Assembly (NCBI RefSeq): GCF_001444425.1
Contig: NZ_CP013189.1
Span: forward strand, 2,790,001 to 2,854,000
From: Pseudohongiella spirulinae
GTDB taxonomy: Bacteria > Pseudomonadota > Gammaproteobacteria > Pseudomonadales > Pseudohongiellaceae
Length of the DNA: 64,000 nt
Direction of reading: 5' to 3'
Each line of letters opens with the position of its first letter. The stretch's first letter is position 1. Shown here in pieces: positions 1 to 64,000 of the stretch. A program made the position numbers and the translations under genes. The notes beneath the pieces were generated by a model. That model saw nothing but the letters and a program-made list of their open reading frames with translations, searched no databases and had not been told where the DNA came from.

Positions 1-1096
1 CTTGTTGCTGCATTTGTTCCGCCAGTTCATCAAGCGCCTCACTTACCCGCTCTACCAGTATGTTGGCACCAATGCCTTCGGGTACTTGCTCATAGTTCAT
101 CAGCCCCACCTCCACCAGCCAGGAGGCAAGACTGCGGATTCGATTGCTGCCGGCTGCCTGAGCAATACGGTAACGGCTGCGCTTGCGCTCCATTCTGTCC
201 AGAGCGGCCGCCAATCGCCAACGCCCCCGGTAATCAAATATCAGCATGGGCAGTTCGCGACCATTAATGAGCTCGAATGCCAGCACCAGCATCGACTCAA
301 CATCCTGCATGGTTATCAGCAGCAGATTATCCTGTTCAATGGCCGCCAGTACCCGCGCGATAAAGTGCTCCGTACGCGGTGTACCATGTCTCAATCTGGC
401 AATTTCTCCCTGGTATCGCAGTCGCAGGATTTCGGCTGCCTGCGGCGAAACTTCAGCCAAAGAAATCATGGTAGTCTCAAACCTTTCGTTCCATTGGGAA
501 TGAACATCGTCGATACGTGAAAAAAGACCAGCACGACGAAAATTATCTATATTCCCCAGGATTTCGGCCAACTCTGCGTCGCCAGTCAACTGCTGACTGG
601 CCATCACGACACCTCCCGGTGAAAGATCAACGCGTTGCAACAGTTGAATAGCAGATTCCCGCTCCCGAGTCTCGCCCTCATGGCTGCTTACCACCAGATT
701 TTTTACTGAAAGTATCAAGTCCCCCAGTTTGTCGATTACTTCAGTAACGGCAAGTTGCGCCCTCTCAGAACGATAACCCAGTGTGCTGTCGTAAACAATT
801 TTGGCAATCAGGGCGATCAAGCCACTCAGCACCGTAAAGCTGACAAAATAAATCAGTTGTTGATTTGATGGCGCCTGACCGAAGCCGATATAGTATCCAC
901 CATACAAGCCCAATGCCGTGACCGGCCCTGCCGTCCACGCCAGCCCCAACAGACTGCGCGAAATGCGTACCCGCCGAACACTGCGGGCAAACTGATCAAG
1001 CTGCTCAGTATCCTCTCGATTGAGGGAAATCCCTTTTTTATCCTGCTTCCTGCGCCACGACCAGCGCAACAGATTGGTGAAAGATCGGTTAATCAC
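1..1096 (-). CDS. Membrane protein of unknown function, 3' end outside the window
   Basis: A clean open frame runs on the minus strand from about 1096 down to base 1, where the gene leaves the window, so the C-terminus is missing. About 360 codons are visible. The best start is a GTG near 1096 (reading M-I-N-R-S-F), because no ATG lies near the frame's upstream stop. No clear ribosome-binding site precedes it, so the start is uncertain by a few codons. The N-terminus is basic (R-W-S-W-R-R-K-Q). Two hydrophobic segments follow at roughly residues 45-65 and 75-95, then a soluble, charged, mostly helical C-terminal part. I do not recognise the family. It is divergent from the riboswitch/btuB transcript. 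Confidence 0.7.
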   Translation of the reverse strand, partial: MINRSFTNLLRWSWRRKQDKKGISLNREDTEQLDQFARSVRRVRISRSLLGLAWTAGPVTALGLYGGYYIGFGQAPSNQQLIYFVSFTVLSGLIALIAKIVYDSTLGYRSERAQLAVTEVIDKLGDLILSVKNLVVSSHEGETRERESAIQLLQRVDLSPGGVVMASQQLTGDAELAEILGNIDNFRRAGLFSRIDDVHSQWNERFETTMISLAEVSPQAAEILRLRYQGEIARLRHGTPRTEHFIARVLAAIEQDNLLLITMQDVESMLVLAFELINGRELPMLIFDYRGRWRLAAALDRMERKRSRYRIAQAAGSNRIRSLASWLVEVGLMNYEQVPEGIGANILVERVSEALDELAEQMQQQ

Positions 1097-1189
1097 TGTA
1101 TTACCGGCGTCACATCTCGTTAGCTAAAGCGCCCAGTATACATGAGCGATAGCCGATTGACTTGCTCAGCGCTTTGGCCTAAGGTGGCC

Positions 1190-1425
1190 TCGCTTCAGGT
1201 GTTTACTGTCTATCGGGATAGAGAGTCAGTAAATGAAACGGGAAGTCGGTGCGGCCATATGATAGCCAGCCAATTCCGACGCTGCCCCCGCAACGGTAGG
1301 CAAGTCAGTGCAGTCTCAATGCCACTGTCCAGGTGCATGCATCATGCGCCAGGATGGGAAGGCGACTCGCACAAGGTCAGCTTTTGACAGCGGCCAGCTT
1401 GCAAGCCCGGAGACCGGCCTGCTGC
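1190..1425 (+). ncRNA. Cobalamin riboswitch
   Basis: The leader upstream of the BtuB-like receptor carries the conserved cobalamin-riboswitch blocks in order. These are GGGAAgtcGGTG at about 1240-1251, GCTGCCCCCGCAACGGT at 1281-1297, GCCACTG at 1321-1327, GGGAAGGC at about 1356-1363, and the B12 box AGCCCGGAGACCGGCC at about 1405-1420. In this family, binding of adenosyl- or other cobalamins lowers expression of the downstream transport gene. The receptor start codon lies about 115 bp downstream, with a hairpin just before its ribosome-binding site (see 1502-1523), which points to control of translation. Confidence 0.95.
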
Positions 1426-1501
1426 AAGTGAACGCGCTGCGGTGGGCAGGCTTTCGACCGGTCTGTCGCAGCAGTCCGTCGTAGCGCATTGTTTATACAC
1501 C

Positions 1502-1523
1502 ACACACTCGGGTGAGAGTGTGT
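1502..1523 (+). promoter_or_regulatory. Expression-platform hairpin before btuB ribosome-binding site
   Basis: A perfect 8-bp stem (ACACACTC at 1502-1509 with GAGTGTGT at 1516-1523, six-base loop) ends one base before the AGGAG ribosome-binding site at 1525-1529. The ATG follows at 1538. No U-tract follows the stem, so it is not an intrinsic terminator. Its place between the B12 aptamer and the Shine-Dalgarno suggests it is part of the switch that controls translation (inference). Confidence 0.5.
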
Positions 1524-1537
1524 CAGGAGACAATGCC

Positions 1538-3382
1538 ATGACAACCAAACGACCACTGCTGCTGGCCAGCGCTACCTGCCTGCTGCACTTTGCCGGCATC
1601 AGCACGGCGCAGGATAACCCTGCAGCCCAGCCAGGCGATCAGCCCGCAGAAATGCTGATCACTGCCAACCGCTTTTCCCAGTTACGTGCCGACACACATA
1701 CGGCGCATTCCGTCATCGACAGCACAGCTATCCGTCGCAGCGCCGCGCAGAGTCTGTTCGATGTATTATCTACTCTTCCAGGCATGCAACTGGCGCGCAC
1801 TGGTGTAGAAGGCTCACAGACCAGTCTGTTCCTGCGCGGCAGCAACTCTAACCACACACTGATTCTGCTGGATGGTGTGCGCCTGAATACCGCAAGTGAA
1901 GGCGCTGCCAGACTGGAAAATATCCCTTTGGACAGCATTGACCGAATAGAAGTGGTAAGAGGTCCGCAATCGAGCCTTTACGGTGCCGATGCCATTGGGG
2001 GCGTGGTGCAGATATTTACTCGCAAGGATGTGGCAGCAGAGAGCCTGGCAGGGGAACTCCGCCTGGGCAGTGGTACTGAACAGACTCGCCTGGCCAGCGC
2101 TGCACTCAGCGGTCGCACTGCATCAACATCGTTGCACCTTAATCTGTCGCACCGCCAGACCGATGGCATTCCTTCTCTCAATGCTCCGATGCCAAGCACT
2201 GAAGACGCTGACTATCAGAATCAGTCCGCCTCATTGCGACTGAATCACCAGTTTGACCCACAGCATTCCGTTTCGCTGAGCTGGCAAAGCAGTGATGCCG
2301 AAAAAACCTTTGATGGCGGCGACTCAGAGGCCGACAGCCAGACGATTGCACTGAGCCTGCATAATACCTGGACGGATCAGTGGCAAAGTCGATTGCAGCT
2401 GAGTCGTTTTCGTGATGCCAACATCACGCGCAGTTTTGGGGAAGCACGCAGCACCACACGCCGTGAAAGTCTGCAGTGGCAACACGAGCTGACACTGTCA
2501 TCAAACAGCAACAGCGTTGTTGGTCTGGATGTTGACCGGGAGTCTCTGGATTATCAGAACCCTGGCGCCGTGCTTAATCAAAACTCACGTGACAACGTTG
2601 GACTATTCGCGGTACATCAGCAAAGCTGGGGGGACTGGTCCTCAACACTGTCTGCCCGACACGATGACAATGAGCAGTTTGGCAAGCATCAATCTGGTCG
2701 TCTCTCGCTGGGCCGACACCTTGGAGATCACAGCAACATCTGGTTGGCCGCGGGTACCGCCTACAAGGCCCCCACCATGCTGGATCTGTATGTGGATTTT
2801 CCGGATTTCTGGTTCTACGCCAATCCTGATCTGCAGCCAGAAAAAGCCCGCAATCTGGAGCTGGGATTCAACACACATTGGTTTGCCACCGATCTGACCG
2901 TCAATGTATTCCGTAACGACATACGCGACCTGATCGGCACCGATACCAGTTTCACGACACTGGCCAACATCAGTCGGGCACGTATTGATGGCTCGGAGAT
3001 TACGATGAACAGAGACCTGTTTGGCTGGCAGACCATGCTCTCGCTCACCTGGCTGGACCACGAGAATCGTGCGACAGGTCAGCGACTGGTGCGAAGACCT
3101 GACAGAATGCTCAATCTGCAAATCAGCAGACAATTTGAACGACTGTCGGTATTATTGGATTGGCAGGCCAATGGCTCGCGAGCCGATCTGGATCCGGTAG
3201 ACTATTCCAGGTCACGCGTGGCTGGTTATGGTTTGCTGGACTCAGTCATAAGCTGGCAATTCTCTGACCAGCTCAGCGTACAGTTAAAAGTGGGTAATGT
3301 ATTTGACCAGCAATACGAGGTGGTTGACGGCTACAACACCCTGGGCAGACATGCGCTGCTGACTGTAAATCAAGGTTTTTAA
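1538..3382 (+). CDS. btuB: TonB-dependent vitamin B12 receptor, BtuB-like
   Basis: Outer-membrane receptor that takes up cobalamin using TonB energy. The chosen ATG at 1538 has AGGAG eight bases upstream. It gives a protein of 614 residues, the same size as E. coli BtuB. A signal peptide (M-T-T-K-R... ending near A-Q-D) is followed by a TonB-box-like stretch (E-M-L-I-T-A-N-R). The plug domain spans about residues 40-160 and contains L-F-L-R-G-S, L-L-D-G-V and VVRGPQSSLYG. The rest reads as a 22-strand barrel ending in a terminal Phe, as in outer-membrane proteins. The cobalamin riboswitch directly upstream supports the B12 substrate rather than iron. An in-frame open stretch reaches back to 1442, but it runs through the leader and lacks a ribosome site. 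Confidence 0.93.
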   Translation: MTTKRPLLLASATCLLHFAGISTAQDNPAAQPGDQPAEMLITANRFSQLRADTHTAHSVIDSTAIRRSAAQSLFDVLSTLPGMQLARTGVEGSQTSLFLRGSNSNHTLILLDGVRLNTASEGAARLENIPLDSIDRIEVVRGPQSSLYGADAIGGVVQIFTRKDVAAESLAGELRLGSGTEQTRLASAALSGRTASTSLHLNLSHRQTDGIPSLNAPMPSTEDADYQNQSASLRLNHQFDPQHSVSLSWQSSDAEKTFDGGDSEADSQTIALSLHNTWTDQWQSRLQLSRFRDANITRSFGEARSTTRRESLQWQHELTLSSNSNSVVGLDVDRESLDYQNPGAVLNQNSRDNVGLFAVHQQSWGDWSSTLSARHDDNEQFGKHQSGRLSLGRHLGDHSNIWLAAGTAYKAPTMLDLYVDFPDFWFYANPDLQPEKARNLELGFNTHWFATDLTVNVFRNDIRDLIGTDTSFTTLANISRARIDGSEITMNRDLFGWQTMLSLTWLDHENRATGQRLVRRPDRMLNLQISRQFERLSVLLDWQANGSRADLDPVDYSRSRVAGYGLLDSVISWQFSDQLSVQLKVGNVFDQQYEVVDGYNTLGRHALLTVNQGF

Positions 3383-3399
3383 CTAAGTGGAGATTCGGG

Positions 3400-3819
3400 A
3401 TGAACAAGGCAACGCAGGCTTCAATCAGTTCACGACTCAGCAAACCGGTCATTACACTGGCCTGTCTGTTAATAGTCGGTGCGGTATTGTGGCAACTGCT
3501 GCCCAAAGCGTCTTTCTCCAGTGATCTCAGCCTGGTCGGTCAGGGAAGACCGGCCCTGGTCATGCTGCGTGAGATTCACGTCATGGGCGGTGAACGCGTC
3601 ATGGAAGACATGCTGAGTATTTATCCTGATTATGAGCAGGACATGGTTTTTCTGGTAGTTCATACCGGCCATCCGGACGGTCAGGCATTTTCACGTGAGC
3701 ACAATGTCCGCGACGGAGAACTGGTGCTGTTTGACAGCCAGGGAACGGCGCTCCAGCGCAGTGACCGCCCTGCCGATGCAGAGGCACTGCGTCGCTTTAT
3801 AGATCAGCACCTTATCTGA
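3400..3819 (+). CDS. Small membrane-anchored protein, possible cysteine-less thioredoxin fold
   Basis: A 139-residue protein with one hydrophobic helix at about residues 17-35 (V-I-T-L-A-C-L-L-I-V) and a periplasmic domain of about 100 residues. The domain's pattern is a strand (P-A-L-V-M-L), a helix, a strand (M-V-F-L-V-V-H-T) and a strand pair before a C-terminal helix (L-V-L-F-D-S-Q-G-T). This resembles a thioredoxin fold, but there is no CxxC pair, so redox activity is not expected. It starts 17 bp after btuB with GGAG upstream. Its stop overlaps the next start (TGATG), so it is probably co-transcribed under the cobalamin riboswitch. Function unknown; the fold is an inference by eye. Confidence 0.8.
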   Translation: MNKATQASISSRLSKPVITLACLLIVGAVLWQLLPKASFSSDLSLVGQGRPALVMLREIHVMGGERVMEDMLSIYPDYEQDMVFLVVHTGHPDGQAFSREHNVRDGELVLFDSQGTALQRSDRPADAEALRRFIDQHLI

Positions 3820-4286
3820 TGGCGACAGAAATTGAACGCAAGTTTTTACTGGCGAATGGCAACTGGCGAACGAAAGTTGTCACGAGCATCAAGATTATCC
3901 AGGGATACCTGAGCCGAGACGAAACGACGGTGCGCATCAGGAAGTCAGGCAATCAGGCCTGGCTGACCATCAAAGGCCCAAGCCAGGGAATCAGCCGACT
4001 GGAATATGAATATGCCATCCCCCCGGCCGATGCTGACCAAATGTTAATGACCCTGTGCGACGACCAGCTCATAGAAAAGACCCGCCATCTGGTACCTGTA
4101 GACGCACTGACCTGGGAAATCGATGAATTTCATGGCAGACATCACGGATTGATAGTAGCAGAACTGGAATTGCCTCATGAGCACACCGCATTCGAGCGAC
4201 CCGACTGGCTCGGCCAGGAAGTCTCCTCTGATCCGCGCTACCGCAATTCTTATCTTGCATCGAATCCATTCTCTGGTAATCCGTAG
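3819..4286 (+). CDS. CYTH domain protein (inorganic triphosphatase family)
   Basis: The 155-residue protein opens with M-A-T-E-I-E-R-K-F-L-L, which contains the ExExK signature of CYTH tunnel phosphatases at residues 4-8. Further acidic and basic residues expected to line the tunnel are visible: R-I-R-K, L-T-I-K-G, R-L-E-Y-E-Y, W-E-I-D-E-F and V-A-E-L-E-L. Family members hydrolyse tripolyphosphate or thiamine triphosphate, and a few are class IV adenylate cyclases. Single-domain bacterial members are usually triphosphatases. The start overlaps the stop of the preceding gene by one base. Substrate cannot be told from sequence. Confidence 0.92.
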   Translation: MATEIERKFLLANGNWRTKVVTSIKIIQGYLSRDETTVRIRKSGNQAWLTIKGPSQGISRLEYEYAIPPADADQMLMTLCDDQLIEKTRHLVPVDALTWEIDEFHGRHHGLIVAELELPHEHTAFERPDWLGQEVSSDPRYRNSYLASNPFSGNP

Positions 4287-4330
4287 CAAGCTGTCCTATT
4301 CTTGATTCGGAAGTGCTACGGAGAGCTGCG

Positions 4331-7300
4331 ATGGCCGAGTGGTTTGACCAGAATTTATATTTTATTTACCAGATTTACGGCGTCGCCTTTCTGTTGCTGG
4401 GCCTGACAGCTCTTACAACCCCCCGGCAGATTCGACTACCTTTCATCGACCACATCTGGTTACTTGGCGTTTTCGGCTTGCTGCACGGCCTGCAGGAGTT
4501 TGTTGATGCACAAAGGCTGATCCGCGAGTCTCAAACCCTGGTGAACCTAAGCAGCGTGCTGGCATCCAGCTCATTTCTTGCCTTGTTTGAGTTCGGGCGC
4601 CGGGCATTGAGCATGCCTCTGCGCTTGAGCTATCTGCTCGCAGCCCTTCCGATCGGATTGATGGGGCTAATATCCGGTAGCCTGATTACGACTCTTGGCA
4701 TCGGTTCACGACTGACCTTCGGTGTATTCGGTGCTCTATTGACCGGCATTGCGTTCATGCGCGCGAAGCCATATCTGGAAGGCTCTCAGGATGAAGCTCT
4801 GCGGGTTATCTGGGCCGATGTCATCGCATGGGCTTTCCTGGTCTATGCTGCTCTGACCCTGTTTTCAGATGCGACTTTGATGCCTGCCGGACTTGGGCTG
4901 CCAAGTACGCAATGGTTTCAGCAAAACACCGGGCTGCCTGTACAGGTACTCAGGGCAATCTGTGCTCTGGTCGCAACAATTGCTCTGTGCTTTAAGGTAT
5001 TTCGGGCCAATCATAAAACGGCCGTCGATCTGGAAACCCTTATGCAAAGCCTCAACGGCTTTGTTTATCGATGCCGCAATGACCGCGACTGGACGCTGGT
5101 GTATATCGCCGGCAACGTTGAGGCGGTCACCGGTTTTGACATCAAATCAATCAGAAAGTCCGAAACAGTGTCGTTGAATGCGGGCATTCATCGCGATGAC
5201 CAACAGCGGGTTGCCGACGAATTGAGGGAATCTCTTAAACACGGTGCTCAGTTCGATCTAAGCTACCGGATTGTAACCCGTCAGGGAGAATCGCGCTGGG
5301 TGTCTGATCGCGGACACGGCATCTACGATCAAAAAGGACAACTGATTTATTTTCAGGGACATGTGGTTGACGCGGACGAGCTGATCCAGGCCCGTCTGCG
5401 ACTGGAGCGTGCGGAAGAGCTCGCCAGGCTGGGTCACTGGGAGTTCGATCCCGCCACCGGCACCGGCATCTGGTCCAAGCAAATGTTTCGCATGCTGGGA
5501 CTTCCAGTTGAGAAAGATGCTGCGCCAGACGCATCCACTTTTCTCGAACGCATTCATCCCCAAGATCGTGACAAAACGGGCAAGGCCTTGCAGGATATGG
5601 CCAATGGCGAAGCGCCGACAGCGGAAGTTTTCCGCAGCAACCCCGACTTTGGCCCCGTTCATTATTTTATGCCCAGCTGGCACTTTGAAGGCCGGGGCAA
5701 GTACGTACGCTATAGCGGAACTCTGCTGGATGTAACCAGGCAGCAGATCAGCATGCAACAGGTGCAAGCATCCGAACAGGCTCAGCGCAAGGCACTGACG
5801 CTGGCCCAACAAGAGCAAGGTCGCATGGCGGCTCTGCTGTCCGCCATGAGCATTGGCATCCTGTTTGAAGACCGCGATGGCCGGGTGGAGTATCTTAACC
5901 CGGCTTTTCGTCGCATGTGGGCAGTAAGTGACAAGGTCAATCTGATAGGCGAACCAACCCGCCGTGTTCTTGAGCATTCAACACATCGCTTCGCCCGCCC
6001 CGACCATGCCTCCCGTCATGTCTTGCACGTTCTGGATACCCATGAAATCAGCGAGCGCTTTGAGGTTGACCTGTACGACGGCCGTATTCTCACCCAGCTT
6101 TCCTATCCCGTATCGGATACAGATGGCCGTCTGATCGGTCGTTTGTGGATTTATGAAGACGTCACGCATGAGCGCCAGACAGCACAACAACTGGTCTACC
6201 TGGCCGAACATGACCCGTTGACCGGTTTGCACAACCGTCATCGTTTTCAGGAACAGCTGGAATGGATGATCCTCAGTGCCAGACGCAACGGCACACGCTT
6301 TGCCCTTTTGTATTTCGATCTGGACGACTTCAAGTACATCAACGATACCTTCGGGCATCGGGCTGGTGACAATGTACTGGTACGCACCGCCGGTGAAGTC
6401 GCCAGCCTGGTGCGTCAGGGTGAAATGTTTGCCCGTCTGGGTGGTGATGAGTTTGCCATCCTGACTGAATTGCACGACAAAGACCACCCGGAACCGCTGG
6501 CAGAGCGCATTTGCCATGCAATCGCTGCCATCCCCTTCCGCTTTCGTGGCAGCAATCTGCGCCTGACTACCAGTGTTGGTATCACCATCTTCCCGCAGCA
6601 TGGTGATAACGCGGAAGATCTGGTCGCGCATGCCGACACGGCCATGTATCAGGCCAAAAACGCCGGTAAAAACAGTTGGGCGATTTATGATGCTAACAAG
6701 GATGCCACCGAGGCGATGATCACGCGCATGAACTGGGTCAGCCGCATTGCGCACGCCCTGGAAAGCAATTTACTGGAGCTGCATTTTCAGGGTGTTTATC
6801 AGACGATTGACCGAAGTCTGAGTCACCTGGAAGCCCTGGTGCGCATGCGGGACCCCGCGCAACCCGATGAGCTGATTATGCCAGGGCAATTTATCCCGAT
6901 TGCAGAAAAAAGTGGTCAGATACTGGAGATTGATCGCTGGGTGCTCAGAAACAGCATAGCGCTGCTTGCGAATCACCCTGAGCTGAATGCCTTATCTGTC
7001 AACATTTCCGGCCGCAGCTTTGATGAACCCGGCTTACCACAAACCATTCAGCAATTGCTGCACGAATACAATGTCGCTCCCCAGCGCTTGCTGATCGAAC
7101 TGACCGAGACAGCCGCCGTATCAGAAATGCAGGACGCCCAGCGCTTTATCGAGGCCCTGCAGCAAACCGGCTGCATAGTCTGTCTGGACGACTTTGGTAC
7201 TGGCTTCTCGACCTTTGCCTATCTGAAATACCTGGGCGTGGAGATCCTCAAAATTGACGGCATGTTCATTCGTGACTTACCCAACAACCGGGATAACCAG

Positions 7301-7480
7301 GCATTTGTCAAAGCCATGGTCGACGTTGGCAAAGGACTCAACAAGATCACTGTGGCCGAGTTTGTTGAAGACCGCGAGACCTTTGAGATGCTGCAAAAAC
7401 TGGGCATTGATCTGGCACAGGGCTACTTTCTGGACCGCCCTGATGCCGACCACCCGGCCTTGCACAAACCGCTTGACTGA
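4331..7480 (+). CDS. Membrane-bound PAS-GGDEF-EAL cyclic-di-GMP protein
   Basis: Predicted to make and/or break cyclic di-GMP at the inner membrane. From the ATG at 4331 (GGAG seven bases upstream; a GTG at 4313 is the alternative) it has about 1049 residues. The N-terminal ~225 residues are a multi-helix membrane sensor. Three PAS-like regions follow at about 235-355, 360-475 and 498-615, then GGDEF at about 625-785 and EAL at about 805-1045. The cyclase motif is intact (L-G-G-D-E-F, coordinates 6436-6453). The phosphodiesterase residues also look intact: E-A-L, S-V-N-I-S, E-L-T-E, D-D-F-G-T-G, K-I-D-G, A-E-F-V-E and Q-G-Y. Both activities are therefore possible. It starts 44 bp after the CYTH gene and may share its transcript. 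Confidence 0.95.
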   Translation: MAEWFDQNLYFIYQIYGVAFLLLGLTALTTPRQIRLPFIDHIWLLGVFGLLHGLQEFVDAQRLIRESQTLVNLSSVLASSSFLALFEFGRRALSMPLRLSYLLAALPIGLMGLISGSLITTLGIGSRLTFGVFGALLTGIAFMRAKPYLEGSQDEALRVIWADVIAWAFLVYAALTLFSDATLMPAGLGLPSTQWFQQNTGLPVQVLRAICALVATIALCFKVFRANHKTAVDLETLMQSLNGFVYRCRNDRDWTLVYIAGNVEAVTGFDIKSIRKSETVSLNAGIHRDDQQRVADELRESLKHGAQFDLSYRIVTRQGESRWVSDRGHGIYDQKGQLIYFQGHVVDADELIQARLRLERAEELARLGHWEFDPATGTGIWSKQMFRMLGLPVEKDAAPDASTFLERIHPQDRDKTGKALQDMANGEAPTAEVFRSNPDFGPVHYFMPSWHFEGRGKYVRYSGTLLDVTRQQISMQQVQASEQAQRKALTLAQQEQGRMAALLSAMSIGILFEDRDGRVEYLNPAFRRMWAVSDKVNLIGEPTRRVLEHSTHRFARPDHASRHVLHVLDTHEISERFEVDLYDGRILTQLSYPVSDTDGRLIGRLWIYEDVTHERQTAQQLVYLAEHDPLTGLHNRHRFQEQLEWMILSARRNGTRFALLYFDLDDFKYINDTFGHRAGDNVLVRTAGEVASLVRQGEMFARLGGDEFAILTELHDKDHPEPLAERICHAIAAIPFRFRGSNLRLTTSVGITIFPQHGDNAEDLVAHADTAMYQAKNAGKNSWAIYDANKDATEAMITRMNWVSRIAHALESNLLELHFQGVYQTIDRSLSHLEALVRMRDPAQPDELIMPGQFIPIAEKSGQILEIDRWVLRNSIALLANHPELNALSVNISGRSFDEPGLPQTIQQLLHEYNVAPQRLLIELTETAAVSEMQDAQRFIEALQQTGCIVCLDDFGTGFSTFAYLKYLGVEILKIDGMFIRDLPNNRDNQAFVKAMVDVGKGLNKITVAEFVEDRETFEMLQKLGIDLAQGYFLDRPDADHPALHKPLD

Positions 7481-7492
7481 GCTTGCCGGTGG

Positions 7493-8824
7493 TCAGCCGG
7501 AAACTTGCTTCCATTTCAGACTCAATCCCGCACCCAGCAAACCGGCCAACCCCAACAGTATCAGTGTCAGATGCACTGATACGGCGGCCGCCAGCGCGCC
7601 CAGCAAGCCAGTCAACAGCAGCAAAAATCCAATAACTGTATTACTGACCGCCACATAGTCCGTGCGTTTGTTACCACTAGCCATGTCAACCAGATAGGTC
7701 TTGCGGCCCAGTCTGACACCGGCGTGAGAAATGCCCAGCACAAAAAACGCCAGGGGGAAAAACCACAGGGATGCCGTTGTTGAAAAGTCAATCAGTGACC
7801 AGGCGACCACCAGCAGAGTAGTGAGACCGGACAACCCACAGGCAACGGCAAAGACCTGACGACTGGAATGATCAGCCCAGCGGCCCCAGACCGGCGAACT
7901 GAGCAGGCCAGCCAACCCCTCAGTCGCAATCATCATGCCCAGCAGGGAGGCAGCGCTGCCCAGGTCATTACGCGCTAAAGAGACATAAAAAGGCGCGGCC
8001 AACCCTGAACCCATGGCCAATGCCCGCCCCGTTACAAAGCGCCGGAAAGGAATGTCCTGCCTCAGTAAGTCGAGTTTCTGTACCGCCTCGGTAAACCCGT
8101 TGGCGCCGCCCCCGGAGGCACCTGGAAACTCAACAATACGCGCGTAGGCCGCGATTGCCACAAACCAGAGCAATGCCGCTACCACCAGCAGGTTAATATA
8201 CAAAGCGGCGGATTCACTCTCGCCCTGCGCGCTCAGCCACATTCCCGTCATAAATGCACAGAGCCCGGCGATCGCGCTGATCCAGCCTGACAATCTGCCG
8301 CGCCGGGTCTTGGGTATGGTTTTGCCCAGCACATCTTTGTAGGCAACCGAGCAGGCCCCCCGTGCCAGGCTGAACAGAATCAGCAAGCCGACCACGATCA
8401 GACCCAATGTCAGTCCCTGCAACACCAGGGCAGCCCAGGCCATCGCCAACAGGGAAAAACCCTGCACCGTGCCACCTGCCACCCAGATCCATTTGCGGAT
8501 GGCCTGCCTGCGAACCAGCGCACCAATAAACATCTGGGGCAGCATCGAGCCCGACTCGCGAATCGGCACCAGCACACTGATAATCCAGGCTGGCGCGCCC
8601 AACTGCAATAACAACCATGGCAGCGTGGTTTTAGAATTGGCCAGTTTGTCAGCAATATTGCTGCAGGTATTGGCGATCAGAGTGGCAAGAAAATTACCGG
8701 GCGTCTCGCGGCAGGCCTCGTCGCTGATGTCCTTGCAAACGCGACCCTCATCATCTTCTGCGAGACGCTCATAAAGTTGTGATTTCCAGTCTTCTGCATC
8801 CGTCTGCTGTATTTGATCTGTCAT
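7493..8824 (-). CDS. MFS transporter
   Basis: A 443-residue major facilitator with about 12 hydrophobic helices. It has an unusual hydrophilic N-terminal extension of about 55 residues before the first helix, rich in Asp/Glu (A-E-D-D-E-G-R) and holding two cysteines. The cytoplasmic loop K-T-I-P-K-T-R-R-G-R-L-S-G between helices fits the MFS signature region. A second basic loop, W-G-R-W-A-D-H-S-S-R, follows in the C-terminal half. Substrate unknown. It is convergent with the GGDEF/EAL gene (12-bp gap) and divergent from the beta-helix operon. Confidence 0.88.
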   Translation of the reverse strand: MTDQIQQTDAEDWKSQLYERLAEDDEGRVCKDISDEACRETPGNFLATLIANTCSNIADKLANSKTTLPWLLLQLGAPAWIISVLVPIRESGSMLPQMFIGALVRRQAIRKWIWVAGGTVQGFSLLAMAWAALVLQGLTLGLIVVGLLILFSLARGACSVAYKDVLGKTIPKTRRGRLSGWISAIAGLCAFMTGMWLSAQGESESAALYINLLVVAALLWFVAIAAYARIVEFPGASGGGANGFTEAVQKLDLLRQDIPFRRFVTGRALAMGSGLAAPFYVSLARNDLGSAASLLGMMIATEGLAGLLSSPVWGRWADHSSRQVFAVACGLSGLTTLLVVAWSLIDFSTTASLWFFPLAFFVLGISHAGVRLGRKTYLVDMASGNKRTDYVAVSNTVIGFLLLLTGLLGALAAAVSVHLTLILLGLAGLLGAGLSLKWKQVSG

Positions 8825-8929
8825 GCCGCCAGCTTAGCCCGCCTGTCTGGGCGCGACAAGTTGCAAATTATGCCGGACAGGGGTAATTTTGAACAGGAAC
8901 TCCGGCCACTTCCCTACAGGTGCAAGCTG

Positions 8930-10192
8930 ATGAATAACAACATGAACAGAAGCCCCCTCACTACACTGCTTTCCATAATGACGGTCGTTCTGCTGGCCGC
9001 CTGCAGTCCCGACACAAACACCACCGGCATCAATACCGATTCAGCCCTGACACGACTGGTTGACCCATCCAGCGAACTGCAACTTGCCCTGCTGGAGGCT
9101 GAGCCCGGCGATGTTATCGAGCTGCCAGCGGGCACCTTCAGTTTCGATAGAGGCCTGACCCTGAACATTGACAATATTACGCTGCGCGGTGCGGGCATGG
9201 ATCAGACTGTACTGAGCTTCAGGGATCAGGTGGCCGGTGCCGAAGGGTTAATGGTCAATGCCAGTCATTTCACCATCGAGGATCTTGCTATTGAGGACTC
9301 ACGGGGTGACGCACTAAAGGTTGCCCGCGGCGATCACATCATCATCCGACGCGTCAGAACTGAGTGGACCAACGGTCCCGATACCAGCAACGGTGCCTAC
9401 GGTATCTATCCGGTGCAGACCCGGCATACATTGATCGAAGATTCCGTTGCTATTGCTGCCTCTGATGCCGGCATCTATATTGGCCAGTCAGAAAATGTCA
9501 TCGTGCGCCGCAACCGGGCGGAATTTAATGTCGCCGGTATAGAAATCGAAAACACCCGCGGCGCAGATGTCTATGAAAACGTGGCCATCAATAATACAGG
9601 TGGCATTCTGGTCTTCAATATGCCCAACCTGCCAGTGGAAGGGCATACAACGCGCGTGTACAACAACACGATCAATAACAACAACACAGTCAATTTTGCG
9701 CCACCCGGCACGGCTGTCGCCAGTGTGCCTGCCGGATCAGGAGTGATTATCAATTCCAATGACAAGGTCGAAATCTTTGACAACGATCTGAGTGGTAATC
9801 AGACTGCCAATATTCTGATTTCCAGCTACTTCAGCGCCGGCTATTCGGATCGCCAGATGGCAGAGGCATTTGACCCTTACCCGGAGACCATTTTCATCTA
9901 CAACAATCGCTTCGGGCCAGGTGGCAATGCGCCCGGCTTCCCGGAACTGGACATGTTGCGTCAGGCCATGTTCGGCGAATCAGGCAGCTTCCCGGACATC
10001 GTCTGGGACGGTATCGTACACCCCGAACGCACAGCACCCGCTTACGCGATCTGCGTCGACAACGGCGATGCTCAGGTTCTTAACATAGATGGCGCCAACG
10101 ACAGCCAGAATCCACGCATCGAAGCCGAACCACATCAATGCCAGCACGAACGGCTGCCGCAGGTCATGCTGCCTGAATTCATGGATAGCTGA
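8930..10192 (+). CDS. Parallel beta-helix lipoprotein (NosD-like repeat protein)
   Basis: From the ATG at 8930 (a second ATG at 8942 is also possible) this is a 420-residue secreted protein. A lipoprotein signal (V-V-L-L-A-A-C, Cys25) anchors it to a membrane. Beyond that, repeats of about 22-24 residues rich in N, I and V (H-F-T-I-E-D-L-A-I-E-D, H-I-I-I-R-R-V-R, N-V-I-V-R-R-N-R) form a right-handed parallel beta-helix, as in NosD and carbohydrate-binding or -cleaving proteins. The C-terminal part is non-repetitive and holds two cysteines. From memory, this type is repeatedly found beside the diheme cytochrome family of the next gene. Enzymatic activity is not evident. The next ATG begins one base after this stop codon. 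Confidence 0.9.
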   Translation: MNNNMNRSPLTTLLSIMTVVLLAACSPDTNTTGINTDSALTRLVDPSSELQLALLEAEPGDVIELPAGTFSFDRGLTLNIDNITLRGAGMDQTVLSFRDQVAGAEGLMVNASHFTIEDLAIEDSRGDALKVARGDHIIIRRVRTEWTNGPDTSNGAYGIYPVQTRHTLIEDSVAIAASDAGIYIGQSENVIVRRNRAEFNVAGIEIENTRGADVYENVAINNTGGILVFNMPNLPVEGHTTRVYNNTINNNNTVNFAPPGTAVASVPAGSGVIINSNDKVEIFDNDLSGNQTANILISSYFSAGYSDRQMAEAFDPYPETIFIYNNRFGPGGNAPGFPELDMLRQAMFGESGSFPDIVWDGIVHPERTAPAYAICVDNGDAQVLNIDGANDSQNPRIEAEPHQCQHERLPQVMLPEFMDS

Positions 10193-10193
10193 T

Positions 10194-11327
10194 ATGCAAG
10201 GTCTGCACTCATCGGGTCTGGTCTTTATGCTCGGCACTTTGCTGTTGGCCTGCACCCCGCAGCAGGATGCCCGCTCTTATGGGCGGGACAGCACACCAGA
10301 CCTGCTCTCGCAATGGCAGTTGATGTCTGTGCAAGGCAGCACATTGCAACTTGATGATGATGTTATGCCTTACGATCTGGCGACACCGTTGTTCAGTGAC
10401 TATGCCATGAAGCTGCGTACCCTGTGGCTGCCGGATAATACTCAGGCCAAGTATACCGAATCAGGCAGCCTGGAATTTCCGGTAGGCACCGTCATCAGCA
10501 AGACGTTCTACTACCCGACTGATACGCTGGCTGCCGATGACGGCAGCGTCACGAAATCGGAGCAGAGCCTGTATGCTTTTGTTGGCCAGCAACTCGACCT
10601 GACTAAAGTGCGCCTGATAGAAACCCGCCTGCTGGTTCGGCAAACTGACGGCTGGCAGGCTTTGCCCTATGTCTGGAATGAACAGCAAACCGATGCTGAG
10701 CTGCAGATCACCGGCGCTGTTTTTCGGCTGGCTATGGACTCTGAACCGTTTGCCTATGTAGTGCCCAACCGGAACGAATGTGCCAGTTGTCACGTTCTGG
10801 ATCAAAACAGTGATGAGCTATCACCAATCGGCCCATCAGCTCGCAACCTTAACCGGCTTTTTGCTTATTCCTCCGAACAGGAACTCAACCAGTTGCAGGC
10901 ACTGGCTGAACGCGACTGGCTGAGCGGATTGCCAGCGGCGTCCGAGCTGCCTGCGGCCGCGCTCTGGTCACCTGGTGCCACCGACAATCTGGAGCACCGG
11001 GCACGCAGTTATCTGGATGTTAACTGCGGTCATTGCCATCAACGCGGCGGCAGCGGCGATACCTCCGGCCTGTTTCTGGACTACAAAGAGACTTCCGCTT
11101 TGGCTATGGGTGTCTGCAAACCGCCGGTAGCCGCAGGACGTGGTGCTGGCGGACACCGCTATTCCATTGTGCCAGGTCACCCTGAACAGTCCATACTCAG
11201 CTATCGGATAGAAAGTCAGGAAGTGGGTGTACTGATGCCTGAGGTCGGCCGCAGTCTGACTCACGACAGCGGACTGGCACTGATCAATGAATGGATACGG
11301 CAACAAAGTGGACAATGTAACAGCTGA
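10194..11327 (+). CDS. Diheme c-type cytochrome lipoprotein (SO2930-like)
   Basis: A 377-residue secreted protein with a lipobox (L-L-L-A-C, Cys near residue 20) and two c-type heme sites. These are C-A-S-C-H at about residue 196 and C-G-H-C-H at about residue 278. The region between them reads [10 protein letters not shown]. It resembles the diheme family typified by Shewanella SO2930, which is known to sit next to beta-helix repeat proteins like the one just upstream (recollection of the family, not searched). The ATG follows the upstream stop by one base, so the two are co-translated. A longer open frame reaching upstream lies inside the previous gene and was discarded. The role is presumably electron transfer at the periplasmic face. 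Confidence 0.9.
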
Positions 11328-12027
11328 CATCGTCATAGAAGCGCGCCAGCTTTGCAAAGTCTACGAGATGGGCGACGTCAAAGTGAACGCACTGCGCGAT
11401 GTCAATATGCAATTGGTGCGTGGCGAGCTGCTGGTTTTACTGGGCGCCTCGGGCAGCGGCAAATCCACATTGCTCAATATTCTTGGAGGTCTTGATGTCC
11501 CGACGTCCGGCGAACTTTACTATGGCAAAACCCGCCTCAGCCAGGCCAGCGACCGGGAGCTGACCCGCTACCGGCGCGATCATGTCGGTTTCGTTTTTCA
11601 GTTCTACAACCTGGTCTCCAGCCTGACAGCCCTGGAAAACGTCGCGCTTGTCACGGATATAGCTCACAAACCCATGCGTCCGGAACAGGCACTGGAATTG
11701 GTGGGACTGTCAGACCGAATCAATCACTTTCCATCCCAGCTTTCTGGCGGCGAACAACAGCGCGTGGCCATAGCCAGAGCTGTCGCCAAGCGACCTGACA
11801 TTCTGCTGTGTGATGAACCAACGGGCGCACTTGATGCTAGAACCGGCAAGCTGGTTCTGTCGGTATTGGATCAGGTCAATCGCGAAACCGGCACCACAAC
11901 CGCCATCATTACCCACAATGCAGCCATTGGCGCGCTCGGTGACACAGTTGTACGCATGAGCAGCGGACAAATCGTTGACCGACAAAGTAACGCCAGCCGA
12001 GCCGATGTCGAGAGTATCGAATGGTAA
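11287..12027 (+). CDS. ABC exporter ATPase, LolD/MacB type
   Basis: A 246-residue ABC ATPase with Walker [10 protein letters not shown], a Q-loop (V-F-Q-F-Y-N-L), the signature L-S-G-G-E-Q-Q-R, Walker B ([12 protein letters not shown]) and the H-loop (I-I-T-H-N). It belongs to the type VII (MacB/LolD) family, which powers mechanical work by FtsX-like permeases. The ATG at 11287 overlaps the cytochrome gene by 41 bp; a GTG at 11308 would cut the overlap to 20 bp and is a fair alternative. Its stop overlaps the start of the permease. Confidence 0.95.
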
Positions 12028-14387
12028 GCGCTCTGCACCTGAAATTACTGCGGGAGCTTTGGCATTTGAAGAGCCAGATGCTGTCCATCGCGCTGGTCGT
12101 TGCCACCGGTATCATGACCGTTGTGACTATGCGTGGCAGCTATGAATCTCTGGTCGTCGCGCAACAGGATTATTACCAGCAAACCCGCTTTGCCGATGCC
12201 TGGGTATCCTTGAGAAGAGCACCCGAAACCCTTATGCCCCATATCAGCAATATTCCCGGGGTTGCATCAGCGGAACGCCGTATAACGCTAATGGCGACAC
12301 TCGACTTGCCCGGGCTTGAGGCACCGGCCATTGGGCGATTTATTTCACTGCCTGAATCCCGGACGCCGGTTTTGAACGATATCATGATTCTGCGCGGCCG
12401 CTATATTGAAGCAGGATCTGCCGACGAAGTGATTATTAATGAAAAGTTCGCCATTGCCCGCCAATTGAATCCGGGCGACAGCATCACTGCCATTATCAAT
12501 GGTCGGGCCAGAGATCTGGATATTGTGGGCGTTGCCATCTCACCCGAGCATATTTACGCCATGCCACCTGGCTCCCTGATGCCCGATGATGAGCGCTATG
12601 GTATTTTGTGGATGGGCGAACGGGCACTGGGGCCGGCCTGGGATATGGACGGCGCCTTTAATGAAGCCTTTGTGAAATTGTCGCCGGATGCTAGTCCACT
12701 GGCAGTGATTGATGCCCTGAACACCCTGCTCTACCCCTATGGCGGTTATGGCGCTTACCTGCGCCGGGATCAACCCTCCCACCTCATCCTGCAAAGCGAA
12801 CTCGATCAGAACCGCGTCATGGGGACCATCGTCCCGGGCATTTTTCTTGCTGTCGCGGTATTTCTGTTACACCTGGTACTGAGCAGATTAATTGCGACAC
12901 AACGTGGCGAGATTGCCGTATTAAAAGCGTTTGGGTATCGTGATTTCGAAGTCGGCCTGCATTATCTGATGTTTGCCCTGACAGCGGTTTTTCTGGGTGT
13001 GCTGCTGGGAGCGGCAGGTGGTGGCATGCTGGGCCAGGCTTACATCGGGATTTATGATCAGTACTTTGACCTGCCTGGTCTGGAGTTCAGGCTGAGTTGG
13101 CAATTATTGACTGCAGCGTCATTAATTAGTCTGGCGGGCGCCTGCACTGGCGCCTTGAGCGGTGTACTCAAGGCGATCCGATTACCTCCGGCAGAAGCCA
13201 TGCGGCCGGAACCACCGCCGCGCTTTAAGCCAGGACTGCTGGAGCGTTCCGGCGTTGGTCGATTGCTGCCTTCATCCGGACGCATGATCTTGCGCAACCT
13301 TGAGCGTAAGCCCTGGCAAAGTTTTTTCTCATCATTGGGCGTTGCTTTTTCAGTCGCGATTCTGGTGATCGGCTTTTTTATGTTTGACGGCGTCCGCTAT
13401 CTGATGGATCTGCAATTCCGGGAGATTCAGCGCGAAGATGTATCCGTCAATTTCCACCAGCATCAATCTGATCAGGTTCTGGAATCCCTGTGGCGATTAC
13501 CCGGCGTCACACGTGTGGAGCCTTTCCGCTCAGCCCCGGTAAAACTGAGCAACCAGCATCTCAGCCGGGACACTGCAATCATGGGATTAAACGGCGATGG
13601 CGCGCTGCGGCGATTGGTATCAGAAAGTGGTTTTGTGCATCCCTTGCCAGCGCAAGGCATCGTGCTGAGCCGAATGCTGGCGGAGCGACTGCAGGTATCT
13701 GCAGGGGATTATGTGGATGCTCAAATGCTGGAGGGTCAGCGTCAACAGGCACCGGTTCTGGTCAGCGGCATTCTGGATGATTTTATGGGCGTCACGGCCT
13801 ACATGGATCTACCGGCGCTCTACGAGCTTAGCGGCGAAAAGAATCTGATCAGCGGTGCCTACCTGAGCGTCCAGGAAGGCAGTCGGGATGAGCTTTACCG
13901 GACATTGAAACAAATTCCGATGGTAGCCGGTGTAGCTGCACCCGCCGAGTCACTGGCCTCATTCGAAACAGAAATGGCTCAGAATATATTTATATCGGTT
14001 GGCTTTCTGGTCGGCTTTGCCTCGGTAATCGCCGTAGGCGTCATTTACAACGGCGCCCGTATTGCCCTGTCTGAGCGGGGTCGAGAACTGGCCAGCCTGC
14101 GGGTAATGGGATTTCAGCGAGGCGAAGTAGCCGTGCTTTTGCTGGGCGAACAGGCTGTGATTACGCTGATCGCCATACCCATGGGCTGGTTGCTTGGTTA
14201 CGGACAGGCCTGGGCCGTCGTGCAGGCGATGCAGACCGACATGTTTCGGCTGCCGTATGTGGTCAACCCCGATACATGGTTGTATTCTGGAGCCATTACT
14301 CTGCTTGCGTCGGCAGCCAGTGCGGTGGCCGTGCGGCATCGGCTGGATCAATTTGATCTGATCAGCGTACTGAAAACCCGGGAGTAG
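12021..14387 (+). CDS. ABC exporter permease with two FtsX domains
   Basis: A 788-residue inner-membrane protein. An N-terminal helix ([12 protein letters not shown]) is followed by a large periplasmic domain, three helices (about residues 270-395), a second single helix, a second periplasmic domain, and three C-terminal helices. That is two FtsX/MacB-like halves fused, as in the long permeases of LolCE/YbbP-type exporters. P-P-A-E-A-M-R and the basic cytoplasmic segments match coupling-helix regions. It overlaps the ATPase gene by seven bases and is followed after 3 bp by the fusion protein. Confidence 0.93.
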
Positions 14388-14390
14388 AAC

Positions 14391-15548
14391 ATGACTAAAT
14401 GGATAGTCGCTGCTGTTGGCCTGTTGGCCCTGCTGCTTTTCAGCCTGAGCGGTGAGGAGACAGTGCGGGTGCAGACCAGGGTGGCAGAAAACGGACCCCT
14501 TACTGTAACAGTGCAGGAACAGGGTCGCACACGGGCCCGACTGCCTTTTACGGTGTCAGCCCCGGTCAATGCGCACATGCGACGCACCACCTGGCTGGAA
14601 GGGCAACGCGTAGAGGCCGGACAGGCGCTGGCCACATTGGCGCTGCTTACTGAAGATACTCGCACGGAAGCCAGCTATCAGGCTAACCTGGCCGCCGCCA
14701 TTGCCCGGCGTAATGCGGCCGCCGCTTCACTGGCAGAGGCCGAATCCTCACTTGAACGCGCCGAGCGGGAAGCTCAGCGGCGTGAACGCTTGTTTCTTGA
14801 TCGTATGATTGGCGAGGAGGAACGCGACGCCTATCTGCAGGTTCAGGAAGCCGCCCGCTCACGATTGTTAAGTGCACAGTCCGCGCTGCGTGCTGCCGAG
14901 GCTGATGAAACCAGTGCCCGCGCCCGGCTGATGGGCACAGAGACCGACAGCAGTGACAGTTCCGCGATTGTGGTTACAGCGCCCGCTTCAGGCACCATCC
15001 AGCAAATCTACGAACGCGGTGATCGTGTTGTGACCGCTGGTACCCCCCTGTTCCAGATCAGCAATGATGACGCCCTGGAACTGGTAGTCGATTTACTGAC
15101 TCAGGATGCCGTTAGAGTAACCCCTGGTGCTTCGATACAGGTTTCCGGCTGGGGTGGTGAGCAGGTCCTGTCAGCGGTGGTTGACTACGTGGAACCACTG
15201 GCCTTTACCAAGTATTCGGCATTGGGTGTGGAAGAGCAACGAGTCAATGTCATCGCCTCATTGGTGGAAGACAACCATCCGTTAGGCGCAGGATACCGAA
15301 TTGAAGCGGCCATCGTAGTCTGGCAGCACGACAATGTATTGAAAGTGCCAACCAGCGCCTTGTTCAGACGTGATGGACGCTGGCATGTGTTTGCTGTGAT
15401 GAACGATACAGCCGTATTACGCGAAGTGGCTGTCGGCGAGCGCAGCCGGGATGATGCTCAGGTCCTGGATGGCCTGAGCGCCGGTGATGAGGTAATCATT
15501 TTCCCGTCTGATCTGGTGCAGGACGGTGTTGCCATACAGCGCCTGTAA
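14391..15548 (+). CDS. HlyD/MacA-type membrane fusion protein
   Basis: A 385-residue periplasmic adaptor with one N-terminal membrane helix (I-V-A-A-V-G-L-L-A-L-L-L-F). A lipoyl/barrel-sandwich half follows, then a helical hairpin at about residues 90-185 rich in A, E and R (A-E-S-S-L-E-R-A-E-R-E), the second sandwich half (A-P-A-S-G-T-I-Q-Q-I-Y) and a beta-barrel. It completes a tripartite-type exporter with the two preceding genes, but no TolC-like channel is encoded nearby. Its stop codon lies in the loop of a strong hairpin. Confidence 0.93.
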   Translation: MTKWIVAAVGLLALLLFSLSGEETVRVQTRVAENGPLTVTVQEQGRTRARLPFTVSAPVNAHMRRTTWLEGQRVEAGQALATLALLTEDTRTEASYQANLAAAIARRNAAAASLAEAESSLERAEREAQRRERLFLDRMIGEEERDAYLQVQEAARSRLLSAQSALRAAEADETSARARLMGTETDSSDSSAIVVTAPASGTIQQIYERGDRVVTAGTPLFQISNDDALELVVDLLTQDAVRVTPGASIQVSGWGGEQVLSAVVDYVEPLAFTKYSALGVEEQRVNVIASLVEDNHPLGAGYRIEAAIVVWQHDNVLKVPTSALFRRDGRWHVFAVMNDTAVLREVAVGERSRDDAQVLDGLSAGDEVIIFPSDLVQDGVAIQRL

Positions 15549-15565
15549 CTCAGGCGCTGTATGGC
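15531..15565. terminator. Perfect 15-bp inverted repeat between convergent genes
   Basis: GCCATACAGCGCCTG at 15531-15545 pairs perfectly with 15551-15565 around a five-base loop containing the stop codon of the fusion-protein gene. It lies between that gene and the convergent acyl-CoA dehydrogenase. Neither side has a run of U, so it is not a standard intrinsic terminator. It may still act as a bidirectional 3'-end stabiliser or block read-through. Confidence 0.5.
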
Positions 15566-15570
15566 GGCTC

Positions 15571-17781
15571 TCACTTGTCCTGAAAATAATCTTCCGGCTT
15601 GAAAACATCCACTTCAATGGCCGCCATCGCCGCCTCATTGGCAGCTTTTAACTGCTCGGCCTCATGCTGACTGATGACTTTTGCGGCCACCGCCTGATCG
15701 GCCAGTTCATAAGGCAGTCCGCGCGGCAGAGTCCGTGTCTTTTGTGCCCTGGCAATCTTTTGGGAGATTGGCTGCACCTCGGTGTATAAACGGAAGGCTT
15801 TCATCAGACGCCCCATACCAGGCTCATCTTCCGGTGCCGGCGCAATGCCATCGGTCAGACGTTTGTATTGTTCATCCATTAATTGAATGGATGCCGCCGC
15901 CTTGCGTACCACCTTATCGGAGGGGCCTCGCGACAGCGGGTTCAGTCGCAGGAATAATGCAGACGGACCTCGCAGCCACCACCCAACCAATGGCGCTTCA
16001 AAATTGGCGTGTATGCCTTCAAAAGCCTCTTGTACCTGCGCCAGCGCGAACTCACAACTGAACTGCAGCAGCGGCAGATCTTCCGGCCGGTTTCCTTCGG
16101 CTTTGTAACGTCGCAGCGCAGACAGCGCAAGTACTTGCCAGGTCAGTGCATCAGCGAAACGTCCACCCAGGCTGCCACGCGCTTTCAGTTTGCCGCCGAT
16201 CAGATAAAGCGCCAGGTCAGCCAGCAAGGCATAGCGTGATGACGCCCATGCCAGACGGCGGTAATAGGTCGCCACCGGGCCAGGCTCCGGACTGCCGGCA
16301 CTGAAGCCACGGGTCAGGCCGCGCACTTTGCTGCGCAAGAAATTACTGGCGGTATGCCACAACCAGCCCAGCAGTTTGTTGCGGAAAGCACCGGCATCGC
16401 CGTCTTCAACCGCTTTCACAAGCGGCAGGGCGTAAGGATGACAGCGGGTTGCGCCCTGACCGAAGGTAATCAGCGTGCGCGTCATGATGTTGGCGCCTTC
16501 CACCGTAATACTGACCGGTGCGCTGGCGTAACCGCCACCCAGAATATTATTGGGCCCCTGCATGACACCGGCGCCGGAGAACACATCCATGCCGTCAATA
16601 ATAGCTTTTTGCGTGTATTCCGTGCTACTTGACTTGAGCAGTGCCGAAATCACCGGCGGTTGTTCACCCGCATCGAGTGCCGAGCAGGAATAAACCCGAG
16701 CACCTTCAAACATATAGGCAAATCCGGCAATACGTGCCAGTTTTTCCTGAATACCCTCCATCAGACCAATCTGGATGCCAAACTGATGACGAATCATGGA
16801 GTAGGCTCCGGTTGCCGCAGCAATATATTTCATGCCACCGATGGCACCCGCCGGCAACGACACTGCGCGACCTCCGGCCAACTGCTCCATGAGCATACGC
16901 CAGCCCTGCCCCGCGTACTCTGGTCCGCCGATAATCTGCTCGGGCGAGGCAATCACATCCTCACCGATAATCGGACCATTATAGAAACTCATGCCAATGG
17001 GCAGGTGGTGATCACCATTATGCAGACCAGGCGTGCCTTTATGCAGCATGATGACGGTAATGCCGGGGTACTCTCCCTTGCCAAGCAGGTTATCCGGGTC
17101 ATGCATCTGAAAGGCCAGTGAGATCAGATTGGCGGCCGGCGCCAGAGTGATATAACGCTTGCGGAAATTCAGCTTGATTTTGACTTCGCCTGCCTCGTCT
17201 TTAAACACCACGCCTTCGGCCTTGATTGAAGCGGCGTCGGAGCCGGCCGTCAGCTCTGTCAGACCAAAACACGGCACATATTCGCCGCTGGCCAGCTTGG
17301 GCAAATAATCTTTCTTTTGCTGATCAGTACCATAATGTTTCAGCAGCTCTGCAGCGCCCAGCGAGTTCGGTATCACTACAAAGGTGCCAACGGTCGGGTT
17401 GTAGGCGTTAATTTTGGCCATGATCGAGGAAATAGCGAGGGTCGAAAATTCCTTGCCGCCATACTCTCTGGGTATCAGTAGTCCCATAAACCCCTGTTGT
17501 TTGATGAAGTCCAGCACCTGCTCGGGCACGCGGCGGGAGGTAATGATGTCGTAGCTGTCAATCATGCGACACAGTTCTTCAACAGGTCCGTCGATAAAGG
17601 CCTGTTCCTCTTCTGAATGGCGGTTGTAGGGCTCTTTCAGCATGCTGACAAAGTCCGGATTGCCCGAAAAGATTTGCCCGTCTATCCAGACGGTGCCCGC
17701 TTCCAATGCCTGTCGTTCGGTATCAGAGATGCGCGGCAATACATTGTTATCGCGCATGAACTTCATAATTGCACCAAACAT
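15571..17781 (-). CDS. fadE: Long-chain acyl-CoA dehydrogenase, FadE family
   Basis: A 736-residue flavin acyl-CoA dehydrogenase, the first step of beta-oxidation. It has the long FadE layout. An ACAD core covers about residues 40-480 (with F-G-L-T-E-L-T-A-G-S-D-A-A and N-I-M-T-R-T-L-I-T-F-G-Q-G-A), followed by a C-terminal extension (DUF1974-like, about 490-720) absent from short-chain enzymes. It is shorter than E. coli FadE, which carries extra N-terminal residues. An AGAGGA ribosome site precedes the ATG. It is divergent from alkaline phosphatase and close to fadJ and fadI, which supports the pathway assignment. Confidence 0.92.
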   Translation of the reverse strand: MFGAIMKFMRDNNVLPRISDTERQALEAGTVWIDGQIFSGNPDFVSMLKEPYNRHSEEEQAFIDGPVEELCRMIDSYDIITSRRVPEQVLDFIKQQGFMGLLIPREYGGKEFSTLAISSIMAKINAYNPTVGTFVVIPNSLGAAELLKHYGTDQQKKDYLPKLASGEYVPCFGLTELTAGSDAASIKAEGVVFKDEAGEVKIKLNFRKRYITLAPAANLISLAFQMHDPDNLLGKGEYPGITVIMLHKGTPGLHNGDHHLPIGMSFYNGPIIGEDVIASPEQIIGGPEYAGQGWRMLMEQLAGGRAVSLPAGAIGGMKYIAAATGAYSMIRHQFGIQIGLMEGIQEKLARIAGFAYMFEGARVYSCSALDAGEQPPVISALLKSSSTEYTQKAIIDGMDVFSGAGVMQGPNNILGGGYASAPVSITVEGANIMTRTLITFGQGATRCHPYALPLVKAVEDGDAGAFRNKLLGWLWHTASNFLRSKVRGLTRGFSAGSPEPGPVATYYRRLAWASSRYALLADLALYLIGGKLKARGSLGGRFADALTWQVLALSALRRYKAEGNRPEDLPLLQFSCEFALAQVQEAFEGIHANFEAPLVGWWLRGPSALFLRLNPLSRGPSDKVVRKAAASIQLMDEQYKRLTDGIAPAPEDEPGMGRLMKAFRLYTEVQPISQKIARAQKTRTLPRGLPYELADQAVAAKVISQHEAEQLKAANEAAMAAIEVDVFKPEDYFQDK

Positions 17782-17860
17782 AGATTCCTCTCAGCGTGTC
17801 ACAACAACAGTAATAAATTATGGTATACCCATTGTACGCAATTCACATGACAGCGTCTTT

Positions 17861-17874
17861 ATGAATGCGTTCAT
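17861..17874. promoter_or_regulatory. Inverted repeat in fadE/phosphatase divergent promoter region
   Basis: ATGAA-N4-TTCAT lies in the 135-bp divergent region, 43 bp before the phosphatase start and 80 bp before fadE. It sits in AT-rich DNA next to a T-run. Such a dyad fits a TetR-family fatty-acid regulator operator (PsrA/FadR-like role), but I cannot match it to a known consensus. Confidence 0.3.
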
Positions 17875-17916
17875 TTTTTTAGTTAATTTCGATAAATCAA
17901 TTCTATCGGAGACATT

Positions 17917-19476
17917 ATGACAGTCCGACACCTTTTCGCCGGGACCATTCTGACCACCTTGTTGAGTGCGGCTGTTGCAGCGCAGCCAACCATCTACCCT
18001 GCACCGACTGATGAAACACCCGAATTCTGGCAGCAAAGCGGCGCGACGGCTTTGCAGCAGGCGCTGGCCACTCAACCCAATACCAACCAGGCTCGTAATG
18101 TCATCCTGTTCGTTGGCGACGGCATGGGCATCTCAACTATCACGGCAGCTCGGATTTTCGTCGGCCAGATGCAGGGATCCAGCGGTGAAGAAAACCTGCT
18201 TAGTTTTGAACACTTCCCGCATGTCGCATTATCAAAAACCTACAACACCAATCAGCAGACCTCAGATTCTGCCGGCACCATGACCGCCATGATGAGCGGT
18301 ATCAAAACCCGCGCTGGTGTTATCGGTGTCAATCAATATGCAACCCGGGCGGACTGCGCCTCGGCTCAGGGCACTGAAGTTCCCTCGCTCATGCAGCAGG
18401 CTGCCGGGCGCGGCATGGCCACCGGGTTTGTGACAACCACCCGGGTCACCCACGCCACCCCGGCAGCCACCTTTGCCCACAGCCCGGAACGGGACTGGGA
18501 AAGCGATGCAGACCTGAGTGACGAAGCGCGCCGCAACGGCTGTGTGGATATTGCTGCGCAACTGCTGGCGTTTGATTATGGGCATGGCATCAATGTGGCC
18601 ATGGGCGGCGGCATTGAGGCATTTGTGCCGAGCACAGAAACAGAGCCGGTAAGCGGGCGGGCAGGAGCGCGCCAGGATGGTCGCAACCTGACCCGTGAAT
18701 GGCAGGAAAAATACGACAACAGTGCCTTTATCTGGCATCGCGATCAGTTAAACAGCCTGGATCTTGAAAATACCCGGCACCTGCTGGGCCTGTTCAGCCG
18801 CTCACAGATGAGTTATGCCTTTGACCGACCGGTGGGCGAATCCGGTCAACCCACGCTGCCAGAAATGACTTCGGCGGCCATTCAGCTCTTGCAGAATCAG
18901 TCCGGGGATAACGGTTTTTTCCTCATGGTCGAGGCTGGTCGTATTGATCACGCGCATCATGCCGGCAATGCCTTTCGTGCACTGCATGACACTGAAGAGC
19001 TGGCGAGAGCCGTTGATGTTGCACAGTCACTGACGCAGGATCAAGACACGCTTATTATCGTCACCGCCGATCACAGTCATACCCTGACCATCGGCGGTTA
19101 CGCCACCCGCGGCAACCCGATTCTTGGCACCGTCATCGCCAACAACGATCATGGGCATGCTCACGACACCCCTCGCCTGGCCCAAGACCAGATGCCCTTC
19201 ACCACTCTAGGCTACCGCGACGGTATGGGATATTCGGAAGCCGCCGGAGGTGATCGGCGTTATGCGCAGCCGGTAGCTGCCGGACGCCATAATCTGTCAG
19301 AGGTAGACACCACACACCCGGACTTCCATCAAGAGGCGCTGGTGCCTCTTGAATCGGAGGGCCATGCCGGCGAGGACGTAGCCATCTTCGCTCAGGGACC
19401 ATGGGCACATCTTTTCCATGGTGTACATGAGCAACACTATATCTACTATGTCATGCGGCACGCACTGGGCTGGTGA
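17917..19476 (+). CDS. Periplasmic alkaline phosphatase
   Basis: A 519-residue exported phosphomonoesterase of the PhoA superfamily. The signal peptide ends near A-V-A-A-Q. Metal and catalytic motifs are in order: V-G-D-G-M-G (Asp for Zn/Mg), T-S-D-S-A-G-T-M-T-A (nucleophile Ser in D-S-A), E-A-G-R-I-D-H-A-H-H, T-A-D-H-S-H-T and a C-terminal F-H-G-V-H-E-Q. GGAG lies five bases before the ATG. Only a half-match to a Pho box is present upstream, so phosphate control is not shown. It sits between fadE and fadJ, an unusual place for a phosphatase. Confidence 0.94.
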   Translation: MTVRHLFAGTILTTLLSAAVAAQPTIYPAPTDETPEFWQQSGATALQQALATQPNTNQARNVILFVGDGMGISTITAARIFVGQMQGSSGEENLLSFEHFPHVALSKTYNTNQQTSDSAGTMTAMMSGIKTRAGVIGVNQYATRADCASAQGTEVPSLMQQAAGRGMATGFVTTTRVTHATPAATFAHSPERDWESDADLSDEARRNGCVDIAAQLLAFDYGHGINVAMGGGIEAFVPSTETEPVSGRAGARQDGRNLTREWQEKYDNSAFIWHRDQLNSLDLENTRHLLGLFSRSQMSYAFDRPVGESGQPTLPEMTSAAIQLLQNQSGDNGFFLMVEAGRIDHAHHAGNAFRALHDTEELARAVDVAQSLTQDQDTLIIVTADHSHTLTIGGYATRGNPILGTVIANNDHGHAHDTPRLAQDQMPFTTLGYRDGMGYSEAAGGDRRYAQPVAAGRHNLSEVDTTHPDFHQEALVPLESEGHAGEDVAIFAQGPWAHLFHGVHEQHYIYYVMRHALGW

Positions 19477-19498
19477 GTTAAGCATTTGTCAGCCACTG

Positions 19499-19550
19499 CT
19501 CGCTCAGGCAAAATGAACGGATTCAGCAGCAATGCAATGACTGAGCGAGG
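19499..19550 (+). promoter_or_regulatory. Hairpin masking the fadJ ribosome-binding site
   Basis: CTCGCTCAG at 19499-19507 can pair with CTGAGCGAG at 19541-19549. The right arm contains most of the GAGG Shine-Dalgarno (19547-19550), five bases before the fadJ ATG at 19556. The 33-base loop is long, so stability is modest. Read as a possible translational control element for the fadJ-fadI mRNA. Confidence 0.4.
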
Positions 19551-19555
19551 TAGTC

Positions 19556-21583
19556 ATGTCAGAGACATCAGCCAATACGGTGCCGGAAGCGATCGACGCC
19601 AATGCGAGTAAATTTCGCCACTGGCGTCTGAGCCGGGATCGCGACAATATTATCTACGCTTACCTGGACAGAGAAGGTGAGCGTGTAAACTCCTTGTCCA
19701 GAGCCGTTCTGGAAGAGTTTGAGCAGCTCATCGTCATGGCAGAAACTTCATCGCCACGTGGATTGGTGCTGCTGTCCGGCAAATCCACCGGCTTTGTATT
19801 CGGGGCCGATGTCAAAGAATTTGAAGGCTTTACCGACCCGGCAGCAGTGACCGCAGAGATCCAGCGCGTGCATGACATGTTCAACCGTCTGGAAAATCTG
19901 AAATGCCCAACTGTGACCGCCATTGAAGGCTATTGCCTGGGCGGTGGTCTGGAAATGGCTCTGGCCTGCGATTACCGGATCGCCAAAGATGTACCCGCCA
20001 CCCGCATTGGTTTCCCGGAAGTGCAGCTGGGTATATTCCCCGGCTTTGGCGGATCAGTCCGCTCTGTACGAACTGTTGGTGGGCTGAAAGCCATGGAGCT
20101 GATGCTGACAGCCCGCCAGCTTAAAGCGCGGCAGGCAAAGGCGATCGGCCTGATTGACCAATTGATCGGACGACATGAAGAGCTGCTGTGGGCAGCCCGC
20201 AATGCGGTATTAAAAGGCAAGCGGCACCGTGGCCCTGGTCTGGTCGGCAGGCTGAGCAACCTTTGGCCCATCAGACCATTACTGGCCGAGCAGATGCGCA
20301 AACAGACCCGTCGCAAAGCCCGTCCGGAGCACTATCCGGCACCTTATCGTCTGATCGATACCTGGGAGCAGTTTGGCGGCAATCGCAAGAAAATGATGAC
20401 AGAGGAAGCTCGCGCCGTAGGCGAGCTGATGGTTTCACCCGCCGCTATCGGCCTGAGACGTGTATTTCATTTGATGGAACGTCTAAAATCCCAGGGCAAG
20501 CAGGCAGATTTTAAAGCGCGACATGTGCACGTGATTGGTGCCGGCGTGATGGGCGGTGACATTGCCGCGTGGTGTGTCCTGCGTGGACTTAATGTCAGCC
20601 TGCAGGACCGTGAGATGAAATACATCACACCAGCTCTGAAGCGCGCCGAAAGCCTGTTCCGTAAAAAACTGCGCGATCCCGCCAAAGTCAAGGCTGCGCT
20701 GGACAGGCTGAGACCCGATCCGGAGGCCGAATTTGTTGGCATGGCCGATGTGGTGATTGAAGCTATTTTCGAAAACAGAGAGGCCAAACAGGAGCTGTTC
20801 AAATCACTGGAACCGGCATTAAAGCCGGGCGCGATACTGGCCACAAATACCTCCGCAATACCACTTGAAGAATTGGCAGCAGTGCTGGCTAAACCGCAGC
20901 GATTGATAGGACTGCACTTTTTTAATCCGGTTCCCAAAATGCCACTGGTCGAAGTGGTTGGCGGAAAGGACTCAGATCCGGCTGAACTGAGCAAGGGCGC
21001 CGCATTCTGCCAGCAGATCAGTCGCTTTCCGCTGCCAGTGAAAAGCAGTCCCGGTTTTCTGGTCAACCGCATACTGGCACCCTACATGATGACAGCTTTG
21101 CAGTTGCACAGGGAAGGCGTACCGGCTGAAGCACTGGATGCAGCAGCCGAGGCATTCGGCATGCCCATGGGTCCGGTTGAACTGGCTGACACCGTGGGCC
21201 TGGATGTCTGCCTGATGGTTACTGGTGTTCTGGGCAACGAGGAAGAAGGTCTGCCCGAGAGCCCGGAAAAAGCCTTTATCCAGAAACTGGTCGACGCCGG
21301 CAAACTCGGCAAAAAATCCGGTGAAGGTTTATATCGCTGGGAGAAAGATAAACCGCAAAAGAACGCCAACAACATTGCCGGACATAATCTTGAAGAGCTG
21401 GCTCACAAGCTGGTACAGGCCTATACCAGGGAATGTCAGGCGGCATTGGCTGATGGCGTGGTGGCAGATGCGGACCTGCTGGACGCCGGTATGATTTTCG
21501 GCACGGGTTTCGCGCCGTTTCGTGGTGGCCCGCTCTACTACCTGGAGCAACATAAGCAGCAGGAGACAGATAATCGTGTATAA
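19556..21583 (+). CDS. fadJ: Fatty-acid oxidation alpha subunit: enoyl-CoA hydratase / 3-hydroxyacyl-CoA dehydrogenase
   Basis: A 675-residue bifunctional enzyme of beta-oxidation. The N-terminal hydratase half (about 20-290) shows G-G-G-L-E-M-A and R-I-G-F-P-E, placing both catalytic glutamates. A Rossmann half begins at V-H-V-I-G-A-G-V-M-G-G (about residue 325), with the catalytic His in G-L-H-F-F-N-P-V-P. Two C-terminal 3HCDH domains follow (A-F-G-M-P-M-G-P, and G-F-A-P-F-R-G-G-P). It overlaps the thiolase start by eight bases, the usual pairing of alpha and beta subunits. FadJ is chosen over FadB because the alpha gene precedes the thiolase and that thiolase resembles FadI; the label is by similarity only. 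Confidence 0.92.
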   Translation: MSETSANTVPEAIDANASKFRHWRLSRDRDNIIYAYLDREGERVNSLSRAVLEEFEQLIVMAETSSPRGLVLLSGKSTGFVFGADVKEFEGFTDPAAVTAEIQRVHDMFNRLENLKCPTVTAIEGYCLGGGLEMALACDYRIAKDVPATRIGFPEVQLGIFPGFGGSVRSVRTVGGLKAMELMLTARQLKARQAKAIGLIDQLIGRHEELLWAARNAVLKGKRHRGPGLVGRLSNLWPIRPLLAEQMRKQTRRKARPEHYPAPYRLIDTWEQFGGNRKKMMTEEARAVGELMVSPAAIGLRRVFHLMERLKSQGKQADFKARHVHVIGAGVMGGDIAAWCVLRGLNVSLQDREMKYITPALKRAESLFRKKLRDPAKVKAALDRLRPDPEAEFVGMADVVIEAIFENREAKQELFKSLEPALKPGAILATNTSAIPLEELAAVLAKPQRLIGLHFFNPVPKMPLVEVVGGKDSDPAELSKGAAFCQQISRFPLPVKSSPGFLVNRILAPYMMTALQLHREGVPAEALDAAAEAFGMPMGPVELADTVGLDVCLMVTGVLGNEEEGLPESPEKAFIQKLVDAGKLGKKSGEGLYRWEKDKPQKNANNIAGHNLEELAHKLVQAYTRECQAALADGVVADADLLDAGMIFGTGFAPFRGGPLYYLEQHKQQETDNRV

Positions 21584-22871
21584 CTCAGAGAATCACAGTA
21601 ACACGCTTCGCAAAGTCGTCATTGCCGGCGGCGTACGCATCCCCTTCTGCCGATCAAATTCTGTGTATGCTGAGCTGAGCAATCTGGATATGCTGGCGGA
21701 CACTCTGCAGATGTTAAGCACCCGATTCTCACTGGCTGGCAAAAAAATCGATGAAGTGGTGGCTGGCGCAGTCACATCGCACAGTAAAGACTGGAACCTG
21801 GCCCGCGAGGCCCTGCTGAGCACAGAACTTTCCCCCGCTACGCCAGGTATCACACTTCAGATGGCATGCGGTACATCCTTGCAGGCAGCATTGATGTCAG
21901 CCGCTAAAATTGCTACCGGACAAATCGATTGTGCTATTGCCGCCGGCACTGATACCACCAGCGATGCGCCTATTGTCTTCAAGCGCCGATTCGCCCATCG
22001 ATTATTAAAAGTCAGCCAGGCCCGCAACATGAAAGCCAGGCTGGCGGCTCTGAAAGGATTCAGGCTGTCTGAGCTTGCTCCTCAAGCCCCGGCTAATGGC
22101 GAACCACGCACCGGCCTGGCAATGGGTGAACACTGTGAACTCATGGCCCACGAGTGGGGGGTCACCCGTCAGGAGCAGGATCAACTGGCCCTGGAAAGTC
22201 ACCTGAAAGCCGCAGCGGCTTACGATGCCGGTTTTTTTGATGACATGGTGCAAATGTACGAAGGGGTAGCCCGCGACAATAATCTGCGCGCTGACAGCAC
22301 ATTGGAAAAACTGGCAGCACTCAAGCCAGCCTTCGACAAAAAACATGGCACTTTAACCGCCGGCAACAGCACACCGCTGACTGACGGCGCCGCAGCCGTT
22401 CTGCTGTGCAGTGAGGAGTGGGCCAAGGCTAACGACCTGCCCATCCAGGCTTACCTGACCGCCGGGCGCAGCAGCGCCATCGATTTTGTGCATGGCGAAG
22501 GCCTGCTGATGGCGCCGACCGTTGCCGTCAGCGAGCTGTTGATGCACACAGGTCTGACATTGCAGGATTTCGATAGCTACGAAATTCACGAGGCATTTGC
22601 CGCACAGGCTTTATGCACCCTGAAGGCCTGGGAAGACCCTGACTTTTGTCGCCACAAACTCGGCCGCGACCATGCCATGGGTGCCATCGATAGAAACAGG
22701 ATGAATATCAAAGGCGGATCATTGGCCTTTGGCCACCCGTTTGCCGCCACCGGCGCCCGCGTGCTTGGCAACATGGCTGCCATTCTGGAGGAACGTGGCA
22801 ACGGTCGCGGCCTGATTTCCGTGTGCACGGCAGGCGGCATGGGCGTTGCCGCCATCGTCGAGCGCCCCTGA
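21576..22871 (+). CDS. fadI: Acetyl-CoA C-acyltransferase (beta-ketothiolase), FadI-like
   Basis: A 431-residue thiolase that cleaves 3-ketoacyl-CoA to acetyl-CoA. The start is a GTG at 21576, ten bases after AGGAGA and inside the end of fadJ. The open frame continues upstream to 21522, but only within fadJ. The active-site cysteine is in Q-M-A-C-G-T-S-L-Q, the His in A-F-G-H-P-F-A-A-T-G, and the second Cys in S-V-C-T-A-G-G-M-G. It is translationally coupled to fadJ. Confidence 0.92.
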   Translation: MYNSENHSNTLRKVVIAGGVRIPFCRSNSVYAELSNLDMLADTLQMLSTRFSLAGKKIDEVVAGAVTSHSKDWNLAREALLSTELSPATPGITLQMACGTSLQAALMSAAKIATGQIDCAIAAGTDTTSDAPIVFKRRFAHRLLKVSQARNMKARLAALKGFRLSELAPQAPANGEPRTGLAMGEHCELMAHEWGVTRQEQDQLALESHLKAAAAYDAGFFDDMVQMYEGVARDNNLRADSTLEKLAALKPAFDKKHGTLTAGNSTPLTDGAAAVLLCSEEWAKANDLPIQAYLTAGRSSAIDFVHGEGLLMAPTVAVSELLMHTGLTLQDFDSYEIHEAFAAQALCTLKAWEDPDFCRHKLGRDHAMGAIDRNRMNIKGGSLAFGHPFAATGARVLGNMAAILEERGNGRGLISVCTAGGMGVAAIVERP

Positions 22872-22892
22872 CATCCTGAGAGAGCAACAATA

Positions 22893-24440
22893 ATGTCAAA
22901 ACACTGGATTGCGACGCTGGTAGCCGGGCTGATACTGGGACTCAACACCACAGCTGGCCAGGCCAATGATGAATGGCTGGAACTGTCGGTTCCTGACATC
23001 ATGGCGATGTTTGACAGCGGCCAATTGAGTAGTGAGACTCTCACCCGCTTCTATCTGCAGCGTATCAGCGAAATCGACCAGCAGAGCGGCATCAATGCCA
23101 TTACAACGATCAACCCCGACGCGCTGGACGATGCCCGACAAGCCGACGAACAGCGCCGGACTGGTGGCACGTCAGGAGCACTGCATGGCATTCCGGTGCT
23201 GATCAAAGACAATGTCGACGTCGCCGGACTGGCAACCACGGCCGGCTCCCTGGCCTTAAAAAACAATATCGCCCAAACTGACGCTTTTCTGGTTCAGCAA
23301 TTGCGGGCTGCAGGCGCTATCATCTTAGCCAAGACCAATATGGCTGAATGGGCGTTCAGCCCGAATGTGACGGTCAGTTCGGCAGCGGGCATTACCCGTA
23401 ACCCCTACAATCTGCAACACACGCCGGCAGGCTCCAGCGGCGGGACCGGGGCAGGTGTCTCAGCAAATTTTGCGGTAGCTGGTATAGGCACGGACACCGG
23501 CAACTCAATTCGGGGCCCCTCCTCTCATAACGGCCTGGTCGGCATACGCAGCACCATGGGCCTGGTCAGCCGCATGGGAATCGTCCCGCTGTATCTTCGC
23601 AACGACATCGCCGGACCAATGGCTCGCACTGTTACTGATGCTGCCATTATGCTGCAGGCTATTGCAGACATCGATGACACCGATCCGGCAAGCGTCCACA
23701 GACCTGATGTTCTGCCGACCGACTATGTAAATGCGCTGGACGCCGACAGCCTGCGAGGTGCCCGCATTGGCGTTATGGGCTACTACCGGCGTCAGGGATC
23801 AATTGATGCGGAAATTCTTGGGCTGTTTGATCAGGCCGTGGAAGACATGAGAAGTCTGGGCGCCATCATTATCGAGGATTTCAGCATTCCAGATTTTGAA
23901 TTATTGATTCAGAACAACTGGTGCAACACTTTTGAAATCGACGTGAATCATTACCTGAGTACTCAAACACAGGCCTTTGCCACCCACTCGCTGACAGAAG
24001 TCATCGAGTCTGGTCTGTATTTACCGGGAATCGCCGACAGTTTGCAGGGAATGCAAGCCGGTGCACAATCGTCTGCCGACTGCCCGGACCTGTTTAATCA
24101 TGCTCGCAACAACACCTTCAGAGCAGCCGTGCTTGATGCCATGCGGACTTATAGTGTTGATGCCATCGTCTACCCGACGTGGAGTTTTCCACCACGCCGT
24201 ATCGGCGATAACAGTAGTCCCGCCGGAGATAACAGCCAACATATCGCCCCGCACACCGGACTGCCCGCCATCACCGTCCCCATGGGTTTTGCCGGCCCCG
24301 GATTGCCAGCCGGCATCAGTCTGATCGGCCACTTGTTCAGCGAGGCAAAGCTGATCGGTTTTGCTTACAGTTATGAGCAGGCCACACAACACCGCAGGAC
24401 TCCAGTGCTGCCTGATTCAAAAGCAGCTCAGTCAGACTGA
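22893..24440 (+). CDS. Exported amidase (amidase-signature family)
   Basis: A 515-residue amidase-signature hydrolase with a signal peptide (ending near A-G-Q-A-N). The Ser-cisSer-Lys triad is readable: Lys in L-I-K-D-N-V-D, the Gly/Ser stretch A-G-S-S-G-G-T-G-A-G, and the nucleophile region G-T-D-T-G-N-S-I-R-G-P-S. It probably acts in the periplasm on an amide or ester; the substrate is unknown. It begins 21 bp after fadI, so it may be in the same transcript. Its end overlaps maeB by nine bases within a shared hairpin. Confidence 0.92.
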   Translation: MSKHWIATLVAGLILGLNTTAGQANDEWLELSVPDIMAMFDSGQLSSETLTRFYLQRISEIDQQSGINAITTINPDALDDARQADEQRRTGGTSGALHGIPVLIKDNVDVAGLATTAGSLALKNNIAQTDAFLVQQLRAAGAIILAKTNMAEWAFSPNVTVSSAAGITRNPYNLQHTPAGSSGGTGAGVSANFAVAGIGTDTGNSIRGPSSHNGLVGIRSTMGLVSRMGIVPLYLRNDIAGPMARTVTDAAIMLQAIADIDDTDPASVHRPDVLPTDYVNALDADSLRGARIGVMGYYRRQGSIDAEILGLFDQAVEDMRSLGAIIIEDFSIPDFELLIQNNWCNTFEIDVNHYLSTQTQAFATHSLTEVIESGLYLPGIADSLQGMQAGAQSSADCPDLFNHARNNTFRAAVLDAMRTYSVDAIVYPTWSFPPRRIGDNSSPAGDNSQHIAPHTGLPAITVPMGFAGPGLPAGISLIGHLFSEAKLIGFAYSYEQATQHRRTPVLPDSKAAQSD

Positions 24441-24448
24441 GCTGCTTT
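24420..24448. terminator. Bidirectional terminator overlapping two stop codons
   Basis: A perfect 13-bp stem (24420-24432 with 24436-24448) and three-base loop. It contains the stop codons of both the amidase (24438-24440) and the convergent malic enzyme (24432-24434). A short T-run follows on the plus side, and four T on the minus side. It should end both transcripts. Confidence 0.75.
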
Positions 24449-26723
24449 GATTGCGCTGGTAGATATCCGCAGATGCCAGTGCTGTCAGGTTCAGAATACC
24501 GCGACCAGAAACAGACGGAATCAGGATGTGCGCTGGTTTTTCCAGGCCATTGAGGAAAGGGCCTATCAAACGTGCATTGGTCAGCGAACGCAGCAGTCCC
24601 AGCGCAATACTGGCAGCATCCATGTTAGGCATAATCAGAACATTGGCCCGACCCTTGATATTTGCCCCTTCAAATACCGTGGCACGCAGCTCCGGATTCA
24701 ATGCTGAAAAAGAATGCATTTCACCATCAATCTGCACCTCAGGCATTTCCATACGCAGGCGGTGCGCGGCACTTTTCATTTTTAACGCCGAAGCATCTTC
24801 GTAAGTGCCAAAGTTTGAATGTGAAAGCAGAGCCACAACAGGTTCGATATCAAAGGACTGCTGGACAAATTTAACAGCGTCTTTGGCAATCTCGATAATC
24901 TCATTTTCTGTTGGATCCACATTGACAAAAGGATCGGCTAGAAACAGCGGCCCATCGTCCATCAGCAGGACACAGATAGAAGACAGTCTGGCACCGGGCT
25001 TCGTAGAACGGATGATGGGGCGGATGTCACGCAAATGTGAATCAAAACGGCCGACCTTGCCGCACACCATACCATCAGCTTCTCCCAGTGCCACCATCAG
25101 TGCCGCCAAAACCGTTGTATTGGTATGAACAGCATTCTTGGCAGCCTCCACGGAGACACCTGAGCGGCCCACATGTTCGTGGTAGAACTGCCAATAGCGT
25201 TTATGCACATCGGCTTCTTCCGAGTTAAACACCTTAAAGTCCCGGCCCGGCTCGAGGCGCAGACCAATACGTTCAATTTTCTCTGCGATGACCTGGGGAC
25301 GCCCGATCAGGATTGGTTTGGCAACACCTTCATCTACGACAGCCTGCATGGCAAGCAGCACATCATCATTTTCACCTTCCGCATAAACAATACGTGCCGG
25401 GTGTTTTTTAGCCAGATCAATATTCGGCTGCATGAACAGGCGACTGCTGTTTACATAGGCGCTCAGCTTGTTCCGGTAGGCATCCAGATCTTCAATCGGT
25501 CGTGTTGCCACACCACTTTCCATGGCGGCCTTGACCACCGCCAGCGGAACTTCTTCGATCAACCGCGGATCGAAGGGCTTGGGAATCAGATACTCACGAC
25601 CAAACTTCAGGTCTTCGTCAATATAGGCCTTGGCAACTGTTTCAGAAATCTCCCGTGTTGCCAGGTCAGCAATCGCCCGCACACAGGCACGCTTCATTTC
25701 ATCATTGATATGTGTTGCGCCGCAGTCCAGGGCACCCCGGAATATAAACGGGAAGCACAATACATTGTTCACCTGATTCGGATAATCCGAACGGCCGGTG
25801 GCCAGAATGGCATCAGGTCGGGCTTCACGCGCCAGTTCCGGCATGATCTCCGGAATGGGATTGGACATGGCCAGAATCAGCGGATCGCGGGCCATGGTTT
25901 TGACCATCTCGGCATCCAGCACGCCGGGACCTGACAGCCCCAGGAACAGGTCAGCGTCGACGATGGCATCACGAATGGTGCGATCCTCAGTCTCGACGGC
26001 AAACTTCTCCTTCCAGGGATTCATGCCTTCCGTGCGCCCCTTATAGATCACACCATTGCGATCCAGCATGCGGACATTTTCTTTTTTCACGCCCATGGTC
26101 AGCAGCAGTTCCACACAAGCGATACTGGCCGCTCCTGCACCGGAAGCGACCAGCTTGATATCCTCAAAGGATTTATTGACGATGCGCAGGCCGTTATACA
26201 CAGCCGCCGCCGCCACGATGGCGGTACCGTGTTGATCGTCATGGAAAACCGGAATCTTCATGATGTCGCGCAGTTTACGCTCCACCAGAAAACACTCGGG
26301 CGCCTTGATGTCTTCCAGATTGATACCACCGAAGGTCGGCTCCAGGGAGGCAATAATCTCTACCAGCTTGTCGACATCCGTTTCATTGATTTCAATATCA
26401 AATACATCCAGGTCAGCAAACTTCTTGAACAGAACAGCCTTGCCTTCCATGACGGGTTTGGCCGCCAGTGGTCCAATATTGCCCAGTCCCAGTACGGCGG
26501 TGCCATTGGAAACCACCGCCACCAGATTGCCGCGTGCAGTCAATCGCGCCGCTTCAGTGGGATCTTCGGCTATCGCTTCGCAGGCAAATGCCACGCCCGG
26601 TGAATAGGCTCGGGACAAATCACGATTATTGGCCAGTGGTTTGGTCGGCCGAATAGCCAGTTTTCCGGGCACAGGTTCGGCATGGTAGCGAAGTGCACTG
26701 TCCTTGAATGAATCATCTGACAT
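24432..26723 (-). CDS. maeB: NADP-type malic enzyme with phosphotransacetylase-like domain
   Basis: A 763-residue MaeB. The malic enzyme part spans about 20-395 ([33 protein letters not shown] and a Rossmann segment A-S-G-A-G-A-A-S). The C-terminal ~330 residues resemble phosphotransacetylase and usually act in regulation (acetyl-CoA sensing) rather than catalysis. It converts malate to pyruvate and CO2. A good promoter lies upstream at 26786-26814. Confidence 0.96.
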
Positions 26724-26785
26724 GATCAGTTTCCTTAACTTTCAATTGAAATTTGCGCAGCAATCAGTAGAACGACCGCTCGAAC

Positions 26786-26817
26786 ATTATAGACCTGCGC
26801 TGAGTATTGGTCGACCA
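26786..26817 (-). promoter_or_regulatory. maeB promoter with palindrome over the -35 box
   Basis: On the minus strand TCGACC (26814-26809), a 17-base spacer, and a perfect TATAAT (26791-26786) lie about 60 bp upstream of the maeB ATG. A perfect 10-bp palindrome TGGTCGACCA (26808-26817) covers the -35 box and may be an operator. The binding protein is unknown. Confidence 0.5.
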
Positions 26818-26845
26818 TCCAGTTCAACCGTCTGCCTCCAGACTA

Positions 26846-26872
26846 AAAAGGGAGGCCATTCAGACCTCCCCT
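26846..26872 (-). terminator. Intrinsic terminator of the alpha/beta hydrolase gene
   Basis: On the minus strand GGGAGG (26870-26865) pairs with CCTCCC (26855-26850) and is followed by TTTTT (26849-26845). It lies about 30 bp beyond the hydrolase stop codon. Confidence 0.8.
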
Positions 26873-26899
26873 CTTTGATCTGACAACAGACTCACCGAA

Positions 26900-27937
26900 C
26901 TACCAATCTGTCGCTGCCGTATCCGGATCTGAGCGCAAAAATGCAATCAGATCTCTGTGGTACTGCTCCGGATATTCAAAGTGCGGATTGTGCCCGATGC
27001 CTGGATACTGATGGATGTCAGCATTCTGCAGCGTATCAGCAATATGCTGGGACAACTCTGCAAATCCGGGGCTCAGTCGGTCATCCTGACCGCCCAGCAC
27101 CAGCGCCTTGGTGCTGATGTGCTGCCAGTCATAAACCACCGGATCAAAATACAGAATAGCCTGCTGCCAGGCGCGCACACGCGCCAGCATGGGCCATTCA
27201 TCGATCAGCGTCTGACCATACTGGAGCCGCACGAAATCCAGATATTCCGGCTTGATTTCAGTGTTGTAGTAGCGCATATGATTAGCCAGGATGGAGCGAT
27301 AAGTCGTGCCCGTTCTCACACCTTCAGCGGCCTCATGTACATCTCGCCAGGGGCGCGATTGTCGCTGATCTGTCATGCCAATCTGATTGACCAGCACCAT
27401 GTGCGTGGTTGTTTCCGGATAAGTCATGGTGAAACGTGCTGCCAGCATGCCTCCCATGGAATGCCCGACAATCGCGGTTTTTTCCACGCCGAGATGCTCA
27501 AGCAGCTTTTTTGAATCCGACGCAAAGATGTGCAGGTTGTAGGGGATATCCAGTTTGGACGATTTGCCGTAACCCACGCGGTCAGGAATGATCACGCGAA
27601 AACCAGCCGCCGCCAGTTCATCAATGGTTGGCGCAAACCCGATTCCGCCAAAGTTCATGCCGTGAAACAACATAACATTCTGCCCGTTCGCCGGACCTGT
27701 CGGAGCCACGTCCATATAAGCCATCACACCATCTTGACCAAAATGGCGGATCGGCATGAATTCGACGGGGTGCGGGTAGGCGATTTCTTCCATCATCATG
27801 GAAACCGGACCCCAGTCAGATGGCGCCTCATCCGGCGGAGTGAATGTTTGTTGGGCGACGGCACTAACACTCAAAATAATTGCAGCGACGCCTAAAAGCG
27901 GCCGACGCAAGCCGGTAAGCACACGATCTGATAACAT
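26900..27937 (-). CDS. Exported alpha/beta hydrolase
   Basis: A 345-residue hydrolase with a signal peptide (I-I-L-S-V-S-A-V-A-Q). The fold markers are readable. The oxyanion-hole region is L-F-H-G-M-N-F-G-G, the nucleophile elbow is G-H-S-M-G-G-M, the acid is in G-G-Q-D-D-R-L-S, and the His is in Y-P-G-I-G-H-N-P. The loop D-R-V-G-Y-G-K-S-S is typical of the epoxide hydrolase/haloalkane dehalogenase-like branch. Substrate unknown. It is monocistronic with its own terminator. Confidence 0.9.
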   Translation of the reverse strand: MLSDRVLTGLRRPLLGVAAIILSVSAVAQQTFTPPDEAPSDWGPVSMMMEEIAYPHPVEFMPIRHFGQDGVMAYMDVAPTGPANGQNVMLFHGMNFGGIGFAPTIDELAAAGFRVIIPDRVGYGKSSKLDIPYNLHIFASDSKKLLEHLGVEKTAIVGHSMGGMLAARFTMTYPETTTHMVLVNQIGMTDQRQSRPWRDVHEAAEGVRTGTTYRSILANHMRYYNTEIKPEYLDFVRLQYGQTLIDEWPMLARVRAWQQAILYFDPVVYDWQHISTKALVLGGQDDRLSPGFAELSQHIADTLQNADIHQYPGIGHNPHFEYPEQYHRDLIAFLRSDPDTAATDW

Positions 27938-28025
27938 GAAATTCTCCTGTAATTGCCTGGTGTTATTGTTTTTAAGACAGTCTTTAGCTGGTTGACTGCA
28001 AGTGTACCTTATTCGGCCTTAAAAG

Positions 28026-29750
28026 TTAGCTCGCCAGTTTCATACCCACGCGCTTTATGCCCCGCTCATCCATGGCGGCAACTGTCCATACAAACCCCTG
28101 CCACTCCAGCTGATCACCCAGGACCGGTTTACCACCCATTCGGCGCTGCAGAAATTCGCCGATGGTCTGGTCGAGCGCGGATGGATCCGGGTGCAGACCA
28201 TATACCGGCACCAGATCCGCAATTCGCGCGGCGGCGTCAAGAATGAAGTCTCCGAAAAACCAGTCGTCCATACCGCGTGTCGGTGCCTGGCTGAACAGTT
28301 TACCCAGAGCGGGCAAATCATGTTCGTGGCCAACTATGCAGAGAATGTCATCGGCCAGAAGTCGCGTACTGCCGGTAGGGTGTAACAACTCGTGGCCGCG
28401 GAACAGCGCGGCAATGCGGGTCCCTTCCGGCATTCGTAAACCGCGTAACTCTTTACCAATGCACCACTTTTCCGAACCCAGCCGATAGACGAACAACTCC
28501 CATTCACTGGTCGGATGAATTTCCAGCCCCGCGCGCGAAATGGGTTGCGGTTGTGCCGGAATCTGAACTTTTGCCAGTCGGGTCGCTAACGGTATTGACG
28601 AGCCCTGCACCACCAGGGACACCAGGACAACAAAAAATGCCAGATTGAAATAAAGCTGTGCATCCGGCAGTCCGGCCATCACCGGATAAACCGCCAGAAT
28701 AATCGGTACCGCACCCCTCAGTCCCAGCCATGAGATATACCAGCGCTCGCGCATCTTGAAGCGACTGAACATCATCAAACTGAGCATCACCGCCAGTGGC
28801 CGCGCAACCAGAATCATCCACAACGCCAGCAGTAATCCAGGCAAGGCAACCGGCAGCAGCTCACTGGGCGTGAGCAGCAGTCCAAGCACCAGAAACATAC
28901 CAATCTGACTGAGCCAGGCCAGGCCATCCAGCACACTGAGAATCGAGACCCGGCTGCGCAATGGTCTGTTTCCCAGAAAGAGCCCACACAAATAAATGGC
29001 CAGGAAGCCACTTCCACCTGAATAATTGGTTATCGAGAAGACCAGCAGCCCACCGCTGACCGCCAGTAATGGATAGAGACCGTTCGCCAATGTTGAATAA
29101 TTGACAATCCTTAGCAGTGCCCAGCCACCGGCCAGACCGAACACAATGCCCAGACCAAACTGCTGAACCAATTGCAAGGCAAAATCGATGGCGGTGGGAG
29201 GGTCAGCTTGCTGAACCTGCGCCAGCATACCGATCAGCGCTACGGTCAGAAATATTGCCATCGGATCGTTGCTGCCCGATTCAATTTCCAGCGTTGCCCG
29301 CACCCGTTCATTGATATGTCGGCTACCCAGCAATGAGAATACCGCAGCCGCATCCGTAGAGCCAACTATGGCCCCGATTAACAACCCCTGCAGCAGACTT
29401 AACTCAAATAACCAGGCCGCAACCACACCTGTCAGAGCAGCGGTGATGACTACGCCGATGGTTGCCAATGACAGTGCTGGGCCAAGTGCCACTTTAAAAG
29501 TGGCGACACGGGTTCGCATACCACCATCAAACAGAATAATGGCGAGCGCGAGGTTACTGGCGAAAAAAGCAAGAGAATAGTCGTTAAACAGAATGCCGCC
29601 GAGGCCTTCCTCACCGGCGAGAATGCCGACACCCAGGAATATCACCAGAATGGGTATCCCCAGGCGCGACGACAATGCACTGACCAGAACACTGAATCCG
29701 ACCAGCAAAGCACCAATCAGAAACAGACTGTTAATGGACACAAAGTCCAT
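28026..29750 (-). CDS. nhaP2: K+/H+ antiporter, NhaP2/CvrA family
   Basis: A 574-residue CPA1-type cation/proton antiporter, close to the usual ~578 residues. About 12-13 membrane helices span residues 1-390. They include a fold-defining acidic stretch, [12 protein letters not shown] and S-G-S-N-D-P-M-A, with the ND pair of CPA1 antiporters. The cytoplasmic C-terminus holds an RCK_C-like domain (about 405-480) and a CorC/HlyC-like end domain. Expected to export K+ and help pH and volume control. Confidence 0.93.
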
Positions 29751-29806
29751 GATACCTCCGACTTGATACCGGCAGCGCCTGCTCGGCAGCCTTCAGTATT
29801 GATCAA

Positions 29807-32333
<2,527 letters not shown>

Positions 32334-32366
32334 TGTTGCGTCCTGTTTTTACTGTTTACTTAAAAT

Positions 32367-32397
32367 CAAAACGGCACCGCACTGACGTGCGGTGCCG
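32367..32397 (-). terminator. Intrinsic terminator after hflC
   Basis: On the minus strand an 11-bp perfect stem (32397-32387 with 32382-32372, four-base loop) is followed by TTTTGATTTT. It ends the nnr-to-hflC transcript and isolates hisZ-purA. Confidence 0.9.
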
Positions 32398-32413
32398 GTA
32401 TTGTAAGGCCTGT

Positions 32414-33280
32414 TCAGCGCGCCTGTTCAGATCTCAGGTATCGGAAGTACTCACTATCCGGCTCCAACAGCATGACATCATTCTTGGAGGAGAAAGTCTG
32501 CCGATAGGAGTTCAGGCTGCGTGTAAATGAATAAAACTCCTCATCCTTGGTGTAGGCCGCAGAGTAAATGGCGGCCGCCTGGGCATCACCTTCACCGCGG
32601 ATGCGTTCCGCATCCCGGTATGCTTCAACCAGCAGAACGGCTTCCTGGCGATCAGCATCTGCTTCAATACCAATAGCCAGCTCATTACCACGCGAACGCA
32701 ACTGCTGAGCTTCACGCTGACGCTCCGAGGTCATCCTTTCATAAACAGAGGAACGGACATCGTCAGGTAAATCGATACGCTTGACTCGCACATCAATCAC
32801 CTCAATGCCGTATTCATCGGCTGTGTATGTGTTGAGCTCTTCGGTCAATTCCATCATCAGCGCATCACGCTGACCGGAGACGACTTCCTGCAGATCGCGC
32901 TCACCAAATTTGTTACGCAGTCCGTCATTGACACGTTGTGCCAGCAGTGCATTGGCGCGCGCCTCGTCACCCGATGTGGCGGTATAAAAACGCAACACAT
33001 CGGTAATACGCCACATGGCATAAGAATCAACCAGCAGGGCTTTCTGTTCCAGTGTCAGGTAACGTTGCGGAGTCGCATCAACGGTTAACACCCTGGCATC
33101 AAACTTTCTGATGGTATTGATATAGGGTACTTTGAAGTGAATTCCCGGCGGGATATCTGCTCGCACAATATCGCCAAACTGCAGCAACACCGCGCGCTCG
33201 GTTTCCTTGACCACAAAAATCGAATTGGCACCAATCAATACCGCCAATACTACGACAGCTCCAAAAAAGAAATTTTTCAC
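32414..33280 (-). CDS. hflC: FtsH protease modulator HflC
   Basis: A 288-residue SPFH/prohibitin-domain protein with one N-terminal helix (F-F-F-G-A-V-V-V-L-A-V-L) and the SPFH core (V-V-K-E-T-E-R-A-V-L-L-Q-F-G). A long coiled-coil region follows (E-R-Q-R-E-A-Q-Q-L-R-S-R-G), then the conserved end Y-R-Q-T-F. It starts with GTG, five bases after hflK. Together they form the large periplasmic cage over FtsH. Confidence 0.97.
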   Translation of the reverse strand: MKNFFFGAVVVLAVLIGANSIFVVKETERAVLLQFGDIVRADIPPGIHFKVPYINTIRKFDARVLTVDATPQRYLTLEQKALLVDSYAMWRITDVLRFYTATSGDEARANALLAQRVNDGLRNKFGERDLQEVVSGQRDALMMELTEELNTYTADEYGIEVIDVRVKRIDLPDDVRSSVYERMTSERQREAQQLRSRGNELAIGIEADADRQEAVLLVEAYRDAERIRGEGDAQAAAIYSAAYTKDEEFYSFTRSLNSYRQTFSSKNDVMLLEPDSEYFRYLRSEQAR

Positions 33281-33285
33281 GTCGC

Positions 33286-34491
33286 TTACCTCCGTACCGG
33301 GACAGACTGGACACGGGCCCGGTCCGATCCTGACTGTGAGTTGATTTCACGGCTGACCTGGTCAGCCAGATCCCGAATCTGCTGACTGTTGAGCTGCAAC
33401 CGGGGCGTTGCTCCCGTCGTGGTATCGCTGGCTTCACTCAGCAGGCGATCCAGGGGCAAAAACATCATGTTATTGCCACCTTCTACATCAATCAGCACCT
33501 TGCTGGTGTTGCTCAACACCTCTTGTATGGCATCGATGTAAAGACGCTCGCGCATCACTGAAGGTGCTTTTTCGTACTCGGTCAGCAGTTGCTCAAAACG
33601 AAAGGCTTCACCCTCTGCCCGCGCAATGACTTCATCACGGTAGGCGTTTGCCTGTTCAATGATACGTTGCGCTTCACCACGTGCCTCCGGAATCACACGG
33701 TTGGCATAGGCCAGTGCCTGGTTCTGGGCACGCTGTTCGTCTTCTCTTGCCCTGATCACGTCGTCAAAGGCGGCCTGCACAGCGACCGGCGGCTGAGCAT
33801 TCTCAACGTTAACCTGAGTGACCTGAATACCCGTCTGATAGGTCTCCATATAGCTCTGGGTCCGCTCACGTACCTCGGCCGCCACATCCGCACGCCCCTG
33901 AGTCAGTACCCGATCCATTGTAGTGCCACCAACAACATGGCGTACAGCTGACTCAACCGCCTGATCAAGACCGCGCTGCGGATCCCGCACCTGCAGCACA
34001 AAGCGAACCGGATCGAGCACGATATATTGAACAGAGATGCTTACCGTGACGATATTCTCGTCTGTAGTGAGCATGTCGTTAGAATATGAACGGGTGTTAA
34101 CCCTGGAAATATTGACCTTCTGCACTTCATCAATAATGGGGGGGTTCCAACGCAGACCCGGCATCACGACTTCGTTTTGCAACACACCAAAACGCAACAC
34201 AACGCCGCGCTCCGCTTCATCAACTGTGTAAAAACCCATCGCCGCCCAGACAACGGCTGCCAGCACCACCAGCCCACCCAGCATGCCTGCCGACACGCCA
34301 GCACCGCCGGAACCGCCGCTGCCACCACTCTGACCGCCTTTACCACCGAACAGAGCATTAAATTTTTTGCTGAGATTACGTATCAGCTCGTCAATGTCGG
34401 GCGGACCCTGATCATTGCCGCGACGACCACCACCCCCATTACCCCATGGGTCGTTGTCGTTACCTTTATTTCCTGGTTCATTCCAAGCCAT
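33286..34491 (-). CDS. hflK: FtsH protease modulator HflK
   Basis: A 401-residue partner of HflC. It has a Gly/Asn-rich N-terminal tail (D-P-W-G-N-G-G-G-G-R-R) and one membrane helix at about residues 75-95. The SPFH domain (V-D-E-A-E-R-G-V-V-L-R-F-G) and a coiled-coil segment follow (A-R-G-E-A-Q-R-I-I-E-Q-A). The disordered Gly-rich tail is normal for HflK. It lies 76 bp after hflX. Confidence 0.97.
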   Translation of the reverse strand: MAWNEPGNKGNDNDPWGNGGGGRRGNDQGPPDIDELIRNLSKKFNALFGGKGGQSGGSGGSGGAGVSAGMLGGLVVLAAVVWAAMGFYTVDEAERGVVLRFGVLQNEVVMPGLRWNPPIIDEVQKVNISRVNTRSYSNDMLTTDENIVTVSISVQYIVLDPVRFVLQVRDPQRGLDQAVESAVRHVVGGTTMDRVLTQGRADVAAEVRERTQSYMETYQTGIQVTQVNVENAQPPVAVQAAFDDVIRAREDEQRAQNQALAYANRVIPEARGEAQRIIEQANAYRDEVIARAEGEAFRFEQLLTEYEKAPSVMRERLYIDAIQEVLSNTSKVLIDVEGGNNMMFLPLDRLLSEASDTTTGATPRLQLNSQQIRDLADQVSREINSQSGSDRARVQSVPVRR

Positions 34492-34567
34492 CGTCTACTC
34501 CATACCCAGCGAATGCCGGACGATTTTAACGAATTATTACCCATTAACCCAGCATTACTGACAAAGC

Positions 34568-35836
34568 TCAGCGGCGGGCGTCTTCCTGCATCAATCGATC
34601 GAAATCCTGTCTGGGCAATCTGACGCTCAGCACCACCTGCCCATGATCATCAACCTGCTCTGTCGTGACTGCACCACGCTCATAGAGTCGTGCCCTTAAC
34701 TTGCCCTGATTCGGAGACAGGGTCAGCTGCCGGTTGACTATATCGTGACCGAGTCGCTCACTGATTGCTTGCAGAAGCAGATCAATACCCAGGCCGTCAC
34801 GTGCTGAGATCCACACCCGCTCCGGCTGGCCCTGGTCGTTGCGATCTATCCTGGACTCAAAACCATCCAGCAAATCGATCTTGTTCAGCACCTGCAGTGT
34901 CGGGATATCATCAGCGCCGATTTCAGTCAGCACCTCATGCACCTGCTCGATGTAATAATCGTGGTCTTCGTTGGCGATATCCACCACATGTAACAACAAA
35001 TCTGCCTGACTGGTTTCTTCCAGGGTCGCCCGGAACGCCTCTACCAGCTTGTGTGGCAGGTGGCTGATAAACCCGACCGTATCAACCAGAATCGCCTCCC
35101 CGAATGAGGGCACATTAATACGCCTGAGCGTTGCATCCAGCGTTGCAAACAATTGATCTGCCGCGTAAATATGGGATTCAGTCATCACATTGAACAACGA
35201 CGACTTGCCGGCGTTGGTGTAGCCAACCAAAGAAACGATGGGCACTTCTGCACGCTTGCGCGAACGCCGTCCCTGCTCGCGTTGCGCCCGCACTTTGGCA
35301 AGACTCTTGTTGATATTTTTGATGCGCTGACGAATCATGCGCTGATCGAGCTCCAGCTGGGTTTCCCCCGCACCACGCAGATTAACTCCGCCTTTCTGGC
35401 GGTCCAGGTGAGTCCAACCACGTTTCAGACGCGTGACCATATGCTGTAACTGAGCCAGCTCGACCTGCAACTTGCCTTCGTAAGTGCGCGCACGCTGCGC
35501 AAAGATATCAAGAATCAGTCCGGTACGATCCAGAACCCGGCACTTCAGTGCCTTCTCAAGGTTTCGCTCCTGACTCGGGGACAGCGAATGATTAAAGAGC
35601 ACCAGCCCGGCTTCATGCTGCCTGACGGCTTCCGCGACTTCCTCCAGCTTGCCCTGACCAATAAAAGTCCGGGCATCTGGAGTCTTGCGGCTGCCTTTGA
35701 TGAAACAAACCGGCTCCGATCCAGATGATCTGACCAGTTCCTCAAACTCTACGGGGTCTTCCTGCTCACGCTCTGAATCCAGATCTATGTGAACAAGTAC
35801 GGAAGACTCGCCACCTTCGGGACGTTCAAAAAACAA
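34568..35836 (-). CDS. hflX: Ribosome-associated GTPase HflX
   Basis: A 422-residue GTPase that rescues stalled ribosomes under heat or antibiotic stress. The N-terminal HflX domain and coiled coil (G-A-G-E-T-Q-L-E-L-D) precede the G domain: G-Y-T-N-A-G-K-S (G1), D-T-V-G-F-I (G3) and N-K-I-D (G4). Translation most likely starts at a TTG at 35836, directly after an in-frame TGA. A GAGGG site lies upstream, and the product M-F-F-E-R-P aligns with the E. coli start. It lies 13 bp after hfq. Confidence 0.96.
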   Translation of the reverse strand: MFFERPEGGESSVLVHIDLDSEREQEDPVEFEELVRSSGSEPVCFIKGSRKTPDARTFIGQGKLEEVAEAVRQHEAGLVLFNHSLSPSQERNLEKALKCRVLDRTGLILDIFAQRARTYEGKLQVELAQLQHMVTRLKRGWTHLDRQKGGVNLRGAGETQLELDQRMIRQRIKNINKSLAKVRAQREQGRRSRKRAEVPIVSLVGYTNAGKSSLFNVMTESHIYAADQLFATLDATLRRINVPSFGEAILVDTVGFISHLPHKLVEAFRATLEETSQADLLLHVVDIANEDHDYYIEQVHEVLTEIGADDIPTLQVLNKIDLLDGFESRIDRNDQGQPERVWISARDGLGIDLLLQAISERLGHDIVNRQLTLSPNQGKLRARLYERGAVTTEQVDDHGQVVLSVRLPRQDFDRLMQEDARR

Positions 35837-35849
35837 TCATGCCCTCGAT

Positions 35850-36122
35850 TCAGGCAACATTACCTGGCGCTGACTCATCGTCATCTTGGTTGAAGTCGCC
35901 GCCCTGGGTCGGGATCTTTACCGTCCGGGCCGGAACGACTGTGGAAATCGCGTGCTTATAGACCATCTGGTTCACGGCATTTTTCAGCAGGATGACAAAC
36001 TGGTCGAATGACTCTATCTGGCCCTGCAGCTTGATACCGCTGACCAGATAGATTGATACAGGAATACGCTCCTTGCGAAGCACATTCAGGAAAGGGTCTT
36101 GTAAGGAATGCCCTTTTGACAT
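35850..36122 (-). CDS. hfq: RNA chaperone Hfq
   Basis: A 90-residue Sm-like hexameric chaperone for small RNAs. The Sm1 region (L-Q-D-P-F-L-N, S-G-I-K-L-Q-G, F-D-Q-F-V) and the Sm2 signature (Y-K-H-A-I-S-T) are intact. The tail after residue 70 is short and acidic. AAGGAG precedes the ATG. It lies between miaA and hflX as in most gammaproteobacteria, and is relevant to the candidate small RNA near oxyR in this window. Confidence 0.98.
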
Positions 36123-36204
36123 TGCTATTCTCCTTAAAAATAAAAGCGTTGACCGTGATAACCAAGCAGTACGGGTCCGTCCAGCGTGGCAAATTATCTG
36201 AGCA

Positions 36205-37149
36205 TTACATGGAGACTGTCTGCAGATATTTCAAGACAGAATCCATGGTATCGTCGCGTTCACTGTCGAAATTGAGCGCATTTTCCCAACTTCTGAGCCA
36301 GGTCACCTGACGTTTAGCCAGTTGCCGCGTGGCAATGATACCTCTTTCCACCATCTCATCATAGCGGATTTCACCAGCCAGAAATTGCCAGATCTGGCGA
36401 TATCCAACACAGCGAATCGACGGCATGGCGACATTGAGATCTCCACGCCTGTACAACTGTTCGACCTCAGCAACGAAGCCTTGTTCCAGCATCAGGTGAA
36501 ATCGTCTGGCGATCTTGCTGTGTAATACGCTGCGCGCCGACGGCTGGATTGATAGAAACAGCAGATTCTCCTTGCTTGCTCCCCGGTTGGCCTGCTCATG
36601 CAGGGCGGTCATGGTTTGCCCCGTCAACCGGTAAACTTCCATAGCCCGCTGCAGACGCTGCGGGTCATTGGGATGAATTCGCGCTGCCGACGCCGGATCC
36701 ACGTCAGCCAGCTCGGCATGAACCGCATCCCAACCCGATTTCTGTGCCAGAAGAGTAATTTCATCGCGAATCTGCTGGTTGGCAGGCGGCATAACAGCCA
36801 GGCCGTCGCGCAGTGCCTTGAAATAAAGCATGGTGCCGCCAACCAGTAAAGGCACCCTGCCTGCCCGGCGGATCTGCGCCATCTCCGATACCGCATCCTG
36901 ACAAAACTGCGCCGCAGAATAACTCAGCGCAGGATCCAGAAAATCAAACAGCCGGTGGGGTGCTATGGCCAGTGTTGCAGCATCCGGCTTTCCGGTACCG
37001 ATATCCATATCACGATAGATCTGCGCCGAATCAACATTGATAATGTCCATCGGTAATCGCTTTACCAGTTCAACGGCAAGTGCCGTTTTGCCCGATGCAG
37101 TCGGACCCATCAGGCAGACAGCAGGGCATGTTTCAGGGTCGAAGTGCAC
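36205..37149 (-). CDS. miaA: tRNA dimethylallyltransferase
   Basis: A 314-residue enzyme that adds dimethylallyl to A37 of tRNAs reading U-starting codons. The P-loop is G-P-T-A-S-G-K-T, followed by [17 protein letters not shown] and V-G-G-T-M-L-Y-F. The basic [12 protein letters not shown] motif lies near the C-terminus. The start codon is GTG, five bases after mutL. hfq promoters in related bacteria lie inside this gene. Confidence 0.97.
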
Positions 37150-37154
37150 AGTCC

Positions 37155-39029
37155 TCAGCGCCCTCTGAGAAACAGCTTGTCCAGATCTGCCATGCTCTGA
37201 AACACCCAGGTTGGACGACCATGATTACATTGACCACTACGCTCGGTGCGCTCCATGTCACGCAACAAAGCATTCATTTCCGGCACACTTAACTGCCGGT
37301 TGGCTCGCACCGCCCCATGACAGGCCATGGTGGACAACAACTCATCACGATAATCGCTGATTCTCTGGCTGCTGCCATGCTCACGCACATCGGCTAATAC
37401 GTCACGCACCAGTTGTTCTATGTCGGCGCGCACCAGCAAGGCCGGCACCTGTCGTACCAAAACTGATTCACTGGCAACACGCTCCAGCTCAAAGCCCAGA
37501 GCGGCCAGGGCCGATGCCTGCTCTTCCGCACAATCTGCCTCTGCGCTGCTCACCGCGACTGAGACAGGCACCAGCAGAGGCTGAGCGCGTATACCCTGCG
37601 CATCAACCGCTGATTTCATCCGCTCATAAGTTATACGCTCATGGGCGGCATGCATGTCCACGACAATCAAGCCCTCAGCATTCTGTGCCAATATATAAAC
37701 GCCATGCAGCTGAGCCAGAGCAAAGCCCAGCGGCGGGACTTCGCCATCGGCAACAAGGCGCTGATAAGCAGCGGCCTGATCCTGGAGTTGTGCTGACGAA
37801 GGTTCCGGCGATAACGCCCAGATGGATCGACCATACCCACTGGCGTGTCCCTGCGACCCAAGCCCAGTCGGCCTGATCGGCGCGGACTGGTCTCGCTCGC
37901 TGTAGGGAAGAATTTCTCCGGTAACCTGATCAACCCGCAACCCCAACGATGATTGCTGTGCCGATGGAACATGCGGCGGCGCAGACGCGCTGCCCTGGGC
38001 CGTGGCCAGTTGATCATCCGGTCGCACATCAGCAAGCGCTTTATGCAAAGAGCGAAACAGAAAATCATGCACCAGACGCTGATCACGGAATCTGACTTCA
38101 TGCTTGGTCGGATGCACATTCACATCCACCAGAGACGGCTGCAGTTCGAGGTAAAGCACAAACGCGGGATGGCGACCACCATACATAACGTCACGGTAGG
38201 CCTGCTTGATAGCATGCGAGACCAGTTTGTCTCGTATCACGCGGCCATTCACGTAGAAGTATTGCAGATCAGGCTGACTGCGCGAGAAAGTCGGCAGACA
38301 CACCCAGCCCCAAAGCCTGAGCCCCGACGCCTCCATATCGATATAAACAGCATGTTCCAGAAAAGCCGGACCACAGACCAGGCCGATCCGGCGCTGCTTT
38401 TCCTGTACCGATTGCGCACTATGTAATTGATGCACGGTGCGCTGATTGTGACGCAGACTCAGACTGACGTCGAAACGGCTCAGCGCGAGGCGCCTGACCA
38501 CCTCATCGATACGACCAAACTCAGTGTTTTCTGTGCGCAGAAATTTTTTGCGCGCCGGCGTATTAAAAAACAGATCACGCACCTCAACGCTTGTACCGGT
38601 CGGATGCGGCGCAGGGCTGAGTGTGGCAGCCATATCCTGCCCGGCCGCTTCAACCTGCCAGCCACCGGACTCGCCACTGTCTGAAGCACGTGATGTCAGC
38701 GTCAGCCTGGAGACAGAACTGATACTGGCCAGGGCTTCCCCGCGAAACCCGAGGCTCTGAATATTTTCCAGATCATCCAGGTCAGCAATTTTGCTGGTGG
38801 CGTGTCGACTCAGAGCCAGAGTCAGATCGTCTTTCGGGATCCCGCTGCCATCATCGCGAATACGGATCAGTTTGCTGCCGCCCTGCTCCACTTCGACATC
38901 GATGCGGTGTGCACCGGCATCCAGACTGTTCTCCAGCAGCTCTTTGACCACCGATGCCGGACGCTCAACTACCTCGCCGGCCGCAATCTGGTTGGCCAGA
39001 CGCTGGCTGAGCAAAGCTATTCGTTTCAT
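37155..39029 (-). CDS. mutL: DNA mismatch repair protein MutL
   Basis: A 624-residue MutL. The GHKL ATPase half is clear: [28 protein letters not shown], and [20 protein letters not shown]. The C-terminal half contains [12 protein letters not shown], which fits the DQHA(X)2E(X)4E endonuclease motif with Met for Gln. It also has a late C-N-H-G-R-P zinc-site motif. Both suggest a nicking MutL, as in MutH-less bacteria. Confidence 0.97.
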
Positions 39030-39048
39030 AAGCAGTCCTGCGATGTTT

Positions 39049-40605
39049 TCAAGAGGAGGGGATTATCAATACCTGACCAATGCGGATTGTATCATTTCGC
39101 AGATTATTGGCATCACGCAAACTTGCAAGGCTGACACGGTAGCGCTGTGCGATACCGGACAAAGTCTCACCTCGACTGATCGTATGCTCCGAGATAACCG
39201 GCGCCGCAGTCAACGCGATGGCGATTGGTCCGCCACCCGGAACGATCAGCTTCTGACCAACATGAATGGTATCACCTCGCAGATTGTTTGCGGCCCGCAA
39301 GCGAGCGAGCTCGACATTGTGGCGCTGGGCGATCATCGAGAGACTGTCACCCCGCACAACAACGTACTCTCGGTCAGGTCCCTGATTATTGGCCTTTTGC
39401 CAGGCCAGCAGCGTTCCATCCGGCGGCCGGTCATAGAAATAATTCACCACTCCCTGCGCTATGGAATCGGCCAGGCGGCGCTGATAGTCGGGCGAGTTGA
39501 GTTTGCGCGCCTCATTGGGATTCGACAAATAACCCGTTTCAATCAACAGCGACGGGATGTCCGGGGAGCGCAGCACCCAAAAATTACCCTGCTGCGGCAC
39601 GTCCCGGCGAAGCCGCGTGACACGCCCGATCGATTCGAGTATGTGGGAACCCGCTGACATGCTCTGCTCTATGCTCCAGGCCATGGAGATATCCAGCAGA
39701 GTCAGGGCCAGATCATCTTCGAAATTCCGAAGACTGGTATCGCCTGACACACCGCCCAGAAGATCAGCCGAGTTTTCTTTCTCGGTCACTCTGCGAATAT
39801 TCTCGTCCTCAGCCGTTGTCTGCGACAGTGCGTAAACGGTCACACCTTCTGCGCGAGAGCCGCTGTGGGAATCGGCGTGAATAGAAAGAAATATATCTGC
39901 ACGGTTCTGCCTGGCAAGCTGAGGCCGCTGCTGCAGTCGAACAAAGTAGTCGCCCTGGCGGATCATGACAGGTTCGAAGCCAGGCAAGGACTTGATCCTC
40001 TCGTAAAGTGCCCGAGCAATCGAGAACGCCACTTCTTTTTCAAAGATTTTCCCATCATAGGCAATCGCACCCGGATCTGTGCCACCGTGTCCGGCATCTA
40101 TTGCCACAACAATATTGCGCCGCGAGCTGGAATCACTGGCTATCGCCGTTGTACCGGTATGCTGGCGGACGCCACGGGCCGGTACCTCTCTGTCAAGGTC
40201 ATACAGATCAACAATCAGCCGATGCCCCGCACCGCCAGCAAATGTCTGCAGGGAGCTGCTGGGATTCATCGGGCGATCCATATCCAGCACAATTCGAGTG
40301 TCAGTTGTGTTGCGCACGGCACTGCGAATGGCGCGTACCGGTAGATCGCGAAGCGACAGGCGGCGGGTGTCAGCCCGCAAACGCGAATGCTTCAGATCAA
40401 TCACGACCCGGTGTGGATTCTCCAGCACAAAAACGCTGTATTCAACCGCTTCGCTCAGGTCCAGCACCAGTTGCGTGGCATCACCTGACTGTTGCACCTG
40501 CAGCTCGCGCACATCAGCCGCCCACGCCTGGGCACCTGCCAACGTCCACAGCAGCACAAGCAATGTCGGCAACAGCCTGATATGTCCAGCGACAACTGAC
40601 CGCAT
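39049..40605 (-). CDS. amiB: N-acetylmuramoyl-L-alanine amidase with two LysM domains
   Basis: A 518-residue septal cell-wall amidase. It has a signal peptide ([15 protein letters not shown]), an AMIN domain at about 35-135 and an Amidase_3 zinc domain at about 165-385. The domain's Zn ligands and catalytic Glu are in [22 protein letters not shown] and I-E-T-G-Y-L-S-N. Two LysM repeats follow at about 420-465 and 470-516. E. coli AmiB lacks this double LysM; the architecture is like Pseudomonas AmiB. It lies 19 bp before mutL. Confidence 0.96.
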
Positions 40606-40653
40606 TAAAACGTTCCCGGCATTTTTTCAAAAAAATATTTGTTGATCAGTATA

Positions 40654-41127
40654 TTACAACAACATAGCCTGCATGCGACCAACCACAGCCTGGCCGCGAT
40701 GGGTCAGCGGCTGGTATTCAATCTGACGTCCACGCCCTTTGTCAGTCAGCCTTAACTGCAAATCCGCTGCCGGCAGATGCCCGCTGCCACGCTGCGGCCA
40801 CTCGATAAGACACACGGCGGGCGGCTGAAAATACTCATCAACACCCAGGAAGTCTACCTCTTCCGGGTTCGATAGTCTATAAAGATCAAAGTGATAGAGG
40901 GGAAAGTCAAAATCTTCGTAAGGTTCGACCAGTGTGTAGGTCGGACTTTTAACAGCACCCTTGTGACCCAGGGCGCGAATCAAGCCTCTGCTGAGGGTCG
41001 TTTTTCCCGAACCCAGGTCGCCTTGAAGGAATATGATAAGCCCGTCTCTGCCCAGGGACTTAGCCAGCATCGCACCAAATTGCTCGGTAGCATACTCATC
41101 CTGAAGAAAGTGTGTACCAACGCTCAT
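40654..41127 (-). CDS. tsaE: tRNA threonylcarbamoyladenosine ATPase TsaE
   Basis: A 157-residue ATPase needed for the t6A37 modification of tRNA with TsaB and TsaD. Walker A reads G-D-L-G-S-G-K-T-T. S-P-T-Y-T-L-V-E-P-Y and D-L-Y-R-L follow, and the C-terminal I-E-W-P-Q-R is typical. Its start overlaps the end of nnr by four bases. Confidence 0.96.
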   Translation of the reverse strand: MSVGTHFLQDEYATEQFGAMLAKSLGRDGLIIFLQGDLGSGKTTLSRGLIRALGHKGAVKSPTYTLVEPYEDFDFPLYHFDLYRLSNPEEVDFLGVDEYFQPPAVCLIEWPQRGSGHLPAADLQLRLTDKGRGRQIEYQPLTHRGQAVVGRMQAMLL

Positions 41128-42683
41128 TGTAACAACCCGCGTACCTCATGCAGTAGATCAGTTGCCAGCATTCCTCGCTCTCCGTGCAACTGCGCCTGCC
41201 GGTCAGCAGCTTCTCCATGCACACACACAGCCAGACGCAAAGCACTGTCGGCGCTCATGCCCTGCGCCAGCAGGCCAAGTGTGATGCCCGTCAACACGTC
41301 TCCCATACCGCCAGATGCCATGCCGGGGTTACCTTCAACACAGACATCCACGACAGCACCGCCATCACCCGGACAAGCCAGAAGACTGCCGGCGCCTTTT
41401 AACAGGCAGACAGCACCTGTTTTCTGTTGCAGCGCCCGTACTGCAGCAAAACGATCTGACTGTACATCAGCAACGCTGGCTTTCAAAAGTCGGGCAGCTT
41501 CCCCGGGATGTGGTGTCAGTACCCAATGACGCCTCGCTTCGGCTGGCGCCAACTCACTCCAGTCATCAATAAAAGTGGCCAGTAAATTCAGTGCATCGGC
41601 ATCCAGCACCAGAGGAGTTAATGATTTTCCGGCACGGCTGAGCACTTCATTCAGCAGGACCCGGGACCAATCAGACTGTCCCAATCCCGGCCCCACCGCC
41701 AGGGCGCTCGCCGCCGAAAGCAGCTTCCGGCAATCAGGCGCAGCCGCTGCCTGCCTGCTGCCCACCGCGTGAACCATGACTTCCGGCTGACGCGCCAGAA
41801 TGGCGGAAACATGCTCCGGACGGGTCAAAACAGTCGTCGTCCCGGCGCCGACCCGGGCCGCCGCCTGTGCCGCCATAAGAGCAGCACCGCCGAAGCCCAG
41901 GTCGCCCCCCGCAATCACCGCCCGACCGGCACGGCCTTTGTGGTCGGCCGGGCGCCGTCGCGGCAGCGACCCAATAACATCATTAATACTGATCGCGCGC
42001 GCCGAAGGACTGTTACCCGGATGAGACATCAGAACCTGCTGAGGAAGCATCAGGCTGTCAAACAGCAGGCGCCCTGTATAGTCCGGCGCCTGCCCGGTAA
42101 AAAGCCCCTGTTTGCGGCCGATAAAGCTGAGGGTTGCCGAAGCAGGAACCGCACAGGTCATCACCTGCCCGGTATCGGCATTAACGCCGCTGGGGACATC
42201 GATCGCCAGCACAGGAAGACCACTCTGAGCGATGCTCTGCGCCGCCTCAGCAAACAGCCCCTGCAGCCCGCCACGAGCACCACTGCCAAGCAACGCATCA
42301 ACAATCAGCGTTTCATTGCGTAAGCGGGCAGCGGTCGATTGAAAACCGGCTGATTGCCAGCTGCCCGTCACTAATCCGGCATCTTCCGCCATCTGCCGGG
42401 CCTGCAAGGCCGAGCCTTGCAATTTCTGCGGATCGGTCAGGCTAAACAGCTGCACATCGAATCCGGCGCGCATTGCCAGGTAAGCAATGACATAACCATC
42501 CCCGCCATTGTTGCCGGGACCGCAAAAGACCAGCAATCGCCGCACGTTTGGCCATAGCTTGCCGATAGTCTGGAACGCCGCCGCTCCGGCACGCTGCATC
42601 AGCTCAAAACCACCGATCCCCGACGCAATAGCCTGCGTGTCCATCTGTCTGACTTGTTCAGCCGTGTACAGAGGCTCTGCCAT
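41124..42683 (-). CDS. nnr: Bifunctional NAD(P)HX epimerase/dehydratase
   Basis: A 519-residue repair enzyme for hydrated NAD(P)H. The N-terminal epimerase domain (about 1-215: G-P-G-N-N-G-G-D-G and D-A-L-L-G-S-G) is fused to the ADP-dependent dehydratase domain (about 225-515: L-T-P-H-P-G-E-A-A-R-L, L-K-G-A-G and G-G-M-G-D-V-L-T-G). The ATG at 42683 lies only three bases after the MarR stop codon, so this conserved gene is joined to the accessory operon upstream. The queG gene often found before it is absent. Confidence 0.95.
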   Translation of the reverse strand: MAEPLYTAEQVRQMDTQAIASGIGGFELMQRAGAAAFQTIGKLWPNVRRLLVFCGPGNNGGDGYVIAYLAMRAGFDVQLFSLTDPQKLQGSALQARQMAEDAGLVTGSWQSAGFQSTAARLRNETLIVDALLGSGARGGLQGLFAEAAQSIAQSGLPVLAIDVPSGVNADTGQVMTCAVPASATLSFIGRKQGLFTGQAPDYTGRLLFDSLMLPQQVLMSHPGNSPSARAISINDVIGSLPRRRPADHKGRAGRAVIAGGDLGFGGAALMAAQAAARVGAGTTTVLTRPEHVSAILARQPEVMVHAVGSRQAAAAPDCRKLLSAASALAVGPGLGQSDWSRVLLNEVLSRAGKSLTPLVLDADALNLLATFIDDWSELAPAEARRHWVLTPHPGEAARLLKASVADVQSDRFAAVRALQQKTGAVCLLKGAGSLLACPGDGGAVVDVCVEGNPGMASGGMGDVLTGITLGLLAQGMSADSALRLAVCVHGEAADRQAQLHGERGMLATDLLHEVRGLLQ

Positions 42684-42686
42684 CAA

Positions 42687-43124
42687 TTATTCCATCCGGT
42701 TAATGAGGCGCTGCATCAGTCGCAATGCCGTTTCCAGTTCGGCGGCCGGTACATCATCGGTCAGACCGATTGCCCATGGATCCTGAACCGCCCGCAAAGA
42801 AATGTAGACTTCCTGCCCATGCTCCGTCAGCTTTACCAGAGAGGAACGTTTATGTCGGGGATTCTCTGCATATTCGATAAGATCGTCGGAAGACATCACA
42901 TCAGTGATGCGCTGCACCGCCTGGCGTGACTGCCCCAGTGCTCTGGCAATAGCCGGCACAGTCACTCCGTTTCTGGATAAGGCGACTATGCCAATCACCT
43001 TCCAACGCGCACTGGTCAGACCAACACGCTCAGCCATTCGGTCACCATCGGCCAACAGCAGGCCATTCAGCCGGAAAACAGCCCGCACAAGGTCAAGGAA
43101 CAATTTGCGTTTGGGATAGTGCAT
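42687..43124 (-). CDS. MarR-family transcriptional regulator
   Basis: A 145-residue winged-helix regulator. The wHTH core includes T-S-A-R-W-K-V-I-G-I-V-A-L, the recognition helix region A-R-A-L-G-Q-S-R-Q-A-V-Q-R-I, and the wing (N-P-R-H-K-R-S-S-L-V). Its start codon shares a base with the stop of the Mo-subunit gene, so it belongs to that operon and probably regulates it. Ligand unknown. Confidence 0.92.
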   Translation of the reverse strand: MHYPKRKLFLDLVRAVFRLNGLLLADGDRMAERVGLTSARWKVIGIVALSRNGVTVPAIARALGQSRQAVQRITDVMSSDDLIEYAENPRHKRSSLVKLTEHGQEVYISLRAVQDPWAIGLTDDVPAAELETALRLMQRLINRME

Positions 43125-45400
43125 CAGCGTCGCCTCAACATAGCTGCACGTTTCAGTGCCTTGTAAACAGTCGGCGGATTCATTGGCAAATCTGTCAGTC
43201 GCACACCTGTGGCACTGGCAATAGCATTTGCAACAGCGCCCAGTGGCGGAACGATTGGCACTTCGCCCACTCCCTTCACACCATAAGGATGGCGCGAATT
43301 TGGTTCCTCGACCAGCACGGTTTCGATCATTGGCAAGTCAGCCGCAACCGGCATGCGATAATCCAGAAAACCCGGATTCAGCAGACAACCATTGTCATCA
43401 TACAAATAGGCTTCATTCAGGGCCCAGCCAATGCCCTGTGTAATGCCTCCCTGAATCTGCCCTTCAACGAAATCAGGATGTATAGCCGTGCCCACATCCT
43501 GTACTGCTGTATAACGCAGCACCCGGACCTGGCCCGTCTGCGGATCAACCTCAACATCACAGATATGCGTACCGAAAGCCGGTGCCGCACCTTTTACGTT
43601 TAACGAAGCATGCCCGGCCACCGACTTTCCGGCCTGGCGGGCCAGGGCAGCGATCTGAACCAGCGACAGGGAGACATCATTACCGTCAATCGAAGCGTGT
43701 AACTGGCCATCCGACCATCGCACAGCATCAATATCCAGACCCCAGATGTTAGCCCCGCGCTCACGCAGCTCCGCTATCATCGCATGACAGGCTTCAGTAA
43801 CGGCAGTACCCACGGCAAAAGTGACCCGGCTGCCACCGGTCAGATCCGAATGAGCGATAGAATCTGTATCAACAATCTGCGGCACGACTTGCTGCAGATC
43901 TATACCCAGTGTTTCGGCGGCCATCATGGCCATGGAAGCTCGCGAACCACCAATATCGGGATTTGCTGTCAGCACATTGACGGTACCATCGTCGTTAAGT
44001 GTGATAGATGCACTGGACTGGCCACCAATATTAAACCAGAACCCGGACGCGATGCCTCGCCCCTGATTTTCCGCCAACGGCGCCGTCCAGTGGGGATGAC
44101 GACGGGCCGCTTGCAGGACCTGCCGGTAGGCGGCATTCTTCAATATGACGCCGTATGAAGTCATACTGCCATCGGCAACTGCATTTTTCAGGCGCAGCTC
44201 CAGAGGATCCATGTCCAGTTTTCTGGCCAGCATATCCAGCAGGCTTTCTGCGGCAAAAGACGCCATAGGGGCACCGGGCGCCCTGTAGGCCGCGCTCTTG
44301 GGCCGATTGACCACCACATCATAGCCAATCAGCTTCACACTCGGAATGTCGTAAGGCGCGAACGCAGCCATGCAGGCTGTACGCACCGGCGATCCCGGAA
44401 AAGCACCAGCCTGGTAACAAAGAACACCCTGCGCAGCCACCAGACAGCCATCCTCTCGGGCACCCAGGCGCAAACTGATATAAGTACCCGGGGCTGGACC
44501 GGTTGCCTTGAACACCTCGGCACGGCTCATCTGCATTTTGACTGGCCGCCCGCTGCGTTGTGCCAGCAGTACCGCCAATGGCTCCAGATAGATAGTAGTT
44601 TTACCGCCGAATCCGCCACCAATTTCCAGAGGGTGCACGCGGATTGCAGAAGAATCCATCGCCAACAATCGGGCACAATAATCCCGCACCATAAATTGCC
44701 CCTGACTGGAGCACCAGATATCGACCTTTTGATCGGCATTGACCCGCGCCAGGCAGGCATGCGGTTCGATATACCCCTGATGCACAGGCGCCGTAGTAAA
44801 TTCTTCACTGACAATAATATCTGCCTGGGCAAACGCCACTTCAACATCTCCCACACACTGCACATAGCGACTGGCAATATTGGACGGAGCTTTTGGCGCA
44901 GGTTCAATACCTTTGGTATAGAGACGCTCGTGCAAAAGAGGCGCATCCGGCTCCATTGCTTTTTGCACATCAATGACGTGCGGCAGAACAGCGTATTCAA
45001 CATCAATGGCCTGCAGAGCCCGGGCAGCGGTCTCTTCATCAATTGCGGCAACAGCGGCCACCGCATGACCTTCATAAAGCACCTTGCCGCGCGCCAGCAG
45101 ATTGGCCGACAGATCTCTGAAGTTGGGAGGCGGCGAATCTTCAGACTGATCATCGGGCAGCTCCGGCATATCGGCTGCCGTTATAACTGCCTCTACACCC
45201 TCGATGGCCAGCGCCGCCGAAACATCAAGATGCAGAATGCGTGCGTGAGCGTAGGGGCTGCGCAAGACTTTGCCCGTCAGACTGTCCGGCAAGTCTTTGT
45301 CGGCACCATACAGGGCTACGCCCGTTACTTTATCAGCACCATCCGGCCTGATTGGTCGCGAACCCAATACACGCCAGGCTTGAGCCGATACATCACTCAT
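43124..45400 (-). CDS. Mo-hydroxylase large subunit (xanthine dehydrogenase/CoxL family)
   Basis: A 758-residue molybdopterin subunit. The N-terminal a/b hammerhead (A-L-Y-G-A-D-K-D-L-P) precedes the Mo-binding region. That region has G-G-G-F-G-G-K-T, A-Y-R-A-P-G-A-P (xanthine-dehydrogenase style, not the cysteine loop of CO dehydrogenase) and the C-terminal catalytic Glu in G-V-G-E-V-P-I-V-P-P. Expected to hydroxylate an N-heterocycle or aldehyde. It overlaps the 2Fe-2S gene by four bases. No signal peptide, so cytoplasmic. Confidence 0.94.
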   Translation of the reverse strand: MSDVSAQAWRVLGSRPIRPDGADKVTGVALYGADKDLPDSLTGKVLRSPYAHARILHLDVSAALAIEGVEAVITAADMPELPDDQSEDSPPPNFRDLSANLLARGKVLYEGHAVAAVAAIDEETAARALQAIDVEYAVLPHVIDVQKAMEPDAPLLHERLYTKGIEPAPKAPSNIASRYVQCVGDVEVAFAQADIIVSEEFTTAPVHQGYIEPHACLARVNADQKVDIWCSSQGQFMVRDYCARLLAMDSSAIRVHPLEIGGGFGGKTTIYLEPLAVLLAQRSGRPVKMQMSRAEVFKATGPAPGTYISLRLGAREDGCLVAAQGVLCYQAGAFPGSPVRTACMAAFAPYDIPSVKLIGYDVVVNRPKSAAYRAPGAPMASFAAESLLDMLARKLDMDPLELRLKNAVADGSMTSYGVILKNAAYRQVLQAARRHPHWTAPLAENQGRGIASGFWFNIGGQSSASITLNDDGTVNVLTANPDIGGSRASMAMMAAETLGIDLQQVVPQIVDTDSIAHSDLTGGSRVTFAVGTAVTEACHAMIAELRERGANIWGLDIDAVRWSDGQLHASIDGNDVSLSLVQIAALARQAGKSVAGHASLNVKGAAPAFGTHICDVEVDPQTGQVRVLRYTAVQDVGTAIHPDFVEGQIQGGITQGIGWALNEAYLYDDNGCLLNPGFLDYRMPVAADLPMIETVLVEEPNSRHPYGVKGVGEVPIVPPLGAVANAIASATGVRLTDLPMNPPTVYKALKRAAMLRRR

Positions 45401-45900
45401 GGCTGCAGACCTGTTTTGTCAGGCAAGCCCGACTGCGACATTTGCCTGGAGGTATCCAGAATAGCCCGGACAATTTTGTCATATCCTGTGCATCGACAGA
45501 GGTTCCCGGATATCCAAAAGCGCACTTCGGTCTCAGTCGGGCGAGGATTTTTACGTAACAAAGCTTCTGCTGCAATCAACAGACCCGGTGTACAAATTCC
45601 GCATTGCAGGGCGCCATGCTGAAGAAAAGATTGTTGCAGCGGATGTAACGCAGCGGCACTCGCCATGCCCTCAACAGTTTCCAGCGATTTATCCTGCGCC
45701 TCCACTGCCAGCAACAGACAGGAACACACCAGCCTACCATCAAATATGATGCTGCATGCTCCACAATCGCCAGACCCACAGCCCTCCTTTGTTCCGGTCA
45801 AATGCAGATTATCACGCAACACCTTGAGCATGGTATCCGACGGCTCGCAATGAAACTGTACTGGGTTGCCATTGATTGTCGTGTTCACCTGCGTTGTCAT
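45397..45900 (-). CDS. Mo-hydroxylase 2Fe-2S subunit
   Basis: A 167-residue protein with two [2Fe-2S] sites. The plant-type cluster is C-G-S-G-D-C-G-A-C with a downstream Cys (L-V-C-S-C). The all-helical second domain has C-G-I-C-T-P-G and L-C-R-C-T-G-Y. It moves electrons from the Mo site to the FAD subunit. Overlaps of four bases with genes on both sides indicate coupled translation. Confidence 0.95.
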   Translation of the reverse strand: MTTQVNTTINGNPVQFHCEPSDTMLKVLRDNLHLTGTKEGCGSGDCGACSIIFDGRLVCSCLLLAVEAQDKSLETVEGMASAAALHPLQQSFLQHGALQCGICTPGLLIAAEALLRKNPRPTETEVRFWISGNLCRCTGYDKIVRAILDTSRQMSQSGLPDKTGLQP

Positions 45901-46766
45901 CTCTCCCCCGACAAAGCCCGTTGCCTGGCTGTTCTGACTGCCCGCACGGCCAACACGGCCGCCATATCCGTTCTATAATCAGCCGTCCCACGCTTATCGT
46001 CAATCGGGTGACATGCAGCCTTGATCCTGTGGGAAAAGCGTTTGATCACATCATCTTCCAGCCTGGATCCCAGCAGCAATGCAGCCGCTTCGCTGGCTAA
46101 CACCGGTACCGGCGCAACCGCGCCCAATGCAACATGACATTGGACGACAGCTCCCTCTTCGTCCAATACCAGATTAGCGCCAGCACCCACCACCGCGATG
46201 TCCATTTCAGCCCGCGGCGTCAAGCGCAAATATGCATCTGCGCTGCGCGGAGGACGCGATGGCAGCGTAATAGACAGCATGATTTCATCAGCACGCAGGC
46301 AGGTCTTGCCTGGCGACACGATGATCTGTTCAACCGGTAATTGCCGCATGCCGGTCGAACCGACCAGCAGACATTGTGCCCGCGCAGCAATCAGCGCCGG
46401 CACTGAGTCCGCAGCCGGTGAAGCATTGCACAAGTTCCCCCCCAGACTGGCCCGGCTCTGAATCTGTACTGACCCAATCAGATCCGTCGCTTCGGTGACA
46501 CCCGGCCAATAGCGACGCAGCTCGGCATGCTCATAAATATCAGCCCCGCAAACTGCCGCACCAATTGTCGCACTGCCATCAGCATGCGTGCCTATCTGCA
46601 TCAACTCGGGAATGCGCTTGATGTCAACCAGCACATCGGGATACCCGGATCCTGATGAAAAACGGGGCAGCAGATCAGTACCACCCGCCATGAGCCGGGC
46701 CCGTCCCGCACTTGAGCCCAGAACATTCGCCGCCTCTTCGACTGACAAAGGTGCCACATATCTCAT
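45897..46766 (-). CDS. Mo-hydroxylase FAD-binding subunit
   Basis: A 289-residue CoxM/XdhB-type flavoprotein. It opens with the FAD_binding_5 pattern (A-G-G-T-D-L-L-P, I-G-A-A-V) and carries the middle motif A-S-L-G-G-N-L-C-N-A-S-P-A-A-D. A C-terminal CO_deh_flav_C region follows. Its ATG is five bases after the DUF481 stop codon without a ribosome site of its own, so it depends on translation of that gene. Confidence 0.94.
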   Translation of the reverse strand: MRYVAPLSVEEAANVLGSSAGRARLMAGGTDLLPRFSSGSGYPDVLVDIKRIPELMQIGTHADGSATIGAAVCGADIYEHAELRRYWPGVTEATDLIGSVQIQSRASLGGNLCNASPAADSVPALIAARAQCLLVGSTGMRQLPVEQIIVSPGKTCLRADEIMLSITLPSRPPRSADAYLRLTPRAEMDIAVVGAGANLVLDEEGAVVQCHVALGAVAPVPVLASEAAALLLGSRLEDDVIKRFSHRIKAACHPIDDKRGTADYRTDMAAVLAVRAVRTARQRALSGER

Positions 46767-46771
46767 AAATA

Positions 46772-47500
46772 TCAGAACCGTAATAACAGAGTTACGGCCG
46801 CTTCTGTGTCTGTCTTTTCGCGCGTCACCGGCACCTCTGTCTGATGCTTCACCTTGATTGAAAATTTCATCGACATATTGGACATGATGTCGGACTCAAT
46901 GGCCGACTCTGAACGGGCAATGCTGGAGCGCTCACCCGCATCAACTGACAAGGTCTGAAGAAAACGGGCGTTGTCGGAGATATCCCAACTATAGTCAGTA
47001 GACAGACGCAGTATGGCTTCATCAAAATCATCCGCACCGTTTTCAGCTCCACGGGAAGATCGCATACCACCACCCACAGTGTAGCTCAATGACATATTCT
47101 CACGATCTCTGAGCAGGACCTGACCATAACTCACTGAAATATCTGTCTGGCTGTCATAACCACTGAAGCGATCATCTTCGTGAGCAACCCGGCCCATCAC
47201 AAAATTATCCGGATCAAAATTGTAGGTTGAACTGCCCACCGTATAGAGTCGCTGAGCGGCGAGCTGATCATTTTTTGACGATCTGAACCCGTCCAGCGTC
47301 AGCCGATATGACCAGGCTTCTCTGACCGCATCAAAGCGTGTCCGGAAGCGGATATTCTCGTCTTCCGTATTACCCGTGGTCATTACTGCGCCGAGCTCTA
47401 TCTCGGACGCCAGATCCCAGCTCTGAGCCTGCGTCTGCGTGGCAGCCAGGGCGCAAACGATTGAGCTCGCACACAGAGCGTGCCGGAGTTGAAAAGCCAT
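46772..47500 (-). CDS. DUF481 outer-membrane beta-barrel protein
   Basis: A 242-residue exported protein. The ATG at 47500 has GAGGAC seven bases upstream, so the longer open frame from 47539 is not used. The signal peptide ends near Q-A-Q-S-W. The body shows alternating strands ending in Phe (L-L-L-R-F), with the YdiY/DUF481 pattern L-G-A-V-M-T-T-G-N-T-E. It is probably an outer-membrane barrel. It is the first gene of the Mo-hydroxylase operon. Confidence 0.88.
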   Translation of the reverse strand: MAFQLRHALCASSIVCALAATQTQAQSWDLASEIELGAVMTTGNTEDENIRFRTRFDAVREAWSYRLTLDGFRSSKNDQLAAQRLYTVGSSTYNFDPDNFVMGRVAHEDDRFSGYDSQTDISVSYGQVLLRDRENMSLSYTVGGGMRSSRGAENGADDFDEAILRLSTDYSWDISDNARFLQTLSVDAGERSSIARSESAIESDIMSNMSMKFSIKVKHQTEVPVTREKTDTEAAVTLLLRF

Positions 47501-47699
47501 GCAAAAGTCCTCGCAAAAAAATAAAGGTCTGCAACTCAAACAGGTGCAGCTTGTAGATCATGACAGCATGCTGCCAAAAGCGTGATTCTGAGCAATTCAC
47601 CCGCTATTGTCCAGCGCTTTGCCTTTAGGCGCGCAGAGTGTTCAATATCTGCAAGAAGCGCTACAATGCCGGAACTGGTAGTGACGGGAGATCACTCGC

Positions 47700-48197
47700 A
47701 TGAAGACATTGATTCTGGTACGACATGCCAAGTCAAGCTGGAACGATCAGGCGCAGCGCGATATAGACCGCCCACTGAATGAGCGTGGACGTCATGACGC
47801 GCCGATGATGGCAGAGCGCATGAACCAGCGCGGCACTCATCCGCAGCGAATTCTCTGCAGCCCGGCGCTCAGGACCGTATCGACGGCAGAGGTGTTTGCT
47901 AACATTCTGGCCATTCCCAATGAGCTGATCCACCACGAACGGCAGATCTATCTGGCCAGTAGCGGACATCTCCTGAATCTGGTACGTCATCAGGATGACA
48001 ATATAGATTGCATCATGCTGGTTGGTCACAATCCGGCCTTGACCGATTTTTTAAACGACCTTTGTGAAAACACCCGACTGGACAACATGCCGACCTGCTG
48101 TGTAGCAGAGCTGGAGATTCCGGTAGATAGCTGGTCCCGACTCGAGTTCGGCATGTCTCGCCTGGCCGAGCTGGACTACCCCAAGAAAGTCCGCTGA
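47700..48197 (+). CDS. sixA: Phosphohistidine phosphatase SixA
   Basis: A 165-residue histidine-phosphatase-fold protein with the catalytic R-H-A-K-S at residues 8-12 and the second His region V-G-H-N-P-A. SixA removes phosphate from histidine kinases and, in E. coli, from the nitrogen phosphotransfer protein NPr. GGGAG lies nine bases before the ATG, and a -10-like TACAAT lies at 47662-47667. Followed after 20 bp by the ChaN gene. Confidence 0.94.
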   Translation: MKTLILVRHAKSSWNDQAQRDIDRPLNERGRHDAPMMAERMNQRGTHPQRILCSPALRTVSTAEVFANILAIPNELIHHERQIYLASSGHLLNLVRHQDDNIDCIMLVGHNPALTDFLNDLCENTRLDNMPTCCVAELEIPVDSWSRLEFGMSRLAELDYPKKVR

Positions 48198-48217
48198 CCC
48201 GCCAACAGGAAAGCAGC

Positions 48218-49147
48218 ATGCGCCGAAGCGTTGTCACCTCAATTTTTTGTCTGCTACTGAGCGCAACTGCCTGCCATGGACAAAGTGAATCGCAACAAGC
48301 CTGGCAAAGTAAACACTTTACCGACCATCCCTTGTCCGGCCTGATCTTCGAAACGACTACAGAGACGTTTATTACTCCGACCATGCTGCTTGGCAGTCTG
48401 AGTCAGAACCAACTGGTTTTGCTGGGCGAAAAACACGACAACCCCGACCATCACCGACTGCGACTGTCACTGCTGGAATCGTTAATTCACGATGGCCATA
48501 TCTCATTACTCAGCTTTGAGATGATGGATAACTCCCAGCAAACGGCACTGACCGGGCTGCAAGACAGCAACGCTATTCATGGTGAGCAGCAGGTAATTGA
48601 GGCTCTGTCCTGGGACGAGGCATGGACCTGGGAGTTCTATCGCAGCCCCCTGTTGCTGGCCATACAATCAGGCTTGGAGTTGCGGGCAGGTAATATTGAT
48701 CGACAGCAGGTCCGCAATATTTATACACAGTCCGACACATCAATTCAGGAGCTTGATTCTGAGCAACTCGCGGCCTTGACGCGGGAAATTGATCTGAGCC
48801 ATTGCGGGATGCTGCCGGAATCACAGTTCCCGGCCATGGTTCGCGTGCAGCAGGCGCGTGACCGCGCCTTGGCCATTTCCTTACAGAATGCCCCCGAGCA
48901 GAAGGCCGCCGCGCTGCTGGCCGGTAACTTTCATGTACGCCATGATCTGGGAGTAAGCAATTATCTGCCCCCCAATAGCGGCAGCGTCGTCAACCTGGCC
49001 TTCCTGGAGGTGATTCCCGGTCTGGAGCAGGCAGGCGACTATGTACCTGAGACGGGCGGCCGAAAAGCCTATGATTTTATCTGGTTTACACCGGCTGTCC
49101 GAACTGATGATTACTGCGCCGAACTGCAAAGCAGCTCAGACAACTGA
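48218..49147 (+). CDS. ChaN-family (heme-binding) lipoprotein
   Basis: A 309-residue exported protein with a lipoprotein-like signal (L-L-S-A-T-A-C; the residue at -3 is Ala rather than Leu, so lipidation is less sure). It contains the ChaN/DUF399 markers G-E-K-H-D-N-P-D-H-H, S-F-E-M-M-D and A-G-N-F-H-V-R. Campylobacter ChaR/ChaN-type proteins bind heme at the outer membrane; the role here is inferred. In a two-gene unit with sixA. Confidence 0.88.
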   Translation: MRRSVVTSIFCLLLSATACHGQSESQQAWQSKHFTDHPLSGLIFETTTETFITPTMLLGSLSQNQLVLLGEKHDNPDHHRLRLSLLESLIHDGHISLLSFEMMDNSQQTALTGLQDSNAIHGEQQVIEALSWDEAWTWEFYRSPLLLAIQSGLELRAGNIDRQQVRNIYTQSDTSIQELDSEQLAALTREIDLSHCGMLPESQFPAMVRVQQARDRALAISLQNAPEQKAAALLAGNFHVRHDLGVSNYLPPNSGSVVNLAFLEVIPGLEQAGDYVPETGGRKAYDFIWFTPAVRTDDYCAELQSSSDN

Positions 49148-49158
49148 AGCTGCAAGAC

Positions 49159-49950
49159 TTAGTGCGTCATGGAATAAATCAGGAAATTCAGCCCCATCTG
49201 GTAGGCAAGATTCGCATATCGAGTAGGGTAGTTTGGGTGATAGGTATGCTCCCAGCCATCCCCCATATCAGAGTTCCAGTTGATCAGCACCATGATTCGG
49301 CCGCTGTCATCAAGAATTCCGAATGTTTCGGCAGCAACCGCATCGCGTTCCGGGATGTTGTCGGGATTTCCCAGCGCCGGAATCATTTGCGCGCCATCCA
49401 CGTCGTAGTACACTCTGAAAATCTCATGATCCGGTGGCAATCGCACAATTTCACGCTCCGGAAAGACGGCTCTGAACGAATTCTCAAAAGCCTGCCACTC
49501 CCGGCTACCCCAAAAATCATCAATCAGCAGAAAACCGCCCCGCAGCAGGTATTCTCGAAGGTTTTCCAGTTCCGTCGGATTAAAAAACGGGCCGCCATTC
49601 CGGCCGGCTTCCAGCATATACAGAAAGGGGTACTCAAAGATCTGCTCGTCGTCCAGACGCAGGACAATTGGCTCTGGCTGAACACGCACATTGCTCAGGC
49701 GTGAGACACCACGCAAGAAGTTTCGATCAGCATCCGGGAAATCGACCGACCAGGGACCATAACCAAATCCACCCTGATAATAAGAATCATACTGAACTCT
49801 GACAAAGGCGAACTCGCCTGCCTCATCGGGCTCCACCGGGAAGGGATCCGGAGCAAACTGCGCAGCAGTCGGACCTGCCAACAGGCTGATAATCAGCAGC
49901 AACCATCGGGGCACCCATGCCTTGCAATCAAACAGCTCAATGATTCGCAT
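49159..49950 (-). CDS. DUF4159 exported protein
   Basis: A 263-residue secreted protein. The ATG at 49950 has GGAGGAAGG just upstream and overlaps the TRAP permease by 14 bp. The signal peptide is W-L-L-L-I-I-S-L-L-A-G-P-T-A-A-Q. The body (F-A-F-V-R-V-Q-Y-D-S, R-G-G-F-L-L-I-D-D-F-W-G and N-W-N-S-D-M-G-D-G-W-E) matches the DUF4159 type, whose fold resembles glutamine-amidotransferase-like proteins. Function unknown. The coupling to a TRAP transporter is unusual. Confidence 0.85.
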   Translation of the reverse strand: MRIIELFDCKAWVPRWLLLIISLLAGPTAAQFAPDPFPVEPDEAGEFAFVRVQYDSYYQGGFGYGPWSVDFPDADRNFLRGVSRLSNVRVQPEPIVLRLDDEQIFEYPFLYMLEAGRNGGPFFNPTELENLREYLLRGGFLLIDDFWGSREWQAFENSFRAVFPEREIVRLPPDHEIFRVYYDVDGAQMIPALGNPDNIPERDAVAAETFGILDDSGRIMVLINWNSDMGDGWEHTYHPNYPTRYANLAYQMGLNFLIYSMTH

Positions 49951-51895
49951 ACCCTTCCTCCGGGACAATTCGGCGACGCGACAGGACAACGCCTACCGCT
50001 GCCAGTACAAGCCCTGAGATCAATAATACTGTATTGCTGACATTAAAACCCAATGTCTCCAGCCCGGGCAAGGCAATCAACCCCCCGCCGGTGCCAGTCA
50101 GTAAACGACCGACTGAACCCGCGACTCCGCCGTTATCCAGAAAGCCAAACCCTGGCAGATAGTCCTGTAGTGAGCCGGCAATCAACAAAACCCCAACTCC
50201 AGCGGTGAGCGTGGCCATGGCAATCTGCCCGGGACTGCCTTCTAGAATGAGCGCCGGGTCCAGCACAAAAAAGAAGGGAATGAAATAGATGACACTGCCC
50301 AATCGCATAGCCTTGAAACCAGTGGCCAGTGAGGAGGCACCGGCGATGCTGGCCGCCGCAAACGCGCCCAGGGCTACCGGTGGCGTTATGAAGGACAGCA
50401 TGCCCCAATACAGGATAAACAGGTGCACACTCATCGGGCTAAGACCGCCCTGCACCAGCGCCGGTGCCAACACGATCGCCAGAAAAATATAGGCGGCCGT
50501 TACCGTCATGCCAATACCCAGAATAAAGCTGGTCAGGGCACCCATGAGCAGCAACATCAAAACTGAGTCGCCAGCCAGATATAGCAAATCATTTACCAGT
50601 GTTCCTGACAAGCCGGTCACTGACAACGCACCGACAATCAGTCCAACACCAGCCATGATGGCCAATAATTCCACCAGTAATTTTCCGGATGCCACCAAAA
50701 ATGTGGCGGCCGCCGTCAGATCCCAACGATGCTTGCCAGACAATTGATTAAGAATCAGTAGCAGACCAGTGGCATAAAACGGCGCCACCGCTTCACGTTG
50801 CATGAATATCAACAGGAAAATCAGCACAGCGAAGGAGGCGATGTAGAACCAGCCATCCCGGAAGGTCTCCTTAAGATCCGGCAATTCCGACTTGGGTGTT
50901 CCCTGCAGCCCGGTGCGTGCTGCGTAAGCATCCACCTGCACAAACAGTCCAAAAAAGTACAGTAATGCGGGTATGGCCGCCGCCAGCGCGACCGAGGTAT
51001 AGGGCACGTTCAGAAAAGTGGCCATCACAAACGCCGTTGAGCCCATGATGGGCGGCAGCAGCACGCCACCCGTTGAGGCACAGGCCTCAACACCGCCGGC
51101 ATAAGCCGGTGACATGCCATTCTTTTTCATGGCTGGAATCGTCATTTGCCCGGTGGTCAGCACATTGGTAATCACACTGCCACTCATGGATCCCATCAAG
51201 CCACTGGAGGCGATAGCCACTTTGGCGGAACCGCCACGCACATGACCAAACAGCGCAAACGCCAGATTGATAAAGAATCGCCCGCCACCGGTATGCTGCA
51301 AGGCAATACCGAACACCAGAAACCCGATTACCAGTTGCGCAAAGGCCCTGAACGGCAAACCGAGAATGCTCTCGATGCTCATTACATGATATGACGCAGT
51401 TTCTGCCGCTGATGACGCCATGCCGGAAATTGGTCCCGGCATGCGATCGGCGACAATCGGGTACAGTGAGAAAACCAGTACCAGAACAAACAGGGTGGTG
51501 CCGCCGCAGCGCCTGACCGCTTCCAGCGTCAGCGCCCACAAAAGGTAACTGATAAACACGGCATAGGTCGGAGCCGAAAATTCCCAGCCAAAATCCAGCA
51601 TGGTCTCAGCATTAAAAAAGAAAAAACCACAGGCGCCAAGCGCTGCCAGGCTAAGTATGATGTCATACCAATAACGCTCAGATTTTGCCGTTGGCGGGTA
51701 AACCAGAAAACACATCGGTAGCAACAAGGCCATTAATGCGTAGTAGTAATGGTTCTGTACTGTGATCACAAAGTCCATAAGCGGCTGTTCGGAAAACAAC
51801 CGCAGAGAGTCCATGGCCAGAAACACGCTGGCCACCGCACTGAAGGCCAGCAGCCAACGAACCGCGCCGGGTATCGCAGTTGAGGAACGACTCAT
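49937..51895 (-). CDS. TRAP transporter fused permease (DctQM, TAXI type)
   Basis: A 652-residue membrane protein that fuses the small (4-helix) and large (12-helix) TRAP subunits. The first ~150 residues form the small-subunit part. The rest holds DctM features such as G-S-V-I-T-N-V-L, G-S-T-A-F-V-M-A-T-F, G-I-G-M-T-V-T-A-A-Y and F-I-T-P-P-V-A-L-G-A-F-A-A. The ATG at 51895 overlaps the stop of the binding-protein gene by one base; an upstream GTG at 51913 is less likely. It imports an organic solute using an ion gradient. Confidence 0.94.
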   Translation of the reverse strand: MSRSSTAIPGAVRWLLAFSAVASVFLAMDSLRLFSEQPLMDFVITVQNHYYYALMALLLPMCFLVYPPTAKSERYWYDIILSLAALGACGFFFFNAETMLDFGWEFSAPTYAVFISYLLWALTLEAVRRCGGTTLFVLVLVFSLYPIVADRMPGPISGMASSAAETASYHVMSIESILGLPFRAFAQLVIGFLVFGIALQHTGGGRFFINLAFALFGHVRGGSAKVAIASSGLMGSMSGSVITNVLTTGQMTIPAMKKNGMSPAYAGGVEACASTGGVLLPPIMGSTAFVMATFLNVPYTSVALAAAIPALLYFFGLFVQVDAYAARTGLQGTPKSELPDLKETFRDGWFYIASFAVLIFLLIFMQREAVAPFYATGLLLILNQLSGKHRWDLTAAATFLVASGKLLVELLAIMAGVGLIVGALSVTGLSGTLVNDLLYLAGDSVLMLLLMGALTSFILGIGMTVTAAYIFLAIVLAPALVQGGLSPMSVHLFILYWGMLSFITPPVALGAFAAASIAGASSLATGFKAMRLGSVIYFIPFFFVLDPALILEGSPGQIAMATLTAGVGVLLIAGSLQDYLPGFGFLDNGGVAGSVGRLLTGTGGGLIALPGLETLGFNVSNTVLLISGLVLAAVGVVLSRRRIVPEEGYANH

Positions 51896-53094
51896 CAGTC
51901 CCAGGTCTCCCACACAGGATTAAAGCCGGCTTCGCGCAGATGCCTGCTACGCACCTGCTGCCAGTTGCGCTGAAACTCATCGCGATCCCGGATTCGCTCG
52001 GATGTCGCCTCCTGCCAGGCAGCGGCCAGCACTGACTGACGTCGTATCAGCTCATTGTTATGAGCGTCCAGAGCATCGGTCCAGGCACCGATTTCGCGCC
52101 AGTACCGCACGGCACCTTCATGATACGGAACCACCCAGTCAAACACCTGGCGGTCCAGCGCCCAGCCTATGGCACCAGGGTCAGCATCTTTGTAGGCATC
52201 ATAGTTTTCGTGAATGACGCGTGTCATCCAGTACACTGTGTTCTCATCCTGACTATCCTGTGTGATTAGCATGGGATAGGGGTAAGTACCGGCCTCCTGA
52301 GGATTTTCGTCGCTGATGCCCGGTCCACGCGTTGCCATGTGACGGGTGAAATACGGAGCTACTGAAAGCAAGTTCGCCCAGCAGGCTTCATCATCGTGTG
52401 GAGCGGGCAGCCAGGCAATACCGCGCGGCGAGGCCTCCAGACGGCGGGTCGGGCCTGACACAGTCGTGCCAAATGCCACATCAACGTCGCCATTTATCAG
52501 CCCTTCCCACATAGCGTCATAACCGGGAAAGTCGACTCTGACCACATCGTCCCAGCCCAGGCCACCACAGGCCAGGTAAGCTTCCATGGATATATTGAGT
52601 GCAGGCGCAGCCCGTACAAAGGGTACTCGACGCCCCCTCAGCTCCGCGAAACTGCTGACGCCCACATCGGCGGCGACCGCAACCGCCTGATTGCTCAAAC
52701 CATTCGATGTGATCAGCATCCGCAAAGCCTGCGGTCCCCACTGTTGATCGCCGAACTGATAAACCCCCTCCTGGGCAAAATAGGTGGCCACTCCGTTCGC
52801 TGAAAACTCTACCCGACCATTTTTGAGTGGCAACAGCCGGGAGACGTCATTCTGGCCGGGGATGACACGCAGGGTAATATTGTATTCATCACGCAACATG
52901 GCACCAATGGCAACCGACTGGTTATATCCAGTGGTACCGAGGTTGTAAGCCGTCCACGCCATCTGTCGTGGCAACTCTGGCTGGGCATTCTGAGCCTGAG
53001 TTGCAGGTATCTGAAGCAAGGCGGCACTGATCACCAGCAGAACCATACAGCGCCTGCCCAGACTACCCAAATCCGAAAGATGTTGTTGCAACAT
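51895..53094 (-). CDS. TRAP transporter TAXI-family binding protein
   Basis: A 399-residue periplasmic solute receptor with a signal peptide (M-V-L-L-V-I-S-A-A-L-L-Q-I-P-A-T-Q-A). It has the TAXI pattern (L-G-T-T-G-Y-N-Q-S-V-A-I-G-A-M, and G-D-V-D-V-A-F-G-T-T). AGGAG precedes the ATG. Ligands for TAXI proteins are mostly unknown or dicarboxylates/glutamate. It is the first gene of the TRAP-DUF4159 operon. Confidence 0.93.
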   Translation of the reverse strand: MLQQHLSDLGSLGRRCMVLLVISAALLQIPATQAQNAQPELPRQMAWTAYNLGTTGYNQSVAIGAMLRDEYNITLRVIPGQNDVSRLLPLKNGRVEFSANGVATYFAQEGVYQFGDQQWGPQALRMLITSNGLSNQAVAVAADVGVSSFAELRGRRVPFVRAAPALNISMEAYLACGGLGWDDVVRVDFPGYDAMWEGLINGDVDVAFGTTVSGPTRRLEASPRGIAWLPAPHDDEACWANLLSVAPYFTRHMATRGPGISDENPQEAGTYPYPMLITQDSQDENTVYWMTRVIHENYDAYKDADPGAIGWALDRQVFDWVVPYHEGAVRYWREIGAWTDALDAHNNELIRRQSVLAAAWQEATSERIRDRDEFQRNWQQVRSRHLREAGFNPVWETWD

Positions 53095-53300
53095 GATAAT
53101 CTCCTGCAGAATTTGTTCTTTTTCAGGCCACTTGTACGCGGCTCACATCAACAGAAAAGAGTATCAGGGACGTTCAGGAAGTGAAAGGATTATACGACAG
53201 GCAGCATTGCTCTCGGGAATCAAGCGGCGAATTGAGCATTATCTGATGCTGCACTGAAAAACGGGAGAACCCGGCGACAAAAGGCGGGCAGGACAAGCAA

Positions 53301-53328
53301 CCCGGCAGCCCGTAGAACGGTTGCCGGG
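53301..53328 (-). terminator. Hairpin after the small lipoprotein gene
   Basis: CCCGGCA (53301-53307) pairs with TGCCGGG (53322-53328) about 30 bp beyond the stop of the 124-residue lipoprotein on the minus strand. It is GC-rich but is followed only by GGTTGCTTG, so termination is likely but not certain. Confidence 0.4.
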
Positions 53329-53359
53329 CCGGAGTCACATCAAACAGCAGACTGGCCTG

Positions 53360-53734
53360 TTACTCAGCGCGACGACCAGTGACCGGAATAGCACCGAAGT
53401 CAGTATTAAAGCTGCCACTCATGCTGTCGCCTTCCACTGTGCCGGAAAACGCCAGTGTCATAGCTGTGCCCTGGGCATCGATATCAGCTGCAAAGGCGAC
53501 GCGCTCATCAGCCAGCTGAACAGAGTGCAGCGGTGATGAACCCAGATCCTGAGATCGCATTTCGCCGCTGAGATCTTCATTAATAACCAGGTTGGCATTC
53601 ATGGCACCAATTGGAGTATCAATGGTGATCACCCAATTTCCCACTGCCGGGTGTGGTGCCGATGTCCCTGCACATGCACTCAACAGCAGTGCTACCAGCA
53701 TGCCTGCGACCAGCGATCCAGTTCTTTTAATCAT
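53360..53734 (-). CDS. Small lipoprotein of unknown function
   Basis: A 124-residue protein with a clear lipobox (L-L-L-S-A-C, Cys21) and a mature domain of about 100 residues. The mature part reads as a small all-beta domain: W-V-I-T-I-D-T-P-I-G, N-L-V-I-N-E-D-L, M-T-L-A-F-S-G-T-V-E-G. It somewhat resembles the beta-strand pattern of short exported lipoproteins of unknown function. Flanked by gaps of about 265 bp on each side, in which I see no gene. Confidence 0.82.
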   Translation of the reverse strand: MIKRTGSLVAGMLVALLLSACAGTSAPHPAVGNWVITIDTPIGAMNANLVINEDLSGEMRSQDLGSSPLHSVQLADERVAFAADIDAQGTAMTLAFSGTVEGDSMSGSFNTDFGAIPVTGRRAE

Positions 53735-53934
53735 TTTGAAATCCCCTTCAAATATTTCCCGTTGAAATTTTTGCCAAACAGCAATGCAAAATTTGCGCGC
53801 TTACTTTGATCCCGAAAACGACGCAGGTCAACGACTAAATCGGCTGATGCCCCGATTTTTGTGATGGATTGCTGAATCTTTTCATAATTCGTCGGCAACA
53901 GGCCTTTTTACGTGGTTCTTTCATCGCGTTTAAA

Positions 53935-53963
53935 TTGATGCTGACCCGGTTCTGCATTAAGCT
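53935..53963 (+). promoter_or_regulatory. Possible promoter of the periplasmic Mo-hydroxylase operon
   Basis: TTGATG (53935-53940), a 17-base spacer, then TAAGCT (53958-53963), 36 bp before the first ATG of the IorAB-like genes. Weak match to the -10 consensus. Confidence 0.25.
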
Positions 53964-53998
53964 CGAAGTCTAGTCATACAAAAAATTTGAGGCCTGCC

Positions 53999-54484
53999 AT
54001 GATAGAAATTACTGTAAATGGGCAGCAGCACCAACTGGACATTGAGCCAGAGATGCCGCTGCTCTGGGCGCTGCGCAATGAACTGGGTCTGACCGGCACC
54101 AAATTCGGCTGCGGTATCGCCGCCTGCGGTGCATGCACCGTGCACATTAATGGCCAGGCCGTGCGAAGCTGCATGACTCCGGTCAGCGCTGCCCGCAATA
54201 TGAATATCACCACCATTGAAGGTCTGGCTCACAATGCAGCATCGCTGACCGATGTTCAGCAAGCCTGGATCAACCACCAGGTTCCACAGTGCGGTTACTG
54301 CCAGTCCGGCATGATCATGGCTGTCAGCGCCCTGCTGGAAAGCAACCCACAGGCCGATGAGACCGCCATCGCCGAGAGCCTCAGCAATGTCTGTCGCTGC
54401 GGCACGTATCCACGGGTCAGCAAGGCCGTGCAGGAACTGATCGCACAAAGACAGCAATCGGCCCTGCAGGAGGAAACAGCATGA
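53999..54484 (+). CDS. 2Fe-2S subunit of isoquinoline-1-oxidoreductase-type enzyme (IorA-like)
   Basis: A 161-residue small subunit with a plant-type cluster (C-G-I-A-A-C-G-A-C with V-R-S-C) and a helical second cluster domain (C-G-Y-C-Q-S-G, and V-C-R-C-G-T-Y). GAGG lies seven bases before the ATG at 53999. It has no signal of its own and would be carried out through the Tat pathway with its large partner. It overlaps that gene by four bases. Confidence 0.93.
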   Translation: MIEITVNGQQHQLDIEPEMPLLWALRNELGLTGTKFGCGIAACGACTVHINGQAVRSCMTPVSAARNMNITTIEGLAHNAASLTDVQQAWINHQVPQCGYCQSGMIMAVSALLESNPQADETAIAESLSNVCRCGTYPRVSKAVQELIAQRQQSALQEETA

Positions 54485-56718
54485 GTATCTCCAGACGACG
54501 TTTTCTGCTGGGTACGGCGCTCGCAGGCGGCGGCCTGCTGATCGGCTATGCGGCGACCCGCCCCAGTCGACAAAGCCTGGCCAATCGGGATCTGGCCGAA
54601 GAGGGGCAGACATTTTTGACCACCTGGTTGCGCATTGACCCCGACAATCAGGTTACTGTGATTGTTCCGCACTCAGAAATGGGTCAGGGTGTGCACACCT
54701 CATTGGCAATGATGGCGGCTGACGAACTGGATGCAGACTGGAATAAGGTCCGTGTCGAGCAGGCACCGGCAACAGACCTGTTTGCCAACGGCGTGCTGGT
54801 AAAAGGTTTTGCTGCCTCCCTGGGTTTTACAGTGCCCGCGTTTCTGGATCGCGGCATGGATGCGCTGACCCTGAAGGCCGCCGAGATCATGAACCTGCAG
54901 ATTACCGGAGGCAGCAGCTCAGTGCGCTTTACCGGCGAAATGGGCATGCGCGCGGCTGGCGCGGCGGCGCGCCAGATGCTGGTCAGCGCGGCAGCTCAGC
55001 AGTGGAACGTTGACGCCGGTGAGATAACGGCTGCCAACAGCCTGGTGAGCCATCAAGCCAGTGGCCGCAGCGCCACTTATGGTGAGCTGGCCAGCGCAGC
55101 AGCACAATTTGATCCACCACGCTCGCCACTGCTGAAAAATCCTGGTCAGTTCACGCTGATGGGCAAACCCATAGCTCGCGTAGACATTCCTGCCAAGGTG
55201 GATGGCAGCGCAAAATTCGGCATCGATGCCCGCCCGGACAATATGCTTTTTGCTGCAGTGATGACCGCACCCGTGTTTGGCAGCAAGTTGCAGAACACTG
55301 GCAATATCGATGCAGTCATGCAGCGTCGGGGCGTCAAGGAGGTCATTGAGCTAGAAGATGCTGTAGCGGTCGTGGCGGACAACTATTGGCGCGCCAGCGA
55401 AGCCCTTAAATTGCTGCAACCGCAGTTTTCAACAACAGAGCATGATCAGCGCAGCAGCGCTGACATTTTCGCGGATTTTGACCAGGCGCTGGAGTCAGGG
55501 GAGCGCAACAATGATGTCGCTGCCGGTGACGCAACGGCTGCATTGGCCTCAGCCGACGAAGTGGTAACCGCAAGCTACCGGGTTCCCTATCTGGCACACG
55601 CGGCGCTGGAGCCAATGAACTGTACCGTGCATTTCCATGATGGCGTTTGTGATGTCTGGACTGGCACCCAGGACAATCTGGGTATTCGGGGCCAGGTCGC
55701 CAGCGCGGCGGGGCTGAATGAAAATCAGGTTACCGTCCACCCGCATTATCTGGGTGGCGGATTCGGCCGTCGACTGCCCACTTCAACCAACACAATTGTT
55801 CAGGCTACCCTGATCGCGCGGCAATTTGATGTTCCGGTACAAACCTTGTGGAGTCGCGAAGAAGACACCCGGCAGGATTACTACCGGCCGGCGGTCAGCA
55901 GCCGCTTCCGCGCTGGTTTCGATGCGCAGGGTAATATCATCGCCTGGGAAAACGCTTACATAGGTAAAAATGAACCAGCCGAAGCCGCCCATATTCCCTA
56001 CGGAATAGCTAATCAGCAGATTGATTTTGTAGAAAGTCCCACACATATCCCGTTCGGGGCCTGGCGCAGTGTGGCACATTCCCAGCACGGTTTCTTCCTG
56101 GAATCATTCACCGACGAACTGGCCTGGCGCCAGGGCAAGGATCCGTTACAGTTCCGTTTGGACTTGCTGGCTGACAAACCGCGACATGCCCGAGTGCTGC
56201 GAGAAGCGGCCGAGCGTGCCGGATGGACAACGCCCCCGGCTGAAGGACGAGCCAGAGGTATTGCCCTTCAGGAAAGCTTTGGCAGCATTGTGGCCCAGGT
56301 GGCAGAAGTCAGCCTGAAAGAAGACGGCGCTGTCCGGGTAAACCGGGTAGTGTGTGCAATTGATTGTGGTCGGGCAATTAATCCGGATGGTGCTGCGGCG
56401 CAGATTGAAAGCGGCATCATCTACGGATTAACAGCCGCGCTTTACGGCCAGATCAGCATTGAACAGGGTCGCGTCAAAGAAAGTAATTTCCATGACTACG
56501 AGATGCTCCGGCCTGCCGAATCACCCGAGATAGATGTTGTGATCCTGGAGTCACCGGATGCGCCGGTAGGCGGCCTGGGTGAACCGGCAACACCACCGGT
56601 TGCCGCCGCTGTCGGTAATGCGATTTACGCACTGACTGGCCAACGGGTGCGTGAACTGCCACTCAAGCATTATCGCTTTTTGCCCACCCCGGTTGAACAG
56701 GGCCGCAACTCGGTCTAA
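54481..56718 (+). CDS. Tat-exported Mo-hydroxylase large subunit (IorB-like)
   Basis: A 745-residue molybdopterin subunit of the aldehyde/isoquinoline oxidoreductase group, with the two Mo-binding halves in one chain. It begins with a Tat signal (S-R-R-R-F-L-L-G and a hydrophobic stretch). Typical motifs are V-I-V-P-H-S-E-M-G-Q-G, G-G-G-F-G-R-R, and the catalytic Glu in G-G-L-G-E-P-A-T-P-P. No FAD subunit is present, so electrons probably pass to a cytochrome c. Followed by a bidirectional terminator. Confidence 0.94.
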   Translation: MSISRRRFLLGTALAGGGLLIGYAATRPSRQSLANRDLAEEGQTFLTTWLRIDPDNQVTVIVPHSEMGQGVHTSLAMMAADELDADWNKVRVEQAPATDLFANGVLVKGFAASLGFTVPAFLDRGMDALTLKAAEIMNLQITGGSSSVRFTGEMGMRAAGAAARQMLVSAAAQQWNVDAGEITAANSLVSHQASGRSATYGELASAAAQFDPPRSPLLKNPGQFTLMGKPIARVDIPAKVDGSAKFGIDARPDNMLFAAVMTAPVFGSKLQNTGNIDAVMQRRGVKEVIELEDAVAVVADNYWRASEALKLLQPQFSTTEHDQRSSADIFADFDQALESGERNNDVAAGDATAALASADEVVTASYRVPYLAHAALEPMNCTVHFHDGVCDVWTGTQDNLGIRGQVASAAGLNENQVTVHPHYLGGGFGRRLPTSTNTIVQATLIARQFDVPVQTLWSREEDTRQDYYRPAVSSRFRAGFDAQGNIIAWENAYIGKNEPAEAAHIPYGIANQQIDFVESPTHIPFGAWRSVAHSQHGFFLESFTDELAWRQGKDPLQFRLDLLADKPRHARVLREAAERAGWTTPPAEGRARGIALQESFGSIVAQVAEVSLKEDGAVRVNRVVCAIDCGRAINPDGAAAQIESGIIYGLTAALYGQISIEQGRVKESNFHDYEMLRPAESPEIDVVILESPDAPVGGLGEPATPPVAAAVGNAIYALTGQRVRELPLKHYRFLPTPVEQGRNSV

Positions 56719-56745
56719 GACAGAATCTCAAAAATACCTGACCAC

Positions 56746-56783
56746 AAAAAAGCCCGGTCGCCTCAACAGCGACCGGGCTTTTT
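56746..56783. terminator. Bidirectional intrinsic terminator
   Basis: An 11-bp stem (56751-56761 with 56769-56779, seven-base loop) is flanked by AAAAA and TTTTT. It ends the IorAB-like genes on the plus strand and the redoxin/cytochrome gene on the minus strand. Confidence 0.93.
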
Positions 56784-56800
56784 ACCACTGCCTTCTGAAC

Positions 56801-58744
56801 CTAATCCATAATAGAACGTTCATTGGTCATATTTGTCTGGATCATCAATTGCCTGAACTCGTCAAAATCCAGGCCGCCTGACTTGTCGCGGTCAAGAATG
56901 GTAAACGGCAAAGCCAGCGACTGCCGCGAAGATTCCGGCATATCGCTCAGCGCGATCTGACCTTTCATCTCTTTATCCATATAACCCATCACAACAGCGG
57001 TCAGATAGTCCTCGACATTGATCTCGAAATCGTTCTCCCCAGGCTCCGCGTAGCGGAAGGATATTCCGCCGTACAACATCTCCTCCCAGGTCTGCTCGCC
57101 GAAATTGACCGCAATACTTGAATCCGGATTGCTGAGATTGGCCGTGGAGTTATCGTAAGTGGTGCGATGAATAACCATAGAGCCTGCCGGTACTTCAATG
57201 GGATCCTTAAACTGGAAATATCGCTGCCAGTTAAAATCATAATCCGGGACTGACAGCACTATCTCCTCATTGCCATCCGGATAGCGTATGGCAAATTCAG
57301 ATGCACGTCCTCGATAGTGGGCATGCGGAAAAAGCGCATAGATAACCGCATCCCGCTGGAGCTGATAATAGGCAGCCTCTTCGTGCTCCGCCACTCCTGG
57401 CGGTATCTCGAGCCCCAGGTTAAGAATTGAGTAGTGCTGCAACACGTGCTCAGGCGCTTCATCAGCAAAATACAGACCGATCCGCGTCTCATCACGTGTT
57501 TCGCGCCCATAGGTGGTGTAGTGCATCTGCGTATAGAATGAACTATCAGCCGGCACATACACCCCGGTGTTCTCCGGGTATATATAGGTTTCGTTGCCGG
57601 GCACAAAAGTCATGAGTTGCGGTTGCAGCAATGACTCACCGCTGTCAACCTGACCCTCGAAACTTGAACTCGCACCAAAGGTCGCGATGGCGTGGTGCAG
57701 CACCTGGCGATCACCCGGCGCAATCTGCACAGCTTTTACCCATACGTCCCGATCCAGGGGATTTTTGACCTCAAAGAACTGATAGTCCAGAACACCAGTG
57801 GCGGGCACATCAAAGGCGGGCAGGGTTACGATCAGGTCCGGTTCGCCCATTTCCCACTCCGTATCGACCGCGGCGACCTCAGCCAGGGGATCGGGTCCAT
57901 CTCCACGCGGTGCGCCAGCATCAATCCAGGCAACCACCTGCCGCTGCTCAGCGGTGCTCAGGCTGAGATCATGCTCAAACTCGCCGATTTCAGGGTCAGC
58001 ATGCCAGGGTGGCATACGACGGGTCAGGATGGTCTCCCGGATCATGGGCGAGAATCCCTGAATCATGGCGTGACTGGTCATGGCCCACGGTCCAATACCG
58101 CCAGGGCGATGACAGTCAGCACATTTCTCAACCAGTAATGGGGCAATGGTTTCGCTGTACGAAGCAATTGTGCTGCTATGCGTCACATCCGGCAGTGGAT
58201 CGGCTGCCAGCATTGGAACAGTGGCCGGCGTCACATCCTGCTCAGCCAGCAATGCTTCAACAGTGGCCTGCAATTGCGGATGAATGCTGCCTGCGTCGAT
58301 CGCAGGACCGCGGTAGACAATCTGCCAGCGCCGTGGGTCAATCACCAGGGTTTCGCCGACATGGCTTAACTGATAGGTATTGGCGATCAGACCGGCTGTA
58401 TCCATGAGCACTGGTAATGCCACATCATGCTGCCGGGCAAGCTCAGCACTGCTCTGCCGCGATGACTGGCTGTCGGGATTGACCAGCGCTGCAACCAGCC
58501 CACGTCCCTGCCAGTTGCGAGCCTCCAGCGCTTTCGCCGCCTGCAATGCATCACTCGAACCTTCAGCATGACCAATCAGCACAATCGCCGGACGTTGTGC
58601 ATGGTAATGAAGATTAAAGGCCTTGCCCTGATGATCGATCAAGGTGAAGTCTGCAGCCCGACTGACAGTCTCAGATGACTGCGCCGCGGCCTGCAGTGAA
58701 AAAACTGTAAAAGTCAGCCAAACAAACGACCTGACAATGCTCAT
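56801..58744 (-). CDS. Exported multi-domain protein: redoxin, cytochrome-like, copper-monooxygenase-like, EF-hand
   Basis: A 647-residue protein from the ATG at 58744 (GAGG six bases upstream; the longer frame to 58795 lacks a ribosome site). It has a signal peptide (F-T-V-F-S-L-Q-A-A-A-Q). A redoxin-like domain at about 25-160 lacks a CxxC pair. A single c-type heme motif, C-A-D-C-H, lies near residue 208, followed by R-R-M-P-P-W-H. A region at about 310-560 resembles type II copper monooxygenases (V-L-H-H-A-I near 348, F-P-H-A-H-Y near 474). A C-terminal EF-hand D-R-D-K-S-G-G-L-D-F-D-E-F lies near 620. The domain calls are by eye. Enzymatic role unknown. Confidence 0.87.
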   Translation of the reverse strand: MSIVRSFVWLTFTVFSLQAAAQSSETVSRAADFTLIDHQGKAFNLHYHAQRPAIVLIGHAEGSSDALQAAKALEARNWQGRGLVAALVNPDSQSSRQSSAELARQHDVALPVLMDTAGLIANTYQLSHVGETLVIDPRRWQIVYRGPAIDAGSIHPQLQATVEALLAEQDVTPATVPMLAADPLPDVTHSSTIASYSETIAPLLVEKCADCHRPGGIGPWAMTSHAMIQGFSPMIRETILTRRMPPWHADPEIGEFEHDLSLSTAEQRQVVAWIDAGAPRGDGPDPLAEVAAVDTEWEMGEPDLIVTLPAFDVPATGVLDYQFFEVKNPLDRDVWVKAVQIAPGDRQVLHHAIATFGASSSFEGQVDSGESLLQPQLMTFVPGNETYIYPENTGVYVPADSSFYTQMHYTTYGRETRDETRIGLYFADEAPEHVLQHYSILNLGLEIPPGVAEHEEAAYYQLQRDAVIYALFPHAHYRGRASEFAIRYPDGNEEIVLSVPDYDFNWQRYFQFKDPIEVPAGSMVIHRTTYDNSTANLSNPDSSIAVNFGEQTWEEMLYGGISFRYAEPGENDFEINVEDYLTAVVMGYMDKEMKGQIALSDMPESSRQSLALPFTILDRDKSGGLDFDEFRQLMIQTNMTNERSIMD

Positions 58745-58874
58745 GGCAACCTCACTCGGTTGATAGATGAATGTACGTAATTGTATACGTGCCAATTCAA
58801 TATAGAGTTCATTTTCAAGTCAATCGGTCAAAAGTCATCCACTCCCGAACGCAATGGCCGGAACGCCCCCGGTG

Positions 58875-59777
58875 TTAATCCGGACGATAATGTTGACGTA
58901 TGAAATCACCCAGCATAGTGAACTCTTTATGACGTGTACTGGCTTTTCGCCAGACCAGACCCACCTGACGATAACTGCCCGGGTCCAGCGGTTCGGTCTG
59001 GATGTGGGTATTTTTCAAAAGCGCAGAGTGCACAGCCATTTCCGGCAAGTAGGTAATGCCCAGATCAGCATCAACCATTTGCACCAGAGTCAACAGGCTG
59101 GTTGCCGTAATGTCACTGACTTTATCAGCATTCTTGATATTACAGGCCGACAGAGCATGGTCACGCAGACAATGCCCATCCTCCAGCAGTAAAACGCTGT
59201 CAGTCGGCAATTCACTCACATTGTAGTGGCTGGAACTCACAAACCGGCTCTTCTTGTGGTGAGCCAGAAAAAAATGATCGTCAAACAGAGGCATCTCCGT
59301 GACGTTACGCAACTCGTAAGGCAATGCAATCAATACCAGATCCAACTCACCTTCCATCAGCCGCTCATACACCCGCTCGGTCAGATCTTCTTTCAGATAG
59401 AGCTTCAGGTCTGGATAGGCTCTACGGAGAGCTGGTAATAATTTAGGCAGCAGAAAAGGCGCAATGGTCGGAATCACACCCATTTTCAGCTGCCCCGTCA
59501 ACGGGGCCTGATTGCCTTTGGCAAGATCAACCAGATCTTCCAGATCTCGCAGCACTACTCGCGCCTGCCGGGCAATATCGCGACCCAGGCTGGTAATGGT
59601 GACATTCTTGTTTGTCCTGTCAACCAACTGAATATTAAGCATATTCTCCAATTCTTTGATCGCTACACTGAAAGCCGGCTGAGATACAAAACAGGCTTCG
59701 GCGGCCTTGCCAAAATGCTCATATTGCTCCAGGGCAACAAAATAACGCAACTGCTTGGTAGTAGGTAAATGACTCAT
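58875..59777 (-). CDS. oxyR: Hydrogen-peroxide sensor OxyR
   Basis: A 300-residue LysR-type regulator. The helix-turn-helix (F-G-K-A-A-E-A-C-F-V-S-Q-P-A-F-S) is at the N-terminus. The peroxidatic and resolving cysteines are Cys203 and Cys212 in G-H-C-L-R-D-H-A-L-S-A-C, spaced exactly as Cys199/Cys208 of E. coli OxyR, so redox sensing is expected. Oxidised OxyR activates defence genes. An ATAG/CTAT half-site pair lies upstream (59810-59839). A divergent terminator-ended transcript is predicted beyond it. Confidence 0.95.
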   Translation of the reverse strand: MSHLPTTKQLRYFVALEQYEHFGKAAEACFVSQPAFSVAIKELENMLNIQLVDRTNKNVTITSLGRDIARQARVVLRDLEDLVDLAKGNQAPLTGQLKMGVIPTIAPFLLPKLLPALRRAYPDLKLYLKEDLTERVYERLMEGELDLVLIALPYELRNVTEMPLFDDHFFLAHHKKSRFVSSSHYNVSELPTDSVLLLEDGHCLRDHALSACNIKNADKVSDITATSLLTLVQMVDADLGITYLPEMAVHSALLKNTHIQTEPLDPGSYRQVGLVWRKASTRHKEFTMLGDFIRQHYRPD

Positions 59778-59809
59778 AGGAGACCCATCGACGATTCGTT
59801 TTCCATATC

Positions 59810-59839
59810 ATAGTAATACATTTAATTCATTTTATCTAT
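59810..59839. promoter_or_regulatory. Possible OxyR-type operator half-sites
   Basis: ATAG (59810-59813) and CTAT (59836-59839) are inverted half-sites separated by 22 bases in an AT-rich stretch between oxyR and the -10-like box at 59841. They have the right half-site sequence for LysR/OxyR, but the spacing is not the classic seven-base pattern. Confidence 0.3.
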
Positions 59840-59852
59840 TTACAATAAAAAA

Positions 59853-59977
59853 CTACCATGACGTCATCGAGTTTGAGTTTGCTGACGTACAAACCTCAGT
59901 AACTGAAGGAAGGTGTATTGAATTGACGATCCCTCTTGGCCGGAATGTAACCCCAAAAGTCATTCCGGCTTTTTTTT
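59853..59977 (+). ncRNA. Candidate small RNA divergent from oxyR (OxyS-like position)
   Basis: A -10-like TACAAT (59841-59846) predicts a start near 59853. A terminator (GCCGGAATG 59939-59947 with CATTCCGGC 59961-59969, followed by eight T) predicts an end near 59977, giving about 125 nt. An internal stem pairs ACGTCA with TGACGT. Only a 14-codon frame without a ribosome site lies inside, so it reads as non-coding. E. coli OxyS is 109 nt and has the same divergent position; sequence similarity was not assessed. Hfq is encoded in this window. Confidence 0.55.
59939..59977 (+). terminator. Intrinsic terminator on the plus strand
   Basis: A 9-bp perfect stem with a 13-base loop, then TTTTTTTT. 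There is no plus-strand protein gene before it, since oxyR is on the other strand, so it must end a short transcript that starts between 59778 and 59938. Confidence 0.85.
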
Positions 59978-60024
59978 GCCCTCTCTTAAGTTCTTGAGTC
60001 AAACGTTTTGATATACTCGCCTCT

Positions 60025-60426
60025 ATGACGAATCCAGCAGCTAAAATCCTGATCCTGTTCAGCCTGGCTATCGACGCCACACATTCATTGGGTGCTGAAC
60101 GCCCTGCAAGCGAGCATGTCTGGCATGGGGAGTGGCAGGCTGAAGGCATGCCATTCAGTTTGCGGGTCATTCCGGCTGGCGAACGCTTCACTGTCTTGCC
60201 ACTGGAGCCTGCTTCTATCGAGTGGCAGGCCAGCAATGGCGTCATCAACGGCAACACCGGGACAATTGATATTGAATACCAGGGCGTGACCGCAAAGGTG
60301 CTGGTGCAGTTGCAGGACACAGTCAGCGCGATTGTCCGCCCCATGTCCTGTCAGCCCGATTACCACGTGATCTGCACTTTGGTGCGCAATCAGCAGGCCC
60401 GTTTTATCAAGCGCATTCCGGATTAA
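60025..60426 (+). CDS. Small exported protein of unknown function
   Basis: A 133-residue protein with a signal peptide (I-L-I-L-F-S-L-A-I-D-A...; cleavage near A-E-R). Its mature part of about 110 residues has beta-strand-like segments and two cysteines near the C-terminus (M-S-C-Q-P-D-Y-H-V-I-C). It has no recognised domain. A long minus-strand frame (59853-60344) overlaps it. The plus frame is preferred because of the signal peptide and because the minus frame would run through the candidate small RNA. It is convergent with the ClpP gene (seven bases apart). Confidence 0.65.
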   Translation: MTNPAAKILILFSLAIDATHSLGAERPASEHVWHGEWQAEGMPFSLRVIPAGERFTVLPLEPASIEWQASNGVINGNTGTIDIEYQGVTAKVLVQLQDTVSAIVRPMSCQPDYHVICTLVRNQQARFIKRIPD

Positions 60427-60433
60427 ACCAAGC

Positions 60434-61027
60434 TTAACCGAGCTCCGCCATGGTACGGATACACTTGCCTACAATGCCATAGTCAATGGCCTCGTCAACC
60501 GTCATCCAATAATCACGATCAGTGTCCTTGGCAACGCGCTCGACCGGCTGACCGGTTTCCTCGGCAATCAGGCGATTAATACGGGCACGCATTTTCACGA
60601 TCTGCTCAGCCTGAATTTTGATGTCCGATGCACTGCCGCGTGATCCGCCGGAAGGCTGATGTACCAGAAACCGGGTATTCGGCAAGGCAAAGCGATGTTC
60701 TTTTTTGGCGGCCAGGTAGATGTTGGTAGCTGCGCTGGCCACCCAGCCGGTACCGACAACCCTGACCTCAGGCTCAATGAATTTGATGATGTCATAAACA
60801 ACATCTCCCGACTCTACATGTCCACCCGGAGAGCTGATATACAAAGTGATCGGCTCATTACTCTCGCCCGCCAGTGCCAGTAAGCGCTCAGTCACCTGTC
60901 TTGCCAGCCGATCATTAATTTCACCAAAGATTGTTACCGTACGGGTTTTGAACAGCTTCTCGTCCAGCAGACGACCACGGGGTGATTCCTGCTCTTCAGC
61001 AGACATTGTCGAACTTTCTTGCATCAT
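60434..61027 (-). CDS. ClpP-family serine protease
   Basis: A 197-residue ClpP homologue from the ATG at 61027 (GGAGAG five bases before). The triad is Ser98 in G-W-V-A-S-A-A (canonical G-Q-A-A-S changed to W-V), His123 in L-V-H-Q-P-S-G-G, and Asp172 in D-R-D-Y-W. No ATPase partner gene (clpX or clpA) is next to it, so it is likely an additional ClpP rather than the housekeeping one. It begins 67 bp after the RND gene. Confidence 0.9.
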   Translation of the reverse strand: MMQESSTMSAEEQESPRGRLLDEKLFKTRTVTIFGEINDRLARQVTERLLALAGESNEPITLYISSPGGHVESGDVVYDIIKFIEPEVRVVGTGWVASAATNIYLAAKKEHRFALPNTRFLVHQPSGGSRGSASDIKIQAEQIVKMRARINRLIAEETGQPVERVAKDTDRDYWMTVDEAIDYGIVGKCIRTMAELG

Positions 61028-61094
61028 CAATTCTCTCCAGAAACTCAAAATCGCAGCGTAATCTGACGTGCGTAAACCCAATCATAACATGGCT

Positions 61095-63578
61095 TCAGTC
61101 GGCAGCGTCCGGGTGTGACTCAGCCCCCAGTGCATTGAAGGTAATCAGCAACTGTGGCAGCAACGTCAGCGCACCAAGCAGAGCTACAATCATGGCGATA
61201 CTGGTCAGCAGACCAAACACCATGGTCGGAATAAAATTGGACAGTACCAGGATCGAGAAACCGGCCACAATGGTCATGGACGTAAAATACATGGCCCGGG
61301 CGATACTGTCATGGCAATAGAACATGGTCTGCCGGTAGTTGCCGATACGATGGAATTCTCGCCGGAATCGGTGCATGTAGTGGATGGTATTATCGACGCC
61401 AATGCCGATAGAAATGGCGGCTATGGTAATAGTCATGATATCCAGCGGGATGCCCATCCAGCCCATGATGCCAAGCACCAGTGCCGCCGCAATTATATTA
61501 GGGATAATACACAGCGCCGCTATCTTCAGGGAGCGGAACAACACCAGGAACATAAGCATGATGGCACCAAGCACGACCCCCAAAGTCAAAATCTGCGACT
61601 GGTACAGGCTCTGCAGGACGTTGTTGTACAGCACCAGCATGCCCGTAACCCTGACCTCTTGCGGGGCCAGACCAAATTCGTCCTGCATGCCCTGCTTCAC
61701 ATCACTGATCAGCTGATCACGGTTAAGGTCGGGATCGGATTCAATAACCCGCACGTTGAATCGCGCCTCGTTATGCTCCACGGATAAAAACGGCGTCAAC
61801 ACGGTAGAACGCAAGGTCTCGGGCAACATGGAGTACAGCAGAGCCCAGAGAAAACTGTCAACCGGCTGATTGCCATTCAGCTCCTCAGCCAACTGCACCA
61901 CTGCACCAAAGGACAGAACCTTACCGGTTTGCGGATGCGCATCCAGATATTCATGCATGCGCTTGATCTCGTTCATCTTGTCCGCAGTGAACCAATAGGC
62001 GTCGTTATCCTCTTCCTCAAAACCGTCATCAAAACCATCGTCAAAACCATCGTCAAAGCTGTCTTCTATCACGGGCAGACTGACCAGCACATCAAAGGAA
62101 AGAGTACCACCCAGCTTGTCATCAAACAGCTTCATCCCCTGGTAGATTTCAGTGTCCTTGTCGAAGTAGGCAATAAAACTGTTTTCTACCTGCAATCTGC
62201 TGATGCCAAGCGCGCTGACCAGGAACACCAGACCATAGATCCACAGTAGATTATTGCCGGAACGCTCCGTAAGAGTCGCCAGCGCTCCAGTCAGGTTAAG
62301 TTTTGGCGGCCTCGAATAATCAGTGACGTCTTTAGGCAGCAGACTCATCATGGCCGGAAACAGCAGGAAAACAACACAAAGTGCGGTCAGCACCCCCATC
62401 ACCATAATCCAGCCAAAAGAAATAATGGGTGTTATGCCACTGACAACCAGCGAACCGAAAGCCACAATGGTTGTCAGTGCTGTATAAAGACAGGGCCGGA
62501 ACATGACCAGCACTGAGTGCTTGAGCAGGCGATGGTGAGGGCTGAAACGGCGCGTGGCACGCAACTCACGGTAGCGCACAATCAGATGCACGGTCAGCGA
62601 AATTGTAATGATCAGCAGCAAGGACATGAAGTTTGACGACACTACCGTCACTCGCCAGTCCATCACCCCCAATATGCCCACCACGATGACACCAGCGATG
62701 GCGCAGCAGGCAAGCGGCAGGAAAACCCAGCGCAGGCGCTTGAAAATCAGCCCCAGGGCAAGCACAATAAATGCAAATACGCCCAGGCTGAACGTGGCCA
62801 GGTCACTCTGTACAAAGGTCACCAGATCATCGGCAATCATGGGTGCACCGCCCAGATAGAGCTGCACCTGATCCTGGTAGCCTGCCAGAATCTCCCGGAT
62901 CTGACCGATATCCTGATGCCGCCGTTCAGCGGCTTCCACGCTGTAGGCGTCAAATTTATTGCTCACCTGACGCAGTTCGGCGCTCTCCGCGTCAGTCAGC
63001 CCTTCTGCACGTTGCTTATTACTGAGTTCAGTACGCCGATTTATCAGTTCGATATAACGGGTGTCCAGATAGAAACTGACCAGCATGGCCCCGGTGCTTC
63101 CGTCAGGACTGATAATCGCGTTACTGAAAACCGGATTCGTCATCAACTCCTGACGCACAGCTTCCCGGTCCAGACCTTCGTCCGTAACAGTAGCGTAGTC
63201 TTCAGAAATACCCGTCAGCGGGGTATCTCCAAAGACCGGCACGTTTAACAGACTGTCGACGGACTCCACACGCTCCATTGCCAGAAGCTCATCACGTATC
63301 GAAGCCATGATTGAGAGTGATTGCTCACTCAGCAGATCCACATTGCGGGGTGTGAAGGCAATCGTGACAGCGTCACGCACGCCATAACGCTGATTGACCT
63401 CACGGGAATACTCCAGTTCTTTATCATCTTCCATCAGCAGCGAGTCAGCCGACACATCCAGCCGGAAGTATTGCGCATACCAGGCAAAACCTGCTGTCAG
63501 CAACAGCAACAGGGCGATAACAACCAAGGGTCGCTGAAAAACCAGTGTGCGGTACAGCCGCGCCAAAAAAACTCGCAT
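61095..63578 (-). CDS. RND-superfamily (MMPL-type) membrane transporter
   Basis: An 827-residue inner-membrane protein with two repeats of one helix, a large periplasmic loop and five helices. Each SSD-like helix bundle shows acidic residues in the membrane (G-V-D-N-T-I-H-Y-M-H). It is of the group moving hydrophobic compounds or lipids, not the tripartite AcrB type. No fusion protein lies nearby. In the second periplasmic region it contains a triplicated D-D-G-F motif (see 62019-62057). Substrate unknown. Confidence 0.92.
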   Translation of the reverse strand: MRVFLARLYRTLVFQRPLVVIALLLLLTAGFAWYAQYFRLDVSADSLLMEDDKELEYSREVNQRYGVRDAVTIAFTPRNVDLLSEQSLSIMASIRDELLAMERVESVDSLLNVPVFGDTPLTGISEDYATVTDEGLDREAVRQELMTNPVFSNAIISPDGSTGAMLVSFYLDTRYIELINRRTELSNKQRAEGLTDAESAELRQVSNKFDAYSVEAAERRHQDIGQIREILAGYQDQVQLYLGGAPMIADDLVTFVQSDLATFSLGVFAFIVLALGLIFKRLRWVFLPLACCAIAGVIVVGILGVMDWRVTVVSSNFMSLLLIITISLTVHLIVRYRELRATRRFSPHHRLLKHSVLVMFRPCLYTALTTIVAFGSLVVSGITPIISFGWIMVMGVLTALCVVFLLFPAMMSLLPKDVTDYSRPPKLNLTGALATLTERSGNNLLWIYGLVFLVSALGISRLQVENSFIAYFDKDTEIYQGMKLFDDKLGGTLSFDVLVSLPVIEDSFDDGFDDGFDDGFEEEDNDAYWFTADKMNEIKRMHEYLDAHPQTGKVLSFGAVVQLAEELNGNQPVDSFLWALLYSMLPETLRSTVLTPFLSVEHNEARFNVRVIESDPDLNRDQLISDVKQGMQDEFGLAPQEVRVTGMLVLYNNVLQSLYQSQILTLGVVLGAIMLMFLVLFRSLKIAALCIIPNIIAAALVLGIMGWMGIPLDIMTITIAAISIGIGVDNTIHYMHRFRREFHRIGNYRQTMFYCHDSIARAMYFTSMTIVAGFSILVLSNFIPTMVFGLLTSIAMIVALLGALTLLPQLLITFNALGAESHPDAAD
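62019..62057 (-). repeat. 12-bp tandem repeat within RND gene
   Basis: Three near-identical 12-bp units (TTTGACGATGGT, the last unit with TGATGACGGT) encode F-D-D-G-F-D-D-G-F-D-D-G-F in a periplasmic loop. They are in frame, so copy number could change without breaking the gene. Confidence 0.85.
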
Positions 63579-63830
63579 GTCTATTTTTCCATTCCTGAAA
63601 CAACCGGAGAACTATACCTTGTCGGCACTTAAATTGTTATGGGGAATGCGGCCCCACGGGTAATCAGGGTCTCACAATTCGTCACAAATTGAGCCTTGAT
63701 ATGGGTCAACATAATTGGTCTATTTGGGAGCGTATTTCGTAATATCGGTGGAAGTCCGCGCCAGTTCAGGTAAGATTAAATGAGCTTCGGCGGCATTGAG
63801 GCTTCACAGTTATGTACAGGAGTTTCTACC

Positions 63831-64000
63831 ATGCGTAAGGCAATCACAACATTATTACTGCTGGCTGTTGGCAGTCTGGCCTCTCTGGCCATGGCCAACG
63901 AGTCCTTCCTGAAGACCATCAAGGAATTCGAACTGACCGACCACATGGGTCAGTCGCACACCATGGACGAGTACCTGGAACGTGACTGGGTGGTCATGTA
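63831..64000 (+). CDS. Exported redoxin-like protein, 3' end outside the window
   Basis: The first 56 codons of a gene that runs past the window end. AGGAG lies eight bases before the ATG. A signal peptide (A-I-T-T-L-L-L-L-A-V-G-S-L-A-S-L-A-M-A) is followed by F-E-L-T-D-H-M-G-Q-S-H-T-M-D-E-Y, the opening of redoxin/thioredoxin-like domains. The catalytic region is not in the window. Confidence 0.75.
   Translation, partial: MRKAITTLLLLAVGSLASLAMANESFLKTIKEFELTDHMGQSHTMDEYLERDWVVM

Follow-up and report, generated by a model that had tools for sequence, protein, structure and literature searches.

Does the intergenic region upstream of oxyR in Pseudohongiella spirulinae encode a small RNA, and is such an RNA related to OxyS, the textbook stress sRNA known from enterobacteria? 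The question arose from an original prediction, made for a 64-kb stretch of DNA (the window, i.e. the whole stretch that was analysed), that an OxyS-like small RNA is encoded divergently from oxyR.

The oxyR locus

The genome that contains the window is a single contig of 3,345,119 bases. The intergenic region in question (59778-60024) lies between oxyR on the minus strand and a plus-strand gene for a protein of 133 aa (Table 1). The best NCBIfam family of the window OxyR is OxyR NF008361 (E = 2.1e-72; 244 bits, short of the curated cut-off, 329), and its closest PDB structure is OxyR 7l4s (5.4e-70). A pair of cysteines nine residues apart (GHCLRDHALSAC) is found at the place expected for the redox pair. 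Both residues align with cysteines in structure 6g1b, and the first place is taken by S and D in 7l4s and 4x6g, respectively. The claim that Hfq is encoded in the window is correct.

At a threshold of E = 1e-60, the window genome has one OxyR. Three Pseudohongiella genomes have a second OxyR that is 43-46% identical to that of the window (G008:C5:178658-179560, G009:C1:743861-744763, and G012:C20:61362-62246). A ClpP-like protease gene (60434-61081, minus strand, NCBIfam PRK12553) is located beyond the 133-aa gene, and a ClpP-like gene recurs at this place in the genus-1 (Pseudohongiella) loci of sufficient length.

Table 1 Features of the oxyR intergenic region and its surroundings (positions in the window)
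Feature	Position	Strand	Basis or remark
hfq, possible partner protein	35916-36104	-	Pfam Hfq PF17209, 100.8 bits
oxyR, LysR-type peroxide sensor, 300 aa	58875-59777	-	NCBIfam and PDB matches
Conserved operator block, 49 bp	59791-59839	+	BLASTN and alignment; 59794-59830 fits the 37-bp OxyR consensus of E. coli best
-35-like TTTATC (putative)	59831-59836	+	read from the alignment; inside the operator end, spacer of 17 to the -10 box
TACAAT, non-conserved hexamer	59841-59846	+	TAnnnT at this offset in 1 of 29 regions (the window)
-10 box TACCAT, the conserved one	59854-59859	+	phased hexamer in oxyR regions
Predicted small RNA, about 112 nt	59866-59977	+	start deduced from the -10 box, end in the T run
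GGAAGG motif	59908-59913	+	16 of 26 units have it unchanged
C-rich motif ATCCCTCTTG, candidate seed	59929-59938	+	just 5' of the terminator; kept in units
Rho-independent terminator, 9-bp stem and T8	59939-59977	+	strict scan; covariation in 7 of 9 pairs
Next gene, 133 aa	60025-60426	+	no Pfam or NCBIfam match; own TTGAGT/TATACT promoter-like site 3' of the terminator

A rare terminator without a preceding gene

The original prediction started from a plus-strand terminator with a 9-bp stem and eight T, and from the absence of a plus-strand gene before it. Both observations were correct; oxyR adjoins on the left on the minus strand. The arms of the stem, GCCGGAATG (59939-59947) and CATTCCGGC (59961-59969), form nine perfect pairs around a loop of 13 nt and are followed by the T8 run (59970-59977). 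Such sites are rare in the window. A strict scan of the 64 kb, which required a perfect stem of 8 or more containing no fewer than 5 G/C, a loop of at most 16, and at least 7 T in 8, retrieved this site and one other (56752-56778, minus strand), and the same scan found no site in 30 Markov-simulated windows. The hairpin is absent from another terminator scan because that scan permits only loops of 3-8. The fold of the whole predicted RNA is not unusually stable (z = -1.47; 17 of 200 shuffles were equally stable).

Conservation across oxyR regions

The region 59770-60000 (231 bp) was compared with 56 related genomes by BLASTN. Matches were obtained in 16 genomes: 14 of 15 from genus 1, a count that includes the window genome, and two others of the family; the Pseudohongiella relatives include P. 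nitratireducens SCS-49, Pseudohongiella sp. O18, and others. Conservation is concentrated in two separate blocks, the operator and the 3' end with the terminator, and the 3' block was detected in 6 of the 15 relatives matched.

An OxyR with at least 77% identity is encoded in 29 of 137 genomes of the family, namely in 14 of genus 1, 14 of genus 5, and one of genus 7 (the match in G067 covers residues 89-298 only). The operator is present in all 29 orthologous regions, a phased -10 hexamer in 26, the C-rich motif together with the terminator in 26, and both in 25. The -10 hexamer is missing in L053, the terminator in L060, and both in L070 and L071, showing that the unit is dispensable. L070 and L071, from two genus-5 genomes, have kept the operator upstream of oxyR and lack the -10 hexamer, the RNA, and the terminator, so that the operator could serve oxyR alone. 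In the genus-5 genome of L107 (and L051), the single-frame match of oxyR begins no earlier than residue 89 or 90, and the gene may therefore be interrupted or misassembled.

A lack of hairpin conservation among relatives had been named as grounds for refuting the prediction. The stem is kept, and two-sided changes were found in 7 of its 9 pairs when 22 of the 26 tails were used (near-duplicates of L057, L062, L066, and L077 were left out). For the same 22 tails, the number of cells with two-sided changes was 37, whereas shuffles gave 11.6 and slid controls 1-12. The fraction of stem cells that pair was 89.9%, a value reached by none of 500 shuffles, in which the relatedness of the sequences is not fully controlled, and slid versions of the stem had values of 27-46%. 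The weakest measure, the occurrence of further pair types, was reached by 14 of 500 shuffles. RNAalifold with all 26 rows returned the terminator stem alone, with compensatory changes in 6 of its 8 pairs. The comparison of related sequences demonstrates that the terminator is under selection.

Operator and promoter

The ATAG and CTAT half-sites that had been noted between TACAAT and oxyR are present. All regions were scored against the E. coli OxyR consensus, which we take to be ATAGNTNNNANCTAT twice, 7 bp apart. In 25 of the 29 regions, the best 37-mer match lies at one common offset and agrees at 12-16 of 20 positions. At this offset the window agrees at 13 of 20 positions, as it does at a place 9 bp further on. 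This is a weak match, as it was attained by 16 of 200 shuffles, and scores of 13 or higher occur at 11 places on the plus strand of the 64 kb. Shuffles reached the observed score 0-10 times out of 200 in 26 of the 29 regions; the weak matches are those of L065, L072, the window, and L056, which were equalled by 32, 26, 16, and 10 of 200 shuffles, respectively. A PWM derived from the 28 other regions gave a score of 66.5 at the window operator, and the next non-overlapping site in the window scored -15.5. Thus, it is the relatives, and not the window sequence alone, that make the operator convincing.

Two katG loci and two loci of the AhpC type were also scored with the operator PWM. Their values ranged from -2.6 to -7.5, similar to the hfq locus (-5.7). 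At both katG loci, the best place is no more than about 110 nt 5' of the start; it is inside the gene at one AhpC locus, and the start is unclear at the other. The peroxidase genes score no better than hfq and thus lend the operator reading no support, so that its assignment to OxyR relies on location, agreement with the consensus, and conservation. The window genome encodes two KatG-type peroxidases (G000:C1:1308399-1310258 and G000:C1:3301077-3302936).

The hexamer TACAAT, which had been proposed as the -10 box, is indeed present, but it is not conserved. The conserved -10 box is TACCAT. Counted from the place of TACAAT, at the operator end, the -10 hexamer (TAnnnT; CAGACT in L059) has an offset of 13 nt in 18 of the 29 regions and of 14 nt in 8. 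With the position of TACCAT, the length of the predicted RNA is corrected from about 125 nt to about 112 nt. A terminated non-coding transcription unit that is divergent from oxyR and has an OxyR-type operator over its putative -35 box is well supported by these comparisons, and the predicted small RNA is probably under OxyR control.

The unit and the downstream gene

A terminated unit in front of a gene could also be the OxyR-driven 5' leader of that gene (60025-60426), the hairpin being an attenuator with regulated read-through. Downstream of the terminator, 25 of the 26 units have a plus-strand frame of 80 codons or more, located within 200 nt in 23 (starts were taken as the first ATG or GTG, and one tail was too short to judge), as expected for a leader. 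Likewise, transcription would continue toward the downstream frame in L060, which is from the same genome as L014 and has no terminator. However, the hairpin is a strong terminator, and the core as folded by RNAalifold contains only the terminator stem and no alternative structure. Furthermore, a TATACT is found at most 170 nt after the unit, between unit and gene, in 13 of 14 genus-1 regions and in the genus-7 region. None of the 14 genus-5 regions has this site, which would fit a leader, but in genus 5 the frame that comes first after the unit resembles, by eye, a different membrane protein. We consider it rather unlikely that the unit is a leader.

Motifs of the predicted RNA and searches for targets

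In 25 of the 26 units, the terminator is preceded by CCCT and then C or T (ACCTC in L059). GGAAGG may pair weakly with this C-rich motif, as suggested by an internal pairing test with CCCUU (p = 0.03 for 20 distinct pairs, uncorrected for relatedness). Small RNAs with a C-rich seed pair with Shine-Dalgarno regions, and the predicted RNA is similar to them in the C-rich motif kept just before its terminator. The features of the general class of Hfq-dependent trans-acting sRNAs, i.e. a terminator with a U tail, the lack of a reading frame, and hfq in the genome, are all present.

The complement of the candidate seed, AAGAGGGA, with an ATG 2-13 nt later, was found 77 times in 15 genomes, compared with 74 times for the reversed pattern. 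A target upstream of an RND adaptor gene was rejected: the site is present in G000, G008, and G009, and another ribosome-binding site is present in five other species, G003, G005, G007, G011, and G013 (9 of 12 loci were compared, and the start was misplaced in G009 and G014). OxyS pairs with targets such as nusG near the start codon. Here, the duplex with nusG, calculated for the 20-nt seed stretch only, was no better than those of mononucleotide shuffles in 10 species (p = 0.25-0.95); in G012 the stretch fell in the terminator rather than in the seed.

The negative results of these three target searches would agree with a different explanation, namely that operator and terminator serve the autoregulation and insulation of oxyR, and that the plus-strand transcript is a functionless by-product that is ended early. 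The presence of the operator without the unit in L070 and L071 points in the same direction. Nevertheless, the C-rich motif is conserved beyond the needs of insulation, and this explanation seems clearly unlikely to us. A small-peptide gene with GGAAGG as its Shine-Dalgarno motif was rejected as highly improbable: GGAAGG is similar to a ribosome-binding site and has an ATG 2 nt after it in L062, L063, and L064, but no common reading frame was seen across the units (by inspection, the units differ in frames, starts, and stops), no start codon follows GGAAGG consistently, the frame from the ATG in L064 ends at a stop after two codons, and the exact GGAAGG is missing in 10 of the 26 units.

Taken as a whole, the locus is best explained by an OxyR-activated sRNA of about 112 nt that is divergent from oxyR, most likely acts in trans, and is an analogue of OxyS; we regard this reading as quite likely. 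Oxidised OxyR would bind to the operator block, overlapping a weak -35 box, and would recruit RNA polymerase to the TACCAT -10 box. The same operator probably sets the level of oxyR itself, too. Transcription would begin at about 59866 and, judging from the sequence and covariation of the terminator, would stop at the T run. The RNA most likely acts in trans via the CCCUC/CCCUU motif 5' of the terminator, which would pair with G-rich ribosome-binding regions with the help of Hfq. The translation of certain mRNAs would thereby be lowered during peroxide stress.

Distribution of the unit

A covariance model (R1) was built from the 26 unit sequences, which it refinds by construction. Searched against the 137 genomes of the family, it had strong matches (E ≤ 8.2e-8) in 26, one per genome, and no second strong copy was found in any of the 137. 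Weak matches alone (E up to 0.1) were obtained in 20 more family genomes, and the best values in the 108 family genomes without an orthologous OxyR were 1.6e-4 and 3.5e-4. A search of 390 genomes of the order gave, among the matches listed, strong ones in six genomes, all Pseudohongiella; no genome of genus 5 or genus 7 is among these listed matches. Eight others had values between 4.8e-5 and 9.9e-4. These weak matches were not accepted as relatives; the two of the eight that were inspected, L159 and L160, have no OxyR nearby. Where searched, strong matches are confined to Pseudohongiella and two sister genera.

The same OxyR clade is also found outside the family, with proteins that are 56-64% identical (Thiothrix, Leucothrix, and others). 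R1 had no match in 29 outside-family loci that carry this clade. In 8 of the 28 outside-family regions examined, a peroxiredoxin-like (four) or a glutathione-reductase-like (four) frame faces oxyR, one of each having been checked against NCBIfam. In the remaining regions, other genes or none face oxyR.

Relation to OxyS and other small RNAs

According to a published study, homologues of OxyS exist in 10 enterobacterial genera, in all cases upstream of oxyR (PMC5793797). The Pseudohongiella unit resembles OxyS (RF00035; the model has 110 positions) in its place in the intergenic region 5' of oxyR, the divergent orientation, the similar length, and the Rho-independent terminator. Also shared are an OxyR-type site at the promoter, here predicted by sequence, and hfq in the genome. 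The features of OxyS used in this comparison are described in part in PMC5793797. In contrast, the conserved motifs of the Pseudohongiella unit are different ones. An Rfam cmscan of the whole window at the gathering threshold gave no OxyS match, and a scan of 59700-60100 with E values up to 10 retrieved only a chance match to a snoRNA. The RF00035 model had no match in the window genome, whereas the E. coli control matched. Homology to OxyS was rejected because no covariance-model match was found in the window, in 59700-60100, or in the genome itself. Thus, the designation "OxyS-like" holds for the divergent position and, judged by sequence, for the apparent control, but does not extend to a match with the OxyS model. 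RF00035 also had no match in 369 genomes of the class, a draw that evidently held few or no enterics; as OxyS occurs in enterics, this value is no measure of its range.

SgrS-SgrR, GcvB-GcvA, and OxyS-OxyR are named together as divergent sRNAs adjacent to their regulators in a published article (PMC4423775). The Pseudohongiella unit is similar to SgrS-SgrR and GcvB-GcvA in that the sRNA gene is divergent from, and adjacent to, the gene of its own regulator, a control that is predicted here, but the signal and the regulator are different; the sequences were compared by Rfam scans only.

The lack of an Rfam match and the absence of the unit from the outside-family loci of the same OxyR clade give it the appearance of a separate sRNA family in the OxyS position. 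We conclude that it is probably such a family, controlled by OxyR, and that it would be an analogue of OxyS by place and apparent logic rather than a recognisable homologue. There may be an even chance that an OxyR-controlled sRNA arose independently of OxyS, at the same place, in a gammaproteobacterial lineage outside the enterics, and that this pairing evolved at least twice; the RNA may have replaced a protein gene, for a peroxiredoxin or a glutathione reductase, such as faces oxyR of this clade in some relatives. A second RNA, unrelated in sequence and wired to OxyR at the same position, would suggest that the combination of a peroxide sensor and a divergent sRNA is a favoured design. A published report of an oxyR-adjacent sRNA in Pseudohongiella was not found in a search that had most of the subscription literature outside its scope. 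The predicted sRNA gene lends itself to simple tests in any strain that can be cultured.

The sole Rfam match at the gathering threshold in the window was a cobalamin riboswitch at 1180-1436 on the plus strand.
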